A DNA stretch of 64,000 nt, taken from contig JAFTJQ010000082.1 in the NCBI GenBank assembly GCA_017456285.1, positions 62,001-126,000 on the forward strand, read 5' to 3'. The stretch is from Lentisphaeria bacterium. GTDB taxonomy: Bacteria; Verrucomicrobiota; Lentisphaeria; Victivallales; Victivallaceae. The notes beneath the pieces were generated by a model. The model did not search any database, had not been told where the DNA came from, and saw only the letters and a program-made list of their open reading frames with translations. Positions 1-64,000 of this stretch are shown in pieces. Every line of letters starts with the position of its first letter. Within the stretch, counting starts at the first letter, position 1. A program made the translations under genes and the position numbers.

Positions 1-1
1 T

Positions 2-283
2 AAATATAATGCACCTGCAGATTCTCCTATTTCCCGTATCGCCGGTGAAGTTCAGGATTCAACCGGAACTTTGATGTTTATTGAAAACGTCGGCAATGAT
101 TATGCGTATCCGGGATTGGTAAACTATGATTATAACACAAGTTATAAATTTATTGACAACCGTCATGGTGACAGATGTAATGTTGCTTTCGTTGACGGAC
201 ACGCTGAAGCAATTGATATTATCAAATATAATAATACAACCACCAAAGGTATGTGGACTATCAAAGGTGGCGATGATAACTAA
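2..283 (+). CDS. Pseudopilin-like protein with H-x9-DG C-terminus (5' truncated)
   Basis: The reading frame is open from the window edge to the TAA at 281-283, so only the C-terminal 93 residues are present. The visible part carries R-H-G-D-R-C-N-V-A-F-V-D-G, which is the H-x9-DG motif typical of DUF1559-type type II secretion pseudopilins in Lentisphaerota and Planctomycetota. The N-terminal prepilin leader would lie outside the window. These proteins are expected to be exported and possibly assembled or surface-anchored, but their roles are largely unknown. It lies directly before a secreted hydrolase-like gene, as the pseudopilin at 13862 does. Confident about the family, not about the function. 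Confidence 0.8.
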   Translation, partial: KYNAPADSPISRIAGEVQDSTGTLMFIENVGNDYAYPGLVNYDYNTSYKFIDNRHGDRCNVAFVDGHAEAIDIIKYNNTTTKGMWTIKGGDDN

Positions 284-310
284 TTCGCTATAGTAAGTAT
301 AATTACGTAT

Positions 311-329
311 GGAGCGATTTATTCGCTCC
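311..329 (+). terminator. Hairpin after pseudopilin gene
   Basis: A 7-bp stem, GGAGCGA (311-317) paired with TCGCTCC (323-329), with a 5-nt loop. Only a weak T-rich stretch follows. The next gene starts 37 bp downstream without an obvious promoter, so this may be a leaky terminator or an mRNA-stabilising hairpin rather than a full stop. Confidence 0.5.
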
Positions 330-365
330 ATTAATTTATAAAAGAAATTAAGAAAGGAAGAAATT

Positions 366-2180
366 ATGAAAAAAATGATGACGTTATTTGCCGCAGTTTT
401 TGCTCTTTCGGCAATGGCAGCAGAGAATTTGATAAATGTCAGCTGGGGCGACAGTATCATGGTTGGAAGCGGTATCTCTAAACTTGATACTCCGGAGAAA
501 GTTGTTGAATCTGTTAATACTTGGGGCGAAGCGTTTGACGGCAAAATTATTATTTGGCGCGCAAGTTCAGAAATGTTGGTTGAGAATTATCTCCGCCGTT
601 TAACTCCGTTCCAAAAACAATATGATGACAAAGTAGCCTCTGTTGCGGCACTTTTTAACCCAATAGAAATTGCAAAGCAAGCCGCAAAGAAAAATGGTCA
701 GAAATTTTATATTTATTTGACTTTCCTTGATCATGGTGCCCCGGAGACAATTTATTATGCGGATGATGCGGTTTTCCCGTGGCAGGACAAGGAATTTATT
801 AAACATCCTGAATACAACGAAGTTGCACTTGACGGGACTCGACATTACGGAGTACCGGATTTATCAAATGATAATTTCAGAAAAATGATGATTGAGCGTT
901 TACTTCGTTATGTTAATAAGTACACTCCGGATGGATTGTATCTTTGCAGCCGCACTCACTCAAATCCTGCAATTCACGGCGACCAATTTGGTTTCAGTCC
1001 GAAAATCGTTGCTGAATACAAAAGCCGCTACGGCATTGATATTACCAAAGATAAGCGTTTCGATTATAAATCTCCTGAATTTGCCCCAAAATCAAAAGAG
1101 GTTCAGGCATGGCGTGATTTGCGTGGTGAATACTTCGTGCTTTTTATTAAGGAACTTCGACAGGCACTTGGTGATACCAAACTTATTTTGGCTATCCCCA
1201 GAGGAAAAACCTTGCAACCTCCTTATGGCAACATGACTGTTGACAAGAAAACTATTATTGAAAACAATCTCGTTGACGGTGTTGTTACCGGTGTTTATGC
1301 AGGTAAATTCCTTTATCCGAAACGCACAACTCCACATTCAAAACTCGGTTATCTGGAGAGTGATGAGGAGAATTTCAATGTCCCGTCAAAAGAAAAGGAA
1401 ATTGCACTTTTGAAGTTTTATGCAAAGAATAATAAAAACTTTAAAGTCTATTACGGTGTTGGTTTTTATGGCGGTTTAGATATTGCCGGTGCAGATGGTT
1501 CGATGTTTACTGCTCCAACTTGTCAGCCCACTCCTGTCGTTAAAGATAATGGATGCTTTTACAGTAAATCTTTCACTGTTGAAGGTTTCTTTAAACTCTC
1601 AAAAGGACAAGGACACTTCTCTGAATATCCGAGATTGGTCAGCAAATATTCTCATGTTACAGCAGATACTCGCGGTTGGGAATTATTTTGCAATAAAGAC
1701 CGCACTATCCAATTCCGTACCAATCTTGTTGCTGCTAACGGGGCAAGAAAGGATCTTGCCTTGAGTACTACAGAAAAAGTTATTCCCGGGGAATGGGTTC
1801 ATATCGCAGCGGTTTTCGATGATATTAAAAAAGAAAAGCGTATTTACGTTAATGGGAAGTTAGCTGCAACTCAAACTTTTGAGGCATCTTACAGTTTGAG
1901 TAATAATAAAACTGTTGATATGGTTGTAGCAAATTATTCTCACGGTTATGAGTCACGAGTCATGATTGATGAGTTGCGTGTAACTTCAAGCAATGTCTTT
2001 AATGGAGTTCCAACTAAACCCTATACAGGCAATGAATTCGGTACCAAAGTTCTTTTCCACTTTGATGTGCCGAAAGAAAAAGCAAAAACGTCTAAAGGTA
2101 TTCAAGTTAAATACACTGCAACACCGACTCTTTCTGACGGAATTTTTGGCAAAGCAATTGACTTAACCAGAGTTGATTAA
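366..2180 (+). CDS. Secreted glycosidase-like protein with LamG domain
   Basis: A 604-residue protein with a clear signal peptide (first ~19 residues, cleavage near A-M-A). The first ~370 residues look like a TIM-barrel hydrolase of the loosely defined GH10-like/alpha-amylase-like type common in Lentisphaerota (for example F-Y-I-Y-L-T-F near 115 and D-G-L-Y-L near 190). I cannot assign a CAZy family or a catalytic pair. Residues ~395-560 form a LamG/concanavalin-like jelly roll (V-E-G-F-F, W-V-H-I-A-A-V-F-D and Y-V-N-G-K-L are the usual strand signatures). The RBS AAGGAAG sits just upstream. It follows a pseudopilin gene and probably shares its transcript. Likely a periplasmic or secreted carbohydrate-active protein; the substrate is unknown. 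Confidence 0.65.
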   Translation: MKKMMTLFAAVFALSAMAAENLINVSWGDSIMVGSGISKLDTPEKVVESVNTWGEAFDGKIIIWRASSEMLVENYLRRLTPFQKQYDDKVASVAALFNPIEIAKQAAKKNGQKFYIYLTFLDHGAPETIYYADDAVFPWQDKEFIKHPEYNEVALDGTRHYGVPDLSNDNFRKMMIERLLRYVNKYTPDGLYLCSRTHSNPAIHGDQFGFSPKIVAEYKSRYGIDITKDKRFDYKSPEFAPKSKEVQAWRDLRGEYFVLFIKELRQALGDTKLILAIPRGKTLQPPYGNMTVDKKTIIENNLVDGVVTGVYAGKFLYPKRTTPHSKLGYLESDEENFNVPSKEKEIALLKFYAKNNKNFKVYYGVGFYGGLDIAGADGSMFTAPTCQPTPVVKDNGCFYSKSFTVEGFFKLSKGQGHFSEYPRLVSKYSHVTADTRGWELFCNKDRTIQFRTNLVAANGARKDLALSTTEKVIPGEWVHIAAVFDDIKKEKRIYVNGKLAATQTFEASYSLSNNKTVDMVVANYSHGYESRVMIDELRVTSSNVFNGVPTKPYTGNEFGTKVLFHFDVPKEKAKTSKGIQVKYTATPTLSDGIFGKAIDLTRVD

Positions 2181-2196
2181 GTTAAAGTAATTATAA

Positions 2197-2233
2197 ATCG
2201 CGAGCAGAAATTTTTTCTCTCGCGATTTTTTTT
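2197..2233 (+). terminator. Rho-independent terminator
   Basis: A perfect 8-bp stem, ATCGCGAG (2197-2204) with CTCGCGAT (2219-2226), is followed at once by seven or more T. It ends the transcript of the LamG protein. Confidence 0.9.
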
Positions 2234-2352
2234 GTGTGGTGGTGGAGGTGGATGGGACGGGAAGGGCATTGAAAATGGGGTTGACTATTTGATTTATTTG
2301 ATATTTTTATATCTTTAACTTATAAATTCTTAAATTTTTTAAGTTGCGGTAT

Positions 2353-2381
2353 TTGCAAATAATCTATATTGATATTATATT
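2353..2381 (+). promoter_or_regulatory. Sigma-70 type promoter for DUF975 gene
   Basis: TTGCAA (2353-2358), a 17-bp spacer and TATATT (2376-2381). The same arrangement recurs before other genes here. It lies downstream of a possible upstream start at 2344, which supports the ATG at 2413 as the true start. Confidence 0.7.
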
Positions 2382-2412
2382 ACCTCGGAAGATTTTTAAC
2401 AAGGAGGTTTAT

Positions 2413-3324
2413 ATGAATCAAGGAATTTTGAGTAATCGCGAATTAAGAGCCGCTGCATCATCTTTGCTGAAATCAAAAGCCTATTGGGGTTTTCTCGGAA
2501 TCATGTTTTTGATGATGGCAATCATAATAATTATTGAATTAATTTTACCTAATCCTATTGTGGGGATAGTCAGGATGCTTTTTAATGCGGTATTTATGGC
2601 TTTTTCTGTCAAATTAGGACTTGATTTTATCAAAAACGGACAAATTATTTGCAATTTTGGGAATGCCTGCAAGGTTGGTTTTTCCCGATTTTTGTATCTA
2701 TTCGGAATTAATTTATTGGTCGGCTTTATTGTTTTCATTTATGTATCATTATTCATTATTGCAGGATGGATTTGTTTGCTTATCAAAATAAGTTATTTTG
2801 GAGCAATTGCAGCTTTTGGCTTTTTTCTGGCTGCCTATCTAATTGCAATCATTGTCTCCTATCGTTACCGTCAGGTGATGTTCATTGCCTGCGAGGATGT
2901 TCAATTGCCGATTCTTGAGGTTCTCCGCCGCAGTGAATTGCTTATGCAGGGGCATAAAGCCAGACTTTTTCGCTTGGATATGAGCTACTTTTTTGCCGTG
3001 TTGATAGGATTGATATTACTGATTGTTGCGACTGTGTTGTCTAAACTTGCCGGCGTGATTGTTCTGCTGATCGTGTTATTCGGCATGTTTTATTTGGCAA
3101 TGCATTGGGGGGTGGCAAATATATGTTTCTACCAAAATTTGCGTGATAATTCGTCACTTTTTGACAATGATGAAGAAGTTTACGGCAATTATTCCATGCC
3201 ATTGTATCTCTCTATAATTTTTGTGATACTCTTGCTTCTTTCGGGGAGCAGTCGGAGTTTTATGCCGGATTCTTGGATGAATATTCCCGGTGTACAGCCC
3301 GCGGCAGAGGAAGTTAATGAATAA
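2413..3324 (+). CDS. DUF975-family integral membrane protein
   Basis: A 303-residue multi-pass membrane protein. The start is the ATG at 2413, preceded by AAGGAGG; the longer frame would begin upstream of the promoter. The N-terminus (S-N-R-E-L-R-A-A-A) and the central motif A-C-E-D-V...E-V-L-R-R-S-E-L-L-M-Q-G-H-K-A-R-L-F match the DUF975 pattern, in which a conserved 'RRS..LM.GHK..LF' stretch sits between transmembrane helices. About six hydrophobic segments are visible. The function of the family is unknown. It overlaps the following chaperone-like gene by 8 bp, so the two are probably translationally coupled. Confidence 0.7.
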   Translation: MNQGILSNRELRAAASSLLKSKAYWGFLGIMFLMMAIIIIIELILPNPIVGIVRMLFNAVFMAFSVKLGLDFIKNGQIICNFGNACKVGFSRFLYLFGINLLVGFIVFIYVSLFIIAGWICLLIKISYFGAIAAFGFFLAAYLIAIIVSYRYRQVMFIACEDVQLPILEVLRRSELLMQGHKARLFRLDMSYFFAVLIGLILLIVATVLSKLAGVIVLLIVLFGMFYLAMHWGVANICFYQNLRDNSSLFDNDEEVYGNYSMPLYLSIIFVILLLLSGSSRSFMPDSWMNIPGVQPAAEEVNE

Positions 3325-4249
3325 ATTAATCGCTTTTTTACTGCTTTTGACTCTGATAATCATTCCCCTTCGGGCAGTTGAATCGGAGGAGAGTGAAATT
3401 ATTTTGTCAAATCGCCTGGCGAAGTATCCTGAAGTTTTGGTTCGCTGTGGCGAAAAGGTGTTCAGCAAAAAAGATGCAATTAATCTCCTGAAAAAGCAAA
3501 ATCTTAAAAATATTGACGACAATGAACTTGCCGAGATACTGAAAGAAACCATAGAGGAGCAAGTTTATCTGGAGATTGTTTCTGCCTTTTTGAAAAAATA
3601 TGATTTTTCTCCATCGTACCAAATGGCGTATGATTACTTGGCAGCTTCGCAGGCAAAAATGCCGACTAAAATATTGAATTTGCAAAATAAAAATCGTAAA
3701 ATTGAGGAACTTGCTTCCGATAAGCACTATCAATTGACGGTGGCAGCATTGCTGTATTTGAAAAAATATTATCCAGAAAATACCCATGTTTCAGCGGACG
3801 AGATTGAGTTTTTTTATCGGGTGAATCAAAATATCTTTATGGATGAGGCAAAAGTTTCCGTCAGCTTTTTAGCGATTGAGAAAAATCAGGAGAACAGCCG
3901 CGAAACTATAAATCATGCGGTAAGTCAGCTCAAGCAGGGAGTTGCATTTGAGAAATTGGCAGAGAAATTCAATGAAAATCTGCCGAAAAAATTTTACGAG
4001 CCATTCTATCAGGCACGTTTGCTGGAGAAAGCGGCTGAACTTGATAGCGGCGAATATAGTGAAATTCTGGAGTTTGCCGATAGTTATGCAATCGTGATGG
4101 TTAGAAATCGGGAAGAACCGAAGTATATTCCCTTGAGTGAGGTTAGTTTTTTCATTCAATCAATCATTGAAAGCCGAAAATGTGCAATTGAATTAGAGAA
4201 AATTCTCTCTGAAGCACTGGAAAGTATCAAAGTAGAATATTTCTTTTAA
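3317..4249 (+). CDS. PpiC/SurA-like periplasmic chaperone or peptidyl-prolyl isomerase
   Basis: A 310-residue protein starting at the ATG at 3317 with RBS GAGGAAG. It has a hydrophobic signal peptide (residues ~1-20). The N-terminal half is helical, like a SurA/trigger-factor-like chaperone module. Residues ~175-285 resemble a parvulin domain: V-S-V-S-F-L-A-I, then L-K-Q-G-V-A-F-E-K-L-A-E-K-F, then Y-A-I-V-M-V-R-N-R-E-E. The usual parvulin histidines and the L-G-x-F signature are weak or missing, so it may be a chaperone without isomerase activity. It probably assists folding in the periplasm. It is coupled to the DUF975 protein. Confidence 0.6.
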   Translation: MNKLIAFLLLLTLIIIPLRAVESEESEIILSNRLAKYPEVLVRCGEKVFSKKDAINLLKKQNLKNIDDNELAEILKETIEEQVYLEIVSAFLKKYDFSPSYQMAYDYLAASQAKMPTKILNLQNKNRKIEELASDKHYQLTVAALLYLKKYYPENTHVSADEIEFFYRVNQNIFMDEAKVSVSFLAIEKNQENSRETINHAVSQLKQGVAFEKLAEKFNENLPKKFYEPFYQARLLEKAAELDSGEYSEILEFADSYAIVMVRNREEPKYIPLSEVSFFIQSIIESRKCAIELEKILSEALESIKVEYFF

Positions 4250-4303
4250 GTGTTTCATATCCATGAATCTGCACAATTTTTTTGATTTTTTTTAATAATT
4301 TTC

Positions 4304-4332
4304 TTGTAAAATTGCCGAAACTGTAATATATT
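4304..4332 (+). promoter_or_regulatory. Promoter for SNF2 helicase gene
   Basis: TTGTAA (4304-4309), 17-bp spacer, TATATT (4327-4332). It leaves a leader of about 180 nt before the start codon at 4519. Nothing else is recognised in the 269-bp gap. Confidence 0.6.
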
Positions 4333-4518
4333 AATGATTTACATGATAGAAATTAGTTGATTAGATTACTATTTACTAATAATAGGAATTAAATTTTTTA
4401 AGAGGAAAAATAGAGGAGGATAATTCTTTTTCACTTGTTTTTTTGCGAAAATGGCAGTAAACTATTTTTATTGTGATTGAACGAAAATGAATTATTTTTT
4501 TGAGGAGTAGAGTTTATT

Positions 4519-7500
4519 ATGGCAAAATTAAGCAGTTTTGAAGAAAAATTGCTCGGCATATCCAGCGAAGAGGCGTTAAAGGGTGCCAAGCAGCTATTGA
4601 AAAGTAATAGTTTAAATAGCGTTTACCGTGATCGGGATAATGCGTTGAATGCAGTCTTTGAGGGCAAAAACAGTTGTATTCGTACTCGGGTGATTACCGG
4701 AGATGACACTCAATTTGATTGCTCCTGCCCTCACGATAAAAGCGATGGCAAACTCTGCGAGCATGCAGTTGCTTCAATAATGTACAGCAGTCGATTTAAT
4801 CGTGAAATTCAGCCGATTGATGACGATGAGGCGGTTTATGCCGGGATGAAGCAGTCCAAGCTGATGAATTTGAAACGGGATAAATCCAAAAAATTATCGG
4901 CTCAACTTTTTATTACCGTCATGTCGGAATTTCCGCATGTTCCGAGCAAATGGGAAAATGCCGTTTTGAATGTCAAACTTGTTACCAAAGAGCGTGAATA
5001 TCTGGGAAATCTCAATAATTTGAAGCAGCTTTTTATGAATAAAAGTTTGATCATTACTTTGAAATTAGAGAGTTTTTCGCTTCAGGATCAGCAGATTATC
5101 CGCTATTTGGCGCTTCACGGCGAGGCGGAAAACTCAAATATTTTGCTCAATAGCGAAGATACTGCCGAATTTTTTCATTGCTTAATCGGATTTGAACGAT
5201 TTTTTAAGGACGGCCGCAGGGTGATAGTTCACCCGGAGTATGCTGAAGCGGTTATTCTGAAAAAAGAGTCAAAAAATTCCACTCTGCTCTCTCCGGCAAT
5301 CAGAGTTGGCGAGGCGGTGCTGGATTTGGGACACTCAAAGGTGATAACCGGGCGTGCCGGCTGTTGGGTCGGGCGACAGGGGGAGTATTATTTTGTCCCC
5401 GGGAAATTGGATATAAGCTGGATTAGAACCTTTTTCCGCAGCGGCAGACAGGAAGTACCTGATAAAATTCCGGAATGCCTTTTTGATGACAATGGAGATT
5501 TTCCCGTCCCGGTAATCGGAGTGGAGACACTTGAACTTGAGAAGTTGGAGCATAAAATTTTGATGTCAGGCAGAATTGCAGATGACAATTCGCTTCGTAT
5601 TGAATTAAATTATATCTACAAAAATCACTCTTTCCCTGCTAATTCGGGCAGATTGGCGGTAATTGATAATAAATTTTATCGCCGTGATGAAGAGGCAGAG
5701 CGTGAGTTTGAAAAAGAACTTGAAATGTTCGGATTTGTCAAAGAATCAGGGTATTTGGTTTTGAAAAACAGTGAGAGTATCGGAACTTTTTTTGATCGTA
5801 TGATTGCGTTGTATTCCGAGTACAAGGAAAATGTGATTTTTGACAGTTTTTTAAGTCGTTTATCTTGCGGCGGGCACGGAGTTAATGCACTCTCAATTGC
5901 GACTGAATTATCTAAATTTAACGGCATTAATTATACTATTAACTACAAATTCAGCGGGAATGGCTTGAATTTGGACTACAAAATGCTCTTGAAAAATGCT
6001 GAAGCAAACCGTAAATATCTGATCCTTAAAAATCGTGAAATCATTAAATTAACCGATGATATGAAAAAATTTATCATCGCCTTAAATAATGTTGCCGAGA
6101 ATATTGATGACAAAAAACATACCTTTGAACTTCCGCATTTTTCAGTTGCTTATTACACCAAAATCGGCGAAAATATTGTCGGTGCAGTTCCGAAAGAATT
6201 GCTGTGCAATACTGCGATAAATAATTTTGATGATACGCAAAAAAATTTTAACTTGCTGAATGATATGAATTTATCGCCGACATTCGGCACGCCTGATTTT
6301 AAGTTTACTGGCGAATTGCGGAAATACCAAAGAGAGGGTGTTGACTTTATGAAGCGGATGTCGGCAAATAATTTGAATGTGATTATGGCTGACGAAATGG
6401 GGCTTGGGAAAACTATTCAGGTACTTGCCATGCTTGCAGAGATGCAGAAAAAATCCGATAAACCCTCACTGGTGATTTGTCCTGCAAGTTTATTGACCAA
6501 CTGGGAGCGTGAAGCCGCCAAGTTTGTCCCCGATATGAATGTGATTCAGCTCGGATGCAGTAACCGTGACAGATATTGGGATAAAATTGAAAAATACGAT
6601 CTGGTGATTATCTCCTATGCGGTTTGCCGTTTGGATATTGATAAAATCAGACAGAATGAGTTTAATTATGTGATTCTGGATGAGGCACAACATATTAAAA
6701 ACCCGGGGACAGTCAATGCGCTTAATTGCAAAGCGATTTACTCTAAACATCGAATTGTCCTAACCGGAACTCCGCTTGAAAACTCAACGGAGGATTTATG
6801 GAGTATTTTTGATTTTCTGCACCATGGCATGCTTGGGAATTTCAATTCATTCAAGCGATATTACAGCAATATCGACGAAAATTCAGAGTTGCAGAATGAC
6901 TTGATGATGCGGGTCGCTCCGTTTATTAAACGCCGTACCAAAAACGAGGTTGCCAAAGAATTACCGCCTAAACAGGAGATTACGCTCTATTGCGAAATGG
7001 ATTCAGAACAGCGGAAACTCTATGAGACGATACGCAAACACGGCAACAGCATTCTTGCCAAAATGACGAATGATAAATCAGGCAATGTTAATACTGAAAT
7101 ATTTACAACCTTGCTTCGGTTGCGTCAAATTTGTTGTCATCCGCAGTTAGTGCCGGGACAGGAAAAAAATGAGTGCGGCTCTGCCAAAATGGAGTTAATG
7201 CAGGAACTTCTGCATGAAAATATTGATTGCGGACATAAGGTTTTGCTTTTCAGCCAGTTTACTTCGGTGCTGGCGGTAATTGAGAAGCACTTGAAGCAAA
7301 ACGGTATCAAGTATGAGTATTTGGACGGAACTACCCGTAACCGCCAGAGCCATGTTGATAATTTCAATAATAATCCGGACATAAAGGTATTTCTTTTGAG
7401 TTTGAAAGCCGGCGGAACGGGGCTTAATCTGACTTCGGCGGATACGGTAATAATTTATGACCCGTGGTGGAATCCTGCTATCGAAATGCAGGCAACTGAC

Positions 7501-7686
7501 CGCACTCACCGAATCGGACAGACCAAAATGGTTAATTCAATGAAGTTGCTGGTCAAAGATTCCATTGAGGAGAAAATTTTCCAGTTGCAGGAGAAAAAAC
7601 AGCAAATTTTTGACAGCATTATTGATAATCCTAATGCGGTCAAAGAAAAATTTTCAATTGAGGAACTTAAGTTCCTGCTTCAATAG
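4519..7686 (+). CDS. SWIM zinc-finger SNF2-family helicase
   Basis: A 1055-residue SNF2/Swi2 superfamily DNA translocase. A SWIM zinc finger lies near residues 66-85 (C-S-C-P...L-C-E-H-A, the CxCx(n)CxH pattern). The ATPase core has Walker A D-E-M-G-L-G-K-T (~624-631), a DEAQ box (~720), the L-T-G-T-P motif (~750) and the C-terminal helicase lobe (~905-1020: L-L-F-S-Q-F, S-L-K-A-G-G-T-G-L-N-L, W-W-N-P, R-T-H-R-I-G-Q). Length and order match bacterial HepA/RapA-like SWIM-SNF2 proteins. The RBS is GAGGAG. It stands alone with its own promoter and no methylase or nuclease beside it, so a chromatin, transcription or repair role is more likely than a defence role. Confidence 0.92.
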   Translation: MAKLSSFEEKLLGISSEEALKGAKQLLKSNSLNSVYRDRDNALNAVFEGKNSCIRTRVITGDDTQFDCSCPHDKSDGKLCEHAVASIMYSSRFNREIQPIDDDEAVYAGMKQSKLMNLKRDKSKKLSAQLFITVMSEFPHVPSKWENAVLNVKLVTKEREYLGNLNNLKQLFMNKSLIITLKLESFSLQDQQIIRYLALHGEAENSNILLNSEDTAEFFHCLIGFERFFKDGRRVIVHPEYAEAVILKKESKNSTLLSPAIRVGEAVLDLGHSKVITGRAGCWVGRQGEYYFVPGKLDISWIRTFFRSGRQEVPDKIPECLFDDNGDFPVPVIGVETLELEKLEHKILMSGRIADDNSLRIELNYIYKNHSFPANSGRLAVIDNKFYRRDEEAEREFEKELEMFGFVKESGYLVLKNSESIGTFFDRMIALYSEYKENVIFDSFLSRLSCGGHGVNALSIATELSKFNGINYTINYKFSGNGLNLDYKMLLKNAEANRKYLILKNREIIKLTDDMKKFIIALNNVAENIDDKKHTFELPHFSVAYYTKIGENIVGAVPKELLCNTAINNFDDTQKNFNLLNDMNLSPTFGTPDFKFTGELRKYQREGVDFMKRMSANNLNVIMADEMGLGKTIQVLAMLAEMQKKSDKPSLVICPASLLTNWEREAAKFVPDMNVIQLGCSNRDRYWDKIEKYDLVIISYAVCRLDIDKIRQNEFNYVILDEAQHIKNPGTVNALNCKAIYSKHRIVLTGTPLENSTEDLWSIFDFLHHGMLGNFNSFKRYYSNIDENSELQNDLMMRVAPFIKRRTKNEVAKELPPKQEITLYCEMDSEQRKLYETIRKHGNSILAKMTNDKSGNVNTEIFTTLLRLRQICCHPQLVPGQEKNECGSAKMELMQELLHENIDCGHKVLLFSQFTSVLAVIEKHLKQNGIKYEYLDGTTRNRQSHVDNFNNNPDIKVFLLSLKAGGTGLNLTSADTVIIYDPWWNPAIEMQATDRTHRIGQTKMVNSMKLLVKDSIEEKIFQLQEKKQQIFDSIIDNPNAVKEKFSIEELKFLLQ

Positions 7687-7741
7687 CATTTGAAAAAAAG
7701 CATTTGCAGAAAATCGCACTTTCTTTGCACCTTCAAATAAG

Positions 7742-8647
7742 TTATGTTTTCTGGTTTTTCAGGCGGAATTGATATGGCGATTCTCCGAACTTCTTGCGGA
7801 AGCGGTAGCATAGATAATTGCTGTCGCAGAAACCGCATGCCTCCGAGATGTCTGACATTGATTTATCGCTGTTTAATAGCATCATTCGAGCGTGCTGCAA
7901 TCTCAAATTCAGAAGATAATTAAAAAATGATTCCGACATAATGCGTTTGAAACTGCGGGAAAAAGTGCTTTCACTGCTCCCGAAAATTTTTGCGGCTTTG
8001 CTTCTGGATATTTGATTCATAAAATTATTATTTAAAAAGGTTAAAACCTTATCAAGTTTCTGCAATTCATTATTGATTTCGTCCTTGTGATGCTCTTTCT
8101 CGTGATAAAAACGGCTGACGGCAATCAATAATTCAGTGAAAATCAACCCGATATTCAGCGAAAATCCGTCTGATTTAGCGGTTAATTCGTTTTTTATTCG
8201 GTGGTAATACATCTGCATAGTGTAGATATGTTCAGGCGGCAATTTCAATCTGTGTTTGAAGTTAAAAACAGAACGGGATTGCGGCTCAAGATTAAAAAAG
8301 GTTCGATACCCCGGAATGTCATATAACTTGTCCTGACAAATCGGCAGTTTTTCGGGATACCAGACAAAATTCATCAGTACGAGATTTTGCTGATTGTGGT
8401 AGTGGTGAATCATTCCTGCAGGGGTAATATAGGTATCTCCGGGGCTTAAAGAATAGGTGACACCCTGATATTCATACAGGCCGCTGCCGTCAAGCACTAC
8501 CGTCATTTCTTGGAAATCGTGCTGATGACTGTTGCCGAGGGTCATTTTGTTTTTAACCATATTGACTGCTACGGGGGAGTCGCAATTTGCCAGCAGGAAA
8601 AAATCACTGTAATCCATGTGTTCTATATTATTGACGAATTTTGACAT
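7742..8647 (-). CDS. AraC-family transcriptional regulator with cupin sensor domain
   Basis: A 301-residue regulator. The start was set at the ATG at 8647 because GGAGG lies just upstream; a longer frame would run over the promoter. The N-terminal half is a cupin sugar-sensing domain (H-Q-H-D-F-Q-E, L-S-P-G-D-T-Y-I-T-P-A-G). The C-terminal ~100 residues hold two helix-turn-helix motifs typical of AraC/XylS (S-K-A-A-K-I-F...S-T-F-S-R-S-F-K and M-S-D-I-S-E-A-C-G-F...Y-R-F-R-K-K-F-G-E-S-P). It is divergent from the GH127 operon and is the obvious candidate activator for the shared promoter module at 8721 and 13591. The inducing sugar is not known; arabinose or rhamnose oligomers are plausible from context. 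Confidence 0.9.
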   Translation of the reverse strand: MSKFVNNIEHMDYSDFFLLANCDSPVAVNMVKNKMTLGNSHQHDFQEMTVVLDGSGLYEYQGVTYSLSPGDTYITPAGMIHHYHNQQNLVLMNFVWYPEKLPICQDKLYDIPGYRTFFNLEPQSRSVFNFKHRLKLPPEHIYTMQMYYHRIKNELTAKSDGFSLNIGLIFTELLIAVSRFYHEKEHHKDEINNELQKLDKVLTFLNNNFMNQISRSKAAKIFGSSESTFSRSFKRIMSESFFNYLLNLRLQHARMMLLNSDKSMSDISEACGFCDSNYLCYRFRKKFGESPYQFRLKNQKT

Positions 8648-8672
8648 GAGCTGCCTCCTTTCTGTTGAAATT

Positions 8673-8701
8673 ACTATAGCATACAAAAATATAATTGTCA
8701 A
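8673..8701 (-). promoter_or_regulatory. Promoter of AraC regulator gene
   Basis: Read on the minus strand: TTGACA (8701-8696), 17-bp spacer, TATAGT (8678-8673). This near-consensus sigma-70 promoter is independent of the activator-type promoter facing the other way. Confidence 0.75.
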
Positions 8702-8720
8702 ACTTAAAAACTTATTTTTT

Positions 8721-8792
8721 TGACACAATATTTATATTTTTTGCTGTTTTTCTTAAGGTTTATTTTATTTTTTGTGGTATATTATCTATTGT
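8721..8792 (+). promoter_or_regulatory. Activator-type promoter module, copy A
   Basis: This segment aligns without gaps to 13591-13662, with about 54 of 72 positions identical by hand count. It has a -10 TATATT at 8778-8783 but AAGGTT at the -35 position (8755-8760), not a TTGACA-like hexamer. The conserved upstream block T-G-A-C-x-x-A-A-T-A-T-T-T-A-T-A-T-T-T-T (8721-8740) sits where an AraC protein would bind. It drives the GH127 operon. Confidence 0.65.
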
Positions 8793-8840
8793 GATGCCTA
8801 AAAAAATAAATAAAATTTTTAATTAAGGGGTGTTTTGATT

Positions 8841-11192
8841 ATGAAAAATTTGAGTGCTGATAAATTATTAATGCCGTCTTTTCGCGAAGTGTCATTAAAT
8901 AGAATCAAAGCAAAGGGATTTTTGCTGGAATTTTTGGAGCGTCAGCGTCAAGGTTTATCGGGTAATTTCACTGCCCAAAAGTATCCGTTTCAATCCTGTC
9001 TCTGGGAGGGGGTAATTGATGCCGGATTTTGGGAACTTGATTATCGAGGCAATCCGCGTCCGATTCCCGGAGATAATCGCTGGTGGCCCTATGAACAGAC
9101 GGCATATCTATTAGATGGGTTGTTGCGTTTGGGGTTATTGCTTGATGATAAAAGCATGATTGATTTATTCCGTCGCAACTTGAATTATCTTTTGCAGCAT
9201 CCGATCGGCGACAGATTGGGTGGTGAGTGCTATAATTACCATTCAGAGTGGCCCATGGGAGTATTTTTCAAGGCGGTTAAAGTATATTTGGATGTCTTTG
9301 ATGATAAGGAAGTTGCGGAGGCTTTTCGTCGTCATTATTCTGCGGTGCCGACCGAGGAAATCGGTGACGGCAGCCGCAATATTACCAATATTGAGGGTCT
9401 GGTTGACATGGCATTTCGGACAGGTGATACAAGTTTAATCGAAAAAGCGGAAAAAGCGTATGAACTTTTCAGCACCAAAGAGCGTACCGACTTTGCCAAT
9501 ATGTCAGTACCGTTATCAATGCTTGAAAAAAGCGAAAACATTGTGGTTCACGGAGTTACATTGTGTGAAGAAATTAAACTGCCGCTTATCCTTTATATTG
9601 CAACTGGCAAGAAAAAATATCTGGACGCCGCTGAAAGAGGTTGGCAGAATGTTATGGAACTTCACGGACAAATTTCAGGAGTACCTTGTTCAAATGAACA
9701 TGCTTTCGGGCGAGATCCGGAAGCAGGTTATGAGAGTTGCGTAATTTCTGATTCTCTCTACACCCTCGGATACTTTTTAATGGCAAGCGGCAGAGTTTCC
9801 TATGCTGACCAAGCAGAGAAAATTGCGTATAATGCTTTGCCCGGTGCAGTTACCAAAGATTTTTCGGCTTTGCAGTATTTCTCTGCCCCGAATCAGGTGG
9901 TTGCAACTCCATTTTCTAATTCATCAAGTTTTTTGTACGGTTCAGCGCCTTTGAGACAGTATCGGCCTAATCACTTTGCCGCCTGCTGTCCGGGAAATAT
10001 TCATCGGGCGATGCCGAATTTTATTTCGAGGATGTTTATGGAGAGCGGCAGCGGCACTCCGACGGCGGTATTTTTCGGGCCTGCTGAATTTTGCGGAAGT
10101 TACAATGGAGTAAAATACCGTATTTCTGAAAATACGATGTATCCATTTGACGGCAAAATTGAATTTACCTTTGAAGTTTCAGGATGCGGAGCAATTCCTT
10201 TTGCGTGGCGTATCCCCAAGTGGTGCAGTAATTATGAGATTAAGTTAAATGGCAAAGCGGTGGAGACCCCCGAAGATGCAAGCGGCAACTTCTTGCAGTT
10301 AAATAATTTACAGAATAACGACACATTGGAAATCAATTTGGAATTGCCGGTAGTCCACAAAAGCGATCGCCAATGGAACTACTTTGAAAAGGGAGCGTTG
10401 GTCTATTCATTGGAAGTTAAGCATAGTACAATTAAAGAAGACCCGACGGAAAAATTCCCTGCTTTGATTATGGAACCGATTACCCCGTGGAATTACGCAG
10501 TTGACCCTGAAGCGACTGCCGAAGTTGTCAAAAATACTGCAAAAAGTTCTTATCCGTTTGATACGGCATTTGATTATTTGGAGGTCAAAGCCAAAAAAGT
10601 TGAGGGTGCTTTTGCAGAGCTTTTCGATGAGCGTTACACTCCGCAAGTGCCGATATTCTGCAAAGTAAGTGATGAAGAAGTTACTTTGCGTTTGGTGCCG
10701 ATGGGGACAACCGAGACCCGATTAACCGCTTTCCCTGACGGCAAAAATCGTAAGATGCTGCCGGTATTATCGGCTTACACTATCAGAGATACCGAAGTAA
10801 GCGGAGCGGAGAAACTTGAAGCTATGGCATTTCGTGATATTGCCGAGGAGATCAGAGTTGATCGAAACGGCTATTTTGACTTGGCAAGATTTTATAAGAG
10901 TGCAGGCAAAGGCAACGGAGCCTATCTGCAAGTAAGATTTTATGCTGAAAAATCATGCGAAGCAACCATTTGCGTCATGATTAGCGACGGTGGAATCGGT
11001 TATTTTGAGGGCGAAAAAATCTTTGAAATTCCTGCCATTATGGAAGCAGAATTTATGCACCCCTTGTGGTTTAAAGTGCAGGCTAAAGCAGGGCATAATC
11101 ACATTATGCTCCATGTTCTTGACGGACTTAAAACCTATGACCACCGTGAAGCATGGGGAGCACTTGTTAAAGTTTTCAAGGAGGAGAATTGA
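8841..11192 (+). CDS. GH127-family beta-L-arabinofuranosidase-like hydrolase
   Basis: A 783-residue protein of the DUF1680/GH127 family, which removes beta-L-arabinofuranose from plant glycans. The start is the ATG at 8841 with RBS AAGGGG. The family's zinc-cysteine site is visible: E298-S-C300 (compare the E-T-C motif) and A-A-C382-C383-P-G-N. The order is an (alpha/alpha) barrel, then beta-sandwich domains, as in the family. Usual length is 600-700 residues, so there is a C-terminal extension of roughly 100 residues with a beta-rich look. No signal peptide is seen, so it is probably cytoplasmic. It is the first gene of a two-gene operon and abuts the next gene. Confidence 0.88.
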   Translation: MKNLSADKLLMPSFREVSLNRIKAKGFLLEFLERQRQGLSGNFTAQKYPFQSCLWEGVIDAGFWELDYRGNPRPIPGDNRWWPYEQTAYLLDGLLRLGLLLDDKSMIDLFRRNLNYLLQHPIGDRLGGECYNYHSEWPMGVFFKAVKVYLDVFDDKEVAEAFRRHYSAVPTEEIGDGSRNITNIEGLVDMAFRTGDTSLIEKAEKAYELFSTKERTDFANMSVPLSMLEKSENIVVHGVTLCEEIKLPLILYIATGKKKYLDAAERGWQNVMELHGQISGVPCSNEHAFGRDPEAGYESCVISDSLYTLGYFLMASGRVSYADQAEKIAYNALPGAVTKDFSALQYFSAPNQVVATPFSNSSSFLYGSAPLRQYRPNHFAACCPGNIHRAMPNFISRMFMESGSGTPTAVFFGPAEFCGSYNGVKYRISENTMYPFDGKIEFTFEVSGCGAIPFAWRIPKWCSNYEIKLNGKAVETPEDASGNFLQLNNLQNNDTLEINLELPVVHKSDRQWNYFEKGALVYSLEVKHSTIKEDPTEKFPALIMEPITPWNYAVDPEATAEVVKNTAKSSYPFDTAFDYLEVKAKKVEGAFAELFDERYTPQVPIFCKVSDEEVTLRLVPMGTTETRLTAFPDGKNRKMLPVLSAYTIRDTEVSGAEKLEAMAFRDIAEEIRVDRNGYFDLARFYKSAGKGNGAYLQVRFYAEKSCEATICVMISDGGIGYFEGEKIFEIPAIMEAEFMHPLWFKVQAKAGHNHIMLHVLDGLKTYDHREAWGALVKVFKEEN

Positions 11193-13547
11193 ATGAATAA
11201 TTTACAAAAAAGTGTAACTGTCAATCGAGTTACTTATTTTTTCGGCGAAAATGGTTTGCCGAAAGAGATTCGACTCCCTGCGGAGTTGGACAATGCCGAT
11301 TTTCTGTTAAATGCGGCAGAGTGGGAGATTCGTGATGAAAATAATAACTTGTTGTCAGTAAATTTTACAGGCGACAGCACCATGGAAGTTATCAGAAAAA
11401 GCGACTATACGACGGTGAATTTTCATGAGCTGCAAGTTGGGGAGAATAATCAACTCTACATCAATATTCGTTATTCACTTTATGATGACGGGGCAGTTTT
11501 TGCTGAACCATTTCTTTTGGGCACAACCTGCGATGTTAAGCCTTTATCCAAAATGGCTTTGCGGATGAGTTTGAATTTGAGCGACTATAAAAAACTTCGT
11601 TTTGCCATGCCGTACCGCCCGAAAAACGTGGATGGTAAATTGATTCAAACCTCTGCCCCTGAACGAGAATTGGTTGCAGGAGATGACCGCATAATTGAAG
11701 ACGGAATTTTCCCTCAAATCGGGTTGTATTGCACTTCAGTAAATGATGTCGCATTTTATGCGGAAATTTTCATGGAATCAGACGGTTCAGCGGCAGGAAA
11801 AAATGCTGATACCGAGTCATCAGTTATCTGGGATAAGGGCAATCCGACACTTACTTGGAATTTTCAGAGCCGTCCTGATGCTCCTGTCTGCGGCCCGTGG
11901 CAATGGCGTAATCGCTTCGGTTTCGTGATTGCACCGTCGCCGATTGAGCGGAAATTTCCGCCTTTTGCGATGTACCATTACATTGACAATTTTGAGCGTT
12001 ATCCTGATGATGAGACGTTGCAGAGCATTGTTGACAGCGGAGCAGATGTATTAATCATCCATGAAAACTGGCGAAGTGACATCCAGAATGGCGGACAGCC
12101 GATTAATTTGAAGCGTCTGCGTGAAGTCATTGATTTTGCCCATAAGCACAATATCAGAGTCGCACTCTATATGCGAGGCAGTGAACCGTCAGTAGGTGAA
12201 AACTATCTTGATTGGTTTTCAGAACTTTTGATTCCTGATTATGACGGACTTTATATGGATTACGGCAGTCCTTTCGGCTTCAAAAAAGACCCCGATGAAT
12301 TGAATCCCGGCGGCAGTATTTTATTCCGACACCACCATAATTTAGCACGCTTGAGACGCAAAACTGCGGGCGAAAACGGCTTTGTTTTGTCCCACACGGG
12401 GCCGATGTTTTCTGCAATCGGCATGACGGGGGGATTAGTGGATGGTTATGTATCAGGAGAGGGCGAAAAGGGTTTGCTTATCCGCAGTCGATTTGACCAC
12501 GCGTACTTCTCAATGGCGGCGGTTTCATCAGGGTCGCTTTGGAGTGCGGCATTTCCTGAATACGGCAGTGAAGTTATGGTGCCTTTTTTGGCGGCGACGG
12601 GACAATTTCCGCATGTGCCATTGGGGACACAATTTAAGAGTTGTTCATTATCGCATCCTCCTGTTGCGGCGATTAATGATCGGGTTTTCATGCCCTTATG
12701 GCGGTTGTGGCAGTTGATGAAAGGCAAAACCGATTTACGAGTTTTCAATGATTACAATTCTTATGGAATTTTTCCTGAAGATGCGAATATTTCCCATTAT
12801 CTGATGTATGCAGATAGCGAGAGAGCAGTTTGCATTTACGGTAATTTCTCCAATGAGGTGCAAAAAGTTGACTCTACAATTAATTGGGAAAAAACCTCTT
12901 TTGATTCGGCGAATAAAAAAATTACTCTCTGCATGAATGGCAAAGCAGTTCCGTTTGACGGTGATAGTTTTGAAATTCCGCCATTGGGAGTTGCGGCAAT
13001 TGTAGTCGGCGAAGCGGATTTTGCGTCCTACATGCGTCCATTTCCCAAGCAGAGTGACAAGGCGAAAAAGTATTTAAGCAAAGTCGCCGAGCAGAAACGC
13101 TTGAGAGCATGCCCGATCGAGGCAGAAAATTATTTTATGCGAGTAAGCGTGGCAGATATTGCCATTACTTATGAAAATTCAATGGTACTTGACCTCTATG
13201 ATAATCGATTTGTCTTGGGAGAAGTTCAAAATGACGGAACTTTTAAGACCTTGGGCTATATCGGTAAAAACGGTTTCCAAAAAGAGGAGACCAAACAGGA
13301 AGATTTTGTTACCAATGGTATGCAGTCACAGTGGATCGACTTAAAGGAAGTCTGCGGAAGCGGAACTAAAAAGTTGGCAATTTTAAGTTTGCACCGCGGC
13401 GATCTGTACTATGTTAATGTGCCGTTTTATTCGTTTGTAGAAGTGGAGCTTGGAACAAAGAAAGGAGAAGCTGACTATAAGTTAGAATTTATGAATGAAT
13501 TGGAGAATGACCGTTCATTTATAAATTTCACGGTAAAAATTAAATAA
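11193..13547 (+). CDS. Putative TIM-barrel glycoside hydrolase, unassigned family
   Basis: A 784-residue protein starting at the base after the GH127 stop. Residues ~1-250 are beta-sandwich-like, ~260-520 look like a TIM barrel, and the C-terminus is beta-rich. Within the barrel, D-V-L-I-I-H-E-N-W, N-I-R-V-A-L-Y-M-R-G, D-G-L-Y-M-D-Y-G and D-G-Y-V-S-G-E-G are strand-end motifs; the aspartate of Y-M-D-Y-G is a candidate nucleophile, as in clan GH-D (GH36/GH31-type) enzymes. I cannot place it in a numbered family. There is no signal peptide. Pairing with GH127 suggests joint action on an arabinose-containing oligosaccharide. Confidence 0.6.
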   Translation: MNNLQKSVTVNRVTYFFGENGLPKEIRLPAELDNADFLLNAAEWEIRDENNNLLSVNFTGDSTMEVIRKSDYTTVNFHELQVGENNQLYINIRYSLYDDGAVFAEPFLLGTTCDVKPLSKMALRMSLNLSDYKKLRFAMPYRPKNVDGKLIQTSAPERELVAGDDRIIEDGIFPQIGLYCTSVNDVAFYAEIFMESDGSAAGKNADTESSVIWDKGNPTLTWNFQSRPDAPVCGPWQWRNRFGFVIAPSPIERKFPPFAMYHYIDNFERYPDDETLQSIVDSGADVLIIHENWRSDIQNGGQPINLKRLREVIDFAHKHNIRVALYMRGSEPSVGENYLDWFSELLIPDYDGLYMDYGSPFGFKKDPDELNPGGSILFRHHHNLARLRRKTAGENGFVLSHTGPMFSAIGMTGGLVDGYVSGEGEKGLLIRSRFDHAYFSMAAVSSGSLWSAAFPEYGSEVMVPFLAATGQFPHVPLGTQFKSCSLSHPPVAAINDRVFMPLWRLWQLMKGKTDLRVFNDYNSYGIFPEDANISHYLMYADSERAVCIYGNFSNEVQKVDSTINWEKTSFDSANKKITLCMNGKAVPFDGDSFEIPPLGVAAIVVGEADFASYMRPFPKQSDKAKKYLSKVAEQKRLRACPIEAENYFMRVSVADIAITYENSMVLDLYDNRFVLGEVQNDGTFKTLGYIGKNGFQKEETKQEDFVTNGMQSQWIDLKEVCGSGTKKLAILSLHRGDLYYVNVPFYSFVEVELGTKKGEADYKLEFMNELENDRSFINFTVKIK

Positions 13548-13590
13548 AAAGTCATTTGTTGATAGATTTTTTAATAAAATCTGCACTTAT

Positions 13591-13662
13591 TGACCGAATA
13601 TTTATATTTTTTTACTAAATATTTAAGGTTTTTTAATTTTTTTGAGGTATAATATATATTGT
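13591..13662 (+). promoter_or_regulatory. Activator-type promoter module, copy B
   Basis: Ungapped match to 8721-8792. The -10 is TATAAT (13648-13653); the -35 position holds AAGGTT (13625-13630), identical to copy A, and not a sigma-70 -35. The conserved T-G-A-C...A-A-T-A-T-T-T-A-T-A-T-T-T-T block lies at 13591-13610. It is expected to drive the seven-gene operon from 13862. Confidence 0.65.
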
Positions 13663-13861
13663 AGTATTGCGAGAAGTGATAACTATTACTTCAATGAAGT
13701 TGAAAATGTAAATTTTAGTTAATAACACACGGGGTGTTATTAAGAGAAATCAGGAAGGCGGGCAAAACAATTAAATTAAGCTCAAATTCCGGTATTGACG
13801 AGAACGGTATTTCCGTCAATATTTTAACAAAAAAATGTTGAAAAAGAAAGGGACAAAACAA
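13663..13861 (+). promoter_or_regulatory. Structured 5' leader of pseudopilin operon
   Basis: This leader of about 200 nt holds three inverted repeats: GAAGTGATA (13673-13681) with TATTACTTC (13684-13692); AATAACAC (13721-13728) with GTGTTATT (13734-13741), a perfect 8-bp stem with a 5-nt loop; and TATTGACG (13793-13800) with CGTCAATA (13814-13821). None is followed by a T tract, so they are not simple terminators. They may stabilise the mRNA or bind a regulator. No coding frame is supported between 13548 and 13861, and no known riboswitch was recognised. Confidence 0.5.
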
Positions 13862-14587
13862 ATGAAAAACTTCAAATTTACCTTAATTGAGTTGTTGGTT
13901 GTTATTGCAATCATTGCGATTCTTGCAGGAATGTTGCTTCCGGCTCTTAACAAGGCTCGTGAAAAAGCTCGTGCAATTTCATGTGCAAACAACCTAAAAA
14001 CTTTGGGCTTGGGCAGTGCAATGTATGTAAATGATTCTGCATATTATCCGAATAACGGTTCAGGAATAAATTCTTCATGGATGCACAAAATTGCTCCTTA
14101 TATCGGAGTTGAATTAAATGCTTCAGGTATTTTTGATGATGACCAGAAAGTAGCAGTTATCAAGTGCCCTTCTGATGCAGAACCGATGCAAAAAGGTAAT
14201 GGCTTGGGCGGCAAAGAGGGTGTATCATATACCGGTAATCAGGGTGTTATGAGAAAAGGACCTTCAGATGGTCCGGATACTGTAGGTGCTCATGCAGGTT
14301 TGGTCAAAGATGCTGCAAACGTGATTCTTCTGCATGACGGACGTTCACAAATCAGCGGTACTTACTACTCATACAGCTATGCTGCATATCGTCATGGCGG
14401 CAGTGATGTTGTATTGCCGGGGGCAACTGCTTCAACTTACACCGGAGATCGCAATATCAATGTTGGTTTGAATGTAGTTTTCTGTGACGGTCACGTCGAA
14501 GCCAGAAATAAAATTATCCACCGTGACTGGGTCGGTGCAGCTCCTGCTGATAAGAGCGATCTTTATTACAACTGGATTCTTCAGTAA
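13862..14587 (+). CDS. Type II secretion-like pseudopilin (prepilin N-terminal domain)
   Basis: A 241-residue protein. The start is the ATG at 13862 (purine-rich AAAGGGA upstream) because it puts the prepilin leader at the very N-terminus: [20 protein letters not shown], then K-A-R-E-K-A-R. The rest is a beta-rich C-terminal domain with [10 protein letters not shown], equivalent to the H-x9-DG region, but the histidine position holds Ile. Expected to be processed by a prepilin peptidase at the inner membrane. No secretion ATPase or other pilus gene is nearby. It leads the operon of secreted carbohydrate enzymes, so it may present or export them; that is inference. Confidence 0.88.
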
Positions 14588-14607
14588 AGTATAATTAGCA
14601 ACGCTAA

Positions 14608-14648
14608 ACCGACAGATAATCTTTCAAAAATTATTTGTCGGTTATTTT
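14608..14648 (+). terminator. Intra-operon hairpin after pseudopilin gene
   Basis: A long stem, ACCGACAGATAAT (14608-14620) with ATTATTTGTCGGT (14630-14642, one G-T pair), is followed by a short T-rich run. The next gene starts at 14681 with no clear promoter of its own, so this is probably a partial terminator that lowers downstream expression relative to the pseudopilin. Confidence 0.65.
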
Positions 14649-14680
14649 AAAACCAACATTTTATTTTTCTTGAGGTAAAT

Positions 14681-17600
14681 ATGAAAAAATTTATATTGTG
14701 CCTATTACTTGCTATTGCAACAATAGGCTTGCGGGCGGATATTGTCCGAATTTCCCCTGCTGAAAAACCGATTGTAATCGTAATCCCCCCGAAGGCAAAT
14801 CACGGTATCCGTTATGCCGCACAGGAATTGAGTTACCACATCGGCAAAGCAACCGGGGCAAAAGTTGAAATTGTTACAAAAACTCCTTCAGAGGATAATA
14901 AATTTATTATCTCGCTCGGAGAAACTGATTTTGCCCGTGCAAATGGAGTTTCAGGTGTCGGAATGAAACATAACCATGCGCGTGTTGTTGGTGATGATGA
15001 TAAACTTATTATCAGCGGCAATGACCGTGGAAATAATTTAGGTGCTTTATTGATTGAAACATCAGGGACTCTTGTTGCAGTCTATAATATTTTGGAAAAC
15101 TACAATGGTGTTCGCTGGCTTTTCCCGGGTGAAGCAGGGGAAGTTATTCCGAAATCAGATACTTTCAACTTCAAAGGCGGTGATTGGGTTTCAAAAACCA
15201 AACTTAGATTTTTCTTTTGGCGTCAGCAGTGGGCATTAAGAAAAAATTGGAGTAATGAATCAGATTTTTCAAATTACATGCACCATGAGACAATTTGGCT
15301 GGTGCGTCATCGCAGTAATCGTGATTTGTCTGAACAGCATTATCCGCACGGTTTTGAAAAATGGCCGGCAAAATATTTGAACTCTAATGTTGAATTTTTT
15401 AACTTGCTCCCCGACGGGACACGCCGTTCAGATCCTTATTATTGGGGCGGTCAGAGCCACTTGATTAGTATGTGTACTTCAAATCAATCTTTCCGTGAAC
15501 AAATTGTTAAAGATTGGATTGCTTCGTATAATCCTAATATCCCAAGAATTAACTTAAAGTGCAATGATACTTCTTGGAAGTGTGTCTGCCCCGACTGTAT
15601 GGCAGAGGATGAGTCTGCTGTCGATAGTGCAACTCGTTTGAGCAAGGCAAAGGCACGCTTCGCCAAAGGCGATAGACATTGGGTGGATGAACTCGGTTCT
15701 GCGACTAACAGAGTTATCAAATTTTACAAGGCGGTCGAAAAAATCGCCGATGAAATGGCTCCGGAGAAGCAAGCGAAATTTTCAGGTTTGATTTATGCAA
15801 ATTCTGCTGAAGCTCCAGAGGCAGGAACTTATTTAGGAGATCGTTATCAACTCTGCTTCTGCCCACCGTACATGTTCCCATTTCCACAGGAAAAAGTTGA
15901 GAAATACAAGCAGATGTGGTCAGGTTGGGCGGCAACCGGATGTGATTTGGTAATCCGTCCTAATTTCACTTTGGACGGTCACTGCTATCCGATCAACTAT
16001 GCGAGAATGTTCTATGATATTTTCACCCATGCAGAGAAAAATAATTTAACCGGCAGTGATTATGATTCTTTGACCGGTATGTTCGGTGCAAACGGTTTAA
16101 CTCTTTATACTATTGCAAGATTGCAAAATTCCGAGGTCGGAAGTTTGACTTTCGAAGATATTGAGAATGAATACTGCTCTGCTTTCGGCAATGCCGCAAG
16201 TGATATTAAGCGTTACTTTGACCGCACTGAAGCAGTCTCTTTGCAGGCGGCGGAACAGGCGCGTGCGGCAGGTGAAGAGGGAGGAAACTGGACTGGTTAT
16301 TACTTGATTGGTCATAAACTTTTCACCCCTGAAGTATTTGCGGAGTTAACACAGATACTTAAAGATGCAGAGAAGAATGTTCAAGGCGATAAAATTGCAT
16401 TGAAGAGAGTTAAATTCATGCAGATCGGCTTGGAAAATGCTCGCTTAACCGGAGTTGTTGCCGGTGCTTTTGAGAAATACAAAAGTAATGGAGACTATGT
16501 AGAACTTGCTGCTGCATTGCGTGATTTGGATAATTTCCGTGAAGAAAATGCAAGATCTTATGCTTTCAATGCCGGTTATGCAAATGTTCGAGAAAATGCC
16601 GAATGGCCCCGTGCGGCTATGGCGGCTTTGAACGAAAATACCAAGGCTCTGCCTTTGAAATGGAAATTTGCAACTGATCCCGACAAACAGGGGTTCGCAA
16701 ATGGTTTCGCAAATCTCGACTTTGATGATTCCGCATGGACGATGATCCGTACTGACAAAACTTGGGAGGAACAGGGTTTTGCTAATTACAATGGCTTCGG
16801 CTGGTATCGATTGATTGTTGATATACCTGCAAATTGTACTGAACAACCGGTTTTGATTGTCGGTGCAGCCGATGAGGCGGCAGAGGTTTATATTAATGGC
16901 AAAAAAGTGCTTGACAGACCCTATCCGTACAAGGGCAATCCAAATAGTTACGCCGAATCATTTGAAGTACCTTGGAATCCTATACCCGGCAAAAATATTA
17001 TTGCTGTCAAAGTTATTGATAATATTGGTGTTGGTGGTATTACTAAGCCATGTTATCTGAAATTCGAGGAAAAAATTGATCGCGAAAATAATATGGTTAA
17101 AGACAGCACCTTTTCTGATGCTGCTTCCGCATGGCAATTCCACAAGCGTGTAGGACTTTCTGAATTTGCAAAGAAAACTGTTGACGGCAAAAATGCCGCC
17201 GTCATAAAAGCAGTCGGCAAAAGCGGAAATAAACTTTATCTCAATAAATACAATGTTCACTCTTTGCTTTACCAAAAAGTTAATGGGTTGAAAGTCGGTC
17301 AGGAATATGAACTTATTATCACTTTCAGAACCGATGATAAGTTTGATGGAGAACTGCTCGTTTTCTCTCACGCCGATACTCAAACTGCTCGCAAAAGTGA
17401 TGCCAATATTCAGATTGACGCAAGCGGTAAAAAATTACGCTGGACTACAGTGTCAAAGAAATTTATTGCAAAAAGAGATTTTGCAAGTCTTTATCTTAAC
17501 TTGGCAGCAAATAAAGGTGAACTCTGCTTTGCAGAAGTTTTGATTGTCCCGGTAAAGACGCAGGTTGTTTCTGATGTCGAAGGAAATTTAGTTAAAAACG

Positions 17601-18046
17601 GCATTTTTAAGGGCGGCGACAACTGGGCTTTTCACCGTCGTATCGGCCAGACAAAAGTATCTTTCACTTCGGATAAAAAACTACCTGCGGCAACTATCTC
17701 GGCAGTTCAATGTGATGCAAGTAAAAAATATATCGGCAGATATTCTATGCATAGTTTGCTTCATCAAAAAGTCCAAAATATTGTCCCCGGAAAAACCTAT
17801 AAATTACAGGTTACTTATAGAACCAAAGATAACTTCGACGGGCAATTACTGGTTTTCTGTCACGCTTCAAGCAAGGGTGGAAAAAATGCAGGCAATATTG
17901 AACTGAGCGGAACTGCCGCAAATCAGCAAAAAACTTTGGAAGCAACCTTCGTTGCCGATAAAGCAAGTGCTGATATTTACTTGAATTATGCCGCAAACAA
18001 GGGCAGTTTGGTAATTTACAATGTCGCAGTAACGGAGGTCAAGTAG
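14681..18046 (+). CDS. Secreted DUF4838 protein with tandem carbohydrate-binding-like repeats
   Basis: A 1121-residue exported protein (signal peptide ~1-19). Residues ~25-160 look like the alpha-glucuronidase/GH20-type N-terminal fold (A-A-Q-E-L-S-Y-H-I). The DUF4838 domain follows, with its C-V-C-P-D-C cysteine cluster near 300. Residues ~655-800 resemble a galactose-binding jelly roll (G-W-Y-R-L...V-Y-I-N-G-K). Two related modules of about 155 residues close the protein (~803-960 and ~968-1121). They share the N-M/L-V-K start, W-x-F-H-(K/R)-R, (H)-S-L-L-x-Q-K-V and L-L-V-F-(S/C)-H-A, and look like CBM4/9-type domains. DUF4838 proteins are thought to be glycosidases, but the reaction is not established. 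The RBS is TTGAGG. Confidence 0.82.
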   Translation: MKKFILCLLLAIATIGLRADIVRISPAEKPIVIVIPPKANHGIRYAAQELSYHIGKATGAKVEIVTKTPSEDNKFIISLGETDFARANGVSGVGMKHNHARVVGDDDKLIISGNDRGNNLGALLIETSGTLVAVYNILENYNGVRWLFPGEAGEVIPKSDTFNFKGGDWVSKTKLRFFFWRQQWALRKNWSNESDFSNYMHHETIWLVRHRSNRDLSEQHYPHGFEKWPAKYLNSNVEFFNLLPDGTRRSDPYYWGGQSHLISMCTSNQSFREQIVKDWIASYNPNIPRINLKCNDTSWKCVCPDCMAEDESAVDSATRLSKAKARFAKGDRHWVDELGSATNRVIKFYKAVEKIADEMAPEKQAKFSGLIYANSAEAPEAGTYLGDRYQLCFCPPYMFPFPQEKVEKYKQMWSGWAATGCDLVIRPNFTLDGHCYPINYARMFYDIFTHAEKNNLTGSDYDSLTGMFGANGLTLYTIARLQNSEVGSLTFEDIENEYCSAFGNAASDIKRYFDRTEAVSLQAAEQARAAGEEGGNWTGYYLIGHKLFTPEVFAELTQILKDAEKNVQGDKIALKRVKFMQIGLENARLTGVVAGAFEKYKSNGDYVELAAALRDLDNFREENARSYAFNAGYANVRENAEWPRAAMAALNENTKALPLKWKFATDPDKQGFANGFANLDFDDSAWTMIRTDKTWEEQGFANYNGFGWYRLIVDIPANCTEQPVLIVGAADEAAEVYINGKKVLDRPYPYKGNPNSYAESFEVPWNPIPGKNIIAVKVIDNIGVGGITKPCYLKFEEKIDRENNMVKDSTFSDAASAWQFHKRVGLSEFAKKTVDGKNAAVIKAVGKSGNKLYLNKYNVHSLLYQKVNGLKVGQEYELIITFRTDDKFDGELLVFSHADTQTARKSDANIQIDASGKKLRWTTVSKKFIAKRDFASLYLNLAANKGELCFAEVLIVPVKTQVVSDVEGNLVKNGIFKGGDNWAFHRRIGQTKVSFTSDKKLPAATISAVQCDASKKYIGRYSMHSLLHQKVQNIVPGKTYKLQVTYRTKDNFDGQLLVFCHASSKGGKNAGNIELSGTAANQQKTLEATFVADKASADIYLNYAANKGSLVIYNVAVTEVK

Positions 18047-18049
18047 ATT

Positions 18050-19597
18050 ATGTTCAATTTTGAACAACAACAACAATTCATTAAAAAAGCAAATGCATTA
18101 ACTCCGCAGTTAAAACGCTGGGTAGTGCCGATTGAGAAGTTGGCAACTCCGGTATTTGATGAGAATGTTTGGCAAAATTACACCATGAAGCAATCTGATT
18201 TGCAGGAATTTTTGTCAACTCATTCATTCGCTAACGGAGATTCATTTATTGTTGCTTTGCCTGAAACTTTGGTCGGGCAGTTGGCTTTCAGACTCTCCTC
18301 ACTGCAGGGATATGCTGATTCGCCGAGCCGTTTGCGAATAACGCTCGGTGAACTTCCGCAGGAGGTGGTTTTTGCCGATAAGCCCTATAATGGCACACTT
18401 AACGGCTCATGGCTGCAATCAGAAGTTATCAATATTGATGATTTGCCGATGGATGTTGTGCTTCCCCGTCGATACTGCTGCAAATATATCCGCTTTGATA
18501 TGATCGGAGTCCCCCGTAGAATTAACTTTGATAATATCCGCTTCATTGCCTGCGGAGCAGAGGATTATTTAGCTGAAGTTGATAAATCGCTTTCGCCGAT
18601 TTTGCAAGAGATTGACCGTGCAAGTATCAGAACTTTGCGTAATTGCATGCAGACATGTTTTGAGGACGGTCCCAAAAGAGACCGCCGCTTGTGGCTCGGA
18701 GATTTGAGATTGCAGGCAATGGTTAATAAAGTTACCTACAAGCGCTTTGATTTAGTTAAGCGGTCACTCTATCTCCTCGCAGGAGCGTTGCAGAATGACG
18801 GCGAAGTCAGCGGTTGCGTTATGGAGCGTCCGTACCCACGCAAAGGCTGTCACACCCACGATTACACCATGCTTTTCAGTTTGGTTTTGTATGAGTATTG
18901 CCGTGACAGCGGCGATTGGGCTTTGGGCGAAGAACTTTTTGACCTTGCATGTCACCAAATGCAGTTGATGGAACGCTTCTTTGAAAAAGGACTTTTCATC
19001 GGCGAAAATGATCCCTACAAAGATTGGTTTTTTGTTGATCATGATTTGGAGCTTGACCGTCAGGCGGCGGTTCAGGCACAGGCGATTGTCGGGTATAACT
19101 ATTTAGCGAAGCTGTCTGAAAAACTGGAAAAAAGCGAAAAGGCTTCAGCTTTCCGTGAAAAGGTCGAACTTTTAAGCAAAGTTGCCCGTGATAAGTTCTA
19201 TGACAGCCAAACAGGTGTAGTCGTTTCAGGAGAAAAACTGCAAATCTCCTACGCTTCACAAATTTGGATGATTTTAGCAGGAGTTCTCAATCCCGAAGAG
19301 GGCAAGCGGGCATTACTCGCTGTTGAAAAAAATCAGTCGGCATTGAAACCGTCATCACCATACATGTTCCATTATCTTTTGGAAGCATGGCAGATTTGCG
19401 GCGATGAAGAGCATTTAATGGAATTGCTGGAGGAGTATTACGGCAGTATGGTTAAACATGGTGCAGATACTTTCTGGGAAGCTTACCGCCCCGAAGATCC
19501 GTTCTTCTCTCCATACAATGATGTCAGAATGAATAGTGCTTGCCACGCTTGGAGCGGAACTGCTTCATATTTTATCAGGAAAGGCTATTTACAATGA
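18050..19597 (+). CDS. GH78-like alpha-L-rhamnosidase
   Basis: A 515-residue protein. The motif D-G-P-K-R-D-R-R-L-W-L-G-D near 203-215 matches the GH78 signature D-x-P-x-R-x-E/D-R-x-x-W-x-G-D, which carries the acidic catalytic residues. W-E-A-Y near 481 and C-H-A-W-S-G near 502 match the C-terminal part of the six-hairpin barrel. The N-terminal ~170 residues are a beta-sandwich. It is shorter than typical GH78 enzymes (about 900 residues), lacking the extra N-terminal domains. No signal peptide, so it is probably cytoplasmic, acting on imported rhamnosides. The gap to the DUF4838 gene is 3 bp, and it overlaps the next gene by ATGA. Confidence 0.78.
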   Translation: MFNFEQQQQFIKKANALTPQLKRWVVPIEKLATPVFDENVWQNYTMKQSDLQEFLSTHSFANGDSFIVALPETLVGQLAFRLSSLQGYADSPSRLRITLGELPQEVVFADKPYNGTLNGSWLQSEVINIDDLPMDVVLPRRYCCKYIRFDMIGVPRRINFDNIRFIACGAEDYLAEVDKSLSPILQEIDRASIRTLRNCMQTCFEDGPKRDRRLWLGDLRLQAMVNKVTYKRFDLVKRSLYLLAGALQNDGEVSGCVMERPYPRKGCHTHDYTMLFSLVLYEYCRDSGDWALGEELFDLACHQMQLMERFFEKGLFIGENDPYKDWFFVDHDLELDRQAAVQAQAIVGYNYLAKLSEKLEKSEKASAFREKVELLSKVARDKFYDSQTGVVVSGEKLQISYASQIWMILAGVLNPEEGKRALLAVEKNQSALKPSSPYMFHYLLEAWQICGDEEHLMELLEEYYGSMVKHGADTFWEAYRPEDPFFSPYNDVRMNSACHAWSGTASYFIRKGYLQ

Positions 19598-20826
19598 AAA
19601 AAATATTATTATTGATTGCATTAACTTTTTTACTCTCTGCCTGTAAATTTAATGATGTTGCTCTCTGCAAAAGCAGTTTGGCTAATAGTCAGGCAATTCC
19701 CATGTCGGAATTGATTATTCCGACTAAAAGTATCGAGTATGCGAACATGGTCGGCAAAAATTTTGTTTTCAGTATGGAGGGTGGATTTGCTTCGCAAGTT
19801 CCTTTCCCTCAAGAACTTCTGATGTTCAGACTGAAAAGAATGGCGACAAATAACAAAATTACTCTTATCGCTTCAGAACAAACAAGTTACATCAATGATT
19901 GGAATTTGTTTGCGGCTGAAAAAATTTTCAGCGGTAAGAAATTTGACCGCCGCAAAGAGCGGGAAAATTATCTCAAAAAGAATTTCGGCGAAGCAAGCAA
20001 GGAAATGGCGGAATACTTCCGCATTTCAGAGCGACAGATTTTCAGAGTCGGAGCAACTTGCGGAATAGGTACACCGAGTTATCCTACTGTATCGGAAATT
20101 TGTCAGGACGGCTTTTTGAATGATTTGGAAGCAGCTTTGCAGGAAGCATTGAAAGTTGCAAGTAGCGAAAAATGTCGCAAAGCAGTGGAGAAAGAATTAA
20201 AATTTTTCCGCAATTATCGTGAAAAATTATTGCTCGAAGTCGATAAAAATATCCGTCGGGCATACGCAAATGATGCGAAAAAGCATGAATTTACAACTCT
20301 GTACGGCGACAAGGCAAATATCAAAACGCTTTTGGAGTTAAAGGCGGATGAAAATTACTTGATTTTGACTTTGACTGCTTCGGAAAATGCCCCGGGCGAG
20401 AAGAGAATTTCTCAAGTCAGGGAAAGAGATTTTGCCAATATGTGGGCAGAGGACGGATTCGAGGTTTTCTTAATTCCTGATAAAAATGTCCCCAACAAGG
20501 GCTGGCAATTTATTATTAATTCCAGAGGTTCTTTGTGGGATGCCCGTCATAGCAAAGTCGGTTCATGCGATGTCAGCTGGAGTGCCGATAATGCACGGGT
20601 CGATTTTGCCGAACTTGACGGAGCATGGCAGGTAACTTTAACTGTTCCATGGAGCGATTTAGGTTTTCAGGGCATGCCGAAGCAGGAATTTTTGGCTAAT
20701 GTCTATCGCAATCGTGCCGTACACGGAATTGCGAGAGCAACTTTCGCTTGGTCGCCGATCTATGCGGGTGCATATTATCAACCGAAAAAATTCGGTCGGT
20801 TTATTTGGAATGAGGGGGAAAAATGA
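19594..20826 (+). CDS. Lipoprotein with CBM9-like domain
   Basis: A 410-residue protein. The start is the ATG at 19594, overlapping the previous stop (ATGA), with AGGAAAGG upstream; it places a lipobox L-S-A-C17 at the N-terminus. The middle is helical and charged (residues ~100-225), without a recognised family. Residues ~245-410 form a carbohydrate-binding family 9-like/DOMON-type beta sandwich (W-A-E-D-G-F-E-V-F-L-I-P, G-W-Q-F-I-I-N-S-R-G, V-T-L-T-V-P-W-S-D-L-G). It is likely anchored in the outer membrane, holding substrate for the neighbouring enzymes. Confidence 0.72.
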   Translation: MKKILLLIALTFLLSACKFNDVALCKSSLANSQAIPMSELIIPTKSIEYANMVGKNFVFSMEGGFASQVPFPQELLMFRLKRMATNNKITLIASEQTSYINDWNLFAAEKIFSGKKFDRRKERENYLKKNFGEASKEMAEYFRISERQIFRVGATCGIGTPSYPTVSEICQDGFLNDLEAALQEALKVASSEKCRKAVEKELKFFRNYREKLLLEVDKNIRRAYANDAKKHEFTTLYGDKANIKTLLELKADENYLILTLTASENAPGEKRISQVRERDFANMWAEDGFEVFLIPDKNVPNKGWQFIINSRGSLWDARHSKVGSCDVSWSADNARVDFAELDGAWQVTLTVPWSDLGFQGMPKQEFLANVYRNRAVHGIARATFAWSPIYAGAYYQPKKFGRFIWNEGEK

Positions 20827-21740
20827 AAAAAATAATTTTAGCAAGTATAATTTCGGTAATCGCTTTGGCAATGAGCGGAGCAGAGTTCATCTCATGGCAA
20901 AAAAGCGTGCCGGGTAATAGTTTGGAAGTACACCAAATTGATAATCCGCGTGAGATCGGCGATATTTATATTGTGATTGCTCCGGATAAAACAGTTTCTT
21001 TGATTGATACCGGGGTGATTAATACCGGCAAAAGCGTTTTGATCAAGGCTTTGGAGAAGCGGAATATTAAAAAAATTGACCAACTGATTATCAGCCATTT
21101 TCATAGCGACCATGTCGGAGGAGCATTAACTCTCCTTGCTGATCCTGCCTTTGAAATCGGCAAAATTATTTGTACATTTCCGCCGGAAGAGGATATTGTT
21201 CCGGGAGAGATGAGCAGTTTGAAGTTTTACCGCTCTGTGAAAATCATGGCACAGGATAGAAATATCCCCTGGATTCAGGTTAATTGCGGTGATGTTTTGA
21301 ACTTCGGAGGCGATGTTACTGCTGAAGTTATTGGCGGTGCAACTCCCTACGCCGCACATAGAATCGGGGATCACAATGGGCAATCACTGGTATTTAAACT
21401 CAAATACGGTGATTTTACCATGCTTTTTACCGGAGATTTGAGTTGGGCACAGGAGAAAGTTATTTTCGCAAATAAAGGCAACTTCAAGTGCGATGTATTA
21501 AAAATGGCACATCACGGCGGTGCAGGAAGCAATAGCGATGAAATGGTCGATGCCGCTAATCCGATTATTGCGCTTGCTACCCAGCCTGAATGGCTTGCTC
21601 GTGACCAGAGAGGAATAAGAGTTGAAAAAATGCTTGCCAAGCGTAATATCCCTTATTTCCGCAGTTGGGAATATCCCGATTTAATACTTTTCAGTAACGG
21701 CAAAACTTTCGGACTTTATAATCCCTTGAATAAATGCTAG
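20823..21740 (+). CDS. Secreted metallo-beta-lactamase-fold hydrolase
   Basis: A 305-residue protein with a signal peptide (cleavage near M-S-G-A). The metal motif H92-F-H94-S-D96-H97 and later H-H-G-G-A-G-S-N are those of the ComEC C-terminal-type MBL fold, which hydrolyses phosphoester or other ester bonds. Unlike ComEC it has no transmembrane channel, so it is a free periplasmic enzyme. It overlaps the lipoprotein gene by ATGA, so it belongs to the sugar operon. It could remove an ester or phosphate substituent from the glycan, but there is no direct evidence for a substrate. Confidence 0.8.
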   Translation: MKKIILASIISVIALAMSGAEFISWQKSVPGNSLEVHQIDNPREIGDIYIVIAPDKTVSLIDTGVINTGKSVLIKALEKRNIKKIDQLIISHFHSDHVGGALTLLADPAFEIGKIICTFPPEEDIVPGEMSSLKFYRSVKIMAQDRNIPWIQVNCGDVLNFGGDVTAEVIGGATPYAAHRIGDHNGQSLVFKLKYGDFTMLFTGDLSWAQEKVIFANKGNFKCDVLKMAHHGGAGSNSDEMVDAANPIIALATQPEWLARDQRGIRVEKMLAKRNIPYFRSWEYPDLILFSNGKTFGLYNPLNKC

Positions 21741-21750
21741 GAAGAAAAAA

Positions 21751-23172
21751 ATGACTACACAAACTCAACAAAAAAACAGTGTTTCTCTCTTGGAACGTAT
21801 GGCGTGGGGCGTAGGCGGTTGGGCAGACGGATATACTTTCGTCATTGTCAATAGTTTATTCCTGTATCTATATGTGGATTATTTCAAAATGGATCCGATT
21901 TTGGCAGGTGTTTCACTGGCAATTCCGAGAATTTTTGATGCCGTAACAGACCCTATTATCGGGAATTGGTCGGATAACTTCCGCTCACGCTGGGGCAGAA
22001 GAAAGCCATTGATTTTCGTGGGAGTAATCGGTTGTGCGATATTGTTGCCCTTGTATTGGCTGCCGCCGATGCTGGATACGGTCAAAAATCCCTGGTACAG
22101 CAATATACCTTTTCTCTATGTGAGTATTTTAGGGTGTCTTTATGCGGCGGTTTATACACTTTTTGTCGTGCCGTACACTGCACTTGGGTATGAATTAAGC
22201 GATGACTATGATGAACGCACCAAGGTTTTGTCATGGCGTATGTATTTCGGTTTGGTCGGACAGACAATTTCGCCATTGGCATACACCTTAAGCGTGAAAA
22301 AATCCCTTTTCCCGAATATTCATCAGGGAGCAGTTGTCATGTCAATTGTCGCAGGGCTTTTCATTTTGGTTCTCGGTATGATTCCGGCAATTGTCTGCCA
22401 TGAAAATCCCAAAAATTCACAGCATGAAAAGATTAATATTTTCAAGGCATTGAAAGGTATTTTAACCAATAAACCGTATTTGATTTTAATTGCAGGATTT
22501 TTCATCGTTTTAACTTGCTGCAGTGCGACAGGCAGTATTTCAGGACTGCTTAATTTGTATTATGTCTGCAACGGCAATGAGGAACTTAACGGCAAAATTG
22601 TCTTCTATATCGGTCTGGTTTATTCAGTTATCAGTATTGTCAGTTTGCTTTTTATCAGCAAAATTTCGACAATATTCGGCAAAAGAGAGGGTTTTATTAT
22701 CGGGATGATAATTGCGGCAATCGGCAGATTGACATATTTTATAACTTTAACTCCTGCTTCTCCGTATTTGCAGCTTGTAAGTTTGGGTATTGATTCACTT
22801 GCATTGCAGGGGTGCTGGTTAATGTTAGATTCAATGAATTCCGACATCTGTGATTACGAGGAATTGAGAACGGGACACCGCGGGGAAGGAATTATCAGTT
22901 CTTTCCGTGGTTTTATACAAAAGGCATCAGGTGCTTTATGTGCAGTTTTGAGCGGAGTATTTTTAGTTCTCTGCGGATATGATGCGGAAGCCGCCAAATC
23001 TGCCGAGGGTTTACCAGAGCAGGTGCTTACAAACATGCGAAATGCCTACATTATTATTCCGGTTGTCGGCTTTATCATCGGGATTATACTTTTCAGTTTC
23101 TATCCATTGACCAAGCAGAGATGCAATGAGATCAAGCAGGAGCTTGAACGCAGAAATATGAATCAAAAATAA
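21751..23172 (+). CDS. GPH-family sugar:cation symporter
   Basis: A 473-residue carrier with about twelve hydrophobic helices. The N-terminal G-W-A-D-G-Y-T, R-I-F-D-A-V-T-D-P-I-I-G and S-R-W-G-R-R-K-P motifs are diagnostic of the glycoside-pentoside-hexuronide (MelB/XynP-like) branch of the MFS. It probably imports the oligosaccharide or glycoside released outside the cell, coupled to sodium or proton entry. RBS AGGAAG; 10-bp gap after the MBL gene. Confidence 0.88.
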   Translation: MTTQTQQKNSVSLLERMAWGVGGWADGYTFVIVNSLFLYLYVDYFKMDPILAGVSLAIPRIFDAVTDPIIGNWSDNFRSRWGRRKPLIFVGVIGCAILLPLYWLPPMLDTVKNPWYSNIPFLYVSILGCLYAAVYTLFVVPYTALGYELSDDYDERTKVLSWRMYFGLVGQTISPLAYTLSVKKSLFPNIHQGAVVMSIVAGLFILVLGMIPAIVCHENPKNSQHEKINIFKALKGILTNKPYLILIAGFFIVLTCCSATGSISGLLNLYYVCNGNEELNGKIVFYIGLVYSVISIVSLLFISKISTIFGKREGFIIGMIIAAIGRLTYFITLTPASPYLQLVSLGIDSLALQGCWLMLDSMNSDICDYEELRTGHRGEGIISSFRGFIQKASGALCAVLSGVFLVLCGYDAEAAKSAEGLPEQVLTNMRNAYIIIPVVGFIIGIILFSFYPLTKQRCNEIKQELERRNMNQK

Positions 23173-23197
23173 TCAGTAAATTCAAAGGCATTAACTT

Positions 23198-24067
23198 ATG
23201 ATTACAGGTATTTTGTTATCTTTTGCGGCAGGTTTATTTACGATATTTTTTGGAATCGTATTTCGATTTGTCGGCGAAAAGTATGATTTCCGCAATACCA
23301 TGATATGCTATAACTCGGTAAGTGCGGTGGTTGTGGCAGTCGGCACATTTTGCTTCACAAACGGGTGGTCAAGTTTTGTTCTGACGGGGGTGCTTTTAAG
23401 CGCTCTTTCGGGTGCAATTAATATCAGCGGTTTAATGTTGCTCCGTCGGGCGATGGCGATAGGCAATTCCGGAATCGCCTGGTCATTTTGCCAGGCAAGT
23501 TTGCTCGGACCGTTTCTATCAGGGGTATTATTTTACCGTGAACAGCCCTCAATTTTGCAGTACGGCGGAGTCGGATTGATTTTACTTGGCTTAATTATCC
23601 TCGGAAGTTCAAATTCAAGTTCACAAAAGGCATCGTCCAATAAGTATTTATTGCTGGCAATCGGTTCATTTTTATTCGGCTGCTGCAATGGTTCGATTAT
23701 GCTGACCGTGAGCAAAATCACACCGGATTTGGCAATTACATTAAGAACGGTATCGATGTCGGTCGGGGCGATTATGGTGCTGTTGTGGGTTAAAAAATCG
23801 AAAACTGTTGAAACAAAATTAAGCAAGGGCATGTTATTAACTTCGCTTTTCTTGAGTTTATTCGGTATTTTATCAAGTATAACTATGCTTTGGGGAGTTA
23901 ATGAACTTGCTAAAGTTCAGTTCGGCGGATTGGCAATTCCGATTGTTCAAGGAACTGCGATCGGCGGTTTTGCATTGTACAGCCGATTTTTCCTGAAGGA
24001 AGTAACAACACTATTGAAGTGGAGCGGAATTGTTTTAATCATCGTCGGAATTGCTCTATTAATGTAA
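23198..24067 (+). CDS. EamA/DMT-type transporter
   Basis: A 289-residue protein with about ten transmembrane helices in two halves, typical of the drug/metabolite transporter superfamily (for example G-V-G-L-I-L-L-G-L-I-I-L-G near 128 and V-L-I-I-V-G-I-A-L-L at the C-terminus). As the last gene of the sugar operon it is a candidate monosaccharide carrier, since RhaT-type rhamnose carriers belong to the same superfamily, but sequence alone does not fix the substrate. The spacing to the symporter gene is 25 bp. Confidence 0.7.
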   Translation: MITGILLSFAAGLFTIFFGIVFRFVGEKYDFRNTMICYNSVSAVVVAVGTFCFTNGWSSFVLTGVLLSALSGAINISGLMLLRRAMAIGNSGIAWSFCQASLLGPFLSGVLFYREQPSILQYGGVGLILLGLIILGSSNSSSQKASSNKYLLLAIGSFLFGCCNGSIMLTVSKITPDLAITLRTVSMSVGAIMVLLWVKKSKTVETKLSKGMLLTSLFLSLFGILSSITMLWGVNELAKVQFGGLAIPIVQGTAIGGFALYSRFFLKEVTTLLKWSGIVLIIVGIALLM

Positions 24068-24187
24068 AACGCTTTTTTGTAAGGGGTATAGCCATATTAT
24101 TTGACCTGTGAGCAATACCTCTTTTTTAGTTCTTTCCGCGAAAAGTTCGATACATTCATAATATCTTAATTTTTTTGTTTTCAGCGT

Positions 24188-24216
24188 TTGCAATTTAGTT
24201 ATATAGAGATTATATT
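24188..24216 (+). promoter_or_regulatory. Promoter for CNNM/CorC gene
   Basis: TTGCAA (24188-24193), 17-bp spacer, TATATT (24211-24216), 41 bp before the start codon. No terminator was seen for the operon upstream. Confidence 0.72.
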
Positions 24217-24256
24217 AAATTGAAAATTTTTTAACTGAAAGGAAAATAAAAATATT

Positions 24257-25522
24257 ATGGAAGTTGAACCGGACTCGTTTAGTTATTCGATGGCGTGGAT
24301 TGTATTAATTATCAGTGTTGGTATTGCCTGCGGAGTATCATTAATTTGCTCACTGCTGGAAGCCGCTTTATTAAGCTTGACTCCGAGCCAGTTGGCACGC
24401 ATAAAGAAAAAATCTCCGAAAATCGGTTCGATTTGTCACGACTTGAAGCATAATATCGGAAAACCGATTGCTTTTATTCTGATTTTGAATACTGCCGCCC
24501 ATACTATCGGTGCGGCGGTAGCAGGAGCGGCATTTAATGTCCTTTTCGGTCAAAGTTGGTTATGGGTTTTTACCTTGGCTTTGACCTTGGTAATGGTGCA
24601 ATATACCGAGATTTTGCCGAAAACTTTGGGGGTCAGATTTAATGTGCAGATTATGAGTTTTGCAAGTCCGATTTTGCTTGTCGGGTCGAAACTATTGTCG
24701 CCGATAATCACGCTTGTTCATCTGGTCAATAAGCCATTTGAACACAGCAAAAAGGATAATTCTCCCTCAACTGCCGATGAAATTTCAGCATTGGCGGCAT
24801 TGGCAAGAAGTACCCAGCAGATTAATAGCCAGCAGGAGCGAATTATCAAAGCAGTGCCGCAACTGTCGGAAATGGAGGTAAAAGAGGTGATGATTCCGGT
24901 GGATAATGTCGCTTTTATCCCCCATGATCAGACGGTGGCATCGGCAATTAACTTTAATTCAAATGATTTTCATACTCGTTATCCGGTTTGTGAGCGGGGC
25001 AATTACAATAAAATTTACGGCTATGTTAACTTCAAAGAACTTGTTTCCGCTTTCCGCAATAAGGTTGATGAAGCGAAGTTATCAGATTTTATCCGTCCGA
25101 TACTTTTTGTTACGGAAGATGACTCGCTTGATGATGTTTTGAAAAAATTTTCATCGCACTACTGCCACATGGCAATTGTGCATAATGTTGATGGTCAAGT
25201 GCTTGGCATGCTGACATTGGAGGATATTATTGAGGAACTTATCGGGGATTTGAATGATGAATTTGACCCATTGCCGAGGACATTTTATTCGCCGAAAGAG
25301 GGTTTTTATGTGGTCGGCGGCGGTAATCCTGTGAGTATCCTTGCCAATGAAGCACAACTGGATCTGCCGAAAAAACGTGAACCTTTGGCGGTTTGGTTTG
25401 AGGATGTTTATCGTAAAAAAATCCGTGTCGGAGTGGTTTTCCGTTATAATAATGCCGAGTTTTATGTGCGAAAAATACGACGTGGAAGAGTTTTTGAATT
25501 TAACGTAAAAAAGGTGATGTAG
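24257..25522 (+). CDS. HlyC/CorC (CNNM) family membrane protein with CBS pair
   Basis: A 421-residue protein. Residues ~10-175 are a DUF21 (CNNM) transmembrane domain (S-L-L-E-A-A-L-L-S-L-T-P and the helix ending Y-T-E-I-L-P-K-T-L-G). A CBS pair spans ~205-335 (V-M-I-P, R-Y-P-V, G-M-L-T-L-E-D-I-I-E-E-L-I-G). A CorC/HlyC C-terminal domain spans ~340-420. This family is linked to magnesium or other divalent-cation efflux at the inner membrane; the 'hemolysin' name is historical. The downstream lipoprotein starts immediately after its stop. Confidence 0.88.
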   Translation: MEVEPDSFSYSMAWIVLIISVGIACGVSLICSLLEAALLSLTPSQLARIKKKSPKIGSICHDLKHNIGKPIAFILILNTAAHTIGAAVAGAAFNVLFGQSWLWVFTLALTLVMVQYTEILPKTLGVRFNVQIMSFASPILLVGSKLLSPIITLVHLVNKPFEHSKKDNSPSTADEISALAALARSTQQINSQQERIIKAVPQLSEMEVKEVMIPVDNVAFIPHDQTVASAINFNSNDFHTRYPVCERGNYNKIYGYVNFKELVSAFRNKVDEAKLSDFIRPILFVTEDDSLDDVLKKFSSHYCHMAIVHNVDGQVLGMLTLEDIIEELIGDLNDEFDPLPRTFYSPKEGFYVVGGGNPVSILANEAQLDLPKKREPLAVWFEDVYRKKIRVGVVFRYNNAEFYVRKIRRGRVFEFNVKKVM

Positions 25523-26113
25523 ATGAAAAAGTTTTTGATTTTAATTGTCGGCATTTTGTTGTTAAGCGGGTTCGGCTGTATGCGAGTAGATTATGTCGGG
25601 CAGAAATTTCCGATTTTGCCAGAGGGGGAATATGTCGATTTTTACCGCAGTTTAGACGAAGTGCCTGATAATTTGAAGCCGATCGGCAGAGGTACGGCAA
25701 TGGTGCCTTTTACCATGATTGATGATGATATTTATCTGCTTTTTGCCGAAAAAGCCGCTGAAGTCGGTGCGACTGCATTTGCGATTTCTGACAGTCAGAA
25801 AGTTCTTCTTGGAGCAACAAATGAGATTGAGAGCCGACCGAGGCGACCTGATGCGGCGTGGAGCGTGGATGGTACTGACGGCGAGGGAAGAGCGGTGTAC
25901 AGCAATACTTTCGGACGAGAAGAGGGGCTTAAAGTAGTTACAAAAACTCACTACAAATTGAAGTTGACGGCGGTTTTTTATGTGCCGATTGAATCTTTCA
26001 ATGAATATCTGAATAGTAGCAATGCGGCAGTTGAAGCAGAAGAAGCGACGGAAGAACAAAAAACTGCGGACTTTGATGCAGAAACTATAGCGTCCGAGGA
26101 TGCAAGCAAATAA
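25523..26113 (+). CDS. Putative lipoprotein of unknown function
   Basis: A 196-residue protein. The N-terminus is a hydrophobic signal ending in G-F-G-C, an imperfect lipobox. The centre (G-R-G-T-A-M-V-P-F, A-A-E-V-G-A-T-A-F) has the look of small envelope lipoproteins that carry a 'sorting out of redundancy' type fold, but I cannot name a family. The last ~35 residues are acidic and low-complexity (E/A/D rich). It starts directly after the CorC-family gene and is two bases from the U32 gene, so the three are co-transcribed. Confidence 0.6.
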   Translation: MKKFLILIVGILLLSGFGCMRVDYVGQKFPILPEGEYVDFYRSLDEVPDNLKPIGRGTAMVPFTMIDDDIYLLFAEKAAEVGATAFAISDSQKVLLGATNEIESRPRRPDAAWSVDGTDGEGRAVYSNTFGREEGLKVVTKTHYKLKLTAVFYVPIESFNEYLNSSNAAVEAEEATEEQKTADFDAETIASEDASK

Positions 26114-26115
26114 TT

Positions 26116-27387
26116 ATGGCAGTCGGCGATAAAAAAATTGAATTAATGGCTCCGGCTGGTGATTTTACTTCGCTTGCGGCGGCATTGCGTAGTGGGGCTT
26201 CGTCGATTTATATCGGGGTGGGGGCATTTAATATGCGGTCGCATGCAAGTGCGAATTTTCAGCAAAGCGACTTAAAAAAAGTTGTTGAGATGTGTCACCG
26301 CTGTGGGAAAAAACTCTATTTGACCTTGAATACAATCGCCTTTGATGATGAAATTGAGTCTATTCACAGTCTTTGTGATGAGGCGAAATCAGTTGGTGTT
26401 GATGCAGTAATTGCCGCTGATTTGGCAGTTATTACTTACGCCAATAGTATCGGATTGCCGATTCACATGTCGGTGCAGACCAATGTTTCCAATATTGAAG
26501 CAGTTAAATTTTTTGCCAAATTTGCCGAAGTGGTGGTGCTGGCTCGCGAGTGTTCACTTGCTCAAATCAAAGAGATTTGCCGAAAAATTAAAGAAGAAAA
26601 TATTATCGGAAGCACCGGGAAACTCATGGAAGTTGAGGTTTTTGTGCATGGAGCATTGTGCGTAGCAACCAGCGGCAGGTGCTTTATGAGTCAAATTTCT
26701 TGCAACGCTTCAGCGAATCGTGGGCGTTGTTTCCAGCCTTGCCGCAGAAAATATGTGATCAAAGATGTCGAGAGTGATACAGAGTTTACGCTTGAGGGGC
26801 AATATGTGATGTCACCGAAAGATTTGTGCATGATTCAATTTTTGGAAGAACTTGTCGCAAGTGGGGTGTCGATTCTGAAAATCGAGGGCAGAGGGCGTTC
26901 TGCGGATTATGTGTCAAAGGTGGTCGGCGTCTATCGTGAGGCTTTGGATAAAATTGAAAATGGCATTGCTTTGACCGATGAGGATAAGCAATTTTACGTC
27001 AGCGAACTTGAGAAAGTTTTTAACCGCAAGTTCTGGCATGGCGGATATTATCTGGGCGAAAATTTGGATGAGTGGTGTAATATCGGCGGCAGTAATGCGA
27101 AATTTCATAAAATTTGTGTCGGTAAAGTCAGCAAATATTTTAATAAAATTCAGGTGGCGGAAATTACGCTTGATGCAGGAAGTTTCACCGAGGGCGACAC
27201 ACTTTTGGTAATCGGACCGACGACGGGGGCTTTGGAGTTTACGGCGGAGAATATCGTTGTGCATGGTGTGAAAACTCAAAAAGCGGAGCAAAAAAGTTTA
27301 GTTACCTTGCAAGTCCCTGCTAAAGTCAGGGTTAATGACTTGGTTTATTTGCTTGAGAAACGTACTTTCGGGGACGGCAAAAATTAA
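26116..27387 (+). CDS. U32-family peptidase-like protein (TrhP/YegQ type)
   Basis: A 423-residue protein. The start M-A-V-G-D-K-K-I-E-L-M-A-P-A-G-D matches the U32 N-terminus. The family signature E-V-F-V-H-G-A-L-C-V-A-T-S-G-R-C-F-M-S is present near 177-195. Further cysteines (C-N-A-S-A-N-R-G-R-C-F-Q-P-C-R-R) complete the conserved cysteine set, probably for an iron-sulfur cluster. Characterised members act in tRNA or rRNA hydroxylation (TrhP, RlhA) rather than as collagenases. The beta-barrel C-terminal domain (~340-420) is present. Confidence 0.87.
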   Translation: MAVGDKKIELMAPAGDFTSLAAALRSGASSIYIGVGAFNMRSHASANFQQSDLKKVVEMCHRCGKKLYLTLNTIAFDDEIESIHSLCDEAKSVGVDAVIAADLAVITYANSIGLPIHMSVQTNVSNIEAVKFFAKFAEVVVLARECSLAQIKEICRKIKEENIIGSTGKLMEVEVFVHGALCVATSGRCFMSQISCNASANRGRCFQPCRRKYVIKDVESDTEFTLEGQYVMSPKDLCMIQFLEELVASGVSILKIEGRGRSADYVSKVVGVYREALDKIENGIALTDEDKQFYVSELEKVFNRKFWHGGYYLGENLDEWCNIGGSNAKFHKICVGKVSKYFNKIQVAEITLDAGSFTEGDTLLVIGPTTGALEFTAENIVVHGVKTQKAEQKSLVTLQVPAKVRVNDLVYLLEKRTFGDGKN

Positions 27388-27410
27388 ATTTTCACACATA
27401 GGAGGGCAGA

Positions 27411-28730
27411 ATGCGGAAATTTTTAACAGCATTTTTTTGCGTGATTTGTCTTAATCTATCAATTTTCGGGACGGAGTTTGATAAATTTTTGTTGGCAAAC
27501 AAGGATAATTTCTGGACGATGACGAGTGAGGAGATTCAAAAAGCATTGCCGCACTCTTTCAAATATCACTCAAAGGATAAAACTGAACTCCGCTACAATA
27601 TGCGGGAAGTCAGAAATCGTTTAACGATTAAGAAAAAATTTGTAATTTCCGAGGTGCTTATCACTTTTGCGGATAAGAAAATTATTGAACTTGATATTTC
27701 ATTATTTAATCGGGGCGACTATCGGGTCGGATTGAAAAAAGATGCAGAATTTGTCTCTGAATGTGAGAAGTTTGTTGCCGAGTTGGGCGGTAGAGAGTTG
27801 AATAATGAAAAACGGAAAATCGAGAAGACCGTCATTGAGAGTAAACAATTTGCCGATAACTGCAATGATTATATTTACATAATCGGCAGTTCAAATCGGG
27901 GAGTTGAATTTATTAACTTAAAAATTCTCCCTAAAGGTCAGGCGAAACCTCTGAAGGAGATGATGAAAACTCATGTAGTTAAACTTGGCAATCTGGCTTT
28001 GAATTTGGAGCGTGACGATAATGGCGGTGTCTATCTCAATGTGCCGATGATTGACCAGGGGCAAAAAGGTTATTGCGTGGCGACTACGCTGGAACGAATT
28101 TTGAAGTATTACAATGCCGATGTCGATCAGCATATTTTAGCCCAGATTATGCAGACGGAACAGCAGGGAACGAATATGGAAGTTGCCTTGGAGGTGCTGG
28201 ATGACAATCGGGCGAAGCTCCGAATTAAAACACGAGAACTTATGAAAGAAGAGATGTTTTCAAAGGCACAGGATTTTGAAAAGTTTACTAAAAAATATAA
28301 CCGAATCGCCAAACGCAATGACCGTGAAAAGGTCGAATTTAATGATTATGTTACCAGAGCAGGTAATAGAAAGTCGCTCAATGTCGGCGGACTTTTTGCA
28401 AATTATGAGTATGATATTTTCCGTGAAGTCCGTTGCGAGAGCAAACTTGCAGTGGAGAGTTTCGTGCGTGATGTCAAAAAATACATTAATCGCGGTTATC
28501 CGCTTGGCTGGGTGACTTGGGTCTTTCAAAACGAGAAACCGGGTCAGCCGATCGGCGGAATCGGTGGGCACATGCGGATAATTAACGGGATAAATGAGGA
28601 GAAGCAGCTTATTATTTATACCGACAGTTACGGAGCAGGACATGAGAAAAAAGAGATGAGTTACGAGGACGCCTTTGCCCGAACCCGTTATCTGATTTTG
28701 ATTGCTCCGAGTGCAATCAGAACCGAGTAA
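27411..28730 (+). CDS. Secreted C39-like papain-fold peptidase
   Basis: A 439-residue exported protein (signal peptide ~1-20). The N-terminal ~190 residues match no family I know. The C-terminal domain has a papain-like triad: C222 in Q-G-Q-K-G-Y-C-V-A-T-T, H387 in G-G-H-M-R-I-I-N-G, and D405 in I-I-Y-T-D-S-Y-G. The glutamine of Q-G-Q would form the oxyanion hole. The spacing and G-H-M/x-R-x-I-x-G motif match peptidase C39-like domains. There is no ABC transporter beside it, so a role in bacteriocin leader removal is unlikely; a periplasmic protease is more plausible. RBS GGAGGG. Confidence 0.68.
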   Translation: MRKFLTAFFCVICLNLSIFGTEFDKFLLANKDNFWTMTSEEIQKALPHSFKYHSKDKTELRYNMREVRNRLTIKKKFVISEVLITFADKKIIELDISLFNRGDYRVGLKKDAEFVSECEKFVAELGGRELNNEKRKIEKTVIESKQFADNCNDYIYIIGSSNRGVEFINLKILPKGQAKPLKEMMKTHVVKLGNLALNLERDDNGGVYLNVPMIDQGQKGYCVATTLERILKYYNADVDQHILAQIMQTEQQGTNMEVALEVLDDNRAKLRIKTRELMKEEMFSKAQDFEKFTKKYNRIAKRNDREKVEFNDYVTRAGNRKSLNVGGLFANYEYDIFREVRCESKLAVESFVRDVKKYINRGYPLGWVTWVFQNEKPGQPIGGIGGHMRIINGINEEKQLIIYTDSYGAGHEKKEMSYEDAFARTRYLILIAPSAIRTE

Positions 28731-28791
28731 GTAATATTTTGCAAAAAATGAGGATATTTTGAGCCATTAATAATCAGATAGGAGCAGCGAA

Positions 28792-30792
28792 ATGAGATTC
28801 AGACAAGTGCATTTGGACTTTCATACTTCCCCCGATATTGAGGGAATCGGAGAGAAATTTGATAAAAAACACTGGCAGAAAACTTTGCAAGAAGCAAGAG
28901 TAAATTCGATTACTTGCTTTTCAAGTTGTCATCACGGCTGGAGTTATCACCCGACTGAAGTCGGCAAAATGCATCCGCATTTGAAATTTAATTTATTGCG
29001 TGAGCAGATTGATGCTTGTCATGAGATTGGAATCAAAGTTCCGGTTTATTTAACGGGCGGAGTTAATGGAGTTGCCTATGATGAACACCCTGAATGGCAA
29101 GTGGTTTTTCCTGACGGACTTTCTATTCCTAAAACGCCTTTAACTGCTTCATTTCCATTGCTTTGCTTTAATTCGCCATACTTGGATTATTTGTGCGAAC
29201 AGCTCCGTGAAACTGTGCGTATGTTCCCTGATGCTGACGGAATTTTTATTGATATTATCGCCCAGCGTGACTGCTGTTGCCCCTATTGCATGAGAGATAT
29301 GAAAAAGTTGGGGATAGATGCGGCAAATGCGGAGGAGCGTCGCAAATTCAGTCGCCAAGTGCTTTTAAACTACTACAAAAGAACTTATGAAGCAGTCAAG
29401 TCAATTGACCCCGACATGCCGATTTTTCACAATTCAGGAAATATGGCACCCGGTGATTATGAGATTTTTCCCTACTTCAGCCACTATGAACTTGAATCTC
29501 TTCCGACCGGGGGCTGGGGCTATGACCACTACCCGATGTCGGCGGCTTATTGCAGAAATACCGATTTTGAATTTTGCGGCATGACCGGGAAATTTCAGAC
29601 AACTTGGGGTGAATTCGGCGGATTTAAGCACCCGAATGCACTTCGTTATGAGTGTGCCGCCATGCTTGCTCAAGGTTCTAAATGCAGTGTCGGCGATCAA
29701 CTGCATCCGTCAGGAAAACTTGACGAAAGTACCTATCGCATTATCGGAGAGGCGTACAAAGATGTGGAGCAAAAGGAACCTTGGTGCGACAAGGTGAAAA
29801 GCAGAGCCAATGTGGCAATCCTCTCCCGTGCATCGCTATTTACCGAGCGAAAAGAGTTTGCAGGTGATGTCGGAGCGGCAAGACTATTGCTGGAACTTCA
29901 TATTCCTTTTGATATTGTCGATACCAAAATGGATTTTGGGAAATATCGGCTTTTGATTCTCGGCGATGATATTAAAGTCGATGATTTTCTGGCGGATAAA
30001 TTGAGTGATTATCTGAAAAACAATGGCAAATTAGTCCTCTCTTCTGAATCCGGATTGCGAAGTAATCGTGATGAATTTTTTACCGATTTGGGATTTGAAG
30101 ATTGCGGAAAAGCCGAACTTTTTCCGAATTACATCCAAGCAGGCGAAAAGTTTGCTCCCAATTATGTGACTACTCCGTTTGTGATGTACGGAGTTTCTCG
30201 AAAAATCAAAGTCCCTGAATCATTGTCGCTCGGAGATGTTTATGAGCCTTATTTTAACCGCTCATTTGCCCATTTTTGCAGTCACCAGCATACTCCGAAT
30301 CGAGTGGAGAAATCGCCGTATTCAGCAGGGCTTATCAGCAAAAATATTCTCTATTTTGCACATCCGATTTTTACGATTTATCGAGGGTACGGTGCGGTGA
30401 TTGTCAAGGAATTTTTTGCCAAAGCATTCCGTGAGTTTGCCGGAGATGACCTTTTAATTAAGACCACTTTGCCATCTCAAGCGAGGGTAACTTGGATGGA
30501 ACAATGCAGTGAAAACCGTTCAATTATTCATGTGTTGTATGCCAATACTATTTTGCGTGGCGGACTTGCGGAGTTTTCGGGCGGAAATATTACTTCGCGA
30601 GGGGCAATTGAGGTGATTGAGGAACTGAATGAAGCCCCTGCAAGCAAGTTTGAAGTTAGAGAGAGCCGTCAAGTTAAGTCAATTACCCTTGAGCCGAGCG
30701 GAGAAAATCTCCCCTTTGAAGTTGTTAATGGGGTTATTTCATTTAATTTGCCGCCGTTTGTCTGCCACCAAATGGTAGTTTTGCACTATTAA
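28792..30792 (+). CDS. GHL6-like TIM-barrel glycoside hydrolase with GH42-type trimerisation region
   Basis: A 666-residue protein. The N-terminus V-H-L-D-F-H-T-S-P-D-I-E-G-I-G and S-S-C-H-H-G-W-S-Y-H-P-T match the 'hypothetical glycosyl hydrolase 6' (GHL6) pattern. The barrel continues to ~335. Residues ~340-540 resemble the class I glutaminase-like beta-galactosidase trimerisation domain (V-A-I-L-S-R, L-L-I-L-G-D-D, S-D-Y-L-K-N-N-G-K-L-V). A small beta domain ends the protein. C-C-C-P-Y-C near 160 could bind zinc. There is no signal peptide. Related proteins include alpha-L-fucosidase-like and beta-galactosidase-like enzymes; the substrate is unknown. RBS AGGAGC. Confidence 0.72.
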   Translation: MRFRQVHLDFHTSPDIEGIGEKFDKKHWQKTLQEARVNSITCFSSCHHGWSYHPTEVGKMHPHLKFNLLREQIDACHEIGIKVPVYLTGGVNGVAYDEHPEWQVVFPDGLSIPKTPLTASFPLLCFNSPYLDYLCEQLRETVRMFPDADGIFIDIIAQRDCCCPYCMRDMKKLGIDAANAEERRKFSRQVLLNYYKRTYEAVKSIDPDMPIFHNSGNMAPGDYEIFPYFSHYELESLPTGGWGYDHYPMSAAYCRNTDFEFCGMTGKFQTTWGEFGGFKHPNALRYECAAMLAQGSKCSVGDQLHPSGKLDESTYRIIGEAYKDVEQKEPWCDKVKSRANVAILSRASLFTERKEFAGDVGAARLLLELHIPFDIVDTKMDFGKYRLLILGDDIKVDDFLADKLSDYLKNNGKLVLSSESGLRSNRDEFFTDLGFEDCGKAELFPNYIQAGEKFAPNYVTTPFVMYGVSRKIKVPESLSLGDVYEPYFNRSFAHFCSHQHTPNRVEKSPYSAGLISKNILYFAHPIFTIYRGYGAVIVKEFFAKAFREFAGDDLLIKTTLPSQARVTWMEQCSENRSIIHVLYANTILRGGLAEFSGGNITSRGAIEVIEELNEAPASKFEVRESRQVKSITLEPSGENLPFEVVNGVISFNLPPFVCHQMVVLHY

Positions 30793-30813
30793 TTTAAGGG
30801 TGGTGAGGGGAAA

Positions 30814-32001
30814 TTATTTAGCTTGAACTTGAAATTCGCCGTCAGCAAGTCGTACTGTAAATTCAGATCCTGACGGCTGTTTACTGCTTTTAACGACGTG
30901 TTTTTCTTGGTCAGTGACGATCGCATAGCCACGCTCAAGCTGGAGTTGCGGATTTAAACTATTCAAGCGATGTTCCAAAAGGGTGAAGTTATTTTTTAAC
31001 TTCTCGTTTTGGAAGTTCAATGCCGAGTTTAATCGCAACTGTTTCTCGTCCAAAGTTTGCTGATAATTTTCATAGACAAGTCGGATATTTTTGAAAATTT
31101 TTGCCGACGCAAACTGCTCTAATCTCCGTTGCATCATTACCAAGTTGAGTTGTAAATTTTTTATTAAAGCCCGTTTCGCTCCGTCTAATTCGTCTTGAAT
31201 TTCCGCTTGACTGCGAATAACTAATTCTGCCGCCGCACTTGGGGTCGGCACTCGCAAATCAGCAACAAAATCACAGATAGTGAAGTCAATTTCATGCCCG
31301 ATGGCACTGATAGTAGGAATTTTGCTTGCGGCGATAGTGCGTGCCAAATTCTCACTGTTAAAGGGGAATAAGTCCTCCATACTGCCGCCGCCGCGAGTAA
31401 TAACAATGACGTCAGCTTGACGGGTGCGATTAAAAAAGGCAATGCCTTGAGCAACTTCGAGCGAAGCGGTCTCTCCCTGAACTTGTGCCGGATAAAATTT
31501 TACATGGCAATTCGGGAAGCGTCGGCTTAATACTTGCATAAAGTCTCTGATTGCCGCTCCGGTCGGACTGGTGATAACTCCGATAGTTTTCGGCATGGAT
31601 GGAATCGGTTTTTTGCGAGCCTCATCGAAAAGTCCTTCGGCTTGGAGTTTGCGTTTAATTTCTTCAAATTTCTGCTGCATTGCCCCGATTCCCAAAGGCA
31701 CGATTCGGCGGATATTGAGCTGATATTCTCCCCTCGGAGCATAGACGCTTAAAACTCCGAATGCTTCAACTTTGTCGCCGTTTTGAAGTCCCATTTCCTG
31801 AAAAACTCTCGCCCCGCCGAAATAGGTTGCTTTGATTTGTGATTGATTGTCTTTGAGTGTCAAATAGACATGCCCGGAGCGGTGAATGACCAGTGAGCCG
31901 ATCTCTGCTCCGACGTAGAAAGGCATAAAGGTATTTTCAATAACATCTTTGACAATATTATTGATTTCTGTGACAGTCATTATTTTTTTATCAATATTCA
32001 T
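30814..32001 (-). CDS. xseA: Exodeoxyribonuclease VII large subunit
   Basis: A 395-residue XseA. It has an N-terminal OB fold (~1-105: V-T-E-I-N-N-I-V-K, G-E-Y-Q-L-N-I-R-R-I), then the catalytic region with I-G-V-I-T-S-P-T-G-A-A-I-R-D, V-I-V-I-T-R-G-G-G-S-M-E-D-L and I-G-H-E-I-D-F-T-I-C-D-F-V-A-D, then a coiled-coil tail. The enzyme degrades single-stranded DNA together with XseB. No xseB is visible beside it. The ATG at 32001 is used (AGGAG upstream); an in-frame ATG at 31980 is an alternative. It is convergent with the hydrolase gene, with only 21 bp between stops and no clear terminator. Confidence 0.93.
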   Translation of the reverse strand: MNIDKKIMTVTEINNIVKDVIENTFMPFYVGAEIGSLVIHRSGHVYLTLKDNQSQIKATYFGGARVFQEMGLQNGDKVEAFGVLSVYAPRGEYQLNIRRIVPLGIGAMQQKFEEIKRKLQAEGLFDEARKKPIPSMPKTIGVITSPTGAAIRDFMQVLSRRFPNCHVKFYPAQVQGETASLEVAQGIAFFNRTRQADVIVITRGGGSMEDLFPFNSENLARTIAASKIPTISAIGHEIDFTICDFVADLRVPTPSAAAELVIRSQAEIQDELDGAKRALIKNLQLNLVMMQRRLEQFASAKIFKNIRLVYENYQQTLDEKQLRLNSALNFQNEKLKNNFTLLEHRLNSLNPQLQLERGYAIVTDQEKHVVKSSKQPSGSEFTVRLADGEFQVQAK

Positions 32002-32029
32002 TTTGCAAAAATTCTCCTGATTTCACAAT

Positions 32030-32057
32030 AATTTACCATAAAGTTTGATAATTGCAA
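32030..32057 (-). promoter_or_regulatory. Promoter of xseA
   Basis: Minus-strand TTGCAA (32057-32052), 16-bp spacer, TAAATT (32035-32030), about 28 bp before the start codon. Confidence 0.55.
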
Positions 32058-32196
32058 ATGCAATAACATTGAATTGTGTCGAATTTTATTTTATGAGAAA
32101 AACAAAAAATACTACTTCGATAAAAAAATATCTTGAATTGAGGCGAAAATATCCCCCTGAAAGTTAACTTAAATAAAAAAATATTTTGTTTTGGTG

Positions 32197-32224
32197 TTGA
32201 AAAATTTGTTATTTATATTATATT
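32197..32224 (+). promoter_or_regulatory. Promoter of ROK kinase and probably rnf operon
   Basis: TTGAAA (32197-32202), 16-bp spacer, TATATT (32219-32224). The remainder of the 285-bp gap between xseA and the kinase gene is AT-rich without recognised structure. Confidence 0.65.
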
Positions 32225-32286
32225 AATATAATTATGGAAAAATGTAAAAATTCAAAAATTAAATAAATTAAAATTCGGAGATTACT

Positions 32287-33258
32287 ATGACTGATGAAAG
32301 AATTTTTTTGGGATTCGATGTTGGTGGTACTAAAATTGGTATCGGCATTGTTTCAGAAAGCGGTAAATTTATTGCCGGCGACCGTATAGAGAATAAGGAT
32401 ACTAATCCTGATGATATTTTGCCGATTTTAGTTGAAAAAACCAATAAGTTGCTTGCTGACAATAACTTGCAGAAAAGCGACATCGCTTCTTTCGGTATCT
32501 CAAGCCCCGGCCCCGCTGATTATGCCAATGGCATCATGACCACTCCGCCGAATAATCCATTGTGGAGAAATGTTCCCATTCTCAAATATTTGAGCGATAA
32601 TTTGGGCATTAAAGGTTACTTCGAGAATGATGCTAATGCTGCGGCACTGGCGGAGGGTTATTTCGGAGCAGGAAAAGGCTCAAAAGATTATATCTATTTG
32701 ACAATGAGTACCGGAATCGGAGCAGGCATGGTTGCAGGTGGAACTTTGATTCAGGGCAATACTTTTCAGGGCGGTGAATTCGGACACACTTGCTTGGTTC
32801 CGGGCGGTCGTGAGTGTAATTGCGGACTCAAGGGCTGCTATGAAGCATATTGCGGCGGTCGTGCCGTAGCACAGGATTTGCAGAAAAAATTGGCAGATAA
32901 ACCCGATTCAATGATTGTTAAGTGTGCAGGATCTGTCGAAAATATCGACATGAAAGCTCTTCAGGAAGCAGTTGAAGCAGGGGATGAATTTGCAGTTCAG
33001 TATTGGGATGAGATGCTGGAGCGTAATGCACAGGCTTTGGGTAGTTTGGTACAGACGATGAATCCTCACAAAATTATTCTCGGCACTTTTGCTTGGGCGG
33101 CAGGTGATTTATTCATGAAGCCGCTGCGTGAGAAAATCGTAAAGTATTGCTGGGCAGTGTCTTACAAAGGTTGTGAAATCGTGCCGAGTGCTTTGCGACG
33201 TGACATCGGTTACTATGCAGGTGCGGCGGTTGCGATGTATTTTGAAAATAAAAAATAA
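32287..33258 (+). CDS. ROK-family sugar kinase (glucokinase-like)
   Basis: A 323-residue ROK kinase. The N-terminal phosphate loop F-D-V-G-G-T-K-I-G, the E-N-D-A-N-A-A-A substrate site (~115-122), the S-T-G-I-G-A-G motif and the zinc region G-E-F-G-H-T...C-N-C-G-L-K-G-C-Y-E-A-Y are all present. It phosphorylates a hexose using ATP, most likely glucose; N-acetylsugars or fructose cannot be excluded. The rnfA gene follows after 17 bp, so the kinase may share a transcript with the Rnf complex. Confidence 0.9.
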   Translation: MTDERIFLGFDVGGTKIGIGIVSESGKFIAGDRIENKDTNPDDILPILVEKTNKLLADNNLQKSDIASFGISSPGPADYANGIMTTPPNNPLWRNVPILKYLSDNLGIKGYFENDANAAALAEGYFGAGKGSKDYIYLTMSTGIGAGMVAGGTLIQGNTFQGGEFGHTCLVPGGRECNCGLKGCYEAYCGGRAVAQDLQKKLADKPDSMIVKCAGSVENIDMKALQEAVEAGDEFAVQYWDEMLERNAQALGSLVQTMNPHKIILGTFAWAAGDLFMKPLREKIVKYCWAVSYKGCEIVPSALRRDIGYYAGAAVAMYFENKK

Positions 33259-33275
33259 ATCGGAGTGTTGAAATT

Positions 33276-33875
33276 ATGACAGAAAATTATCTTGAACTTA
33301 CAATCGGAGCAGTTTTCGTCTATAACTTTGTGCTTACCAGATTTTTGGGAATTTGTCCGTTTTTGGGAGTGTCAAAGAAAATTGAAACTGCTTTGGGCAT
33401 GGCAGGTGCGGTTGTATTTGTTATGACTTTGGCATCATTCTGCACATCAGTAATTTACCACTATTTGCTGCACAATGAGGCTTTGGCAGCCAAAGGAATT
33501 AACTTGGGCTTTTTGCAGTTGATCATCTTTATTTTGATTATTGCAGGGTTGGTGCAGGTAGTTGAAATTATTTTGCAGAAATTGAGTCCGAAACTCTACA
33601 GTGCATTGGGAATTTATCTGCCGCTTATTACCACAAATTGTGCGGTTTTGGGCGTAGCGACGATTAATGCGAATGTCGGCAGAGCGGTATTGCCGTCAAC
33701 TGTTTTTGCATTCTTTTCGGGGTTGGGCTTCGGCTTGGCATTGCTGATGTTTGCTTCATTGCGGGAGAAACTTGATTTGGCAGAAGTTCCGAAAGTATTT
33801 CAAGGCATGGCGATTGCATTGATTACCGCAGGAATTTTGGCAATGGCATTTATGGGTTTTGCGGGTCTTTGCTGA
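33276..33875 (+). CDS. rnfA: Rnf complex subunit A
   Basis: A 199-residue membrane protein with six helices, the NqrE/RnfA fold. The conserved N-terminus (V-L-T-R-F-L-G-I-C-P-F-L-G-V-S) and C-terminal half (I-T-T-N-C-A-V-L-G-V) contain the half-helix motifs that hold the membrane 2Fe-2S site shared with RnfE. The complex oxidises reduced ferredoxin with NAD and pumps sodium or protons. It is the first gene of a contiguous rnfABCDGE set. Confidence 0.95.
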   Translation: MTENYLELTIGAVFVYNFVLTRFLGICPFLGVSKKIETALGMAGAVVFVMTLASFCTSVIYHYLLHNEALAAKGINLGFLQLIIFILIIAGLVQVVEIILQKLSPKLYSALGIYLPLITTNCAVLGVATINANVGRAVLPSTVFAFFSGLGFGLALLMFASLREKLDLAEVPKVFQGMAIALITAGILAMAFMGFAGLC

Positions 33876-33900
33876 CACAAGAACGAGGAGTAACAAGAAT

Positions 33901-34794
33901 ATGATGTGTAATATTTTAAGTCAAATTGATACAAGTTTATTGGTCGCAGTTGTACTGATGGCATTAATCGGGCTTTTGCTTGGACTTATTATCGGAATTG
34001 TGGCAAAACTTTTTAAGGTTGAAACCGATCCGAGAATTGAATTGGTAACTTCACTTTTGCCGAATGCAAATTGCGGCGGTTGCGGTCGTGCAGGTTGTGC
34101 CGACTTTGCCAAAGCGGTTGTTGCAGGGGAGGTTGCACCGAATCAATGCCCTGCTTCAAGTCAGGAGACAGTCAGTGCGATTGCTAAAGCATTGGGTATT
34201 GAGGCAAGCACTTCTTTCAAAAAAGTTGCCGTTGTTTTGTGCGGCGGCGACAAAAATCAGACTAAAAACTGGACTCTCTACAATGGCGTAAGCGATTGCC
34301 GCTCAGCAATGTTGATTGCAGGCGGGCCTAAAGCGTGCAGTTACGGTTGTTTGGGTATGGCAAGCTGTGTGAGAGCGTGTCCTTTCGGGGCGATTGAGAT
34401 TATTAATGGTTTGGCAATTGTCCACTCCGAGAAGTGCGTCGGATGCGGCAAGTGCGTAGCAACTTGTCCGAGAAAGTTGATCAAACTTGTCCCCGCAGGT
34501 TCAAAAGTTCACGTTTACTGCAATAACCCGGAGAAGGGCCCTGCAAAGAAAAAGTATTGCAATGTTCCCTGCTTGGGCTGCCGTAAATGCGATAAAAATG
34601 CTCCCGGCAAATTCAAGTTTGAGGGTTTCCATGCGATTGTTGATTACGAGGCTGCTGAACAGCCGACACTTCAGGATTTGGATACAATTAAATGCCCGAC
34701 AAATTGTCTTTTGTCTGCACAGGAGCATTTGGCAATTGAGGAAAATAATCCTGACCACTTGGAAAAATCAAGTGCTAATGCCGAATCGAAATAG
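33901..34794 (+). CDS. rnfB: Rnf complex subunit B, iron-sulfur protein
   Basis: A 297-residue protein. The start is the ATG at 33901 with GAGGAG ten bases upstream; a TTG further upstream lies inside rnfA. An N-terminal membrane helix (~12-38) is followed by the Fe-S cluster domain (N-C-G-G-C-G-R-A-G-C...Q-C-P). Two 4Fe-4S ferredoxin motifs come next (C-V-R-A-C-P-F-G-A-I and C-V-G-C-G-K-C-V-A-T-C-P) and a further cysteine group (C-N-V-P-C-L-G-C-R-K-C). It is the entry point for electrons from ferredoxin. The tail is acidic. Confidence 0.93.
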   Translation: MMCNILSQIDTSLLVAVVLMALIGLLLGLIIGIVAKLFKVETDPRIELVTSLLPNANCGGCGRAGCADFAKAVVAGEVAPNQCPASSQETVSAIAKALGIEASTSFKKVAVVLCGGDKNQTKNWTLYNGVSDCRSAMLIAGGPKACSYGCLGMASCVRACPFGAIEIINGLAIVHSEKCVGCGKCVATCPRKLIKLVPAGSKVHVYCNNPEKGPAKKKYCNVPCLGCRKCDKNAPGKFKFEGFHAIVDYEAAEQPTLQDLDTIKCPTNCLLSAQEHLAIEENNPDHLEKSSANAESK

Positions 34795-34817
34795 TGAAGC
34801 AGGAGGAGTAATAAATT

Positions 34818-36146
34818 ATGAGTGACAAAAATTATACAACAGGTACTTTTTCAGGCGGTATTCATCCTGATTATGACGGCAAGGATTTGAGTTGCAATTC
34901 AGTAATCCGGATTGCACCGCTTTATGAAAAATATGAGGTCGCTTTGCAGCAGAATATCGGAAAAGCTCCGAAATTGATCGTTGCAGTCGGCGATGAGGTC
35001 AAAAAAGGTCAGAAAATCGCCGAAGCGGATGGCTTTGTTTCAGTTCCGCTTCACAGCCCGACCAGCGGAGTAGTTGAAGCAATCACCCAGATCCCCGGTC
35101 CGATGGGCGTACCGGTCAATGCGGTTGTTATCAAAAGCGACATGAAGGACGAATGGGGCGAACTTCCTGAAGTTCTTGATTGGCGTGAAACTGATGCGGC
35201 AACATTAAAAGCAAGAATCGCTGATGCAGGTATCGTCGGTATGGGCGGAGCAGCTTTCCCAAGTGCGGTTAAGTTGTCTCCTCCGCCTGAAAAAAAGATT
35301 ACTGCATTGGTAATTAACGGAGCCGAGTGCGAACCCTATTTGACTGCTGACCACCGCTTGATGTTGGAAGCTCCGGAGAGAGTTTTGACAGGTGCGGCAA
35401 TTATGGGAAAAATTCTCGGTGTCGAGAATATCTATATCGGTGTCGAATTAAATAAGCGTGATGCAATTGATATGCTGCTTGCTCATGCTGAAAAATACAA
35501 TATCAAAATCGTCGGACTCAAAGTTCAGTATCCGCAGGGTGCGGAAAAACAACTTATTTACGCTGTAACTGATCGCAAAGTCCCTGCAGGCGGACTTCCG
35601 ATGGATGCAGGTGTGGTTGTGCAGAATACTGCTACTTGTGCAGCGGTTGCTGATGCGGTAATTGAGGGTAAGCCCTTGATTGACCGAGTGACAACTATTA
35701 CGGGCGAAGCGGTTAAAAACCCAAGTAACTGGAGATTGAAAATCGGTACTCCCATACGCGAGGCAATCAAACTTGCAGGCGGTACTACCGATGATGTCAG
35801 AAAGGTTATTTTGGGCGGGCCGATGATGGGATTTGCCCAGAAGTCACTGGATGTAACTATTCAGAAAAACAGCAGTGGAATTTTGATTTTCCCCGAGAAA
35901 AAAATTACTCAATATCAGTCAAGCGCTTGTATCCGTTGCGGACGCTGTTTGCAGGGATGCCCGATGAAGCTCAATCCTGCTTTGCTCGGTCGTTTGATTG
36001 AGAATGAGAAGTTCGATCTCGCTTTGAAAAATAACGTTATGGATTGTATGGAGTGCGGTTCGTGTGCATTTATCTGTCCCGCTCATCGTCCTTTGGTTCA
36101 GCACATGCGTCGTGCGAAAGCCGAAATCAGAAATATGAAAAAGTAA
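34818..36146 (+). CDS. rnfC: Rnf complex subunit C, NADH-binding
   Basis: A 442-residue protein. The N-terminal F-S-G-G-I-H-P motif, the FMN/NADH-binding region (G-M-G-G-A-A-F-P-S-A-V-K, N-G-A-E-C-E-P-Y) and two 4Fe-4S motifs (C-I-R-C-G-R-C-L-Q-G-C-P and C-M-E-C-G-S-C-A-F-I-C-P) match RnfC. It lacks the long C-terminal repeat extension of the enterobacterial form and is close to the clostridial length. It exchanges electrons with NAD. RBS GGAGGAG. Confidence 0.95.
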   Translation: MSDKNYTTGTFSGGIHPDYDGKDLSCNSVIRIAPLYEKYEVALQQNIGKAPKLIVAVGDEVKKGQKIAEADGFVSVPLHSPTSGVVEAITQIPGPMGVPVNAVVIKSDMKDEWGELPEVLDWRETDAATLKARIADAGIVGMGGAAFPSAVKLSPPPEKKITALVINGAECEPYLTADHRLMLEAPERVLTGAAIMGKILGVENIYIGVELNKRDAIDMLLAHAEKYNIKIVGLKVQYPQGAEKQLIYAVTDRKVPAGGLPMDAGVVVQNTATCAAVADAVIEGKPLIDRVTTITGEAVKNPSNWRLKIGTPIREAIKLAGGTTDDVRKVILGGPMMGFAQKSLDVTIQKNSSGILIFPEKKITQYQSSACIRCGRCLQGCPMKLNPALLGRLIENEKFDLALKNNVMDCMECGSCAFICPAHRPLVQHMRRAKAEIRNMKK

Positions 36147-36173
36147 TAAATTGTTATAACTTAAGGAACTATT

Positions 36174-37322
36174 ATGAGTGAAGAAACAACACAATTGATT
36201 TTGCCGAAGCATGAGGACTTGGTGGTCAGCTCATCTCCGCATATTCAAGTCAAAGACAGCGTGTCTGCCATCATGTTAAAAGTGGTTGCAGCTATGATTC
36301 CTGCAATGGCAGCAGGTATTTATTATTTCGGAATCAGTGCCTTATGGGTGATTTTGCTCTGCTCAATTTTCTGTGTCGGAGCGGAAATTCTCTGGTGTTT
36401 GATTGCGAAGAAAAATGTTTGGGCGACGATTCGCGATTGCAGTGCATTAGTTACGGGAATTTTGCTGGCATTGAATTTAAGCGCTTCTACTCCGTGGTGG
36501 GTCTGCTTAATCGGTGCATTTCTGGCAATTTGGCTCGGTAAACAGATTTTCGGCGGTATCGGATACAATCCCTTTAATCCGGCATTGGTTGCCCGTGTGG
36601 GGTTATTGATTGCACTGCCGGGACTTATGACTACTTGGGTGCCGACCCGTCAAATGGTGAATGATATTCGTACAACTGCTTGTGCTGAAGAGATGCAGAT
36701 TAGTTCGCAATTTATCTCTAACGATGATGCTAAAATTATTGCAGCTGAAGATAGCAAAATTGACGCAGTAACTTGTGCAACTCCTTTGGGAGTAGTAAGT
36801 ACCACTCCCAAAAACAGTGAATTATTCTCAATTGCCAATAATTTCAAAGCTATTGATAATTGCAAAGCAAATAAAGAGTATTTCCTCGGTAATATCGGCG
36901 GTTGTTTGGGTGAAACCAGTTCATTAGCGTTACTTATCGGCGGAATTTTGCTGCTCTGCTGGAGACTTATTAACTGGCGAATTCCGGTATTTTTCATCGG
37001 CACAGTTTTTGTTATTACGGGGGCAATTAATTACTTCTATCCCGGTGTAACTCCGTCGCCGATATTCCATGTTGTTACAGGCGGATTGATGCTCGGTGCA
37101 TTCTTTATGGCAACCGATATGGTAACTTCTCCGATGACCAATTCGGGAGCGATTGTTTTCGCCATCGGCTGTGGAATAATTACTTCGGCAATTCGTATCT
37201 GGGGAAATTATCCAGAGGGTGTAAGTTTCTCAATTTTGTTTATGAATGCTTTGGTGCCTTTTATCGATAAATTCTGTACCAGACGGGTTTTCGGTGCGGT
37301 GAAAACTGCGAAAAAGGCGTAA
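36174..37322 (+). CDS. rnfD: Rnf complex subunit D
   Basis: A 382-residue membrane protein of the NqrB/RnfD family with about ten helices. The stretch F-M-A-T-D-M-V-T-S-P-M-T near 307-318 is the region that carries covalently bound FMN in this family. G-Y-N-P-F-N-P-A near 129 is also conserved. It forms part of the ion channel. RBS AAGGA, 27 bp after rnfC. Confidence 0.93.
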   Translation: MSEETTQLILPKHEDLVVSSSPHIQVKDSVSAIMLKVVAAMIPAMAAGIYYFGISALWVILLCSIFCVGAEILWCLIAKKNVWATIRDCSALVTGILLALNLSASTPWWVCLIGAFLAIWLGKQIFGGIGYNPFNPALVARVGLLIALPGLMTTWVPTRQMVNDIRTTACAEEMQISSQFISNDDAKIIAAEDSKIDAVTCATPLGVVSTTPKNSELFSIANNFKAIDNCKANKEYFLGNIGGCLGETSSLALLIGGILLLCWRLINWRIPVFFIGTVFVITGAINYFYPGVTPSPIFHVVTGGLMLGAFFMATDMVTSPMTNSGAIVFAIGCGIITSAIRIWGNYPEGVSFSILFMNALVPFIDKFCTRRVFGAVKTAKKA

Positions 37323-37340
37323 CGGCGAGGAGTGTGAAAA

Positions 37341-37991
37341 ATGAGTTTGAAGAAAAGTGAAAATATTGTTGTTTTAGGAATATTTTTGGGTGTAATTGCT
37401 TTGATTGCGGCAGTGTTGCTGGGTTTTTTTGATAAATTGACAGCGAAACCGATTGCCGATGCACAGCTTAAAGCTACCAATGAATCACTCAAAGCGGTTT
37501 TGCCTGCATTTGAATCTACTAAAGTTGTTGATTTTACGCCGATTAAGTATTACGGAGCTTTCGATAAAGCCGATAACTTAATTGCAATTGCCGCAGAGGG
37601 TGCTACTCCGGGATATGCAGGTGCAATTGTCGCAATCGTCGGACTTAAACTTGACGGTTCGATTAATGCGGTAATTATTACCAAACAGACCGAAACCCCC
37701 GGACTCGGAACTAATGTTTGCGAGAGAAAGTTTACCAAAACTTTAGCTTCCGTGCTTAAGGGCGAAAAACCGACTGCCGCATTAGCCCCGAATAGAGTGC
37801 TTGATTATTACAGCGGTAAAAAATGCGAGAACGGCAAAGCTTTTACCGTAAGCAAGGACGGCGGTACTGCACCGTACATCACCGGAGCGACTGTCTCAAG
37901 CAGAGCGGTTGCGAAGTTGGTTTCCGATATTAATTTGCATTTTATCGAAAATGAAAAAGCAATTATTGAAAAATTGACAAAGGGAGAATAG
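37341..37991 (+). CDS. rnfG: Rnf complex subunit G, flavoprotein
   Basis: A 216-residue protein with one N-terminal membrane anchor (~10-32) and a periplasmic FMN-binding domain. The covalent flavin site I-T-G-A-T-V-S-S lies near 180-187, matching [ST]-G-A-T-x-[ST]. The E-T-P-G-L-G-T-N motif is also typical. It carries electrons on the outer side of the membrane. RBS GAGGAG. Confidence 0.94.
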   Translation: MSLKKSENIVVLGIFLGVIALIAAVLLGFFDKLTAKPIADAQLKATNESLKAVLPAFESTKVVDFTPIKYYGAFDKADNLIAIAAEGATPGYAGAIVAIVGLKLDGSINAVIITKQTETPGLGTNVCERKFTKTLASVLKGEKPTAALAPNRVLDYYSGKKCENGKAFTVSKDGGTAPYITGATVSSRAVAKLVSDINLHFIENEKAIIEKLTKGE

Positions 37992-37996
37992 AGTTT

Positions 37997-38680
37997 ATGT
38001 TACAGCTTATTAAAGATTTTGCCAAAGGTATTTGGAAAGAAAATCCGACCTTTGTATTGGTTTTGGGAATGTGTCCGACCCTCGCAGTTACTTCAAATGC
38101 GATTAATGGTGCGAGTATGGGCTTGGCGACTGCTTTCGTGCTTATGTGCAGCAATATTGCAATCTCTATTATCAGCGGAATTGTGCCGAATAAAATTCGA
38201 ATCCCGGTCTATATCGTGGTGATTGCGACATTTGTGACAATTGTGGATATGCTTCTGCAAGCATACGCACCTCCGGCGATTTGTGCTTCATTGGGCATTT
38301 TCATTCCGTTGATTGTGGTAAATTGTATTGTTCTCGGTCGTGCGGAAGCCTTTGCGGCATCTCATAATCCCTTGCGTTCAGCGGCGGACGGACTTGGTAT
38401 GGGGTTAGGTTTTACTTTAGCATTGACAATTATCGGGGGGATCCGTGAATTTTTGAGTACGGGTTCACTTTTTGAGATTAAACTAATCAGCAGTTGGACT
38501 ACTGATTTTCTGCTTCCCTCAAGTGCACCGGGTGCATTCATCATTCTCGGCTGTCTTATGGCGGCGATGAATTACTTGAATATCAAAAAATCACAGAAAA
38601 GCGGCAAAGTTTATGTCCCTCCGCAGGGAATGGATTGCCGTCACTGCAATATTTGTGATCTGAAACATCACGAGGAATAA
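37997..38680 (+). CDS. rnfE: Rnf complex subunit E
   Basis: A 227-residue membrane protein of the NqrD/RnfE family (six helices; W-K-E-N-P-T-F-V-L-V-L-G-M-C-P-T-L-A-V and I-P-L-I-V-V-N-C-I-V-L-G-R-A-E-A-F conserved). It pairs with RnfA around the membrane 2Fe-2S site. The C-terminal tail ends in M-D-C-R-H-C-N-I-C-D, a small cysteine cluster that the minimal family core does not need. Its stop overlaps the murF start by one base. Confidence 0.93.
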   Translation: MLQLIKDFAKGIWKENPTFVLVLGMCPTLAVTSNAINGASMGLATAFVLMCSNIAISIISGIVPNKIRIPVYIVVIATFVTIVDMLLQAYAPPAICASLGIFIPLIVVNCIVLGRAEAFAASHNPLRSAADGLGMGLGFTLALTIIGGIREFLSTGSLFEIKLISSWTTDFLLPSSAPGAFIILGCLMAAMNYLNIKKSQKSGKVYVPPQGMDCRHCNICDLKHHEE

Positions 38681-40089
38681 TGAATTTAAGTTGTGCGGAT
38701 ATAGTTAAAGTTGTCGGAGCGGAGATAAAAAATTCTGCTTCGACTGCTAACTTGAGTTTCCAAGCTGTTTTAACTGACAGCAGAGTGAATTTAAGCAATG
38801 CACTTTTTGTGGCACTCAAGGGAGAAAATTTTGACGCACACAATTTTCTGGATAAAGCAGTTGAAGCAGGTGCGTCAGCACTTTGTATCAATCGAAATAC
38901 TCCGATTGAACTCTATAAAAATATTTGTGTTCCAGTGCTTTTAGTTCCTGATACCTTGCTTGCTTATCAGCAAATTGCTAATTTTCATCGGCGGAGTTTT
39001 GCAAATTTAATTGTTGTCGGAATTACCGGCAGTGTCGGCAAAACCAGTACCAAAGAGATTATGAAAGCCGTTGCGGTTAAGAAATTCGGCGAGGAAGCAG
39101 TTTTGTATACCCTCGGCAATACCAATAATCAAGTCGGTGTTCCGCAGAACTTGTTGCGATTGAATGAAAATCACCGCATCGCGATTATCGAAATGGGAAC
39201 CAATCACTTCGGAGAAATCCGCCCCTTAAGTCTTTGTGCCGAGCCTGATTATGCAATTATCAATTCAGTTGCCCCCTGTCATTTGGAGAATTTGATAGAC
39301 CTTGAGGGGGTGGCAAAGGAGAAATCAGATATTTTCGTCGGAGTTAAAGCCGGCGGTTATGCGATTTTTGCCAATAATATTGCCGAAAAATCGATTTTAA
39401 TTGAGAAAGCAACAGCTTATTCGCTGAAAATTGAAAGTTACGGCGAGTATGATGAAAATAACTATTTCTCTGCAAACTATGTGAGCGGAAATTTGCTTGA
39501 GAGTAAATTTGATTTAATCAATCACAAAAATTCAACAAAAACTCAAGTTACTTGGCAGATTTCAGGCGAACATCAAGCCTGTAATGCTTCGGGAGCGGCG
39601 GTAGTCGGGAGTTTGCTTGGTTTGTCAGATAGCGAAATTGCCGAAGCACTTGCCAATGCTTCTTTGAGTGGAATGCGAATGAGAAAAACCTCTTTGAATG
39701 GCGTTACCTATCTCAATGATGCTTACAATGCCAATCCTGCCAGCATGAAAGCTACCTTGAAGAACTTGAAAGATATTGCCGAAAGTAAAAAATTGATTTT
39801 GATTTTGGGGGATATGCTGGAACTTGGCAGTAGTGAGATTGCACAGCATGCGGAAATTTTGGATTATGCAGTTGAGAATTTTCCGAGTGCGGTAGTGATT
39901 GCGGTTGGCAAATTGATGAAGCAGGCAGGCTTGAATAAGAATTTTGCCAATGTCATTTATGTTGACAATTCAGTTATTGCAGGAGAGAGATTGCCGAATT
40001 ATATCAGTGATGGAAGTGATACACTGGTTTTTCTTAAAGGTTCGAGGGGGATGCGACTCGAAAATGCTATTCCCGAGGAGGCGAGATGA
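38680..40089 (+). CDS. murF: UDP-N-acetylmuramoyl-tripeptide--D-Ala-D-Ala ligase
   Basis: A 469-residue Mur ligase. The ATP loop G-I-T-G-S-V-G-K-T-S-T is at 114-124. A-I-I-E-M-G-T-N-H-F-G-E-I (~170) and the C-terminal N-D-A-Y-N-A-N-P-A-S-M-K (~347) are MurF-specific. It adds D-Ala-D-Ala to the UDP-muramoyl tripeptide in the cytoplasm. The start overlaps the last base of rnfE, and the end overlaps murE by ATGA. The order murF then murE is the reverse of the classical dcw cluster, and no other dcw genes are visible. Confidence 0.94.
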   Translation: MNLSCADIVKVVGAEIKNSASTANLSFQAVLTDSRVNLSNALFVALKGENFDAHNFLDKAVEAGASALCINRNTPIELYKNICVPVLLVPDTLLAYQQIANFHRRSFANLIVVGITGSVGKTSTKEIMKAVAVKKFGEEAVLYTLGNTNNQVGVPQNLLRLNENHRIAIIEMGTNHFGEIRPLSLCAEPDYAIINSVAPCHLENLIDLEGVAKEKSDIFVGVKAGGYAIFANNIAEKSILIEKATAYSLKIESYGEYDENNYFSANYVSGNLLESKFDLINHKNSTKTQVTWQISGEHQACNASGAAVVGSLLGLSDSEIAEALANASLSGMRMRKTSLNGVTYLNDAYNANPASMKATLKNLKDIAESKKLILILGDMLELGSSEIAQHAEILDYAVENFPSAVVIAVGKLMKQAGLNKNFANVIYVDNSVIAGERLPNYISDGSDTLVFLKGSRGMRLENAIPEEAR

Positions 40090-41561
40090 GTTTCAAATTA
40101 TCTGATTTTTTAGCGGAACTCCCTGCCGAATTGATTAAAGGCAAAATGAATTATGCTGACTGTATTTTGTCCGATATTACCAGCAATTCTCAAAAGGTGG
40201 TGCGTGATTCAATTTTCATTGCCGTAAATGGGGCGAATGTTGATGGCGCAGATTTTATTTGCGAGGCGATTCAAAAAGGTGCAAAGGTAATTTTGACGGA
40301 ACGTAATTTGGATGGTTGGGGTGCAAAATATCCTGAAATCGTCTTTATCCAAATTGAAAACAGCCGACTTATCAACAGCTTAAGTTGCGAATTTTTGTGC
40401 GGTAAAAATTTTTGGGAGCAGTTGACCTTGTTGGGGGTAACAGGTACTAACGGGAAAACCACAACGGTCTATTTATTGTATCAAATATTTGAACAGCTCA
40501 ATAAGAAAAGCGGTCTTATTTCCACCATCAAATATTTTGACGGAAAAACTTCTTCCGCCTCAACTCATACCACTCCTCCGGCGGAAAAACTTTTTTCGCT
40601 TTTAAGTGCTTGCAGTTCAAATTTGTGCGAATATGTGCCGATGGAAATTTCCAGTCACTCACTTGCTCAATGCCGTCTGGGCTCTTTGAAGTTCAGAATC
40701 GGCATGTTTACTAATTTAAGCGGTGAACATTTAGATTTTCATCATGACATGGAGAACTATTATCAAATAAAAAAAAGTTTTTTCGTGAAGCATGTGGAAA
40801 TTGCCGTAGTGAATATTGATAATGAGTACGGTGCACGATTGGCAGAGGAGTTAAAAAACGAAACCGCAATCAAAGTTGTAACTTTCGGCATCTCAAAATC
40901 GGCAGATTATCAGATAAAAATTATTCCTTCCTCTAAAAAAACTGAATTTACCTTGAATGATATTGAATTTTGTTCAAATTTGCTTGGAGAGTACAATATT
41001 TATAATTTGACAACCGTTATTGTGAGTTTAATGCAGCTTGGATTTGCTCCTGAAGTATTAAAAAATGTGATTAAAAATAGCGAATTAACAATTCCGGGCA
41101 GATTGGAATTAATTACATTAAAAAAAGACGTGAGAGTTTTTATTGATTACGCCCACACTGATGATGCGTTGAAAAATGTTTTGTCCAATCTTAAAAAACT
41201 TCCGCATAAAAAAATTATTGTCGTTTTCGGCTGCGGCGGCAATCGGGATAAATTTAAGCGTCCGAGAATGGGCGAAATCGCTTCCACGTTAGCAGACTGG
41301 GTAATTATTACCACGGATAATCCCAGATTCGAAGAGCCGATGGCAATTATCGATGATATAAAATCAGCGATTCAAGACAGATTAAATTATGAAATTATCG
41401 AAAATCGTGCCGATGCGATTAAAAAAGCATTAGCAATCAGCGAAAATGGTGATATAGTAATTATAGCAGGTAAAGGACATGAAAACTATCAGGAAATTAA
41501 TGGGGAGAGATGTTATTTCTCTGATAGTGAAGAAGTTAGAAAGTTTGAAATGGGAAAATGA
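40086..41561 (+). CDS. murE: UDP-N-acetylmuramoyl-L-Ala-D-Glu--meso-DAP ligase
   Basis: A 491-residue Mur ligase with ATP loop G-V-T-G-T-N-G-K-T-T-T (117-127) and the D-N-P-R motif at 411-414, which in characterised MurE enzymes selects meso-diaminopimelate rather than lysine. This indicates a Gram-negative-type DAP peptidoglycan. The substrate region S-S-H-S-L-A-Q-C-R is also present. It is translationally coupled to murF upstream and to the lipoprotein gene downstream (ATGA at 41558). Confidence 0.95.
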   Translation: MSFKLSDFLAELPAELIKGKMNYADCILSDITSNSQKVVRDSIFIAVNGANVDGADFICEAIQKGAKVILTERNLDGWGAKYPEIVFIQIENSRLINSLSCEFLCGKNFWEQLTLLGVTGTNGKTTTVYLLYQIFEQLNKKSGLISTIKYFDGKTSSASTHTTPPAEKLFSLLSACSSNLCEYVPMEISSHSLAQCRLGSLKFRIGMFTNLSGEHLDFHHDMENYYQIKKSFFVKHVEIAVVNIDNEYGARLAEELKNETAIKVVTFGISKSADYQIKIIPSSKKTEFTLNDIEFCSNLLGEYNIYNLTTVIVSLMQLGFAPEVLKNVIKNSELTIPGRLELITLKKDVRVFIDYAHTDDALKNVLSNLKKLPHKKIIVVFGCGGNRDKFKRPRMGEIASTLADWVIITTDNPRFEEPMAIIDDIKSAIQDRLNYEIIENRADAIKKALAISENGDIVIIAGKGHENYQEINGERCYFSDSEEVRKFEMGK

Positions 41562-43093
41562 AAAGATTTTTATTTTTAATTGCAGTCGTTTTCGCTCTTT
41601 GCGGATGTGAGTCGTGGAGCAACAAAAATCACTTAACAATCGCCCTTATGCCGTGGGGAACAACTTATTACTCCAATTGCGATTTTGAAGCACAGGCAGA
41701 TTTGATTAAGAAAAATTTGCGCAGCAATCAACAGTATTACTTGAGTTATGCCGCCCCTGAAAACCGGGATGCGGCGAATTTGGTATTGAAAAAACTTGCT
41801 TATGCTAATTTGTGGCTGGAACATTCCGGAGTTTATAATTTGGAGAAAATCGAGGAGTGTTCCAAGAAAACATCTGATGATACTTTTCGCAATGAGTTGC
41901 TTCTGAAGTTCAAAAAAGACAGCCAAAAAGGTTTTTTAGAGGAACTTTTTAATACTCCGAATCAGGATTTGGCGTATGAACTTGCGATTATTACTGACGA
42001 AACGGTTTTTTGTGCCAATTTGCAGTTGAATTTGAAGGATGCTTTAGCGAAATATCCTAAAACTGAAGAGTTTAAGGAGTTCGATAATATTTTGAAAACT
42101 TCTGAAATTCTTGATTTAACTCTCACCGATTTGGTGGACACTGCTGACGGCAATTGGGGAGTATTGATTAACGCTCCGCAACACAATACAGAGGCAACTT
42201 ATGAGTTTTCAGTCTCAATTCCTGATAAAACCAATAAACTCTATGAGGCAATCGGCAAAAGAATTATCGATTATCAGCTTGGTCAAGTTGCGGAGGGTAA
42301 TCCCAACAAATTAATACTTAGACCATTCGGCAAATACAATCCGATTGTGGTAAAAAAAGACGGCTACGTCTGGTTGTATTCATCTGAAAAAGCAATCGGC
42401 GATATTGTAAAAAATGTCAAGGAAAACGAGTATGCGGCGAAATTGCAGAAATTGCAAGTCCCTGAAGAAGTTAAGGGCAATGGGTTCATCTATTTTAATA
42501 AAGTTTTCTGCGACTTGGTTTATGAATTTGTGGGTTCTGAATTCCTTGCCCCCGATACTGATATGGAGGGTTTGACCATTATCCGCAATCAGGGAAAATC
42601 ATATTTGCTTACCCAGTATGCAGATGTTGATTGGAATTATTTTTACGGGAATGAACTCACTTTGCTTTTTGGAGACCTATTAAATGAGTGGATTGTGCCG
42701 CAATTGCAATTGCAGTCTGCGGAAACACAGATTAAAAAAGATTGCGATGATTGTGTTAAGTTCCTTAAAAACTGCTATTTACAGTCATTACTCCCTGCCA
42801 AAAACAGTAACGGCGGTAAATTTCCGACCGCCGAAGTGCTATCTGGAAAATATGATTCAAATCTCTATTGCTATATCGCCGCAAATTTCAAGGGTGATCA
42901 ATCCAAATTGCCCTTGCTTTTTGACCGTAAAAATAATCACGGAAATTTTATTAATGTGCTTTTTGCCGACGGCAGTGTGCGGACATTTGAACTTGAGAAT
43001 GTGGCGAGTGCCAAAAGGGTGCTTAGTTATCTGCACAGCATCTACCGCTATGATGCACAAATTTTTGCCGAATTGTTGAAGCAGGCGAAGTAA
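41558..43093 (+). CDS. Lipoprotein with C-terminal H-x9-DG motif
   Basis: A 511-residue protein with a lipobox (L-C-G-C17). The body (residues ~25-440) matches no family I recognise. Near the C-terminus it carries N-H461-G-N-F-I-N-V-L-F-A-D471-G472-S-V, exactly the H-x9-DG spacing seen in the pseudopilins of this genome, yet it has no prepilin leader. So the motif sits on a different N-terminal anchor. The overlap with murE suggests an envelope role, perhaps near peptidoglycan. It is anchored in the outer or inner membrane (no Asp at +2, so probably outer). Confidence 0.65.
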   Translation: MKRFLFLIAVVFALCGCESWSNKNHLTIALMPWGTTYYSNCDFEAQADLIKKNLRSNQQYYLSYAAPENRDAANLVLKKLAYANLWLEHSGVYNLEKIEECSKKTSDDTFRNELLLKFKKDSQKGFLEELFNTPNQDLAYELAIITDETVFCANLQLNLKDALAKYPKTEEFKEFDNILKTSEILDLTLTDLVDTADGNWGVLINAPQHNTEATYEFSVSIPDKTNKLYEAIGKRIIDYQLGQVAEGNPNKLILRPFGKYNPIVVKKDGYVWLYSSEKAIGDIVKNVKENEYAAKLQKLQVPEEVKGNGFIYFNKVFCDLVYEFVGSEFLAPDTDMEGLTIIRNQGKSYLLTQYADVDWNYFYGNELTLLFGDLLNEWIVPQLQLQSAETQIKKDCDDCVKFLKNCYLQSLLPAKNSNGGKFPTAEVLSGKYDSNLYCYIAANFKGDQSKLPLLFDRKNNHGNFINVLFADGSVRTFELENVASAKRVLSYLHSIYRYDAQIFAELLKQAK

Positions 43094-43150
43094 GTTTAAT
43101 TTGGGTCAATATGAACCTGCGATAACATTTTTTGTGAAATTATAGAGCAT

Positions 43151-43861
43151 TTAAGCGCGAGCTATTGTCATAACAGTAATGGCAATTGCTCCTGCTTTTT
43201 TCAATGCAATGCTGACATTATCAACTGTCGCTCCGGTAGTAAAAATATCGTCAATAAGCAGAACTTTTTTGCCTTTCAGTATTTTCGGGTCGGCAAGGAA
43301 CGCATTTTTCAAATTTTTATGGCGTTCAACGCTGTTAAGTTGTTTTTGTTGTTTGCCCTTTTTTATTCTTTTTATTGCCCGAACTGCGAATGGTTTTCGC
43401 ATTCCTTCGGCGATTAATTCAGCAAGAAACTCCGACTGGTTGTAGCCTCGGCGTTGTTTTTTGCTCCAGTGGAGCGGTACGGCAAGGACAATATCGAAAT
43501 CGATTTCCAATCGCTTGAGTTTACTTATCGCCAAACGAGCGAAAAAAGTTGCCAATTCGATTTTTCCGCCGTTTTTGAAACTCAAAATAAGTTCACGATT
43601 GAATTGCAGATAGGGCAGTAAACTGACTGCTTGAAGAAATTGCCGTTTTTTCTCTCGCAGGCATTTTGAACAAATCGCTAAAGCTCCGTCCAATTCACCG
43701 CCGCAACTGTAACAATAGTTATCAGAGATAAATTTGATTTTTCTCCGACACTCACGGCAGGGGCGGTTGTAGGAGCTGTGATTTTTGCCGCCGCATATCG
43801 GACATTGAAAAATATTGCTCCTAATTAAAAATTTATAAAATTTTCTTTGCAGACTATTCAT
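43151..43861 (-). CDS. ComF-family phosphoribosyltransferase-like protein
   Basis: A 236-residue protein. The N-terminal zinc-ribbon-like region has C-P-I-C-G-G...C-R-E-C and C-Y-S-C-G-G...C-S-K-C. The C-terminal PRTase signature V-L-L-I-D-D-I-F-T-T-G-A-T is at ~202-214. ComF/GntX-type proteins take part in natural DNA uptake in some bacteria, where they act with helicases; the exact reaction is unknown. It is convergent with the H-x9-DG lipoprotein gene, and divergent from the TolC gene. The start at 43861 gives the usual length. Confidence 0.87.
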   Translation of the reverse strand: MNSLQRKFYKFLIRSNIFQCPICGGKNHSSYNRPCRECRRKIKFISDNYCYSCGGELDGALAICSKCLREKKRQFLQAVSLLPYLQFNRELILSFKNGGKIELATFFARLAISKLKRLEIDFDIVLAVPLHWSKKQRRGYNQSEFLAELIAEGMRKPFAVRAIKRIKKGKQQKQLNSVERHKNLKNAFLADPKILKGKKVLLIDDIFTTGATVDNVSIALKKAGAIAITVMTIARA

Positions 43862-43889
43862 AACTTCTCACTTTTAATTTTACTTGAGA

Positions 43890-43918
43890 AATATAGCTTC
43901 ATTTTCAATGAAAAGCAA
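43890..43918 (-). promoter_or_regulatory. Promoter of comF-like gene
   Basis: Minus-strand TTGCTT (43918-43913), 17-bp spacer, TATATT (43895-43890). It lies about 30 bp before the start codon. Confidence 0.6.
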
Positions 43919-43947
43919 AATAAATTGAAAAAAAATTCGTTAAATAT

Positions 43948-43975
43948 TTGAAAAATACAAAAAAATGATTATATT
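43948..43975 (+). promoter_or_regulatory. Promoter of TolC-type gene
   Basis: TTGAAA (43948-43953), 16-bp spacer, TATATT (43970-43975). The start codon is 58 bp downstream. Confidence 0.65.
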
Positions 43976-44032
43976 AATTAAAACAGATGTTTGATTATTT
44001 AGAATTAGTGATATACAAAAAGGAGTAAAATT

Positions 44033-45634
44033 ATGAAGAGATGTTTGTCATTATTGGCACTTTTAGTTCTTGGCATCAGCGGTTGTCAGAGTTTCAAAGA
44101 GCCGCCGATTGCCACCACCGAGAATTTGTTTCAAGCTCGCAAACGTGACGGCGCAGATGATCTGTTGAAAGACATCAAGGTATTAACTATCGCGGATGCA
44201 CAGAGAATTGCACTCAAAAATAATCCTGATTACAAATCAGCCGCTTATGCTGTAAATGCAGCTAAAATGGCTTATTATCAGGCATTAGGTGCATATTCGC
44301 CGACTTTCAATGCTTCTTTCAATATGTCAAATACTCATACATGGGATGCACATAATGTGAAGAATGCCACTGATAATGACATGAATATGCGTTTCGGCAC
44401 CAATACTTCCATTTCTGCATCATGGCTGCTTTTTGACGGGCTCTCCAGATACTTCAATGCTAAAGCCGCTAAAGCCGGAGAGAAGTATCAGCAGGCTATG
44501 GAAGAAAATGCCGCAAGAAATCTTTTGAGTGGTATCGTTTATGCTTATAACTCAATTCTGCTTGCTCGTGCTGAACTCGAAATCGCTAAATCTGACTTGG
44601 AGTTCCAGCAGATTTGTTTGAAAGAAACCGAACTTAAGCAAGAGGTCGGAACTGTGCCGTTTAGTGATGTGCTGAACTTCAAAATTCGTGCCAGAAGTGC
44701 AGAGAATGCCATGCTTGTAGCAGAGCGTTCATACGCTTTGGCAACTTATGCTTTGGCAGTATTAATGGGTTATCCTGACGGTAAAATGCCGGAGTGGATC
44801 ACATTTGATGAAATTAAAGTTGATGTCGATGCAGTTCTCCCCAATGTCGAAGTTTATCTCGATGCCGCTTTGGCAAATCGTCCTGACTTGCGTGCGATGC
44901 GTGAGAACTTGAATATCCGCAAGTACAACAAATACAGTGCTTACGGAGCATATTCTCCGACAATCAGTGCCTTTGCTGAGTTTAATGTTTCAACAAGCAA
45001 CACTCGCTTCTATCACCGTCACGGCAGTAAAATTAATCACACCCACTCAACTACTCCGAGTTTGAGTTACGGCGTAACTGCTAATTGGACAATTTTCAAT
45101 GGTTTCATCCGCTGGAATAAAATTCGTGAAGCCCGGGCAAATGAGGCTATTGCCAAATTTAATGTTGTAAGTTCATGGTTAGCTGTCATTCAGGAAGTGC
45201 GTGATTCATATACCAACTACATTTTCAGCGTAAATCAGGCGAAACTTTACGAGCAGATTCTTGCTTACAGTACCGAACAGCGTGATTTGGTTGCTAAAGA
45301 GTATGAGGCAGGTACAATCGGTATCACCCGCTTGAATGAGGTGCAGAATGATTTGATTAATGCCGAGTCAACTCTCGTTTCTGCTTACTTGAATATCAAA
45401 AACGCTAAAGTTCAACTCGATACTGCGGCAGGTTTGATTACCCGTGATTATTACTTGAAAGCTGAAACTGACGTTCCCGAAGCAGAAAATACCAATATTG
45501 AAGTTCAGCATGGTAAGGAAATTATTGTTAAAACTAACCAGTCCGCATTTATTAAAGACTTGAATGAGATTGCTGAAGAAGAGGCGGAAGTTACTACTCA
45601 AGACGGCAAAGTTGTTGCTCCTGAAGCAAAATAA
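44033..45634 (+). CDS. TolC-family outer-membrane efflux lipoprotein
   Basis: A 533-residue protein with lipobox I-S-G-C18. Two repeated halves of the TolC/OEP fold are seen: D-A-Q-R-I-A-L-K-N-N-P-D-Y-K-S-A near 54 and again L-A-N-R-P-D-L-R-A-M-R-E-N near 280. Each is followed by a Y-G/A-A-Y-S-P-T strand and long helices. It forms a trimeric channel for efflux or type I secretion. No membrane-fusion protein or pump gene lies beside it, so its partner is encoded elsewhere. An acidic tail of ~50 residues follows the last helix. RBS AAGGAG. Confidence 0.9.
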   Translation: MKRCLSLLALLVLGISGCQSFKEPPIATTENLFQARKRDGADDLLKDIKVLTIADAQRIALKNNPDYKSAAYAVNAAKMAYYQALGAYSPTFNASFNMSNTHTWDAHNVKNATDNDMNMRFGTNTSISASWLLFDGLSRYFNAKAAKAGEKYQQAMEENAARNLLSGIVYAYNSILLARAELEIAKSDLEFQQICLKETELKQEVGTVPFSDVLNFKIRARSAENAMLVAERSYALATYALAVLMGYPDGKMPEWITFDEIKVDVDAVLPNVEVYLDAALANRPDLRAMRENLNIRKYNKYSAYGAYSPTISAFAEFNVSTSNTRFYHRHGSKINHTHSTTPSLSYGVTANWTIFNGFIRWNKIREARANEAIAKFNVVSSWLAVIQEVRDSYTNYIFSVNQAKLYEQILAYSTEQRDLVAKEYEAGTIGITRLNEVQNDLINAESTLVSAYLNIKNAKVQLDTAAGLITRDYYLKAETDVPEAENTNIEVQHGKEIIVKTNQSAFIKDLNEIAEEEAEVTTQDGKVVAPEAK

Positions 45635-45659
45635 TTAGTAATTGTTCTGTAGATTTAAT

Positions 45660-45687
45660 TGCCTTTCAATTTATGAAAGGCATTTTT
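45660..45687 (+). terminator. Rho-independent terminator after TolC gene
   Basis: Stem TGCCTTTC (45660-45667) with GAAAGGCA (45675-45682), 7-nt loop, followed by TTTTT. Confidence 0.85.
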
Positions 45688-45714
45688 CGTATTAAGGAAA
45701 GGTTTGATAAAAAA

Positions 45715-46251
45715 ATGAGTATTGTAACAATTATCGCACAAATTTTAAGTATTTGCGGTATGGCATGTGTAATTTTATCAATGCAGTGCCGCAGCACCAA
45801 TAAATTTTTTATCGTTCAGGGAACAGCCGGAATGTTATTTACAATCAGCTTTATCATGCTGAATGCTTGGGCAGGGGCAATAATGAATGTTTTTTCGCTG
45901 GTTCGTGCTTGTATTTTGAATAATCCTAAAGTTGCAGGTTTGAAGCTGACTTTGAGTTTATTGATTGTGGCATTGATGCTCTGTTCCGTGGCATTATTAA
46001 CTGTTTTTAATGAGAAATGGTATTTGGTTTTAATTGTTTTTATTGCCCAGATGGCGGCAAATTTTGTAATGTGGTCACAGAGCGGAAAACTTATTCGCTA
46101 CGTCCAGTTGGCAGTTATCTCACCGCTTTGGCTTTTGTATAATTGCATTATTCCGATTCCAAGTCTCGGAGGAATTTTAACCGAAACATTCAGTATTGTT
46201 TCAGTTATTGTCTCTTTGATTCGCTACCGCAAAATCGGTTTTACCAAGTAA
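45715..46251 (+). CDS. YgjV-like inner-membrane protein
   Basis: A 178-residue membrane protein. The ATG at 45715 is chosen because an earlier in-frame ATG lies inside the terminator hairpin, and AAGGAAAGG precedes this one. Five to six hydrophobic helices, with the pattern Q-I-L-S-I-C-G-M-A-C-V-I-L-S-M-Q-C-R-S and W-A-G-A-I-M-N-V-F-S-L-V-R-A, match the YgjV family of bacterial inner-membrane proteins. The function is unknown. It ends at a bidirectional terminator shared with perR. Confidence 0.7.
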   Translation: MSIVTIIAQILSICGMACVILSMQCRSTNKFFIVQGTAGMLFTISFIMLNAWAGAIMNVFSLVRACILNNPKVAGLKLTLSLLIVALMLCSVALLTVFNEKWYLVLIVFIAQMAANFVMWSQSGKLIRYVQLAVISPLWLLYNCIIPIPSLGGILTETFSIVSVIVSLIRYRKIGFTK

Positions 46252-46278
46252 GTTTTTGCCGGTAACAAAATAAAAAAT

Positions 46279-46320
46279 GGCTGTTGCAGTTAATAATTGC
46301 AACAGCCGTTGATTTTTTTT
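46279..46320. terminator. Bidirectional terminator between YgjV-like gene and perR
   Basis: A perfect 10-bp stem, GGCTGTTGCA (46279-46288) with TGCAACAGCC (46298-46307), loop of 9. A T-run follows on the plus strand, and on the minus strand an A/T run (AAAAAA at 46272-46277) gives the U tract. It serves both convergent genes. Confidence 0.9.
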
Positions 46321-46354
46321 ATTATGCTTAAAATACTGCTTCCCTAAAAAAATC

Positions 46355-46765
46355 CTACTCCCCACAGCATTTATCGCACAATCCACGGTAATTCAAGTGA
46401 ATTTCATCTACTTTGAATTTACCCTCAAAATTGCAACGCTCCTGTAATCCACTCATAAAAATATCGTGAATACTTCCGCATTTTTTGCACTTGAAGTGGG
46501 CGTGCAATGTGATATTGGCATCATACCGCATCTCGCCGTCTTCAATAATCACACCTTGAACAACTCCCTTTTCAATGAAAAGTTTCAAAGTATTGTAGAC
46601 GGTGGTTTTGGACAGCATCGGGTAATCACCGATTAAGTCATTGTAAATTGTATCGACTGTCGGGTGATTACGATACTTATCCAAATAGGAGTATATTGCC
46701 AAGCGTTGAGTTGACGCTTTGATTGACGCTTCCCGTAAAAAATTTACTATTTCAGTATTTGTCAT
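46355..46765 (-). CDS. perR: Peroxide-sensing Fur-family repressor
   Basis: A 136-residue Fur-family regulator; start at 46765 with AAGGAG upstream. Metal residues are visible: H34, D82, H88, H90 and D101, at a constant offset of three from B. subtilis PerR H37, D85, H91, H93 and D104. C93/C96 and C130/C133 form the structural zinc site. The aspartate at position 101 (glutamate in Fur) supports PerR over Fur. The winged-helix DNA-binding region is T-V-D-T-I-Y...T-T-V-Y-N-T-L-K. It lies downstream of reverse rubrerythrin, 108 bp away, and so probably represses its own transcript through the box at 47495. Confidence 0.88.
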   Translation of the reverse strand: MTNTEIVNFLREASIKASTQRLAIYSYLDKYRNHPTVDTIYNDLIGDYPMLSKTTVYNTLKLFIEKGVVQGVIIEDGEMRYDANITLHAHFKCKKCGSIHDIFMSGLQERCNFEGKFKVDEIHLNYRGLCDKCCGE

Positions 46766-46828
46766 AATATACTCCTTTCGCTCCTCTTCATCTTTTGCCC
46801 CGTTAAATATTACTCCTCTTTGACAAAT

Positions 46829-46862
46829 CGGCAATGCTTCTCCTCTCTTCTCCGCATTGCCG
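46829..46862 (-). terminator. Hairpin between rubrerythrin and perR
   Basis: A perfect 9-bp stem, CGGCAATGC (46829-46837) with GCATTGCCG (46854-46862), 16-nt loop. On the minus strand it is not followed by a strong U tract. It may reduce perR expression relative to the rubrerythrin gene, or protect the upstream mRNA. Confidence 0.5.
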
Positions 46863-46873
46863 TTTACGCCTGC

Positions 46874-47428
46874 TTATTTGCCGAAGTAGCGTTTCAAAAG
46901 CCCTGCGAAAGCCGCACCGTGGCGAGCTTCATCCTTGCACATTTCGTGTACGGTATCGTGGATCGCATCCAAATTGAGCATTTTTGCGCGTTTAGCGATA
47001 GCCAGTTTGCCTTCGCAAGCACCGGTTTCAGCGGCGACTCGAGCTTCGAGGTTTTCTTTGGTTGAAGTTGAAACGCATTCGCCCAAGAGTTCGGCAAATT
47101 TAGCGGCATGTTCAGCCTCTTCAAAAGCAATTCTCTTGTATGCTTCAGCGACTTCGGGGTAGCCCTCACGATCAGCCTGACGGCTCATTGCCAAGTACAT
47201 ACCGACTTCGGTGCATTCTCCGGTGAAGTGTGCTCTCAAGCCCTCAAGGATCTCTGCATCGACATCTTTAGCAACTCCGATTCTGTGTTCATCGGCAAAA
47301 GAGACTACTCCGGTATCCTCTGCTTTTTCGATAAACTTTGATTTCGGAGCTTTGCACTGGGGGCAAGCTTCCGGAGCCTCGTTACCTTCATGGACATAAC
47401 CGCAGATTGTACATACAAACTTTTTCAT
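46874..47428 (-). CDS. Reverse rubrerythrin (NADH peroxidase type)
   Basis: A 184-residue protein with the rubredoxin domain first (C6-T-I-C9 and C22-P-Q-C25) and the ferritin-like di-iron domain second (E-C-T-E-V-G, E-A-E-H-A, E-T-G-A-C-E, K-D-E-A-R-H-G). This domain order is opposite to classical rubrerythrin and matches the clostridial reverse rubrerythrins, which reduce hydrogen peroxide with NADH-derived electrons. Cytoplasmic. It implies an anaerobe that meets oxygen. RBS AAAGGAAAG. It heads a transcript with perR. Confidence 0.93.
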
Positions 47429-47494
47429 AATTCTTTCCTTTCGTTTAATCAGTATTAATTTATTGTTTTTGCATTTTTCGTAATAATTATTAGT

Positions 47495-47509
47495 TTGTAA
47501 TCATTACAA
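47495..47509 (-). promoter_or_regulatory. PerR-type operator
   Basis: A perfect 7-1-7 palindrome: TTGTAAT, one base, ATTACAA. It has the layout of Fur/PerR boxes and covers the expected transcription start of the rubrerythrin promoter, starting five bases after its -10. It fits repression by the adjacent PerR. Confidence 0.78.
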
Positions 47510-47514
47510 TATTA

Positions 47515-47542
47515 AATATATTTCAATTTTTGAAAAATGCAA
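47515..47542 (-). promoter_or_regulatory. Promoter of reverse rubrerythrin-perR
   Basis: Minus-strand TTGCAT (47542-47537), 16-bp spacer, TATATT (47520-47515), directly upstream of the palindromic operator. Confidence 0.72.
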
Positions 47543-47593
47543 ATCAAAAATTAAAAAAAATTCAAAAATTTTTGATTTTTTTTGATTTTTTGC

Positions 47594-47637
47594 AAAAAAA
47601 ATCCCCCGAAAGTGCAATTTTTTACAATTTCAGGGGG
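47594..47637 (-). terminator. Terminator of the def-to-mannosidase operon
   Basis: On the minus strand, CCCCCTGAAA pairs with TTTCGGGGG (one bulged base), followed by eight U (47601-47594). It lies 23 bp after the mannosidase stop. Confidence 0.8.
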
Positions 47638-47659
47638 TGAAACAACTAAAAATTAATTA

Positions 47660-50110
47660 TTAATAGTATTTCTCTAAGTGGTCTATTACCAATGAGTTGC
47701 GAAGCAGGTCAATGTCGCAGTCACCTTTAGGTACAAACTCTAATACAACTTTGTCCTGCGGAGCAAGCAAAATACTATTGTCGCTGAAAGTTCCCTTGAT
47801 TCCGACCGCATCAAGTGTGACATAAAGTGCAGGTGCAGTAGTTGCTAACTCAACAAAGAATCTGCCGTCTTGCTCACTGATTTTGGCTGAAACTTGAGCT
47901 TTCTGCAATTTGAGTTCCTTGTAAATAGTTGCAAAGAACTCGTTTTTGTGAGTGGTATTATCAGTTTCATTTTCGGTAAGTATTTCATAATAAACATCTT
48001 CTGACTTAAAGTTATTATCAAATTCCGCACCGTAATTGCGAACTAATTGACTGCTTGTAGGACTTAATTCCCAAGTCGAAACATCGCTTGATAGAATTTC
48101 TCCGCTGATAATTGAACGGCAATTAACGGTTGCTTTGACTTTGATAGGATACGGTAAGTCATTGATTACAAAGTGCTTAATGTCGCCGTCAGTGTCTTTG
48201 AACATCACTCCTGAAACGGGAGCAAAAAAGCGTCTGGCGTGGTAATTAAGCTGTTTCCACTTGCCGCCATGCTCGATACTTGCCCATGAAACAGTCGGCC
48301 AGTTATCATTCAACTGCCAGTAAATCGCACCCATACAGCGAGGCTGGTGTGCATGCCAGTATTCGACACCTGCTTTAATCGCAATTGCCTGCTGAACCTG
48401 AGATTGATAGACCAGCCCTTCAATGGTTAACGGCAACTTGAAAAGCATTTCAAACATACCCAAAATCGGTGCATTATGCTTGAAACACTTTTGACGGAGT
48501 GACATTGTGCTTGAGAATAAATTTAATTCTTCGGGCGGGCAGAAGCTTTTTATCTGCTCCATTGACGGGAACGCTTCAAATCCGAATTCAGAACAAAATC
48601 TGGGTTTAATGGTGTAGTAAGCGTCAAAGTTTTTACCGCCGTTCCAAACTTCCCAGAAGTGCATATCGCCGCGGGTGTCGTCTTTCCAGTTATCTCCGAA
48701 ATTACCCGGTCCGCCGCATGGACTGCTCGGCCAAAAGACCTGTTCGACATCATGCTTGCCCATAAATTCAGTTAAATGTTTATTTACTGCAATAAACCGC
48801 TGCAAGTTTTTCTCGTTATTCTCCGGACCGAACCAACGGGTTGCGCCCAAGCACTCATTATCTCCGCAGTAAATTGCAATACAAGCATGAGAACGCAATC
48901 TCGGAATCTGGTAATCAATCTCTTCTGCGACCTCATCCATAAGCCATTTATCAGCAGGATACATCGCACAGCAGAACATTAAATCCTGCCAAATCAAAAT
49001 ACCTTTTTTATCGCAAAGGTCATAGAATATATCTTTCTCGTATTGTCCGCCGCCCCAAACTCGAAGCATATTCATATTGGCTTTAACCGCAGAATCAAGC
49101 AAGTCATTATAAACTTCTTCTGTTTGGCATGATGGCATCGCATCGCAGGGAACAAAATCCGCTCCTTTGCCGAAGACTCTTACTCCGTTAACTTTGAAGT
49201 AGAATGCTGAACCGATCTCATCCTCTTTTGTTACAAGTTCCATTGTCCGCAACCCGGTGAGTTTAGTTACTTCCATGGTGGAGTTTTTGATTGTCAAATC
49301 ATACAAATTTTGTTCGCCGTAACCATTGGGATACCACAATTTCGGCTTATCAACATTGAAAACACAAACAATTTTATTCATGCCTTTTGAAAGTTTGCAG
49401 TTAATTTTTTTAACTTCTCCGTCAAACTCAAAAGTAAAACTATCCTCGCAATTTTCCGGAGCAAAAATATCTGCAACAGCAGTTAATTCAACTTTGCCGT
49501 TTTCATGTTTCTGTTTATTATAAAGTGAGTCAATTCGACTTTTTTTGACACCGACAAGTTTAATTTCATCATAGATACCGCAAACAGGTAATTGTACACC
49601 CCAGTCCCAACCGCCGTGGCACATCGTCTTTCTGATAAGATTTGTTCCCTGCAAAATTGTATGACGCAACATACCATAGTCAGGTGCAATTTTTTTGCGT
49701 TCACTAATTTCAATCATCGGATTTTGAATATAGAATTTAATCAGGTTGCCTGATTTTTTCAAAAGTTTTTTGACTTCAACTTTTTGTGGGGCAAATTGAT
49801 TGTGTGATTTAAAAACTTCTACACCGTTAAGCGTGCAGGTGCAGAAGGTGTCAATCATTGACATAGTTAAATAGATATAGTTATTCGTTAATAACTCCTC
49901 TGGCACATCAAAAGTTTGGGTGAACTCCCAGTCATGTTTCCAAATTTCCTGCATAAGAAGTTCATTTTTGCCGTAATACGGGTCGGGAATAATTCCTGCT
50001 TGCAAAAGTGCGTGGTAGTTATCGCCGGGTAACTCTGCTTCGATAGTTTTGCCGCCCAAATAGGTACTTCCCATTTGCCATTTTTTGTCAAAAATAAAAG
50101 TGTTTTCCAT
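47660..50110 (-). CDS. GH2-family beta-mannosidase
   Basis: An 816-residue enzyme. The start is the ATG at 50110, with GGAGG just before it. The N-terminal sugar-binding and immunoglobulin-like domains are followed by the TIM barrel. The acid/base is E419 in G-D-N-E-C-L-G and the nucleophile E508 in C-S-E-F-G-F-E-A-F-P. M-C-H-G-G-W-D-W-G-V-Q-L-P and L-R-V-W-G-G-G-Q-Y-E are typical of the beta-mannosidase branch of GH2. There is no signal peptide, so it would cleave mannose from imported manno-oligosaccharides in the cytoplasm. It is the last gene of the minus-strand operon, 14 bp after the M50 gene. Confidence 0.9.
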   Translation of the reverse strand: MENTFIFDKKWQMGSTYLGGKTIEAELPGDNYHALLQAGIIPDPYYGKNELLMQEIWKHDWEFTQTFDVPEELLTNNYIYLTMSMIDTFCTCTLNGVEVFKSHNQFAPQKVEVKKLLKKSGNLIKFYIQNPMIEISERKKIAPDYGMLRHTILQGTNLIRKTMCHGGWDWGVQLPVCGIYDEIKLVGVKKSRIDSLYNKQKHENGKVELTAVADIFAPENCEDSFTFEFDGEVKKINCKLSKGMNKIVCVFNVDKPKLWYPNGYGEQNLYDLTIKNSTMEVTKLTGLRTMELVTKEDEIGSAFYFKVNGVRVFGKGADFVPCDAMPSCQTEEVYNDLLDSAVKANMNMLRVWGGGQYEKDIFYDLCDKKGILIWQDLMFCCAMYPADKWLMDEVAEEIDYQIPRLRSHACIAIYCGDNECLGATRWFGPENNEKNLQRFIAVNKHLTEFMGKHDVEQVFWPSSPCGGPGNFGDNWKDDTRGDMHFWEVWNGGKNFDAYYTIKPRFCSEFGFEAFPSMEQIKSFCPPEELNLFSSTMSLRQKCFKHNAPILGMFEMLFKLPLTIEGLVYQSQVQQAIAIKAGVEYWHAHQPRCMGAIYWQLNDNWPTVSWASIEHGGKWKQLNYHARRFFAPVSGVMFKDTDGDIKHFVINDLPYPIKVKATVNCRSIISGEILSSDVSTWELSPTSSQLVRNYGAEFDNNFKSEDVYYEILTENETDNTTHKNEFFATIYKELKLQKAQVSAKISEQDGRFFVELATTAPALYVTLDAVGIKGTFSDNSILLAPQDKVVLEFVPKGDCDIDLLRNSLVIDHLEKYY

Positions 50111-50124
50111 TTTTCCTCCGAAAA

Positions 50125-50763
50125 TTATGTTAAAATATAATAACAAAAATTAATAATCGCATCCGCAAATTGATAAATATTATCCATAAAATGAATTGCC
50201 AGCAGCAGAACAACAATCGAAGCCCCTTTGATAAATTCAGAGTTGCGAATTTTATCCGCACTCACAAAGTTACGAACTATCGCCCATCCGTCAAATCCCG
50301 GCACCGGCAGCATATTGAAAAAAAATAAAATTAAATTCATTACAGTTCCGTAGTAAAACATTAACCACGCTTTTTTTAATATCTCAATATCCCCATCAGA
50401 CGATTGGGCAATATGCCAAATCCAAAAGTTTATCCCAAAAAAGACAATTGCTAAAAATAAATTAGTAAATGGTCCTGCAAGCGAAACAATTAAATCACTC
50501 GATTTACGGCGAAAATTGGCTGGATTTACAGGGACACTCCCCCAGCAAATGCCGATCAAAGCCAACATGAATAATGAGAAAATCCCCATTTGCTTTAATG
50601 GATTCAAAGTAAGGTGTCCATTCATTGCCGCGGTATCATCCCCCTCAATGAGAGCAATTTTTGCATGCATGTACTCGTGACAACAGATAGAAAAAACAAT
50701 AAAAAGCACCCATGAAAAAAAGAAAAACGGATTTTCCCACAACGCTGTAATGAAAAAATTCAT
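50125..50763 (-). CDS. Site-2 (M50) family membrane metalloprotease
   Basis: A 212-residue membrane protein. The zinc motif H29-E30-Y-M-H33 lies in the first membrane helix and N-M-L-P-V-P-G-F-D158-G supplies the third ligand. N-P-L-K-Q-M-G and A-G-P-F-T-N-L are typical of the compact rhomboid-like S2P subfamily without PDZ domains. It cleaves substrates inside the membrane; the target is unknown. It is separated from folD by two bases. Confidence 0.88.
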   Translation of the reverse strand: MNFFITALWENPFFFFSWVLFIVFSICCHEYMHAKIALIEGDDTAAMNGHLTLNPLKQMGIFSLFMLALIGICWGSVPVNPANFRRKSSDLIVSLAGPFTNLFLAIVFFGINFWIWHIAQSSDGDIEILKKAWLMFYYGTVMNLILFFFNMLPVPGFDGWAIVRNFVSADKIRNSEFIKGASIVVLLLAIHFMDNIYQFADAIINFCYYILT

Positions 50764-50765
50764 GA

Positions 50766-51656
50766 TTAATCAATCTTATTATGTCTTTTGCAGGAGTTAA
50801 TCGTATTTCTCATTAAAATCGCAATAGTCATCGGCCCGACACCGCCCGGAACCGGGGTGATGTATGACGCAACTTCAGCAACTTCATCATATTTGACATC
50901 GCCGACAACCCGATAACCCTTGGGGGCATTTTCATCGGCGACACGATTAATGCCAACGTCGATAACCACTGCTCCCTCTTTGATCATATCGGCAGTAACA
51001 AATTCGGCTTTGCCGATTGCAGCAATGACAATATCGGCGGTTTTGACAATTTCTTTCAAGTTACGAGTTGCGGAGTGTACGCAAGTTACAGTTGCATTGG
51101 CATTTTTATTTTTCTGCACCATGAGTGCCATCATCGGCTTGCCGACAATATTGGAGCGGCCGATAATAACTGCATGCTTCCCTGAAACTTCAATTCCTGA
51201 CTTCTCAAGCAAAATCATAACCCCATAAGGAGTGCAGGGGAAAAATCCGTCTTCTTTGCCGATAAGCATTTTTCCGACATTTTCGGCATGGAAGCAATCG
51301 ACATCTTTTGAGGGCAGAATTGCTTCAACGACCTTTTCCTCATCAATCTGCGGCGGTGGCGGAGACTGCACCAAAATTCCATGAATTGAGTTGTCATTAT
51401 TGAGTTTATCAATAAGTTCCAGCAACTCCTCCATGGTAGCGTTTTTGTCAAGCACATACTTCTGTGAATTGATTCCCAATTCCTGACATTTTTTGACCTT
51501 TGAATTGACATAAAGCTGCGAAGCCGGGTCTTCCCCGACCAAAATTACTGCCAGCCCCGGAGTAATTCCCATTGCTTTTAATTTATTTATCTCGTCTGCA
51601 TTTTCCTGATTGACAATAGCTGATATTGCTTTGCCGTCAATAATTTTAGCACTCAT
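50766..51656 (-). CDS. folD: Methylene-THF dehydrogenase/cyclohydrolase
   Basis: A 296-residue FolD. The start at 51656 has GGGGGA upstream. The motifs [14 protein letters not shown] (~36-49, with the catalytic lysine) and [16 protein letters not shown] and [10 protein letters not shown] are all present, with the C-terminal [11 protein letters not shown]. The enzyme interconverts methylene-, methenyl- and formyl-tetrahydrofolate in the cytoplasm, supplying formyl groups for purines and initiator fMet-tRNA. In an operon with def. Confidence 0.96.
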
Positions 51657-51673
51657 ATTTCCCCCATAATTTT

Positions 51674-52399
51674 TTAAAATGAAATATTCACATCGCCGCT
51701 GATTGACATCGGCGGCGGCATTAAAATAATTCCGATCTCCTCCGACCAATCACGTTCCCAAGAATTTAACATCAACGGTTCCGTCGGGTTGCCCCACGGA
51801 TTGAAGTCAACTATGTAGATTTCCTGATTAGAGGTAAAATAAATATCCATAACAATATCTTTTATCGGCAAATTCCAACTGATTTCATCGACGAAATTTT
51901 TTGCCATCTCCCAATAATTATTTTTTACTCCCTCCAGTCGGCGGAAGTGGCGAATCAAATAGTACTGGCTCATTGCCTTTAATTTGCCGTCTTTGATGAA
52001 AAGACGAAACTCTCTCGGTCGATTCATGCGACGGAAAGGGCGAATGGAGATATATTCGACTTCGCCTGCCGCCGCACTTTGGCGTACTTTGGTGCTTGAA
52101 GCCAAATTAAACCAGGCACTCTCCGCAGAGTAAACTGCACCGCGTTTGGTTTCAAATCGTTCAGTATCAGTCGGTGAACACAAGTCCACGCTGACAAAGC
52201 TGTTTCCGCTGATAAGCGACATCGCTTTGCGTAAATCCTTGATTGTCAAATCAACTGCAGACCCTTCACTCCCTTCGGTTTCGCCATTCGCCAATGCCTG
52301 AATTGCTTCACTCCGCAATTTGACAAATGATGTCATAAATGTTTTGCCCGCAAAAAAGGGATACCAATTAACCATTCTGCAAAAATTTTTCTCGTCCAT
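51674..52399 (-). CDS. Cdc123/D123-like ATP-grasp protein
   Basis: A 241-residue protein; start ATG at 52399 with GAAAGG nine bases upstream (an earlier TTG is less likely). The N-terminus [13 protein letters not shown] matches the W-Y-P-x-F-x-x-x-T opening of eukaryotic Cdc123. Later, [13 protein letters not shown] (~128-140), A-M-S-Q-Y (~142-146), I-V-M-D-I-Y (~182-187) and [14 protein letters not shown] (~196-209) match the Cdc123 ATP-grasp core, including the metal-binding Asp/Asn pair. In eukaryotes Cdc123 assists eIF2 assembly; bacterial relatives are predicted protein-modifying ligases of unknown target. It sits between a membrane protein and folD, in the def operon. Confidence 0.72.
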
Positions 52400-52417
52400 A
52401 ATAAAACCTTTCAATCG

Positions 52418-53326
52418 TTATTCAGTTTGCTCCCGATCTCTGACAAATGAATTTAATATCACCAGCAAATAGATCAGCCAGCCGAATGAAAATACTGTAT
52501 GATAACCGATAAACGGCAACTTGAATGCTTCAAATAATACTGAAACCAGCATCGCAGGAAAGCCTGCATAAATACTGACGGAAAAAAATGCTTTGAAATT
52601 CATATTGCTTATTTTCCCTACTCCGGTAATCGCATAAAAGATGGCAAAAATCAATGACGTAATCAGTAATTGCCAGAAGTACTGCACCCACATAGAGAGA
52701 AACTGCATAAATAGATAACTTGTTTTAATATCATCGGAATCGGGACACGGCAGTTGTGAAAAATCACATGGAGTAATTTGAGAATACTCCTTTTTCATGT
52801 AGGAATCAAGTTCCTTGTTGTTTTTGAAATTTCCGATTTCCGGAGTTTTGAATTTCTGCAGTGCGGCAAAATCAAAAAACATCACATTGCCCGAACTGTC
52901 ATTATTGAATTTAATGATGTTAAAAACTCCTTTGGGCAACCACAGCCAAGTAATTCCCGATGGATGAATATCCCGAAAATCAATCTCCTTGAAATCCGGT
53001 TCATAAACGACTTTTATTCGGTCATTAAGCATGAAATTAAAACTTTTATCTGCATTTTTCTTGGGATAAATGCCATCTTTGCGATTATCAAATCCGCCGG
53101 AAAACTCATCTAATATCTGCATTTGGGGATTGATTTCTGATTCGATATTTTTTTTGCCGAGAGTGACGATTAATAGACTGCATATACCGCTCATTAGGAA
53201 GAGATGCCACAACGTTCTCAATAGACTGTGACGGCATAATTTCTTAAAAATTTTTGTGCCTGCACAACTGCCTTTGACAGCATTCCAGAGCGAAATTTTT
53301 TCAAATTTTTTTGTTTCTACTTCCAT
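52418..53326 (-). CDS. Membrane protein of unknown function, DUF1189-like layout
   Basis: A 302-residue protein. One membrane helix lies near 37-57, then ~135 residues of likely extracytoplasmic domain (charged, with I-T-W-L-W-L-P-K-G-V), then four C-terminal helices (~205-295). This layout resembles DUF1189/YIP1-type membrane proteins, but I see no decisive motif. It overlaps def by 10 bp and ends 18 bp before the Cdc123-like start, so all three are co-transcribed. Confidence 0.6.
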   Translation of the reverse strand: MEVETKKFEKISLWNAVKGSCAGTKIFKKLCRHSLLRTLWHLFLMSGICSLLIVTLGKKNIESEINPQMQILDEFSGGFDNRKDGIYPKKNADKSFNFMLNDRIKVVYEPDFKEIDFRDIHPSGITWLWLPKGVFNIIKFNNDSSGNVMFFDFAALQKFKTPEIGNFKNNKELDSYMKKEYSQITPCDFSQLPCPDSDDIKTSYLFMQFLSMWVQYFWQLLITSLIFAIFYAITGVGKISNMNFKAFFSVSIYAGFPAMLVSVLFEAFKLPFIGYHTVFSFGWLIYLLVILNSFVRDREQTE

Positions 53327-53907
53327 GGGCGATTGTACTCTTTTCTCTTGCCGTTTTTCTTCAAGCGGAAAAGCTTAAATTCAATATTCTGCCGATCCTC
53401 TTCGGACATGCGGTCAACAAATAAATAGCCGTCCAAGTGGTCAAGTTCATGCTGGATACAGCGTCCTAATAAGCCGCCGCACTCATACTCAAAAAAATTT
53501 CCTTGCAAGTCTTGGGCTTTTAATTTGACAATATACGGACGCTTGACATTACCGTAAATACCGGGAACGCTCAAGCAACCCTCATCGTAATCGCACAAAT
53601 CACTTCCGAAAGCGGTAATTTCAGGATTGACCAAAACCAGCGGCATTTTGTCAAGCAGCATCACTTCGCCGATTGACTTATTGGGCTGTTCTGGATTATC
53701 AGGCACGCCGAGAACTACCAGACGTTTGGAGATACCGATTTGCGGAGCCGCCAAACCGATTCCGTCAAAATGGTTCATAATTTCGACCATAGCGGCGGCA
53801 AGTTCAGCAAGTTTGTCGTCAAAAACGGTAACTTTTTCTGCTTTTTTGCCTAAAATTTCACTGCCGAAAGTTTTTACATTATATTTTTTCATTATATCAA
53901 CAAGCAT
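53317..53907 (-). CDS. def: Peptide deformylase
   Basis: A 196-residue metalloenzyme with the three family motifs: G-I-G-L-A-A-P-Q (49-56), E-G-C-L-S-V-P (109-115) and Q-H-E-L-D-H (152-157), which hold the metal ligands and catalytic glutamate. It removes the formyl group from nascent proteins. Start at 53907: AGGAG lies five bases upstream; a later in-frame ATG at 53892 is also possible. First gene of a six-gene minus-strand operon. Confidence 0.95.
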   Translation of the reverse strand: MLVDIMKKYNVKTFGSEILGKKAEKVTVFDDKLAELAAAMVEIMNHFDGIGLAAPQIGISKRLVVLGVPDNPEQPNKSIGEVMLLDKMPLVLVNPEITAFGSDLCDYDEGCLSVPGIYGNVKRPYIVKLKAQDLQGNFFEYECGGLLGRCIQHELDHLDGYLFVDRMSEEDRQNIEFKLFRLKKNGKRKEYNRPWK

Positions 53908-53947
53908 TTTCACTCCTGTAAATTAAAAATTATTTATCTTTTGATAA

Positions 53948-53975
53948 AATATACAGTAAAAAATCATTTTGTCAA
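53948..53975 (-). promoter_or_regulatory. Promoter of def operon
   Basis: Minus-strand TTGACA (53975-53970), 16-bp spacer, TATATT (53953-53948), 41 bp before the def start. The rest of the 275-bp gap to icd is AT-rich, with no RNA gene seen. Confidence 0.75.
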
Positions 53976-54101
53976 TAGAAAAAGGGAAAAAAAATGGAAT
54001 TTAGATATATCCATCCACCTGTAATTCCGCATTCTTAATTTTTAATTCATAATTTTACGGACGCTATGTACTTTTACTGCGGAAAAAAATTTTTTAGCAG
54101 T

Positions 54102-54129
54102 TTGCAAAAGTTAAAAGGTGTGATATATT
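54102..54129 (+). promoter_or_regulatory. Promoter of icd
   Basis: TTGCAA (54102-54107), 16-bp spacer, TATATT (54124-54129). It places the start of icd at 54183 in a ~45-nt leader, and rules out an upstream in-frame start at 54147 as the main one. Confidence 0.65.
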
Positions 54130-54182
54130 ATATAGATTAGAATTTTTTGTATTGTTTTATATGTCAAAAGAGAGAGGTTTTT

Positions 54183-55439
54183 ATGGCAGATTTTAAGAAT
54201 ATTGTTGTTCCCGCAGGTGAGAAAATCACTATGGGTGCAGATGGCAAATTAATTGTACCTGATAATCCGATTGTCGGTTTTATCGAGGGTGACGGAATCG
54301 GACCCGATATTACCAAAGCAAGCATGATGATTTGGAATAAAGCAGTCGAAATCGCTTACAAAGGCAAGAAAAAAATCGCTTGGATGGAACTTTATGCAGG
54401 CGAAAAAGCTAACAAAGTCTATGGCGAAAATACTTGGCTGCCGCAGGAAACTTGCGATGCAATCAGTGAGTATTTAGTGGCAATCAAAGGCCCTTTGACC
54501 ACTCCGGTCGGCGGTGGTATCCGTTCAATTAATGTTGCTTTGCGTCAAACTTTGGATCTCTATGTCTGTTTGCGTCCGGTCAAATATTTTCAGGGTGTAC
54601 CCTCACCAGTGAAGGCTCCCGAAAAAACAGACATGGTGGTTTTCCGTGAGAATACCGAGGATATTTATGCTGGAATTGAGTACATGGCAGGCACTGCTGA
54701 AGCCCAAAAAGTTATTGATTTCCTGCAAAAAGAGATGAAGGTTACCAAAATCCGTTTCCCCGAAACTTCAAGTATCGGCATTAAACCTGTCTCCAAAGAG
54801 GGCAGTGAGCGTCTGATTCGTGCCGCACTTGATTATGCAATTGCTAATAACCGCAAGAGCGTAACTCTCGTCCATAAGGGAAATATCATGAAGTTTACCG
54901 AGGGTGGATTCAAAAACTGGGGATACGACCTCGTCAAAAATGAATACAGTGATAAGTGCATTGCCTATGCTGATTGTGACGGCAAAGCACCTGAGGGTAA
55001 AATTTTGGTTAAAGATTGTATCTGTGATGCATTTTTGCAGCAGATTCTTACCCGTCCGGAGGATTATGATGTAATTGCTACTATGAACTTGAATGGCGAT
55101 TATGTTTCTGATGCTTTGGCGGCTTGCGTCGGTGGTATCGGTATTGCTCCGGGAGCAAATATTAATTACCTCACCGGACATGCACTTTTTGAAGCAACTC
55201 ACGGAACTGCTCCGAAATATGCGGGTATGAACAAGGTTAATCCCTGCAGTTTGGCTCTTTCAGGCGAGATGCTGCTCCGTCATATCGGCATGACCGAGGC
55301 TGCTGATTTGGTAATTAATGCGATTGAAAAAGCGATTTCAGATAAGATTGTAACCTATGACTTTGCCCGTTTGATGGATGGAGCAACCGAGGTTTCATGC
55401 ACTGACTTCGCAGAAGCAGTTGTAGCAAGAATGAAATAA
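54183..55439 (+). CDS. icd: NADP-dependent isocitrate dehydrogenase
   Basis: A 418-residue protein close to the E. coli enzyme in length. The substrate loop [11 protein letters not shown] (~110-120, with the phosphorylatable serine), [13 protein letters not shown] (~158), L-N-G-D-Y-V-S-D-A (~305) and the cofactor region H-G-T-A-P-K-Y-A-G (~338) are all present; the lysine and tyrosine of the last suggest NADP. It converts isocitrate to 2-oxoglutarate in the cytoplasm. Start ATG at 54183, AGAGAGG upstream. Confidence 0.95.
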
Positions 55440-55467
55440 TTTAATACTATCAAATAGAGGTGTGAAA

Positions 55468-56274
55468 ATGAATAGAAGCGATATAAAAGTATTGGTAATT
55501 ACCGGATTCGGACTTAACTGCGAAAAAGAGACTTCTGCCGCTGTCAGAATGCTCGGTGCAACTCCTGAAATGGTGCATTTGAATGATTTGATCGAGGGCA
55601 AAAAGACTTTGAAAGAGTATCAGATGCTGGTTTTTATCGGCGGATTTAGTTTCGGTGACCACTTGGGTTCAGGAACAGTTTTTGCGAATAGAGTTAAATT
55701 TCAGCTCAAGGATCAGTTGGAGGAATTTATCCGTGACGGCAAATTGATTATGGGTATTTGTAATGGCTTCCAAACTTTGACTCGTTTGGGTTTAGTTCCT
55801 GCATTGAACGGCAATTACTTTGTTCAAGAGTGTGCCTTAGCTCACAATGATTCAGGACTTTTCCGCGATGACTGGTGTATCCTCAAAGGTAACGAAGCAA
55901 GCAAATGCGTTTTTACCAAAGGTATTAATCAAGTCCGTTTGCCGCTCCGCCACGGCGAGGGTAAATTTGTTGCAGATGAGGCAACTTTGAAAGAGATTGA
56001 GGACAAAAATCTGGTGGCAGTCCGTTATGTCAATTCAGACGGCAGCAATGCAGTCGAATTCCCGGCAAACCCCAATGGTTCATTGAATTCAATTGCAGGT
56101 ATTTGTGATGAGACAGGACGTATTTTCGGTCTCATGCCGCACCCTGAAGCATTTCTCTCTCCCTACAACTCTCCGTCATGGACTGCGGATAAGGTTGCAG
56201 GTAAAATTGCCGAAGAGGGCGAGGGTGTAGTATTTTTCCGCAACGCAATTGAGTATATTGAGAATAATTTATAA
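55468..56274 (+). CDS. purQ: Phosphoribosylformylglycinamidine synthase glutaminase subunit
   Basis: A 268-residue class I glutamine amidotransferase. The nucleophile is C98 in G-I-C-N-G-F-Q, with H225 and E227 in P-H-P-E-A-F completing the triad. The N-terminus V-L-V-I-T-G-F-G-L-N-C-E and G-G-F-S-F-G-D-H-L-G-S-G match PurQ. It supplies ammonia for purine synthesis; PurL is not in the window. It is longer than the ~225-residue Bacillus form, like the ~260-270-residue variant. The start is the ATG at 55468 with GAGGTG, 28 bp after icd, so it probably shares the icd transcript. Confidence 0.88.
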   Translation: MNRSDIKVLVITGFGLNCEKETSAAVRMLGATPEMVHLNDLIEGKKTLKEYQMLVFIGGFSFGDHLGSGTVFANRVKFQLKDQLEEFIRDGKLIMGICNGFQTLTRLGLVPALNGNYFVQECALAHNDSGLFRDDWCILKGNEASKCVFTKGINQVRLPLRHGEGKFVADEATLKEIEDKNLVAVRYVNSDGSNAVEFPANPNGSLNSIAGICDETGRIFGLMPHPEAFLSPYNSPSWTADKVAGKIAEEGEGVVFFRNAIEYIENNL

Positions 56275-56323
56275 AATATAACTCCTTGATTTTAAGAGGA
56301 TTATAAATTCGAGAGGTGGAAAA

Positions 56324-57805
56324 ATGTACTTGTTTTTAGTAGGAATTGCAGTATTGATTGCAGGGTATTTTACCTACGGCAAGTTTGTGGAGAGAGTTAT
56401 TGCTCCCGATGACCGCGAAACACCGGCAATTGCAATGAATGACGGTGTGGACTATTTGACTTTGCCGAAGTGGAAAAACATGTTGATTCAACTTTTGAAT
56501 ATCGCAGGGGTCGGCCCGGTGATCGGAGTTATCCTCGGAATTAAATTCGGGGTAATCGTTTTTGTTTTGATTCCGATCGGCAACTTGATTGCAGGCGCAA
56601 CCCATGACTTTCTGGCAGGGATGATGTCCATGCGGAGCAAAGGAGCTAATTTGCCGGTGATAGTCAAAGATAATCTCGGCAAAGTTTATTACGGATTTTT
56701 CTCATTTTTTATGAGTCTGCTTCTGCTTTTGGTGGTTGCAGTATTTATCAATATTCCTGCGAACTTGTTTAAGGGGCTGGATTTGATTCACAACGTGGCG
56801 GATGATAAAATTTTCTGGGGTGCAGTAGTAGTTATTTTTCTCTATTACATTGCGGCAACCATGTTTCCGATTGACAAAATTATCGGTTCAGTCTATCCGC
56901 TTTTCGGCGGGTTGTTGATTCTTAGTTCAGTCGCGATTTTTGTGGTAATTTTGATTAAAGGCTTTGCAGACCCGTCACTTTTGACAGAAAGTGTTGCATT
57001 CAAAGGACTTATGTTTACTGCCGAGAATAATCAGCCGATTATTCCATGCTTATTTGTAACTATCGCATGCGGAATTATTTCGGGATTTCACGCTACTCAG
57101 TCGCCGATTATCGCCAGAACGATGAAAAGCGAGCGTGAAGCAAGGGCGTCATTTTACGGAATGATGGTGCTTGAGGGCTTAATCGGAATGATTTGGGCAG
57201 GTGCAGGGATGATGATTTACAATATGCACCCGGAGTTGATGAAAATTAATCCCAATAGTGTTTTAGTAAGAATTACTACTGAATTTCTCGGTTCGGCAAT
57301 GGGCAAAATTACTATTGCCGGAGTGATTGTTTTGGCAATTACTTCAGGAGATACTGCGATGAGAAGTTTGCGTTTGAGCTTGAGTGAGATCTTCAAAATC
57401 GAGCAGAAGTCGCTCTGGAAGCGTTTTGCAGTTTGTCTGCCGTTGATTTTCATTATCAGCGCGCTGCTCTACTGGTCAAATAAAGATGCAAAAAGTTTCG
57501 GAGTTTTGTGGAACTATTTCTCATGGGGTAATCAGATTCTGGCAGTAACCACACTCCTTGCAGGCAGTGTCTGGCTGCAAAAACAGAATAAGTGTTATCT
57601 GATTGCCTTGCTGCCGGCAATGTTTATGAGTTTCATAGTTTTTTGCTATATTTTGTGGGTTGATAAAAGCAAAAGCGGGCCGATCGGATTCGGTTTGGCA
57701 TTGCATAGTGCCTACATTTTGAGCGGAATTTTGACTGTAGCGGCGGCAATAACAGTATATTTTCGAGGAAAAAATAGAAAATCACTTGAAAAAACTGAAA
57801 ATTAA
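56324..57805 (+). CDS. cstA: CstA-family carbon starvation transporter
   Basis: A 493-residue multi-helix membrane protein. F-T-Y-G-K-F-V-E-R, Q-L-L-N-I-A-G-V-G-P-V-I-G, G-A-T-H-D-F-L-A-G-M-M-S and F-H-A-T-Q-S-P-I-I-A-R-T are CstA signatures. Members import peptides or pyruvate. It is shorter than E. coli CstA (~700 residues), matching the compact form seen in many anaerobes. RBS AGAGGTGG. The rpmH promoter overlaps its 3' end. Confidence 0.9.
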   Translation: MYLFLVGIAVLIAGYFTYGKFVERVIAPDDRETPAIAMNDGVDYLTLPKWKNMLIQLLNIAGVGPVIGVILGIKFGVIVFVLIPIGNLIAGATHDFLAGMMSMRSKGANLPVIVKDNLGKVYYGFFSFFMSLLLLLVVAVFINIPANLFKGLDLIHNVADDKIFWGAVVVIFLYYIAATMFPIDKIIGSVYPLFGGLLILSSVAIFVVILIKGFADPSLLTESVAFKGLMFTAENNQPIIPCLFVTIACGIISGFHATQSPIIARTMKSEREARASFYGMMVLEGLIGMIWAGAGMMIYNMHPELMKINPNSVLVRITTEFLGSAMGKITIAGVIVLAITSGDTAMRSLRLSLSEIFKIEQKSLWKRFAVCLPLIFIISALLYWSNKDAKSFGVLWNYFSWGNQILAVTTLLAGSVWLQKQNKCYLIALLPAMFMSFIVFCYILWVDKSKSGPIGFGLALHSAYILSGILTVAAAITVYFRGKNRKSLEKTEN

Positions 57806-57813
57806 TGTATATT
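57786..57813 (+). promoter_or_regulatory. Promoter of rpmH cluster
   Basis: TTGAAA (57786-57791, inside the end of cstA), 16-bp spacer, TATATT (57808-57813), followed by a ~55-nt leader to rpmH. Confidence 0.7.
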
Positions 57814-57873
57814 ATGTAACTTATTTTATGATTTATAACAAAAAGATTTGAAAAATAAAAAGGAAAGATTATT

Positions 57874-58008
57874 ATGAAAAGAACATTTCAACCGTCAAAC
57901 CGCAGAAGAAAACGTCGTATCGGATTTAGAGCAAGAATGGCAACCAAAGGCGGACGTTTGGTTTTGAAACGTCGTCGTCAAAAAGGTCGTGCTGTACTTT
58001 CTGCTTAA
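57874..58008 (+). CDS. rpmH: 50S ribosomal protein L34
   Basis: A 44-residue protein beginning [14 protein letters not shown] and rich in Arg/Lys, with [12 protein letters not shown], the universal L34 pattern. RBS AAAGGAAAG. It was identified directly from the sequence because it is short. It lies before rnpA, as in nearly all bacteria. Confidence 0.97.
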
Positions 58009-58054
58009 ACTGTACGGAAGTGCTATTGTTTGCAAGCAGAACCATTTTGACTGA

Positions 58055-58444
58055 ATGCCGCAGGGCAGATTGCGAAGGCATGTTTTGAAAAAGAGTTTGC
58101 GAAAAGCTGATAAATTAAAGCTGAAATCAGATTTTGAATATGTCCGCAACTGCGGCGTTAAGTATGTCGGAAAGGGATTTCTGACGGTAGTAGCTCCGCC
58201 GAACGTTGAGAATCGGGTTCGTTGCGGAGTTATTTGCAGTCGGAAATACAGCACTTTAGCGGTGAAAAGAAATCGGGCAAGACGTATTTTGTTCGAGAGT
58301 TTCCGATTGCTGAAGGAGAATATTAAGCCATGTGTAATCGTTCTCATTCCGAGGCACAACATGATGGATTACAAACAACCGCAGGCAATGATAGAGTTGC
58401 AGAAGGATCTGGAAAAAGCAGGAGTATGGAAATTGTCGGATTAA
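58055..58444 (+). CDS. rnpA: Ribonuclease P protein component
   Basis: A 129-residue basic protein; [16 protein letters not shown] starts the family fold and the RNA-binding motif [14 protein letters not shown] lies near 70-84. It processes tRNA 5' ends with the RNase P RNA. The start is uncertain: the ATG at 58055 gives a basic N-terminal extension, and GTG/TTG codons inside it could be used instead. It overlaps yidD by 19 bp. Confidence 0.9.
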
Positions 58445-58707
58445 TTAATTCGGCAATTGTTGCTTTTTTCAGCCTTTTGATCAGGTTTTATCAAAAGTGT
58501 ATTTCTCCATTGTTTCCGCCCTGTTGCCGCTTCACACCTACTTGTTCTGCTTACGCACTGGAGGCACTGAAAGTCCACGGGTTTCTTCGTGGCAGTTATT
58601 TAACTATCAAGCGAATTTGCCGTTGCAATCCTTGGTGCAAAGGGGGGTATGATCCTGTCCCGCCCCGAAAAAAGAAAATGGAAAAAAGTGAAAACATCTC
58701 CGAGTAA
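58426..58707 (+). CDS. yidD: Membrane protein insertion efficiency factor YidD
   Basis: A 93-residue protein with [26 protein letters not shown] and the [13 protein letters not shown] end, all YidD hallmarks. It assists YidC in membrane protein insertion. The ATG at 58426 is used because it gives the usual length; the upstream AGGAG is very close (two bases), so a nearby alternative start is possible. It lies between rnpA and yidC. Confidence 0.88.
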
Positions 58708-58752
58708 GTGTTGAGAAATTTTTATCGGAGTTAATATATAGGAATTTATCTC

Positions 58753-60480
58753 GTGAAATTAGACAAAGAAACTTTGATTGTAATATTTATAAGCATGGTT
58801 ATCCTGATCGGTTGGGAACCATTTGCTGTCAAAATGGGCTGGCTGCCCGATCCTAAAGCCGTTCAGACTCAAACTGTAACTCCGGCAGAAGAAGCGAAAG
58901 AGCCGAGCGTTGCGAAAGCAGAGGCAAAAGCCCCGGAAACTGTCGCTGAAATTGTGGATACTGCCGCTAAAAAAATCGAACCCAAAATTCAACTTCCGGT
59001 GGGAGTTGTTCTCGAAAATGACAATGTAATTGTCAAATTTAATTCTGATTACAGTGCAATTGAGTCAATCACTTTCAAAAAATTCATGAATAATGCAAAA
59101 ACTGCACCTATCACAGTAAAAAATGATTATAATTCAAATTACGGGATGTTGCAGTTATTCAGCAATGATGAAGTGTCTGAAATTATTTCAACTGCACTCG
59201 TATTCGACAAAGCTGATGCAAAATCTCTGAGTCAGAAAAAGTTTGCAGTTGCCAAAAAGGTGGTTTTGAAAAACGGTCAGACATTGAGCGTAACTCAAGA
59301 GTTCGCTTTGGCAGATGATTATTCAATTAAAAGTAAACTCTATTTTTGGAATAATTCAAGCAAGGAGCTTGTTAAGTTAAATCCGATTGTCTGGGCAGGT
59401 GATTTGCAGTCATGGAGTCAACTTTCAGGCGATGAAATCAGAATGGCAAAGTTTGTCTATGCTTATTACAATGCCAAAGGTGATTATGAGACAATCGACA
59501 GCGATGCGAAAGATAAAGAATTTGCAGCGGCTTCAGCAGAGAAGGTTGATTGGGCGGCAATTACCAATAAATTTTTTGCATTGGTTTTCAAAGCAGAGCA
59601 GGCGTTTTTCAATCCGACAGTTGATCGTAAGCACATCGGTGAAGATGAGTATTTGCTGGCATTTCAGGCTGATTTGGGCGAAGTAGTTTTGTCTCCGCAG
59701 CAGCATAAAGAGTATGATTTTACCTTTTATGTCGGGCCTAAAGAATCAGAATTTTTGCAGGCAGTTTCTCCTGAATGTACCAAGTTGGTAAAATTTTCAT
59801 GGGGGCCTTTAAATGGTTTGGCAAAAGCGTTGCTTTGGGTTTTGATTAAACTTCACGGTATCTGCGGTTCATACGGCTGGAGTATTATTATTTTGACGAT
59901 TATTGTCCGCTTGCTTTTCTGGCCGGTTACTCAAAAGGCTAATGATTCCATGAAAAAAATGCAGAACTTGAAACCGCAAATCGACAAGTTGCGTGAGCAG
60001 TACAAAACTAATCCGCAAATGCTTAATATGAAAACTATGGAGCTTTATAAAAAAGAGGGAGTCAATCCCGTGGGCGGATGTTTGCCGATTTTGTTGCAGA
60101 TTCCGGTATTTTTTGCCTTGTATGCAACTTTGGACGGAGCATTTGCATTGCGGCAGGTTTCGTTTGCATGGGTTGAGAATTTGGCGGCTCCGGATACGAT
60201 TTTGAGTTTTCCGCTTGGCTTTACGATTTTCGGAATCAGCAATTTTGATTTGAATCCATTAGTCATAGCGATGACTGTGCTGATGGTTTTGCAGCAGAAA
60301 TTAACCCCGACGGCAATGGATCCGATGCAGCAAAAAATGATGGCACTTATGCCGATTTTTATGCTGATATTCCTTTATGAACTGCCGGCAGGATTGACAT
60401 TGTATTGGACAGTAAGTCAGCTTTTTAGTATCTTGCAGCTCGTATTGCAGAGACGCAAGAAAAAACTTGAGAAAGCATAA
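58753..60480 (+). CDS. yidC: Membrane protein insertase YidC
   Basis: A 575-residue insertase of the Gram-negative type: an N-terminal membrane helix (~8-25), an Ala/Lys/Glu-rich linker, a large periplasmic beta-sandwich (~75-335), then the five-helix core (~350-570) with the cytoplasmic hairpin M-K-K-M-Q-N-L-K-P-Q-I and the Y-K-K-E-G-V-N-P-V-G-G-C-L-P motif. It uses a GTG start at 58753 with AGGA upstream. Part of the rpmH-rnpA-yidD-yidC set. Confidence 0.94.
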   Translation: MKLDKETLIVIFISMVILIGWEPFAVKMGWLPDPKAVQTQTVTPAEEAKEPSVAKAEAKAPETVAEIVDTAAKKIEPKIQLPVGVVLENDNVIVKFNSDYSAIESITFKKFMNNAKTAPITVKNDYNSNYGMLQLFSNDEVSEIISTALVFDKADAKSLSQKKFAVAKKVVLKNGQTLSVTQEFALADDYSIKSKLYFWNNSSKELVKLNPIVWAGDLQSWSQLSGDEIRMAKFVYAYYNAKGDYETIDSDAKDKEFAAASAEKVDWAAITNKFFALVFKAEQAFFNPTVDRKHIGEDEYLLAFQADLGEVVLSPQQHKEYDFTFYVGPKESEFLQAVSPECTKLVKFSWGPLNGLAKALLWVLIKLHGICGSYGWSIIILTIIVRLLFWPVTQKANDSMKKMQNLKPQIDKLREQYKTNPQMLNMKTMELYKKEGVNPVGGCLPILLQIPVFFALYATLDGAFALRQVSFAWVENLAAPDTILSFPLGFTIFGISNFDLNPLVIAMTVLMVLQQKLTPTAMDPMQQKMMALMPIFMLIFLYELPAGLTLYWTVSQLFSILQLVLQRRKKKLEKA

Positions 60481-60600
60481 TTAATATATTAACCGGGCAA
60501 TATTGCAAAATTGATTTGAGTAATAGAAACATAAGTAGTTTGAGAATAGACCGAGTTTGCGTAATAATGATTGCCCTACTGAAAAAATAAGGAGTAAAAA

Positions 60601-61125
60601 ATGGCAGCTAATTTAGCAGAACAGACAGAAAAGGCGGCAAAAACTCTTGGGATGATGTTCGATTATCTCGGACTGGATGCCGAAGTTCGCGGTGGCGAAA
60701 AAAATGAGAAAATTTCTCTCAAAATTAATTCAAAAGAACCGGGCAGAATCATCGGCAGAAACGGTCAAACCCTTGATTGTATGCAGTATTTGCTCAATTT
60801 AATGATGTTCAGCGAGGATAAAGAGTGTCCGAAAATCATGCTTGATATCGACGGTTATGCGAAAAATAACGGTAAAGGCCGTTCAGATCGTCGCAAAGGC
60901 GGCAAAGAAAAGTCTTCAATGCCAGCTTCAATGCTTAAGCAGCAGGCTTTGGACGCCGCAAAAGAGGTTAAACGTTGGGGTGAGCCGGTAACTTTGCCGG
61001 CAATGAATGCCCGTGACCGCAGAGTTATCCACATGACCTTGAAAGACGATGCCGAAGTTACTACCCAGAGCGAGGGCGAGGGAGCAATGAAAAAAGTTGT
61101 TATCTCTGCCAAAAAAGCGGAGTAA
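60601..61125 (+). CDS. Jag/KhpB-like KH-R3H RNA-binding protein
   Basis: A 174-residue protein with a KH domain (~20-95: R-I-I-G-R-N-G-Q-T-L-D-C-M-Q-Y-L is the GxxG-type loop) and an R3H domain (~115-165: R-D-R-R-V-I-H-M-T-L). The N-terminal Jag_N domain of longer members is missing. It follows yidC as in most bacteria and probably binds RNA, with a role in envelope or cell-division gene control. RBS AAGGAG; the 120-bp gap before it holds no clear promoter of the local type. Confidence 0.88.
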   Translation: MAANLAEQTEKAAKTLGMMFDYLGLDAEVRGGEKNEKISLKINSKEPGRIIGRNGQTLDCMQYLLNLMMFSEDKECPKIMLDIDGYAKNNGKGRSDRRKGGKEKSSMPASMLKQQALDAAKEVKRWGEPVTLPAMNARDRRVIHMTLKDDAEVTTQSEGEGAMKKVVISAKKAE

Positions 61126-61151
61126 TTCAGCGTTTGTAATTTAGAATTTTT

Positions 61152-61189
61152 AACCACGATTTTTTCTATTATCGTGGTTTTCTTTTTTT
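61152..61189 (+). terminator. Rho-independent terminator after jag-like gene
   Basis: Stem AACCACGAT (61152-61160) with ATCGTGGTT (61171-61179), 10-nt loop, followed by TTCTTTTTTT. It ends the rpmH-yidC-jag transcript, only seven bases before the next start codon. Confidence 0.9.
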
Positions 61190-61195
61190 GAAACT

Positions 61196-62176
61196 ATGGC
61201 AAATTCAGCAGAAAAAAATATAGAGTTTATCTATCCCGACAATGCAGTTATTATGGCTCCCTTGTCGGGTTTTACCGATATTGCTTTCAGGCGATCGCTC
61301 TATCGGCAGGGGTGCGAATTTGCCTTTTGTGAAATGGTGGATGTCTCATCTCTGGTCTATTGCAAGGAAAAAATTCACCCGATGTTGATTCGGGGGGAAG
61401 ACGAGAAATTTTTAGGTTGCCAGTTGGTTGGAAGTGATTTGGAACATACCAAAATTGCTCTGGAGAAACTTAATGATTATAATTTTGATGTTGTAGACTT
61501 GAATTTAGGTTGTCCTGTCCCGAAAGTGGCGAAAAAATGTGCAGGAGCAGAATTGGGACGCAAAATTGATCAGGCATTGGAAGTTTTTTCGCTATTCGGC
61601 AAGTATTCAAAATTCCCGATTTCCGCAAAAATCCGCATATTGAATAAAGAGGATGTAACTCCGACTTTGCAGTTGGTTGCGGGCTTGATTGAACTTGGGG
61701 CAAGGGCGATCACAATTCACGGCAGAGTTAAAGAGGCTTATTATTCGGGCGATGTCGATTTTGAGCAAATCAGAGAGTGCGTTAAACTCGCCGATAATCG
61801 TTGCCAAATCATTGCCAATGGCGGAATTATGAATTATCAAAAATATGCCGAAATCAGAGAAAAAACATCTTGCAAAGCAGTAATGGTTGCCCGTGGTGCA
61901 ATGGGGAATCCCTATATTTTTTCAGAGTTAAAAAATCCGCAGGAGTTTCAGGAGATAACAACGGAGCAATTAATTGCCGATATGAGACAGCATATTGAGG
62001 AATTGATTGAACTTTACGGCGAGGAGTCAGGCTTCAAAATTTCAAGAAAAATTCTCCATGATTATCTGAAAGGCAGGGGTTTTCGCAGTTCCTGTCGAGC
62101 ATTGGCAAGTCAGGTTGCCAATCGTAATGACTTTGAGGAATTTTTGGATTATACTTCAAAAAATCGGGTTATATAG
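61196..62176 (+). CDS. dus: tRNA-dihydrouridine synthase
   Basis: A 326-residue FMN enzyme. M-A-P-L-S-G-F-T-D-I-A-F-R (~20), D-L-N-L-G-C-P-V-P-K-V (~101), with the catalytic cysteine K-K-C-A-G-A near 116, and I-H-G-R (~181), A-N-G-G-I (~207) and A-R-G-A-M-G-N-P (~230) are all seen. It reduces uridine in tRNA D-loops. It is closest to the DusB type. The start has no strong RBS and sits seven bases after the terminator, so translation may depend on a weak signal or a slightly different start. Confidence 0.92.
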   Translation: MANSAEKNIEFIYPDNAVIMAPLSGFTDIAFRRSLYRQGCEFAFCEMVDVSSLVYCKEKIHPMLIRGEDEKFLGCQLVGSDLEHTKIALEKLNDYNFDVVDLNLGCPVPKVAKKCAGAELGRKIDQALEVFSLFGKYSKFPISAKIRILNKEDVTPTLQLVAGLIELGARAITIHGRVKEAYYSGDVDFEQIRECVKLADNRCQIIANGGIMNYQKYAEIREKTSCKAVMVARGAMGNPYIFSELKNPQEFQEITTEQLIADMRQHIEELIELYGEESGFKISRKILHDYLKGRGFRSSCRALASQVANRNDFEEFLDYTSKNRVI

Positions 62177-62255
62177 TTTTGTTGAAACTTCATATTTCAA
62201 GCTATGCTCCGGTGATAATTTTTTTATAAATTTTAATGGATGTGATAATTGTAAT

Positions 62256-62283
62256 TTGATTTTTATTTTTCGTATGCTATATT
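62256..62283 (+). promoter_or_regulatory. Promoter of GT2-GtrA gene
   Basis: TTGATT (62256-62261), 16-bp spacer, TATATT (62278-62283), about 30 bp before the start codon. Confidence 0.55.
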
Positions 62284-62313
62284 ATTCTTCTGATAGAACA
62301 AAAGAAATGATTT

Positions 62314-63462
62314 ATGCAGACTGATAAGAAAATTGCAATAGTTTTGCCGGCATTTGACCCGGATGACAAGATGTTGACATTTGTCAATAACTTGCACAAT
62401 AGCATGGGAGATTCACTCGAATTGCTGGTGATTAATGACGGCTCGAAAGCTGAAAAAATTGCTGAGTATTTTGATGTGGTTTCAAAAATTCCCGGCTGTA
62501 CCGTTCTGCACCATGAGAAAAATCGAGGCAAAGGTGCCGCCCTCAAAACTGCATTTAATTATCTATTGAAAAAATATGCCGATGATGATTCTTTCGTCGG
62601 TTGTGTAACTGCTGATTGCGACGGTCAGCACTCGCTTGCAGATGTGCGGAAGTGTATGGAAATCCTGGCGGATAATCCCGATAAATTGATTTTGGGGTGT
62701 CGGGAATTTCAAAAGGATAATGTGCCATGGAAAAGCCGTTTCGGAAATGAATTAACCCTTTTTATTTTCAATAAAATTCTGAAAATTTCACTTGATGATA
62801 CTCAAACAGGTTTGCGTGGGTTAGGTCGTAATGTAATGGCTTATTCTTTGGGGATCAAGGGTGACAGATTTGAATTTGAAACTGATATGCTGCTTATCTC
62901 AAAAATTAAAAAATTCGGCATAATTTCTTATCCGATTGAGACGATTTATTTTGACGAAAATTCGGGAACTCACTTCCGACCGCTCAAGGACGGCTTAAAA
63001 ATTTATTGGCGTATTTTGAGGGTTTTATTCGGGCAATTTTTGGCATTTTGTCTCTCATCGCTTTCAGCGGCAATATTGGACATTGGAATTTTTTTCGTGC
63101 TTTTCCACTATTTATTTAAGGAAGATTTGCACTGTCAAATTCCCGGAGATAGAGTGATTAATCTGCGAGTATTTTATTGCTGTTTTATTGCGAGAGTTAT
63201 TTCGTCAGTTTGGAATTTCTATTTGAATCGGCGATTGGTTTTCAAAAGCCATGGGAAAGGTCATATTGCTTTGGGCAAAGAGGTGGTAAAATATTACCTG
63301 CTGGCGGTGGTTGTTTTTGCGGTTTCGTGGATATTTACTGATATTATGGATGATATTGTGCATGAAAAGTTTTTGACTGTTGTCAAAGCGATTATTGATA
63401 CTGTGATTTTCGTTATTATCTATTACATTCAGAAACTTTTTATTTTCAAAAAGCGAAAGTAG
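62314..63462 (+). CDS. Glycosyltransferase 2-GtrA fusion protein
   Basis: A 382-residue fusion. Residues ~1-230 are a GT2/dolichol-phosphate-mannose-synthase-like transferase (V-L-P-A-F-D, V-I-N-D-G-S, K-N-R-G-K-G-A-A-L-K, D-C-D-G-Q-H with the DxD-type site, D-T-Q-T-G-L-R-G). Residues ~240-380 are a GtrA-type four-helix membrane domain (F-C-L-S-S-L-S-A-A-I-L-D, W-N-F-Y-L-N-R-R-L-V-F). Together they would make a polyprenyl-phosphate sugar and flip it, for surface glycan modification. It has its own promoter and a weak RBS. Confidence 0.88.
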   Translation: MQTDKKIAIVLPAFDPDDKMLTFVNNLHNSMGDSLELLVINDGSKAEKIAEYFDVVSKIPGCTVLHHEKNRGKGAALKTAFNYLLKKYADDDSFVGCVTADCDGQHSLADVRKCMEILADNPDKLILGCREFQKDNVPWKSRFGNELTLFIFNKILKISLDDTQTGLRGLGRNVMAYSLGIKGDRFEFETDMLLISKIKKFGIISYPIETIYFDENSGTHFRPLKDGLKIYWRILRVLFGQFLAFCLSSLSAAILDIGIFFVLFHYLFKEDLHCQIPGDRVINLRVFYCCFIARVISSVWNFYLNRRLVFKSHGKGHIALGKEVVKYYLLAVVVFAVSWIFTDIMDDIVHEKFLTVVKAIIDTVIFVIIYYIQKLFIFKKRK

Positions 63463-63464
63463 AT

Positions 63465-64000
63465 TTATTTAACTTTTTGCATTGGTAATTTCTTGATAAT
63501 TAGGGGCTTATGCGAGAAAGTCAATCCAAGCATCGTTTCCCGAAAAATCGTTTCTACAATATCATCAAAATTATTCTCAAGGAAATTTTTATCCCCGGTC
63601 ATAATTTCAATGCCGTATTTGTGGTAAATATAAAATGTGCATTTGGCAAAAAGAGCAATCATTTTTATATGTGCATCATGGGCAGAAAGAGTGGTTTTTG
63701 CTAAAATTGACTGCAATGAATCATGATCGTGGCGGAAGTATTTCTCCCCCAATTCCTGACGCAATTCCGATGGAAAAATTAATTCCTGCATCGCCAGCTG
63801 CATGAAAAGTTTGGCTTCATCTTTGTAGGAGGCAATAACTCTGGAGAGCATGACGGAGATCCATTCTCTGAGGGTATTTTCCAAATCAGCTTGTGAATTT
63901 ATTGCCGAACCGTCAGGGAGTTGATAGCGTTCATTTTTATTTATGTGCTGCTCAAAAATCTGGAAATATAGATCCTGCTTGCTCACAAAGTGATAATTAA
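63465..64000 (-). CDS. TetR-family regulator, N-terminus cut by window end
   Basis: The minus-strand frame stays open to position 64000. Read from there, N-Y-H-F-V-S-K-Q-D-L-Y is the end of a TetR helix-turn-helix, so the apparent internal GTG start is not the true start. The ~173 residues that follow are the helical ligand-binding domain. It converges on the GT2-GtrA gene, with only two bases between stops. Its target is outside the window. Confidence 0.8.
   Translation of the reverse strand, partial: NYHFVSKQDLYFQIFEQHINKNERYQLPDGSAINSQADLENTLREWISVMLSRVIASYKDEAKLFMQLAMQELIFPSELRQELGEKYFRHDHDSLQSILAKTTLSAHDAHIKMIALFAKCTFYIYHKYGIEIMTGDKNFLENNFDDIVETIFRETMLGLTFSHKPLIIKKLPMQKVK

Follow-up and report, generated by a model that had tools for sequence, protein, structure and literature searches.

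A Lentisphaeria-wide Cdc123-fold protein that keeps the predicted metal half of its ATP-grasp site and has lost two basic residues predicted to hold ATP

What does a relative of the eukaryotic factor Cdc123 do in a bacterium, where one of its neighbors encodes peptide deformylase? Yeast and human Cdc123 are described as acting in eIF2 assembly (PMC8844851, PMC12860950), and the second of these sources presents the eukaryotic protein as essential and its use of ATP as unsettled. Bacterial CDC123 proteins, for their part, were cast in 2015 as toxin accessories or effectors (PMC4431377). In the window (the whole stretch of DNA that was analyzed, 64,000 nucleotides) the gene lies between def plus a gene for a 302-residue membrane protein and folD, as an earlier note on this DNA had placed it:

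51674..52399, minus strand: D123/Cdc123-fold protein, 241 amino acids, the gene under study
52418..53326, minus strand: membrane protein (mem), 302 amino acids, distantly DUF1189/Yip1-like (Pfam PF06691, E = 8.9e-8)
53317..53913, minus strand: peptide deformylase (def) (Pfam PF01327, E = 4.2e-49)
50766..51656, minus strand: folD (Pfam PF02882/PF00763), next to D123 in this genome and in no other locus tested
44033..45634, plus strand: TolC-like outer membrane efflux protein (Pfam OEP, E = 1.1e-57)

The D123 reading frame (51674–52399, minus strand) is open and starts at the ATG at 52399, with a Shine-Dalgarno-like GAAAGG 7 bases 5′ of it; an in-frame TTG at 52414 is a further listed start. Its product matched Pfam D123 (PF07065; E = 1.2e-19, 71.1 bits, above the curated cut-off of 24) and human CDC123 (E = 1.1e-10), and the Cdc123-like core motifs that the earlier note had picked out (23 protein letters) are present. 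The note had proposed a structural comparison with Cdc123, and this came out in favor of its assignment: the predicted structure has the three-dimensional Cdc123 fold and aligns to the Cdc123 core over residues 1 to 229 or 230. Assignment to the D123 fold is near certain. Homology to CDC123 was already known in 2015; the present analysis adds a subfamily that spans the class, resembles housekeeping genes, has an altered nucleotide site and is conserved at its C-terminus. PMC4431377 was the sole paper centered on bacterial CDC123 in a full-text literature search outside which most subscription papers lie, and three phage or virus papers (PMC7824862, PMC11167607, PMC9503650) contain the word.

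A profile built for the class found D123 in 138 of 197 Lentisphaeria genomes, some of the matches being partial (e.g., G026, G076), and in 64 of the 81 genomes with at least 90% completeness and at most 5% contamination. In the two genomes with double matches (G137, G189) the matches are fragments at the ends of contigs, and D123 is thus single copy. Pfam D123, which is less sensitive than the class profile and misses, for example, G076 and G189, matched in 97 of 387 genomes of the phylum, all 97 being the window's own genome or members of the same family, order or class; at 1e-5 it matched none of 14 control genomes. No match from family f21 was among the matches listed for the class-profile search of 197 genomes, and all four genomes of genus g28, which belongs to the window's own order, were without one. 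The gene can therefore be lost, as seen in 17 of the 81 good genomes and in g28. Among public genome contigs, all but four (L023, L063, L070 and L075, from uncultured bacteria) of the best 80 of 86 relatives came from Lentisphaerae, Lentisphaeria or their members; many of their genomes probably recur in the class set, so the two sets are not independent.

To compare residues, we aligned the window protein with the 209 class sequences left after removing identical ends (210 sequences, near-copies remaining). Beside this class alignment stood the best 120 hits to yeast Cdc123, of which those named are fungi and animals, and the best 120 hits to one Aneurinibacillus (Bacillota) D123, of which the six with an organism name are all bacterial; comparison with this last set took in 40 of the 120 eukaryotic rows. 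Burroughs et al. (2015; PMC4431377), in their treatment of the family, matched human K104, D233 and D246xN248 to the ATP-grasp template, predicted the strand-2 lysine to be catalytic and tied the ExR motif to amide-forming ATP-grasp members; they described an R2K clade with the strand-2 lysine and a lysine or arginine in the next loop, both in the RAGNYA part. Human R111 contacts ATP (PMC12860950), and on our reading position 77 of the window protein, its equivalent, is the second conserved basic residue of R2K. The stretch concerned is:

52166..52192, minus strand: codons 70–78 of D123, with S70 and T77 where other D123 proteins have lysine or arginine (from the gap-free alignment to human CDC123 and from counts)

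In that gap-free alignment human K104 corresponds to window S70, N106 to D72, A109 to S75, R111 to T77 and D112 to D78. Lysine or arginine stands at position 70 in 0/210 class sequences; position 77 is threonine in 203/210 and lysine in 1/210, and the class thus lacks the two conserved basic residues of the R2K clade. D72 and D78 are present in all 210, and P76 is invariant or nearly so. Among the yeast hits position 70 is lysine in 117/120 and position 77 lysine or arginine in 115/120, and among the Aneurinibacillus hits position 70 is lysine or arginine and position 77 lysine in 120/120 each, so among these sets the loss is confined to Lentisphaeria. The metal side is kept (D185 and D198 in 209/210 each, N200 in 208/210), as are E130 and R132 of the ExR motif (210/210) and Q145 (at least 208/210). 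The earlier note had claimed conserved ATP-grasp metal residues and had named a lysine to check; its acidic and asparagine residues do align with those of CDC123 and are retained, but the lysine is gone, with S70 in its place. R123 (204/210), R129 (209/210) and K85 (197/210) are also conserved, the first two specifically in this class, positions 123 and 129 being mostly hydrophobic in eukaryotes; K85 could be a shifted substitute for a lost basic residue. Judged by these alignments, the class protein keeps the predicted metal half of an ATP-grasp site and lacks both of the basic residues expected to hold ATP.

A further conserved element closes the protein:

51677..51697, minus strand: C-terminal tail GDVNISF, residues 235–241 of D123, conserved to the final residue

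The exact SF end was found in 194 of 209 class sequences (VSF in 159, ISF in 34), embedded in GDVxVSF, which also occurs in the most divergent families of the class; in the other D123 set, 111 of 120 sequences show only gaps at the final two tail positions. The tail is the least certain part of the structure model (pLDDT of 74 and 68 in the last blocks). In human Cdc123 the C-terminal region links the ATP site and the eIF2-gamma site, and by analogy we would guess at a comparable role for the Lentisphaeria tail.

Gene neighborhoods were read in the public loci. Upstream of D123, mem was present in 75 of the 78 loci with at least 1,000 bases there and def in 68 of the 77 with at least 1,700. 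Measured from longest-ORF starts, the mem-to-D123 gap had a median of −4 bp and was below 30 bp in 61/75, and the def-to-mem gap was below 30 bp in 68/68. One locus with neither gene (L080) matches L129, from outside the order, in its gene layout. A FolD query search found folD in 0 of 80 public loci, and two same-genus loci read TolC-def-mem-D123, folD being absent. The homologue survey that the earlier note had suggested thus upheld the def and mem linkage in these loci and removed folD from the unit, and a FolD partnership was rejected. A TolC-like cluster was found in 50 loci; in most it precedes def, either immediately or separated from it by gltX. Both gltX and rsmI (a 16S methyltransferase gene) are present in some D123 loci. 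The window's TolC-like gene lies about 8 kb off on the opposite strand; in the two same-genus loci it is directly 5′ of def. This local rearrangement could be what put folD beside D123 as well.

A mem profile matched in 168 of the 197 class genomes, and 14 further mem loci were read. Def lies directly upstream in 12 of these and D123 in none; nine come from genomes without a D123 match (eight with def, some of the genomes being only 78–87% complete) and five from genomes with D123 elsewhere (four with def). Genus g28 keeps def-mem in the three loci read (L139–L141) despite the absence of D123, and there a polyA-polymerase/CCA-like gene (by eye) follows in D123's place. As def-mem also occurs where D123 is absent or elsewhere, mem is the partner of def, and D123 joins them in one order; mem is possibly a membrane partner of the deformylase. 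The pairing of def with this fast-evolving DUF1189/Yip1-like protein was seen class-wide (window 52418–53913; L139–L142, L144, L146, L147, L149–L153). The window's def is the sole match to its own sequence in this genome at E 0.001.

Outside the window's order, none of 18 loci (L117–L134, two with less than 1 kb upstream) had def or mem on the D123 strand within 6 kb. In family f13, five of six loci (L123–L127) read map-ffh-D123-AMP-ligase-pdxJ; in L123, map, ffh and pdxJ scored above NCBIfam cut-offs and the AMP-ligase above Pfam's only. An AMP-binding ligase gene (acyl-CoA synthetase type) lies directly 3′ of D123 in seven loci from three families outside the order (L123–L127, L130, L131). 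The remaining loci outside the order have unrelated D123 neighbors.

In the 57 of 81 loci with all four genes complete, D123 was the slowest of the four operon genes by median pairwise identity (0.51; Def 0.48, TolC 0.44, mem 0.22). Mantel r for D123 distances was 0.59 with Def, 0.59 with TolC and 0.66 with mem, and 0.84 for Def with TolC. An unrooted tree of 95 rows (among them 30 from Lentisphaeria, 24 of the 120 eukaryotic and 40 of the 120 other D123) separated Lentisphaeria (100/97), eukaryotes (100/99) and the other D123 set (99/91), with the window's order as one group (100/99). Lentisphaeria and eukaryotes each form one side of a branch in this tree, and the window protein is not grouped within eukaryotic CDC123. 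Being unrooted, with subsampled rows, an other set made up of the 120 best hits to one protein and a very long Sinorhizobium branch, the tree is silent on which bacterial group is closest to eukaryotes. At position 198, aspartate (of DxN) stands in 29 of 30 Lentisphaeria and all 40 eukaryotic rows used, mostly with tryptophan next, and the other D123 set has glutamate (120/120) followed by tyrosine (119/120); the shared aspartate is possibly a signal of shared ancestry, although the Sinorhizobium D123-like protein also has DxN. Cdc123-fold proteins also occur in giant viruses. A viral or plasmid origin was rejected: no related locus was confirmed in viral contigs, and the two plasmid hits, from Aneurinibacillus (D123 by Pfam) and Sinorhizobium, are distant.

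Def, Map and Ffh all work on nascent chains. In two distinct settings D123 neighbors one or two of these, which suggests a link to nascent-chain processing. Our best reading, tentative and somewhat short of probable, is that this single-copy D123 of the class, its metal half kept, is, like Cdc123, a nucleotide-dependent factor of the cytosol that serves a client in protein synthesis or nascent-chain processing. The protein would bind such a client and aid its assembly or modification. Mg-nucleotide would still be bound, with R123, R129 and K85 as likely replacements for the lost pair, and the conserved tail would run along the client or cover the active site. The client's place in translation or nascent-chain processing would follow from the def linkage in one order and from map plus ffh in five genomes of one family. 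Retention of the metal half together with loss of the two predicted ATP-gripping residues likely marks a related but altered protein-handling job. A fuller version, in which an arginine-based ATP grip and a free, invariant VSF C-terminus that docks the client at the nascent-chain machinery (Def, Map, Ffh) make up a bacterial counterpart of eIF2 assembly, is unlikely. Against the best reading stand the 17 good genomes without D123, a def or map-ffh linkage that is not universal in the class, and a D123-Def correlation below that of TolC with Def.

The eIF2-gamma C-terminal family (PF09173) went unmatched in this genome at E 1, with 4 of the 14 control genomes above cut-off, and the client here is therefore not eIF2-gamma. 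SelB is the bacterial relative of eIF2-gamma; it scored above cut-off in 7 of 197 class genomes, against 138 with D123, and was rejected as client. Either SelB or the def-linked membrane protein is an unlikely client.

Other readings were weighed against the same evidence. One is that the protein is an active ligase, in line with the prediction of Burroughs et al. (2015) for CDC123 proteins, and attaches amino acids or a peptide to some protein, perhaps at its own C-terminus. Such an enzyme would suit the ATP-grasp fold with its invariant ExR (linked to amide formation in PMC4431377), the DxN metal motif and the free, conserved C-terminus, but the lysine which that account predicts to be catalytic is lost class-wide along with the R111 position, and the clustered neighbors include no consistently linked substrate gene; we consider it rather improbable. 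With both basic residues gone, the protein could just as well bind no nucleotide; it might then be a catalytically dead Cdc123 relative serving as a binding scaffold, its acidic residues kept for structure or metal binding only. That the fold is retained while all but one of 210 members lack both basic residues speaks for such a scaffold, yet six site residues (D185, D198, N200, E130, R132, Q145) in at least 208/210 would be unusual for a dead site, and conservation of R123 and R129 is confined to this class; the scaffold reading is unlikely.

It is very unlikely that D123 and mem form a dedicated pair in which D123 acts on the membrane protein, for example by labeling its cytosolic tail. The two genes adjoin, mostly overlapping, in nearly all public loci with room, but mem adjoins def in genomes that lack a D123 match or have it elsewhere, no mem match is seen in nine genomes that carry D123 (though mem may have diverged beyond detection), and mem evolves far faster. 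Its C-terminal tails are acidic and not conserved by eye, and on that ground the tail was rejected as a conserved substrate. The earlier note had offered a translation component or a membrane target as the object of this protein; the former we keep as the best reading, and the latter is disfavored by how mem and D123 are distributed. Least probable of all is a toxin-system or host-directed effector role. These are the published contexts of bacterial CDC123 (PMC4431377), and on a Sinorhizobium plasmid a D123-like gene adjoins apparent (by eye) immunity and PAAR genes. The Lentisphaeria gene, however, is single-copy, slow and class-wide in housekeeping surroundings, the tree keeps class and order together, and no secretion genes were among the eight window genes scanned. 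Nor was there any PADLOC match at E 1, and a defense role was rejected.

With fold and metal site kept, the basic pair lost and no eIF2-gamma domain in this genome, the class-wide subfamily is a natural experiment on the parts of the ATP site. Moreover, a bacterial Cdc123 with the look of a core gene of the cell, as opposed to an effector or toxin accessory, is relevant to the source from which eukaryotes might have obtained theirs.

Among known systems, the CDC123 proteins of type VI secretion (T6SS) and polymorphic-toxin loci and of the Legionella type (Burroughs et al., 2015) belong to the same Pfam family, but the window gene is a single-copy gene among housekeeping genes, and a Pfam scan of eight window genes (46355–53913) found no VgrG, Hcp, PAAR or SUKH beside it. 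Its 241-residue product is the core only, without the long N- and C-terminal extensions of Legionella-type effectors. The Sinorhizobium plasmid locus (L157:23-2258), where the D123-like gene lies among genes that by eye resemble a toxin fragment, an immunity gene and PAAR, looks like the T6SS type described in 2015. RimK, LysX and D-Ala-D-Ala ligase, also ATP-grasps, gave a far weaker structural match to the window model, at about 10% identity. Other D123 proteins (e.g., of Zavarzinella, Aquisphaera and Brevibacillus; best 120 hits) share the Pfam D123 family and E130, R132, D185 and N200 (120/120); they differ in their basic residues at 70 and 77, in an ExN in place of the DxN of Lentisphaeria and eukaryotes, in the missing tail end and in their separate side of the tree. 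Eukaryotic CDC123/D123, the eIF2 assembly factor (PDB 8phd, 4zgp, 4zgq), has K104, R111 and N106 (human) where the window protein has S70, T77 and D72, and its client's eIF2-gamma C-terminal family is absent from this genome, whereas R123, R129 and the GDVxVSF end belong to Lentisphaeria.
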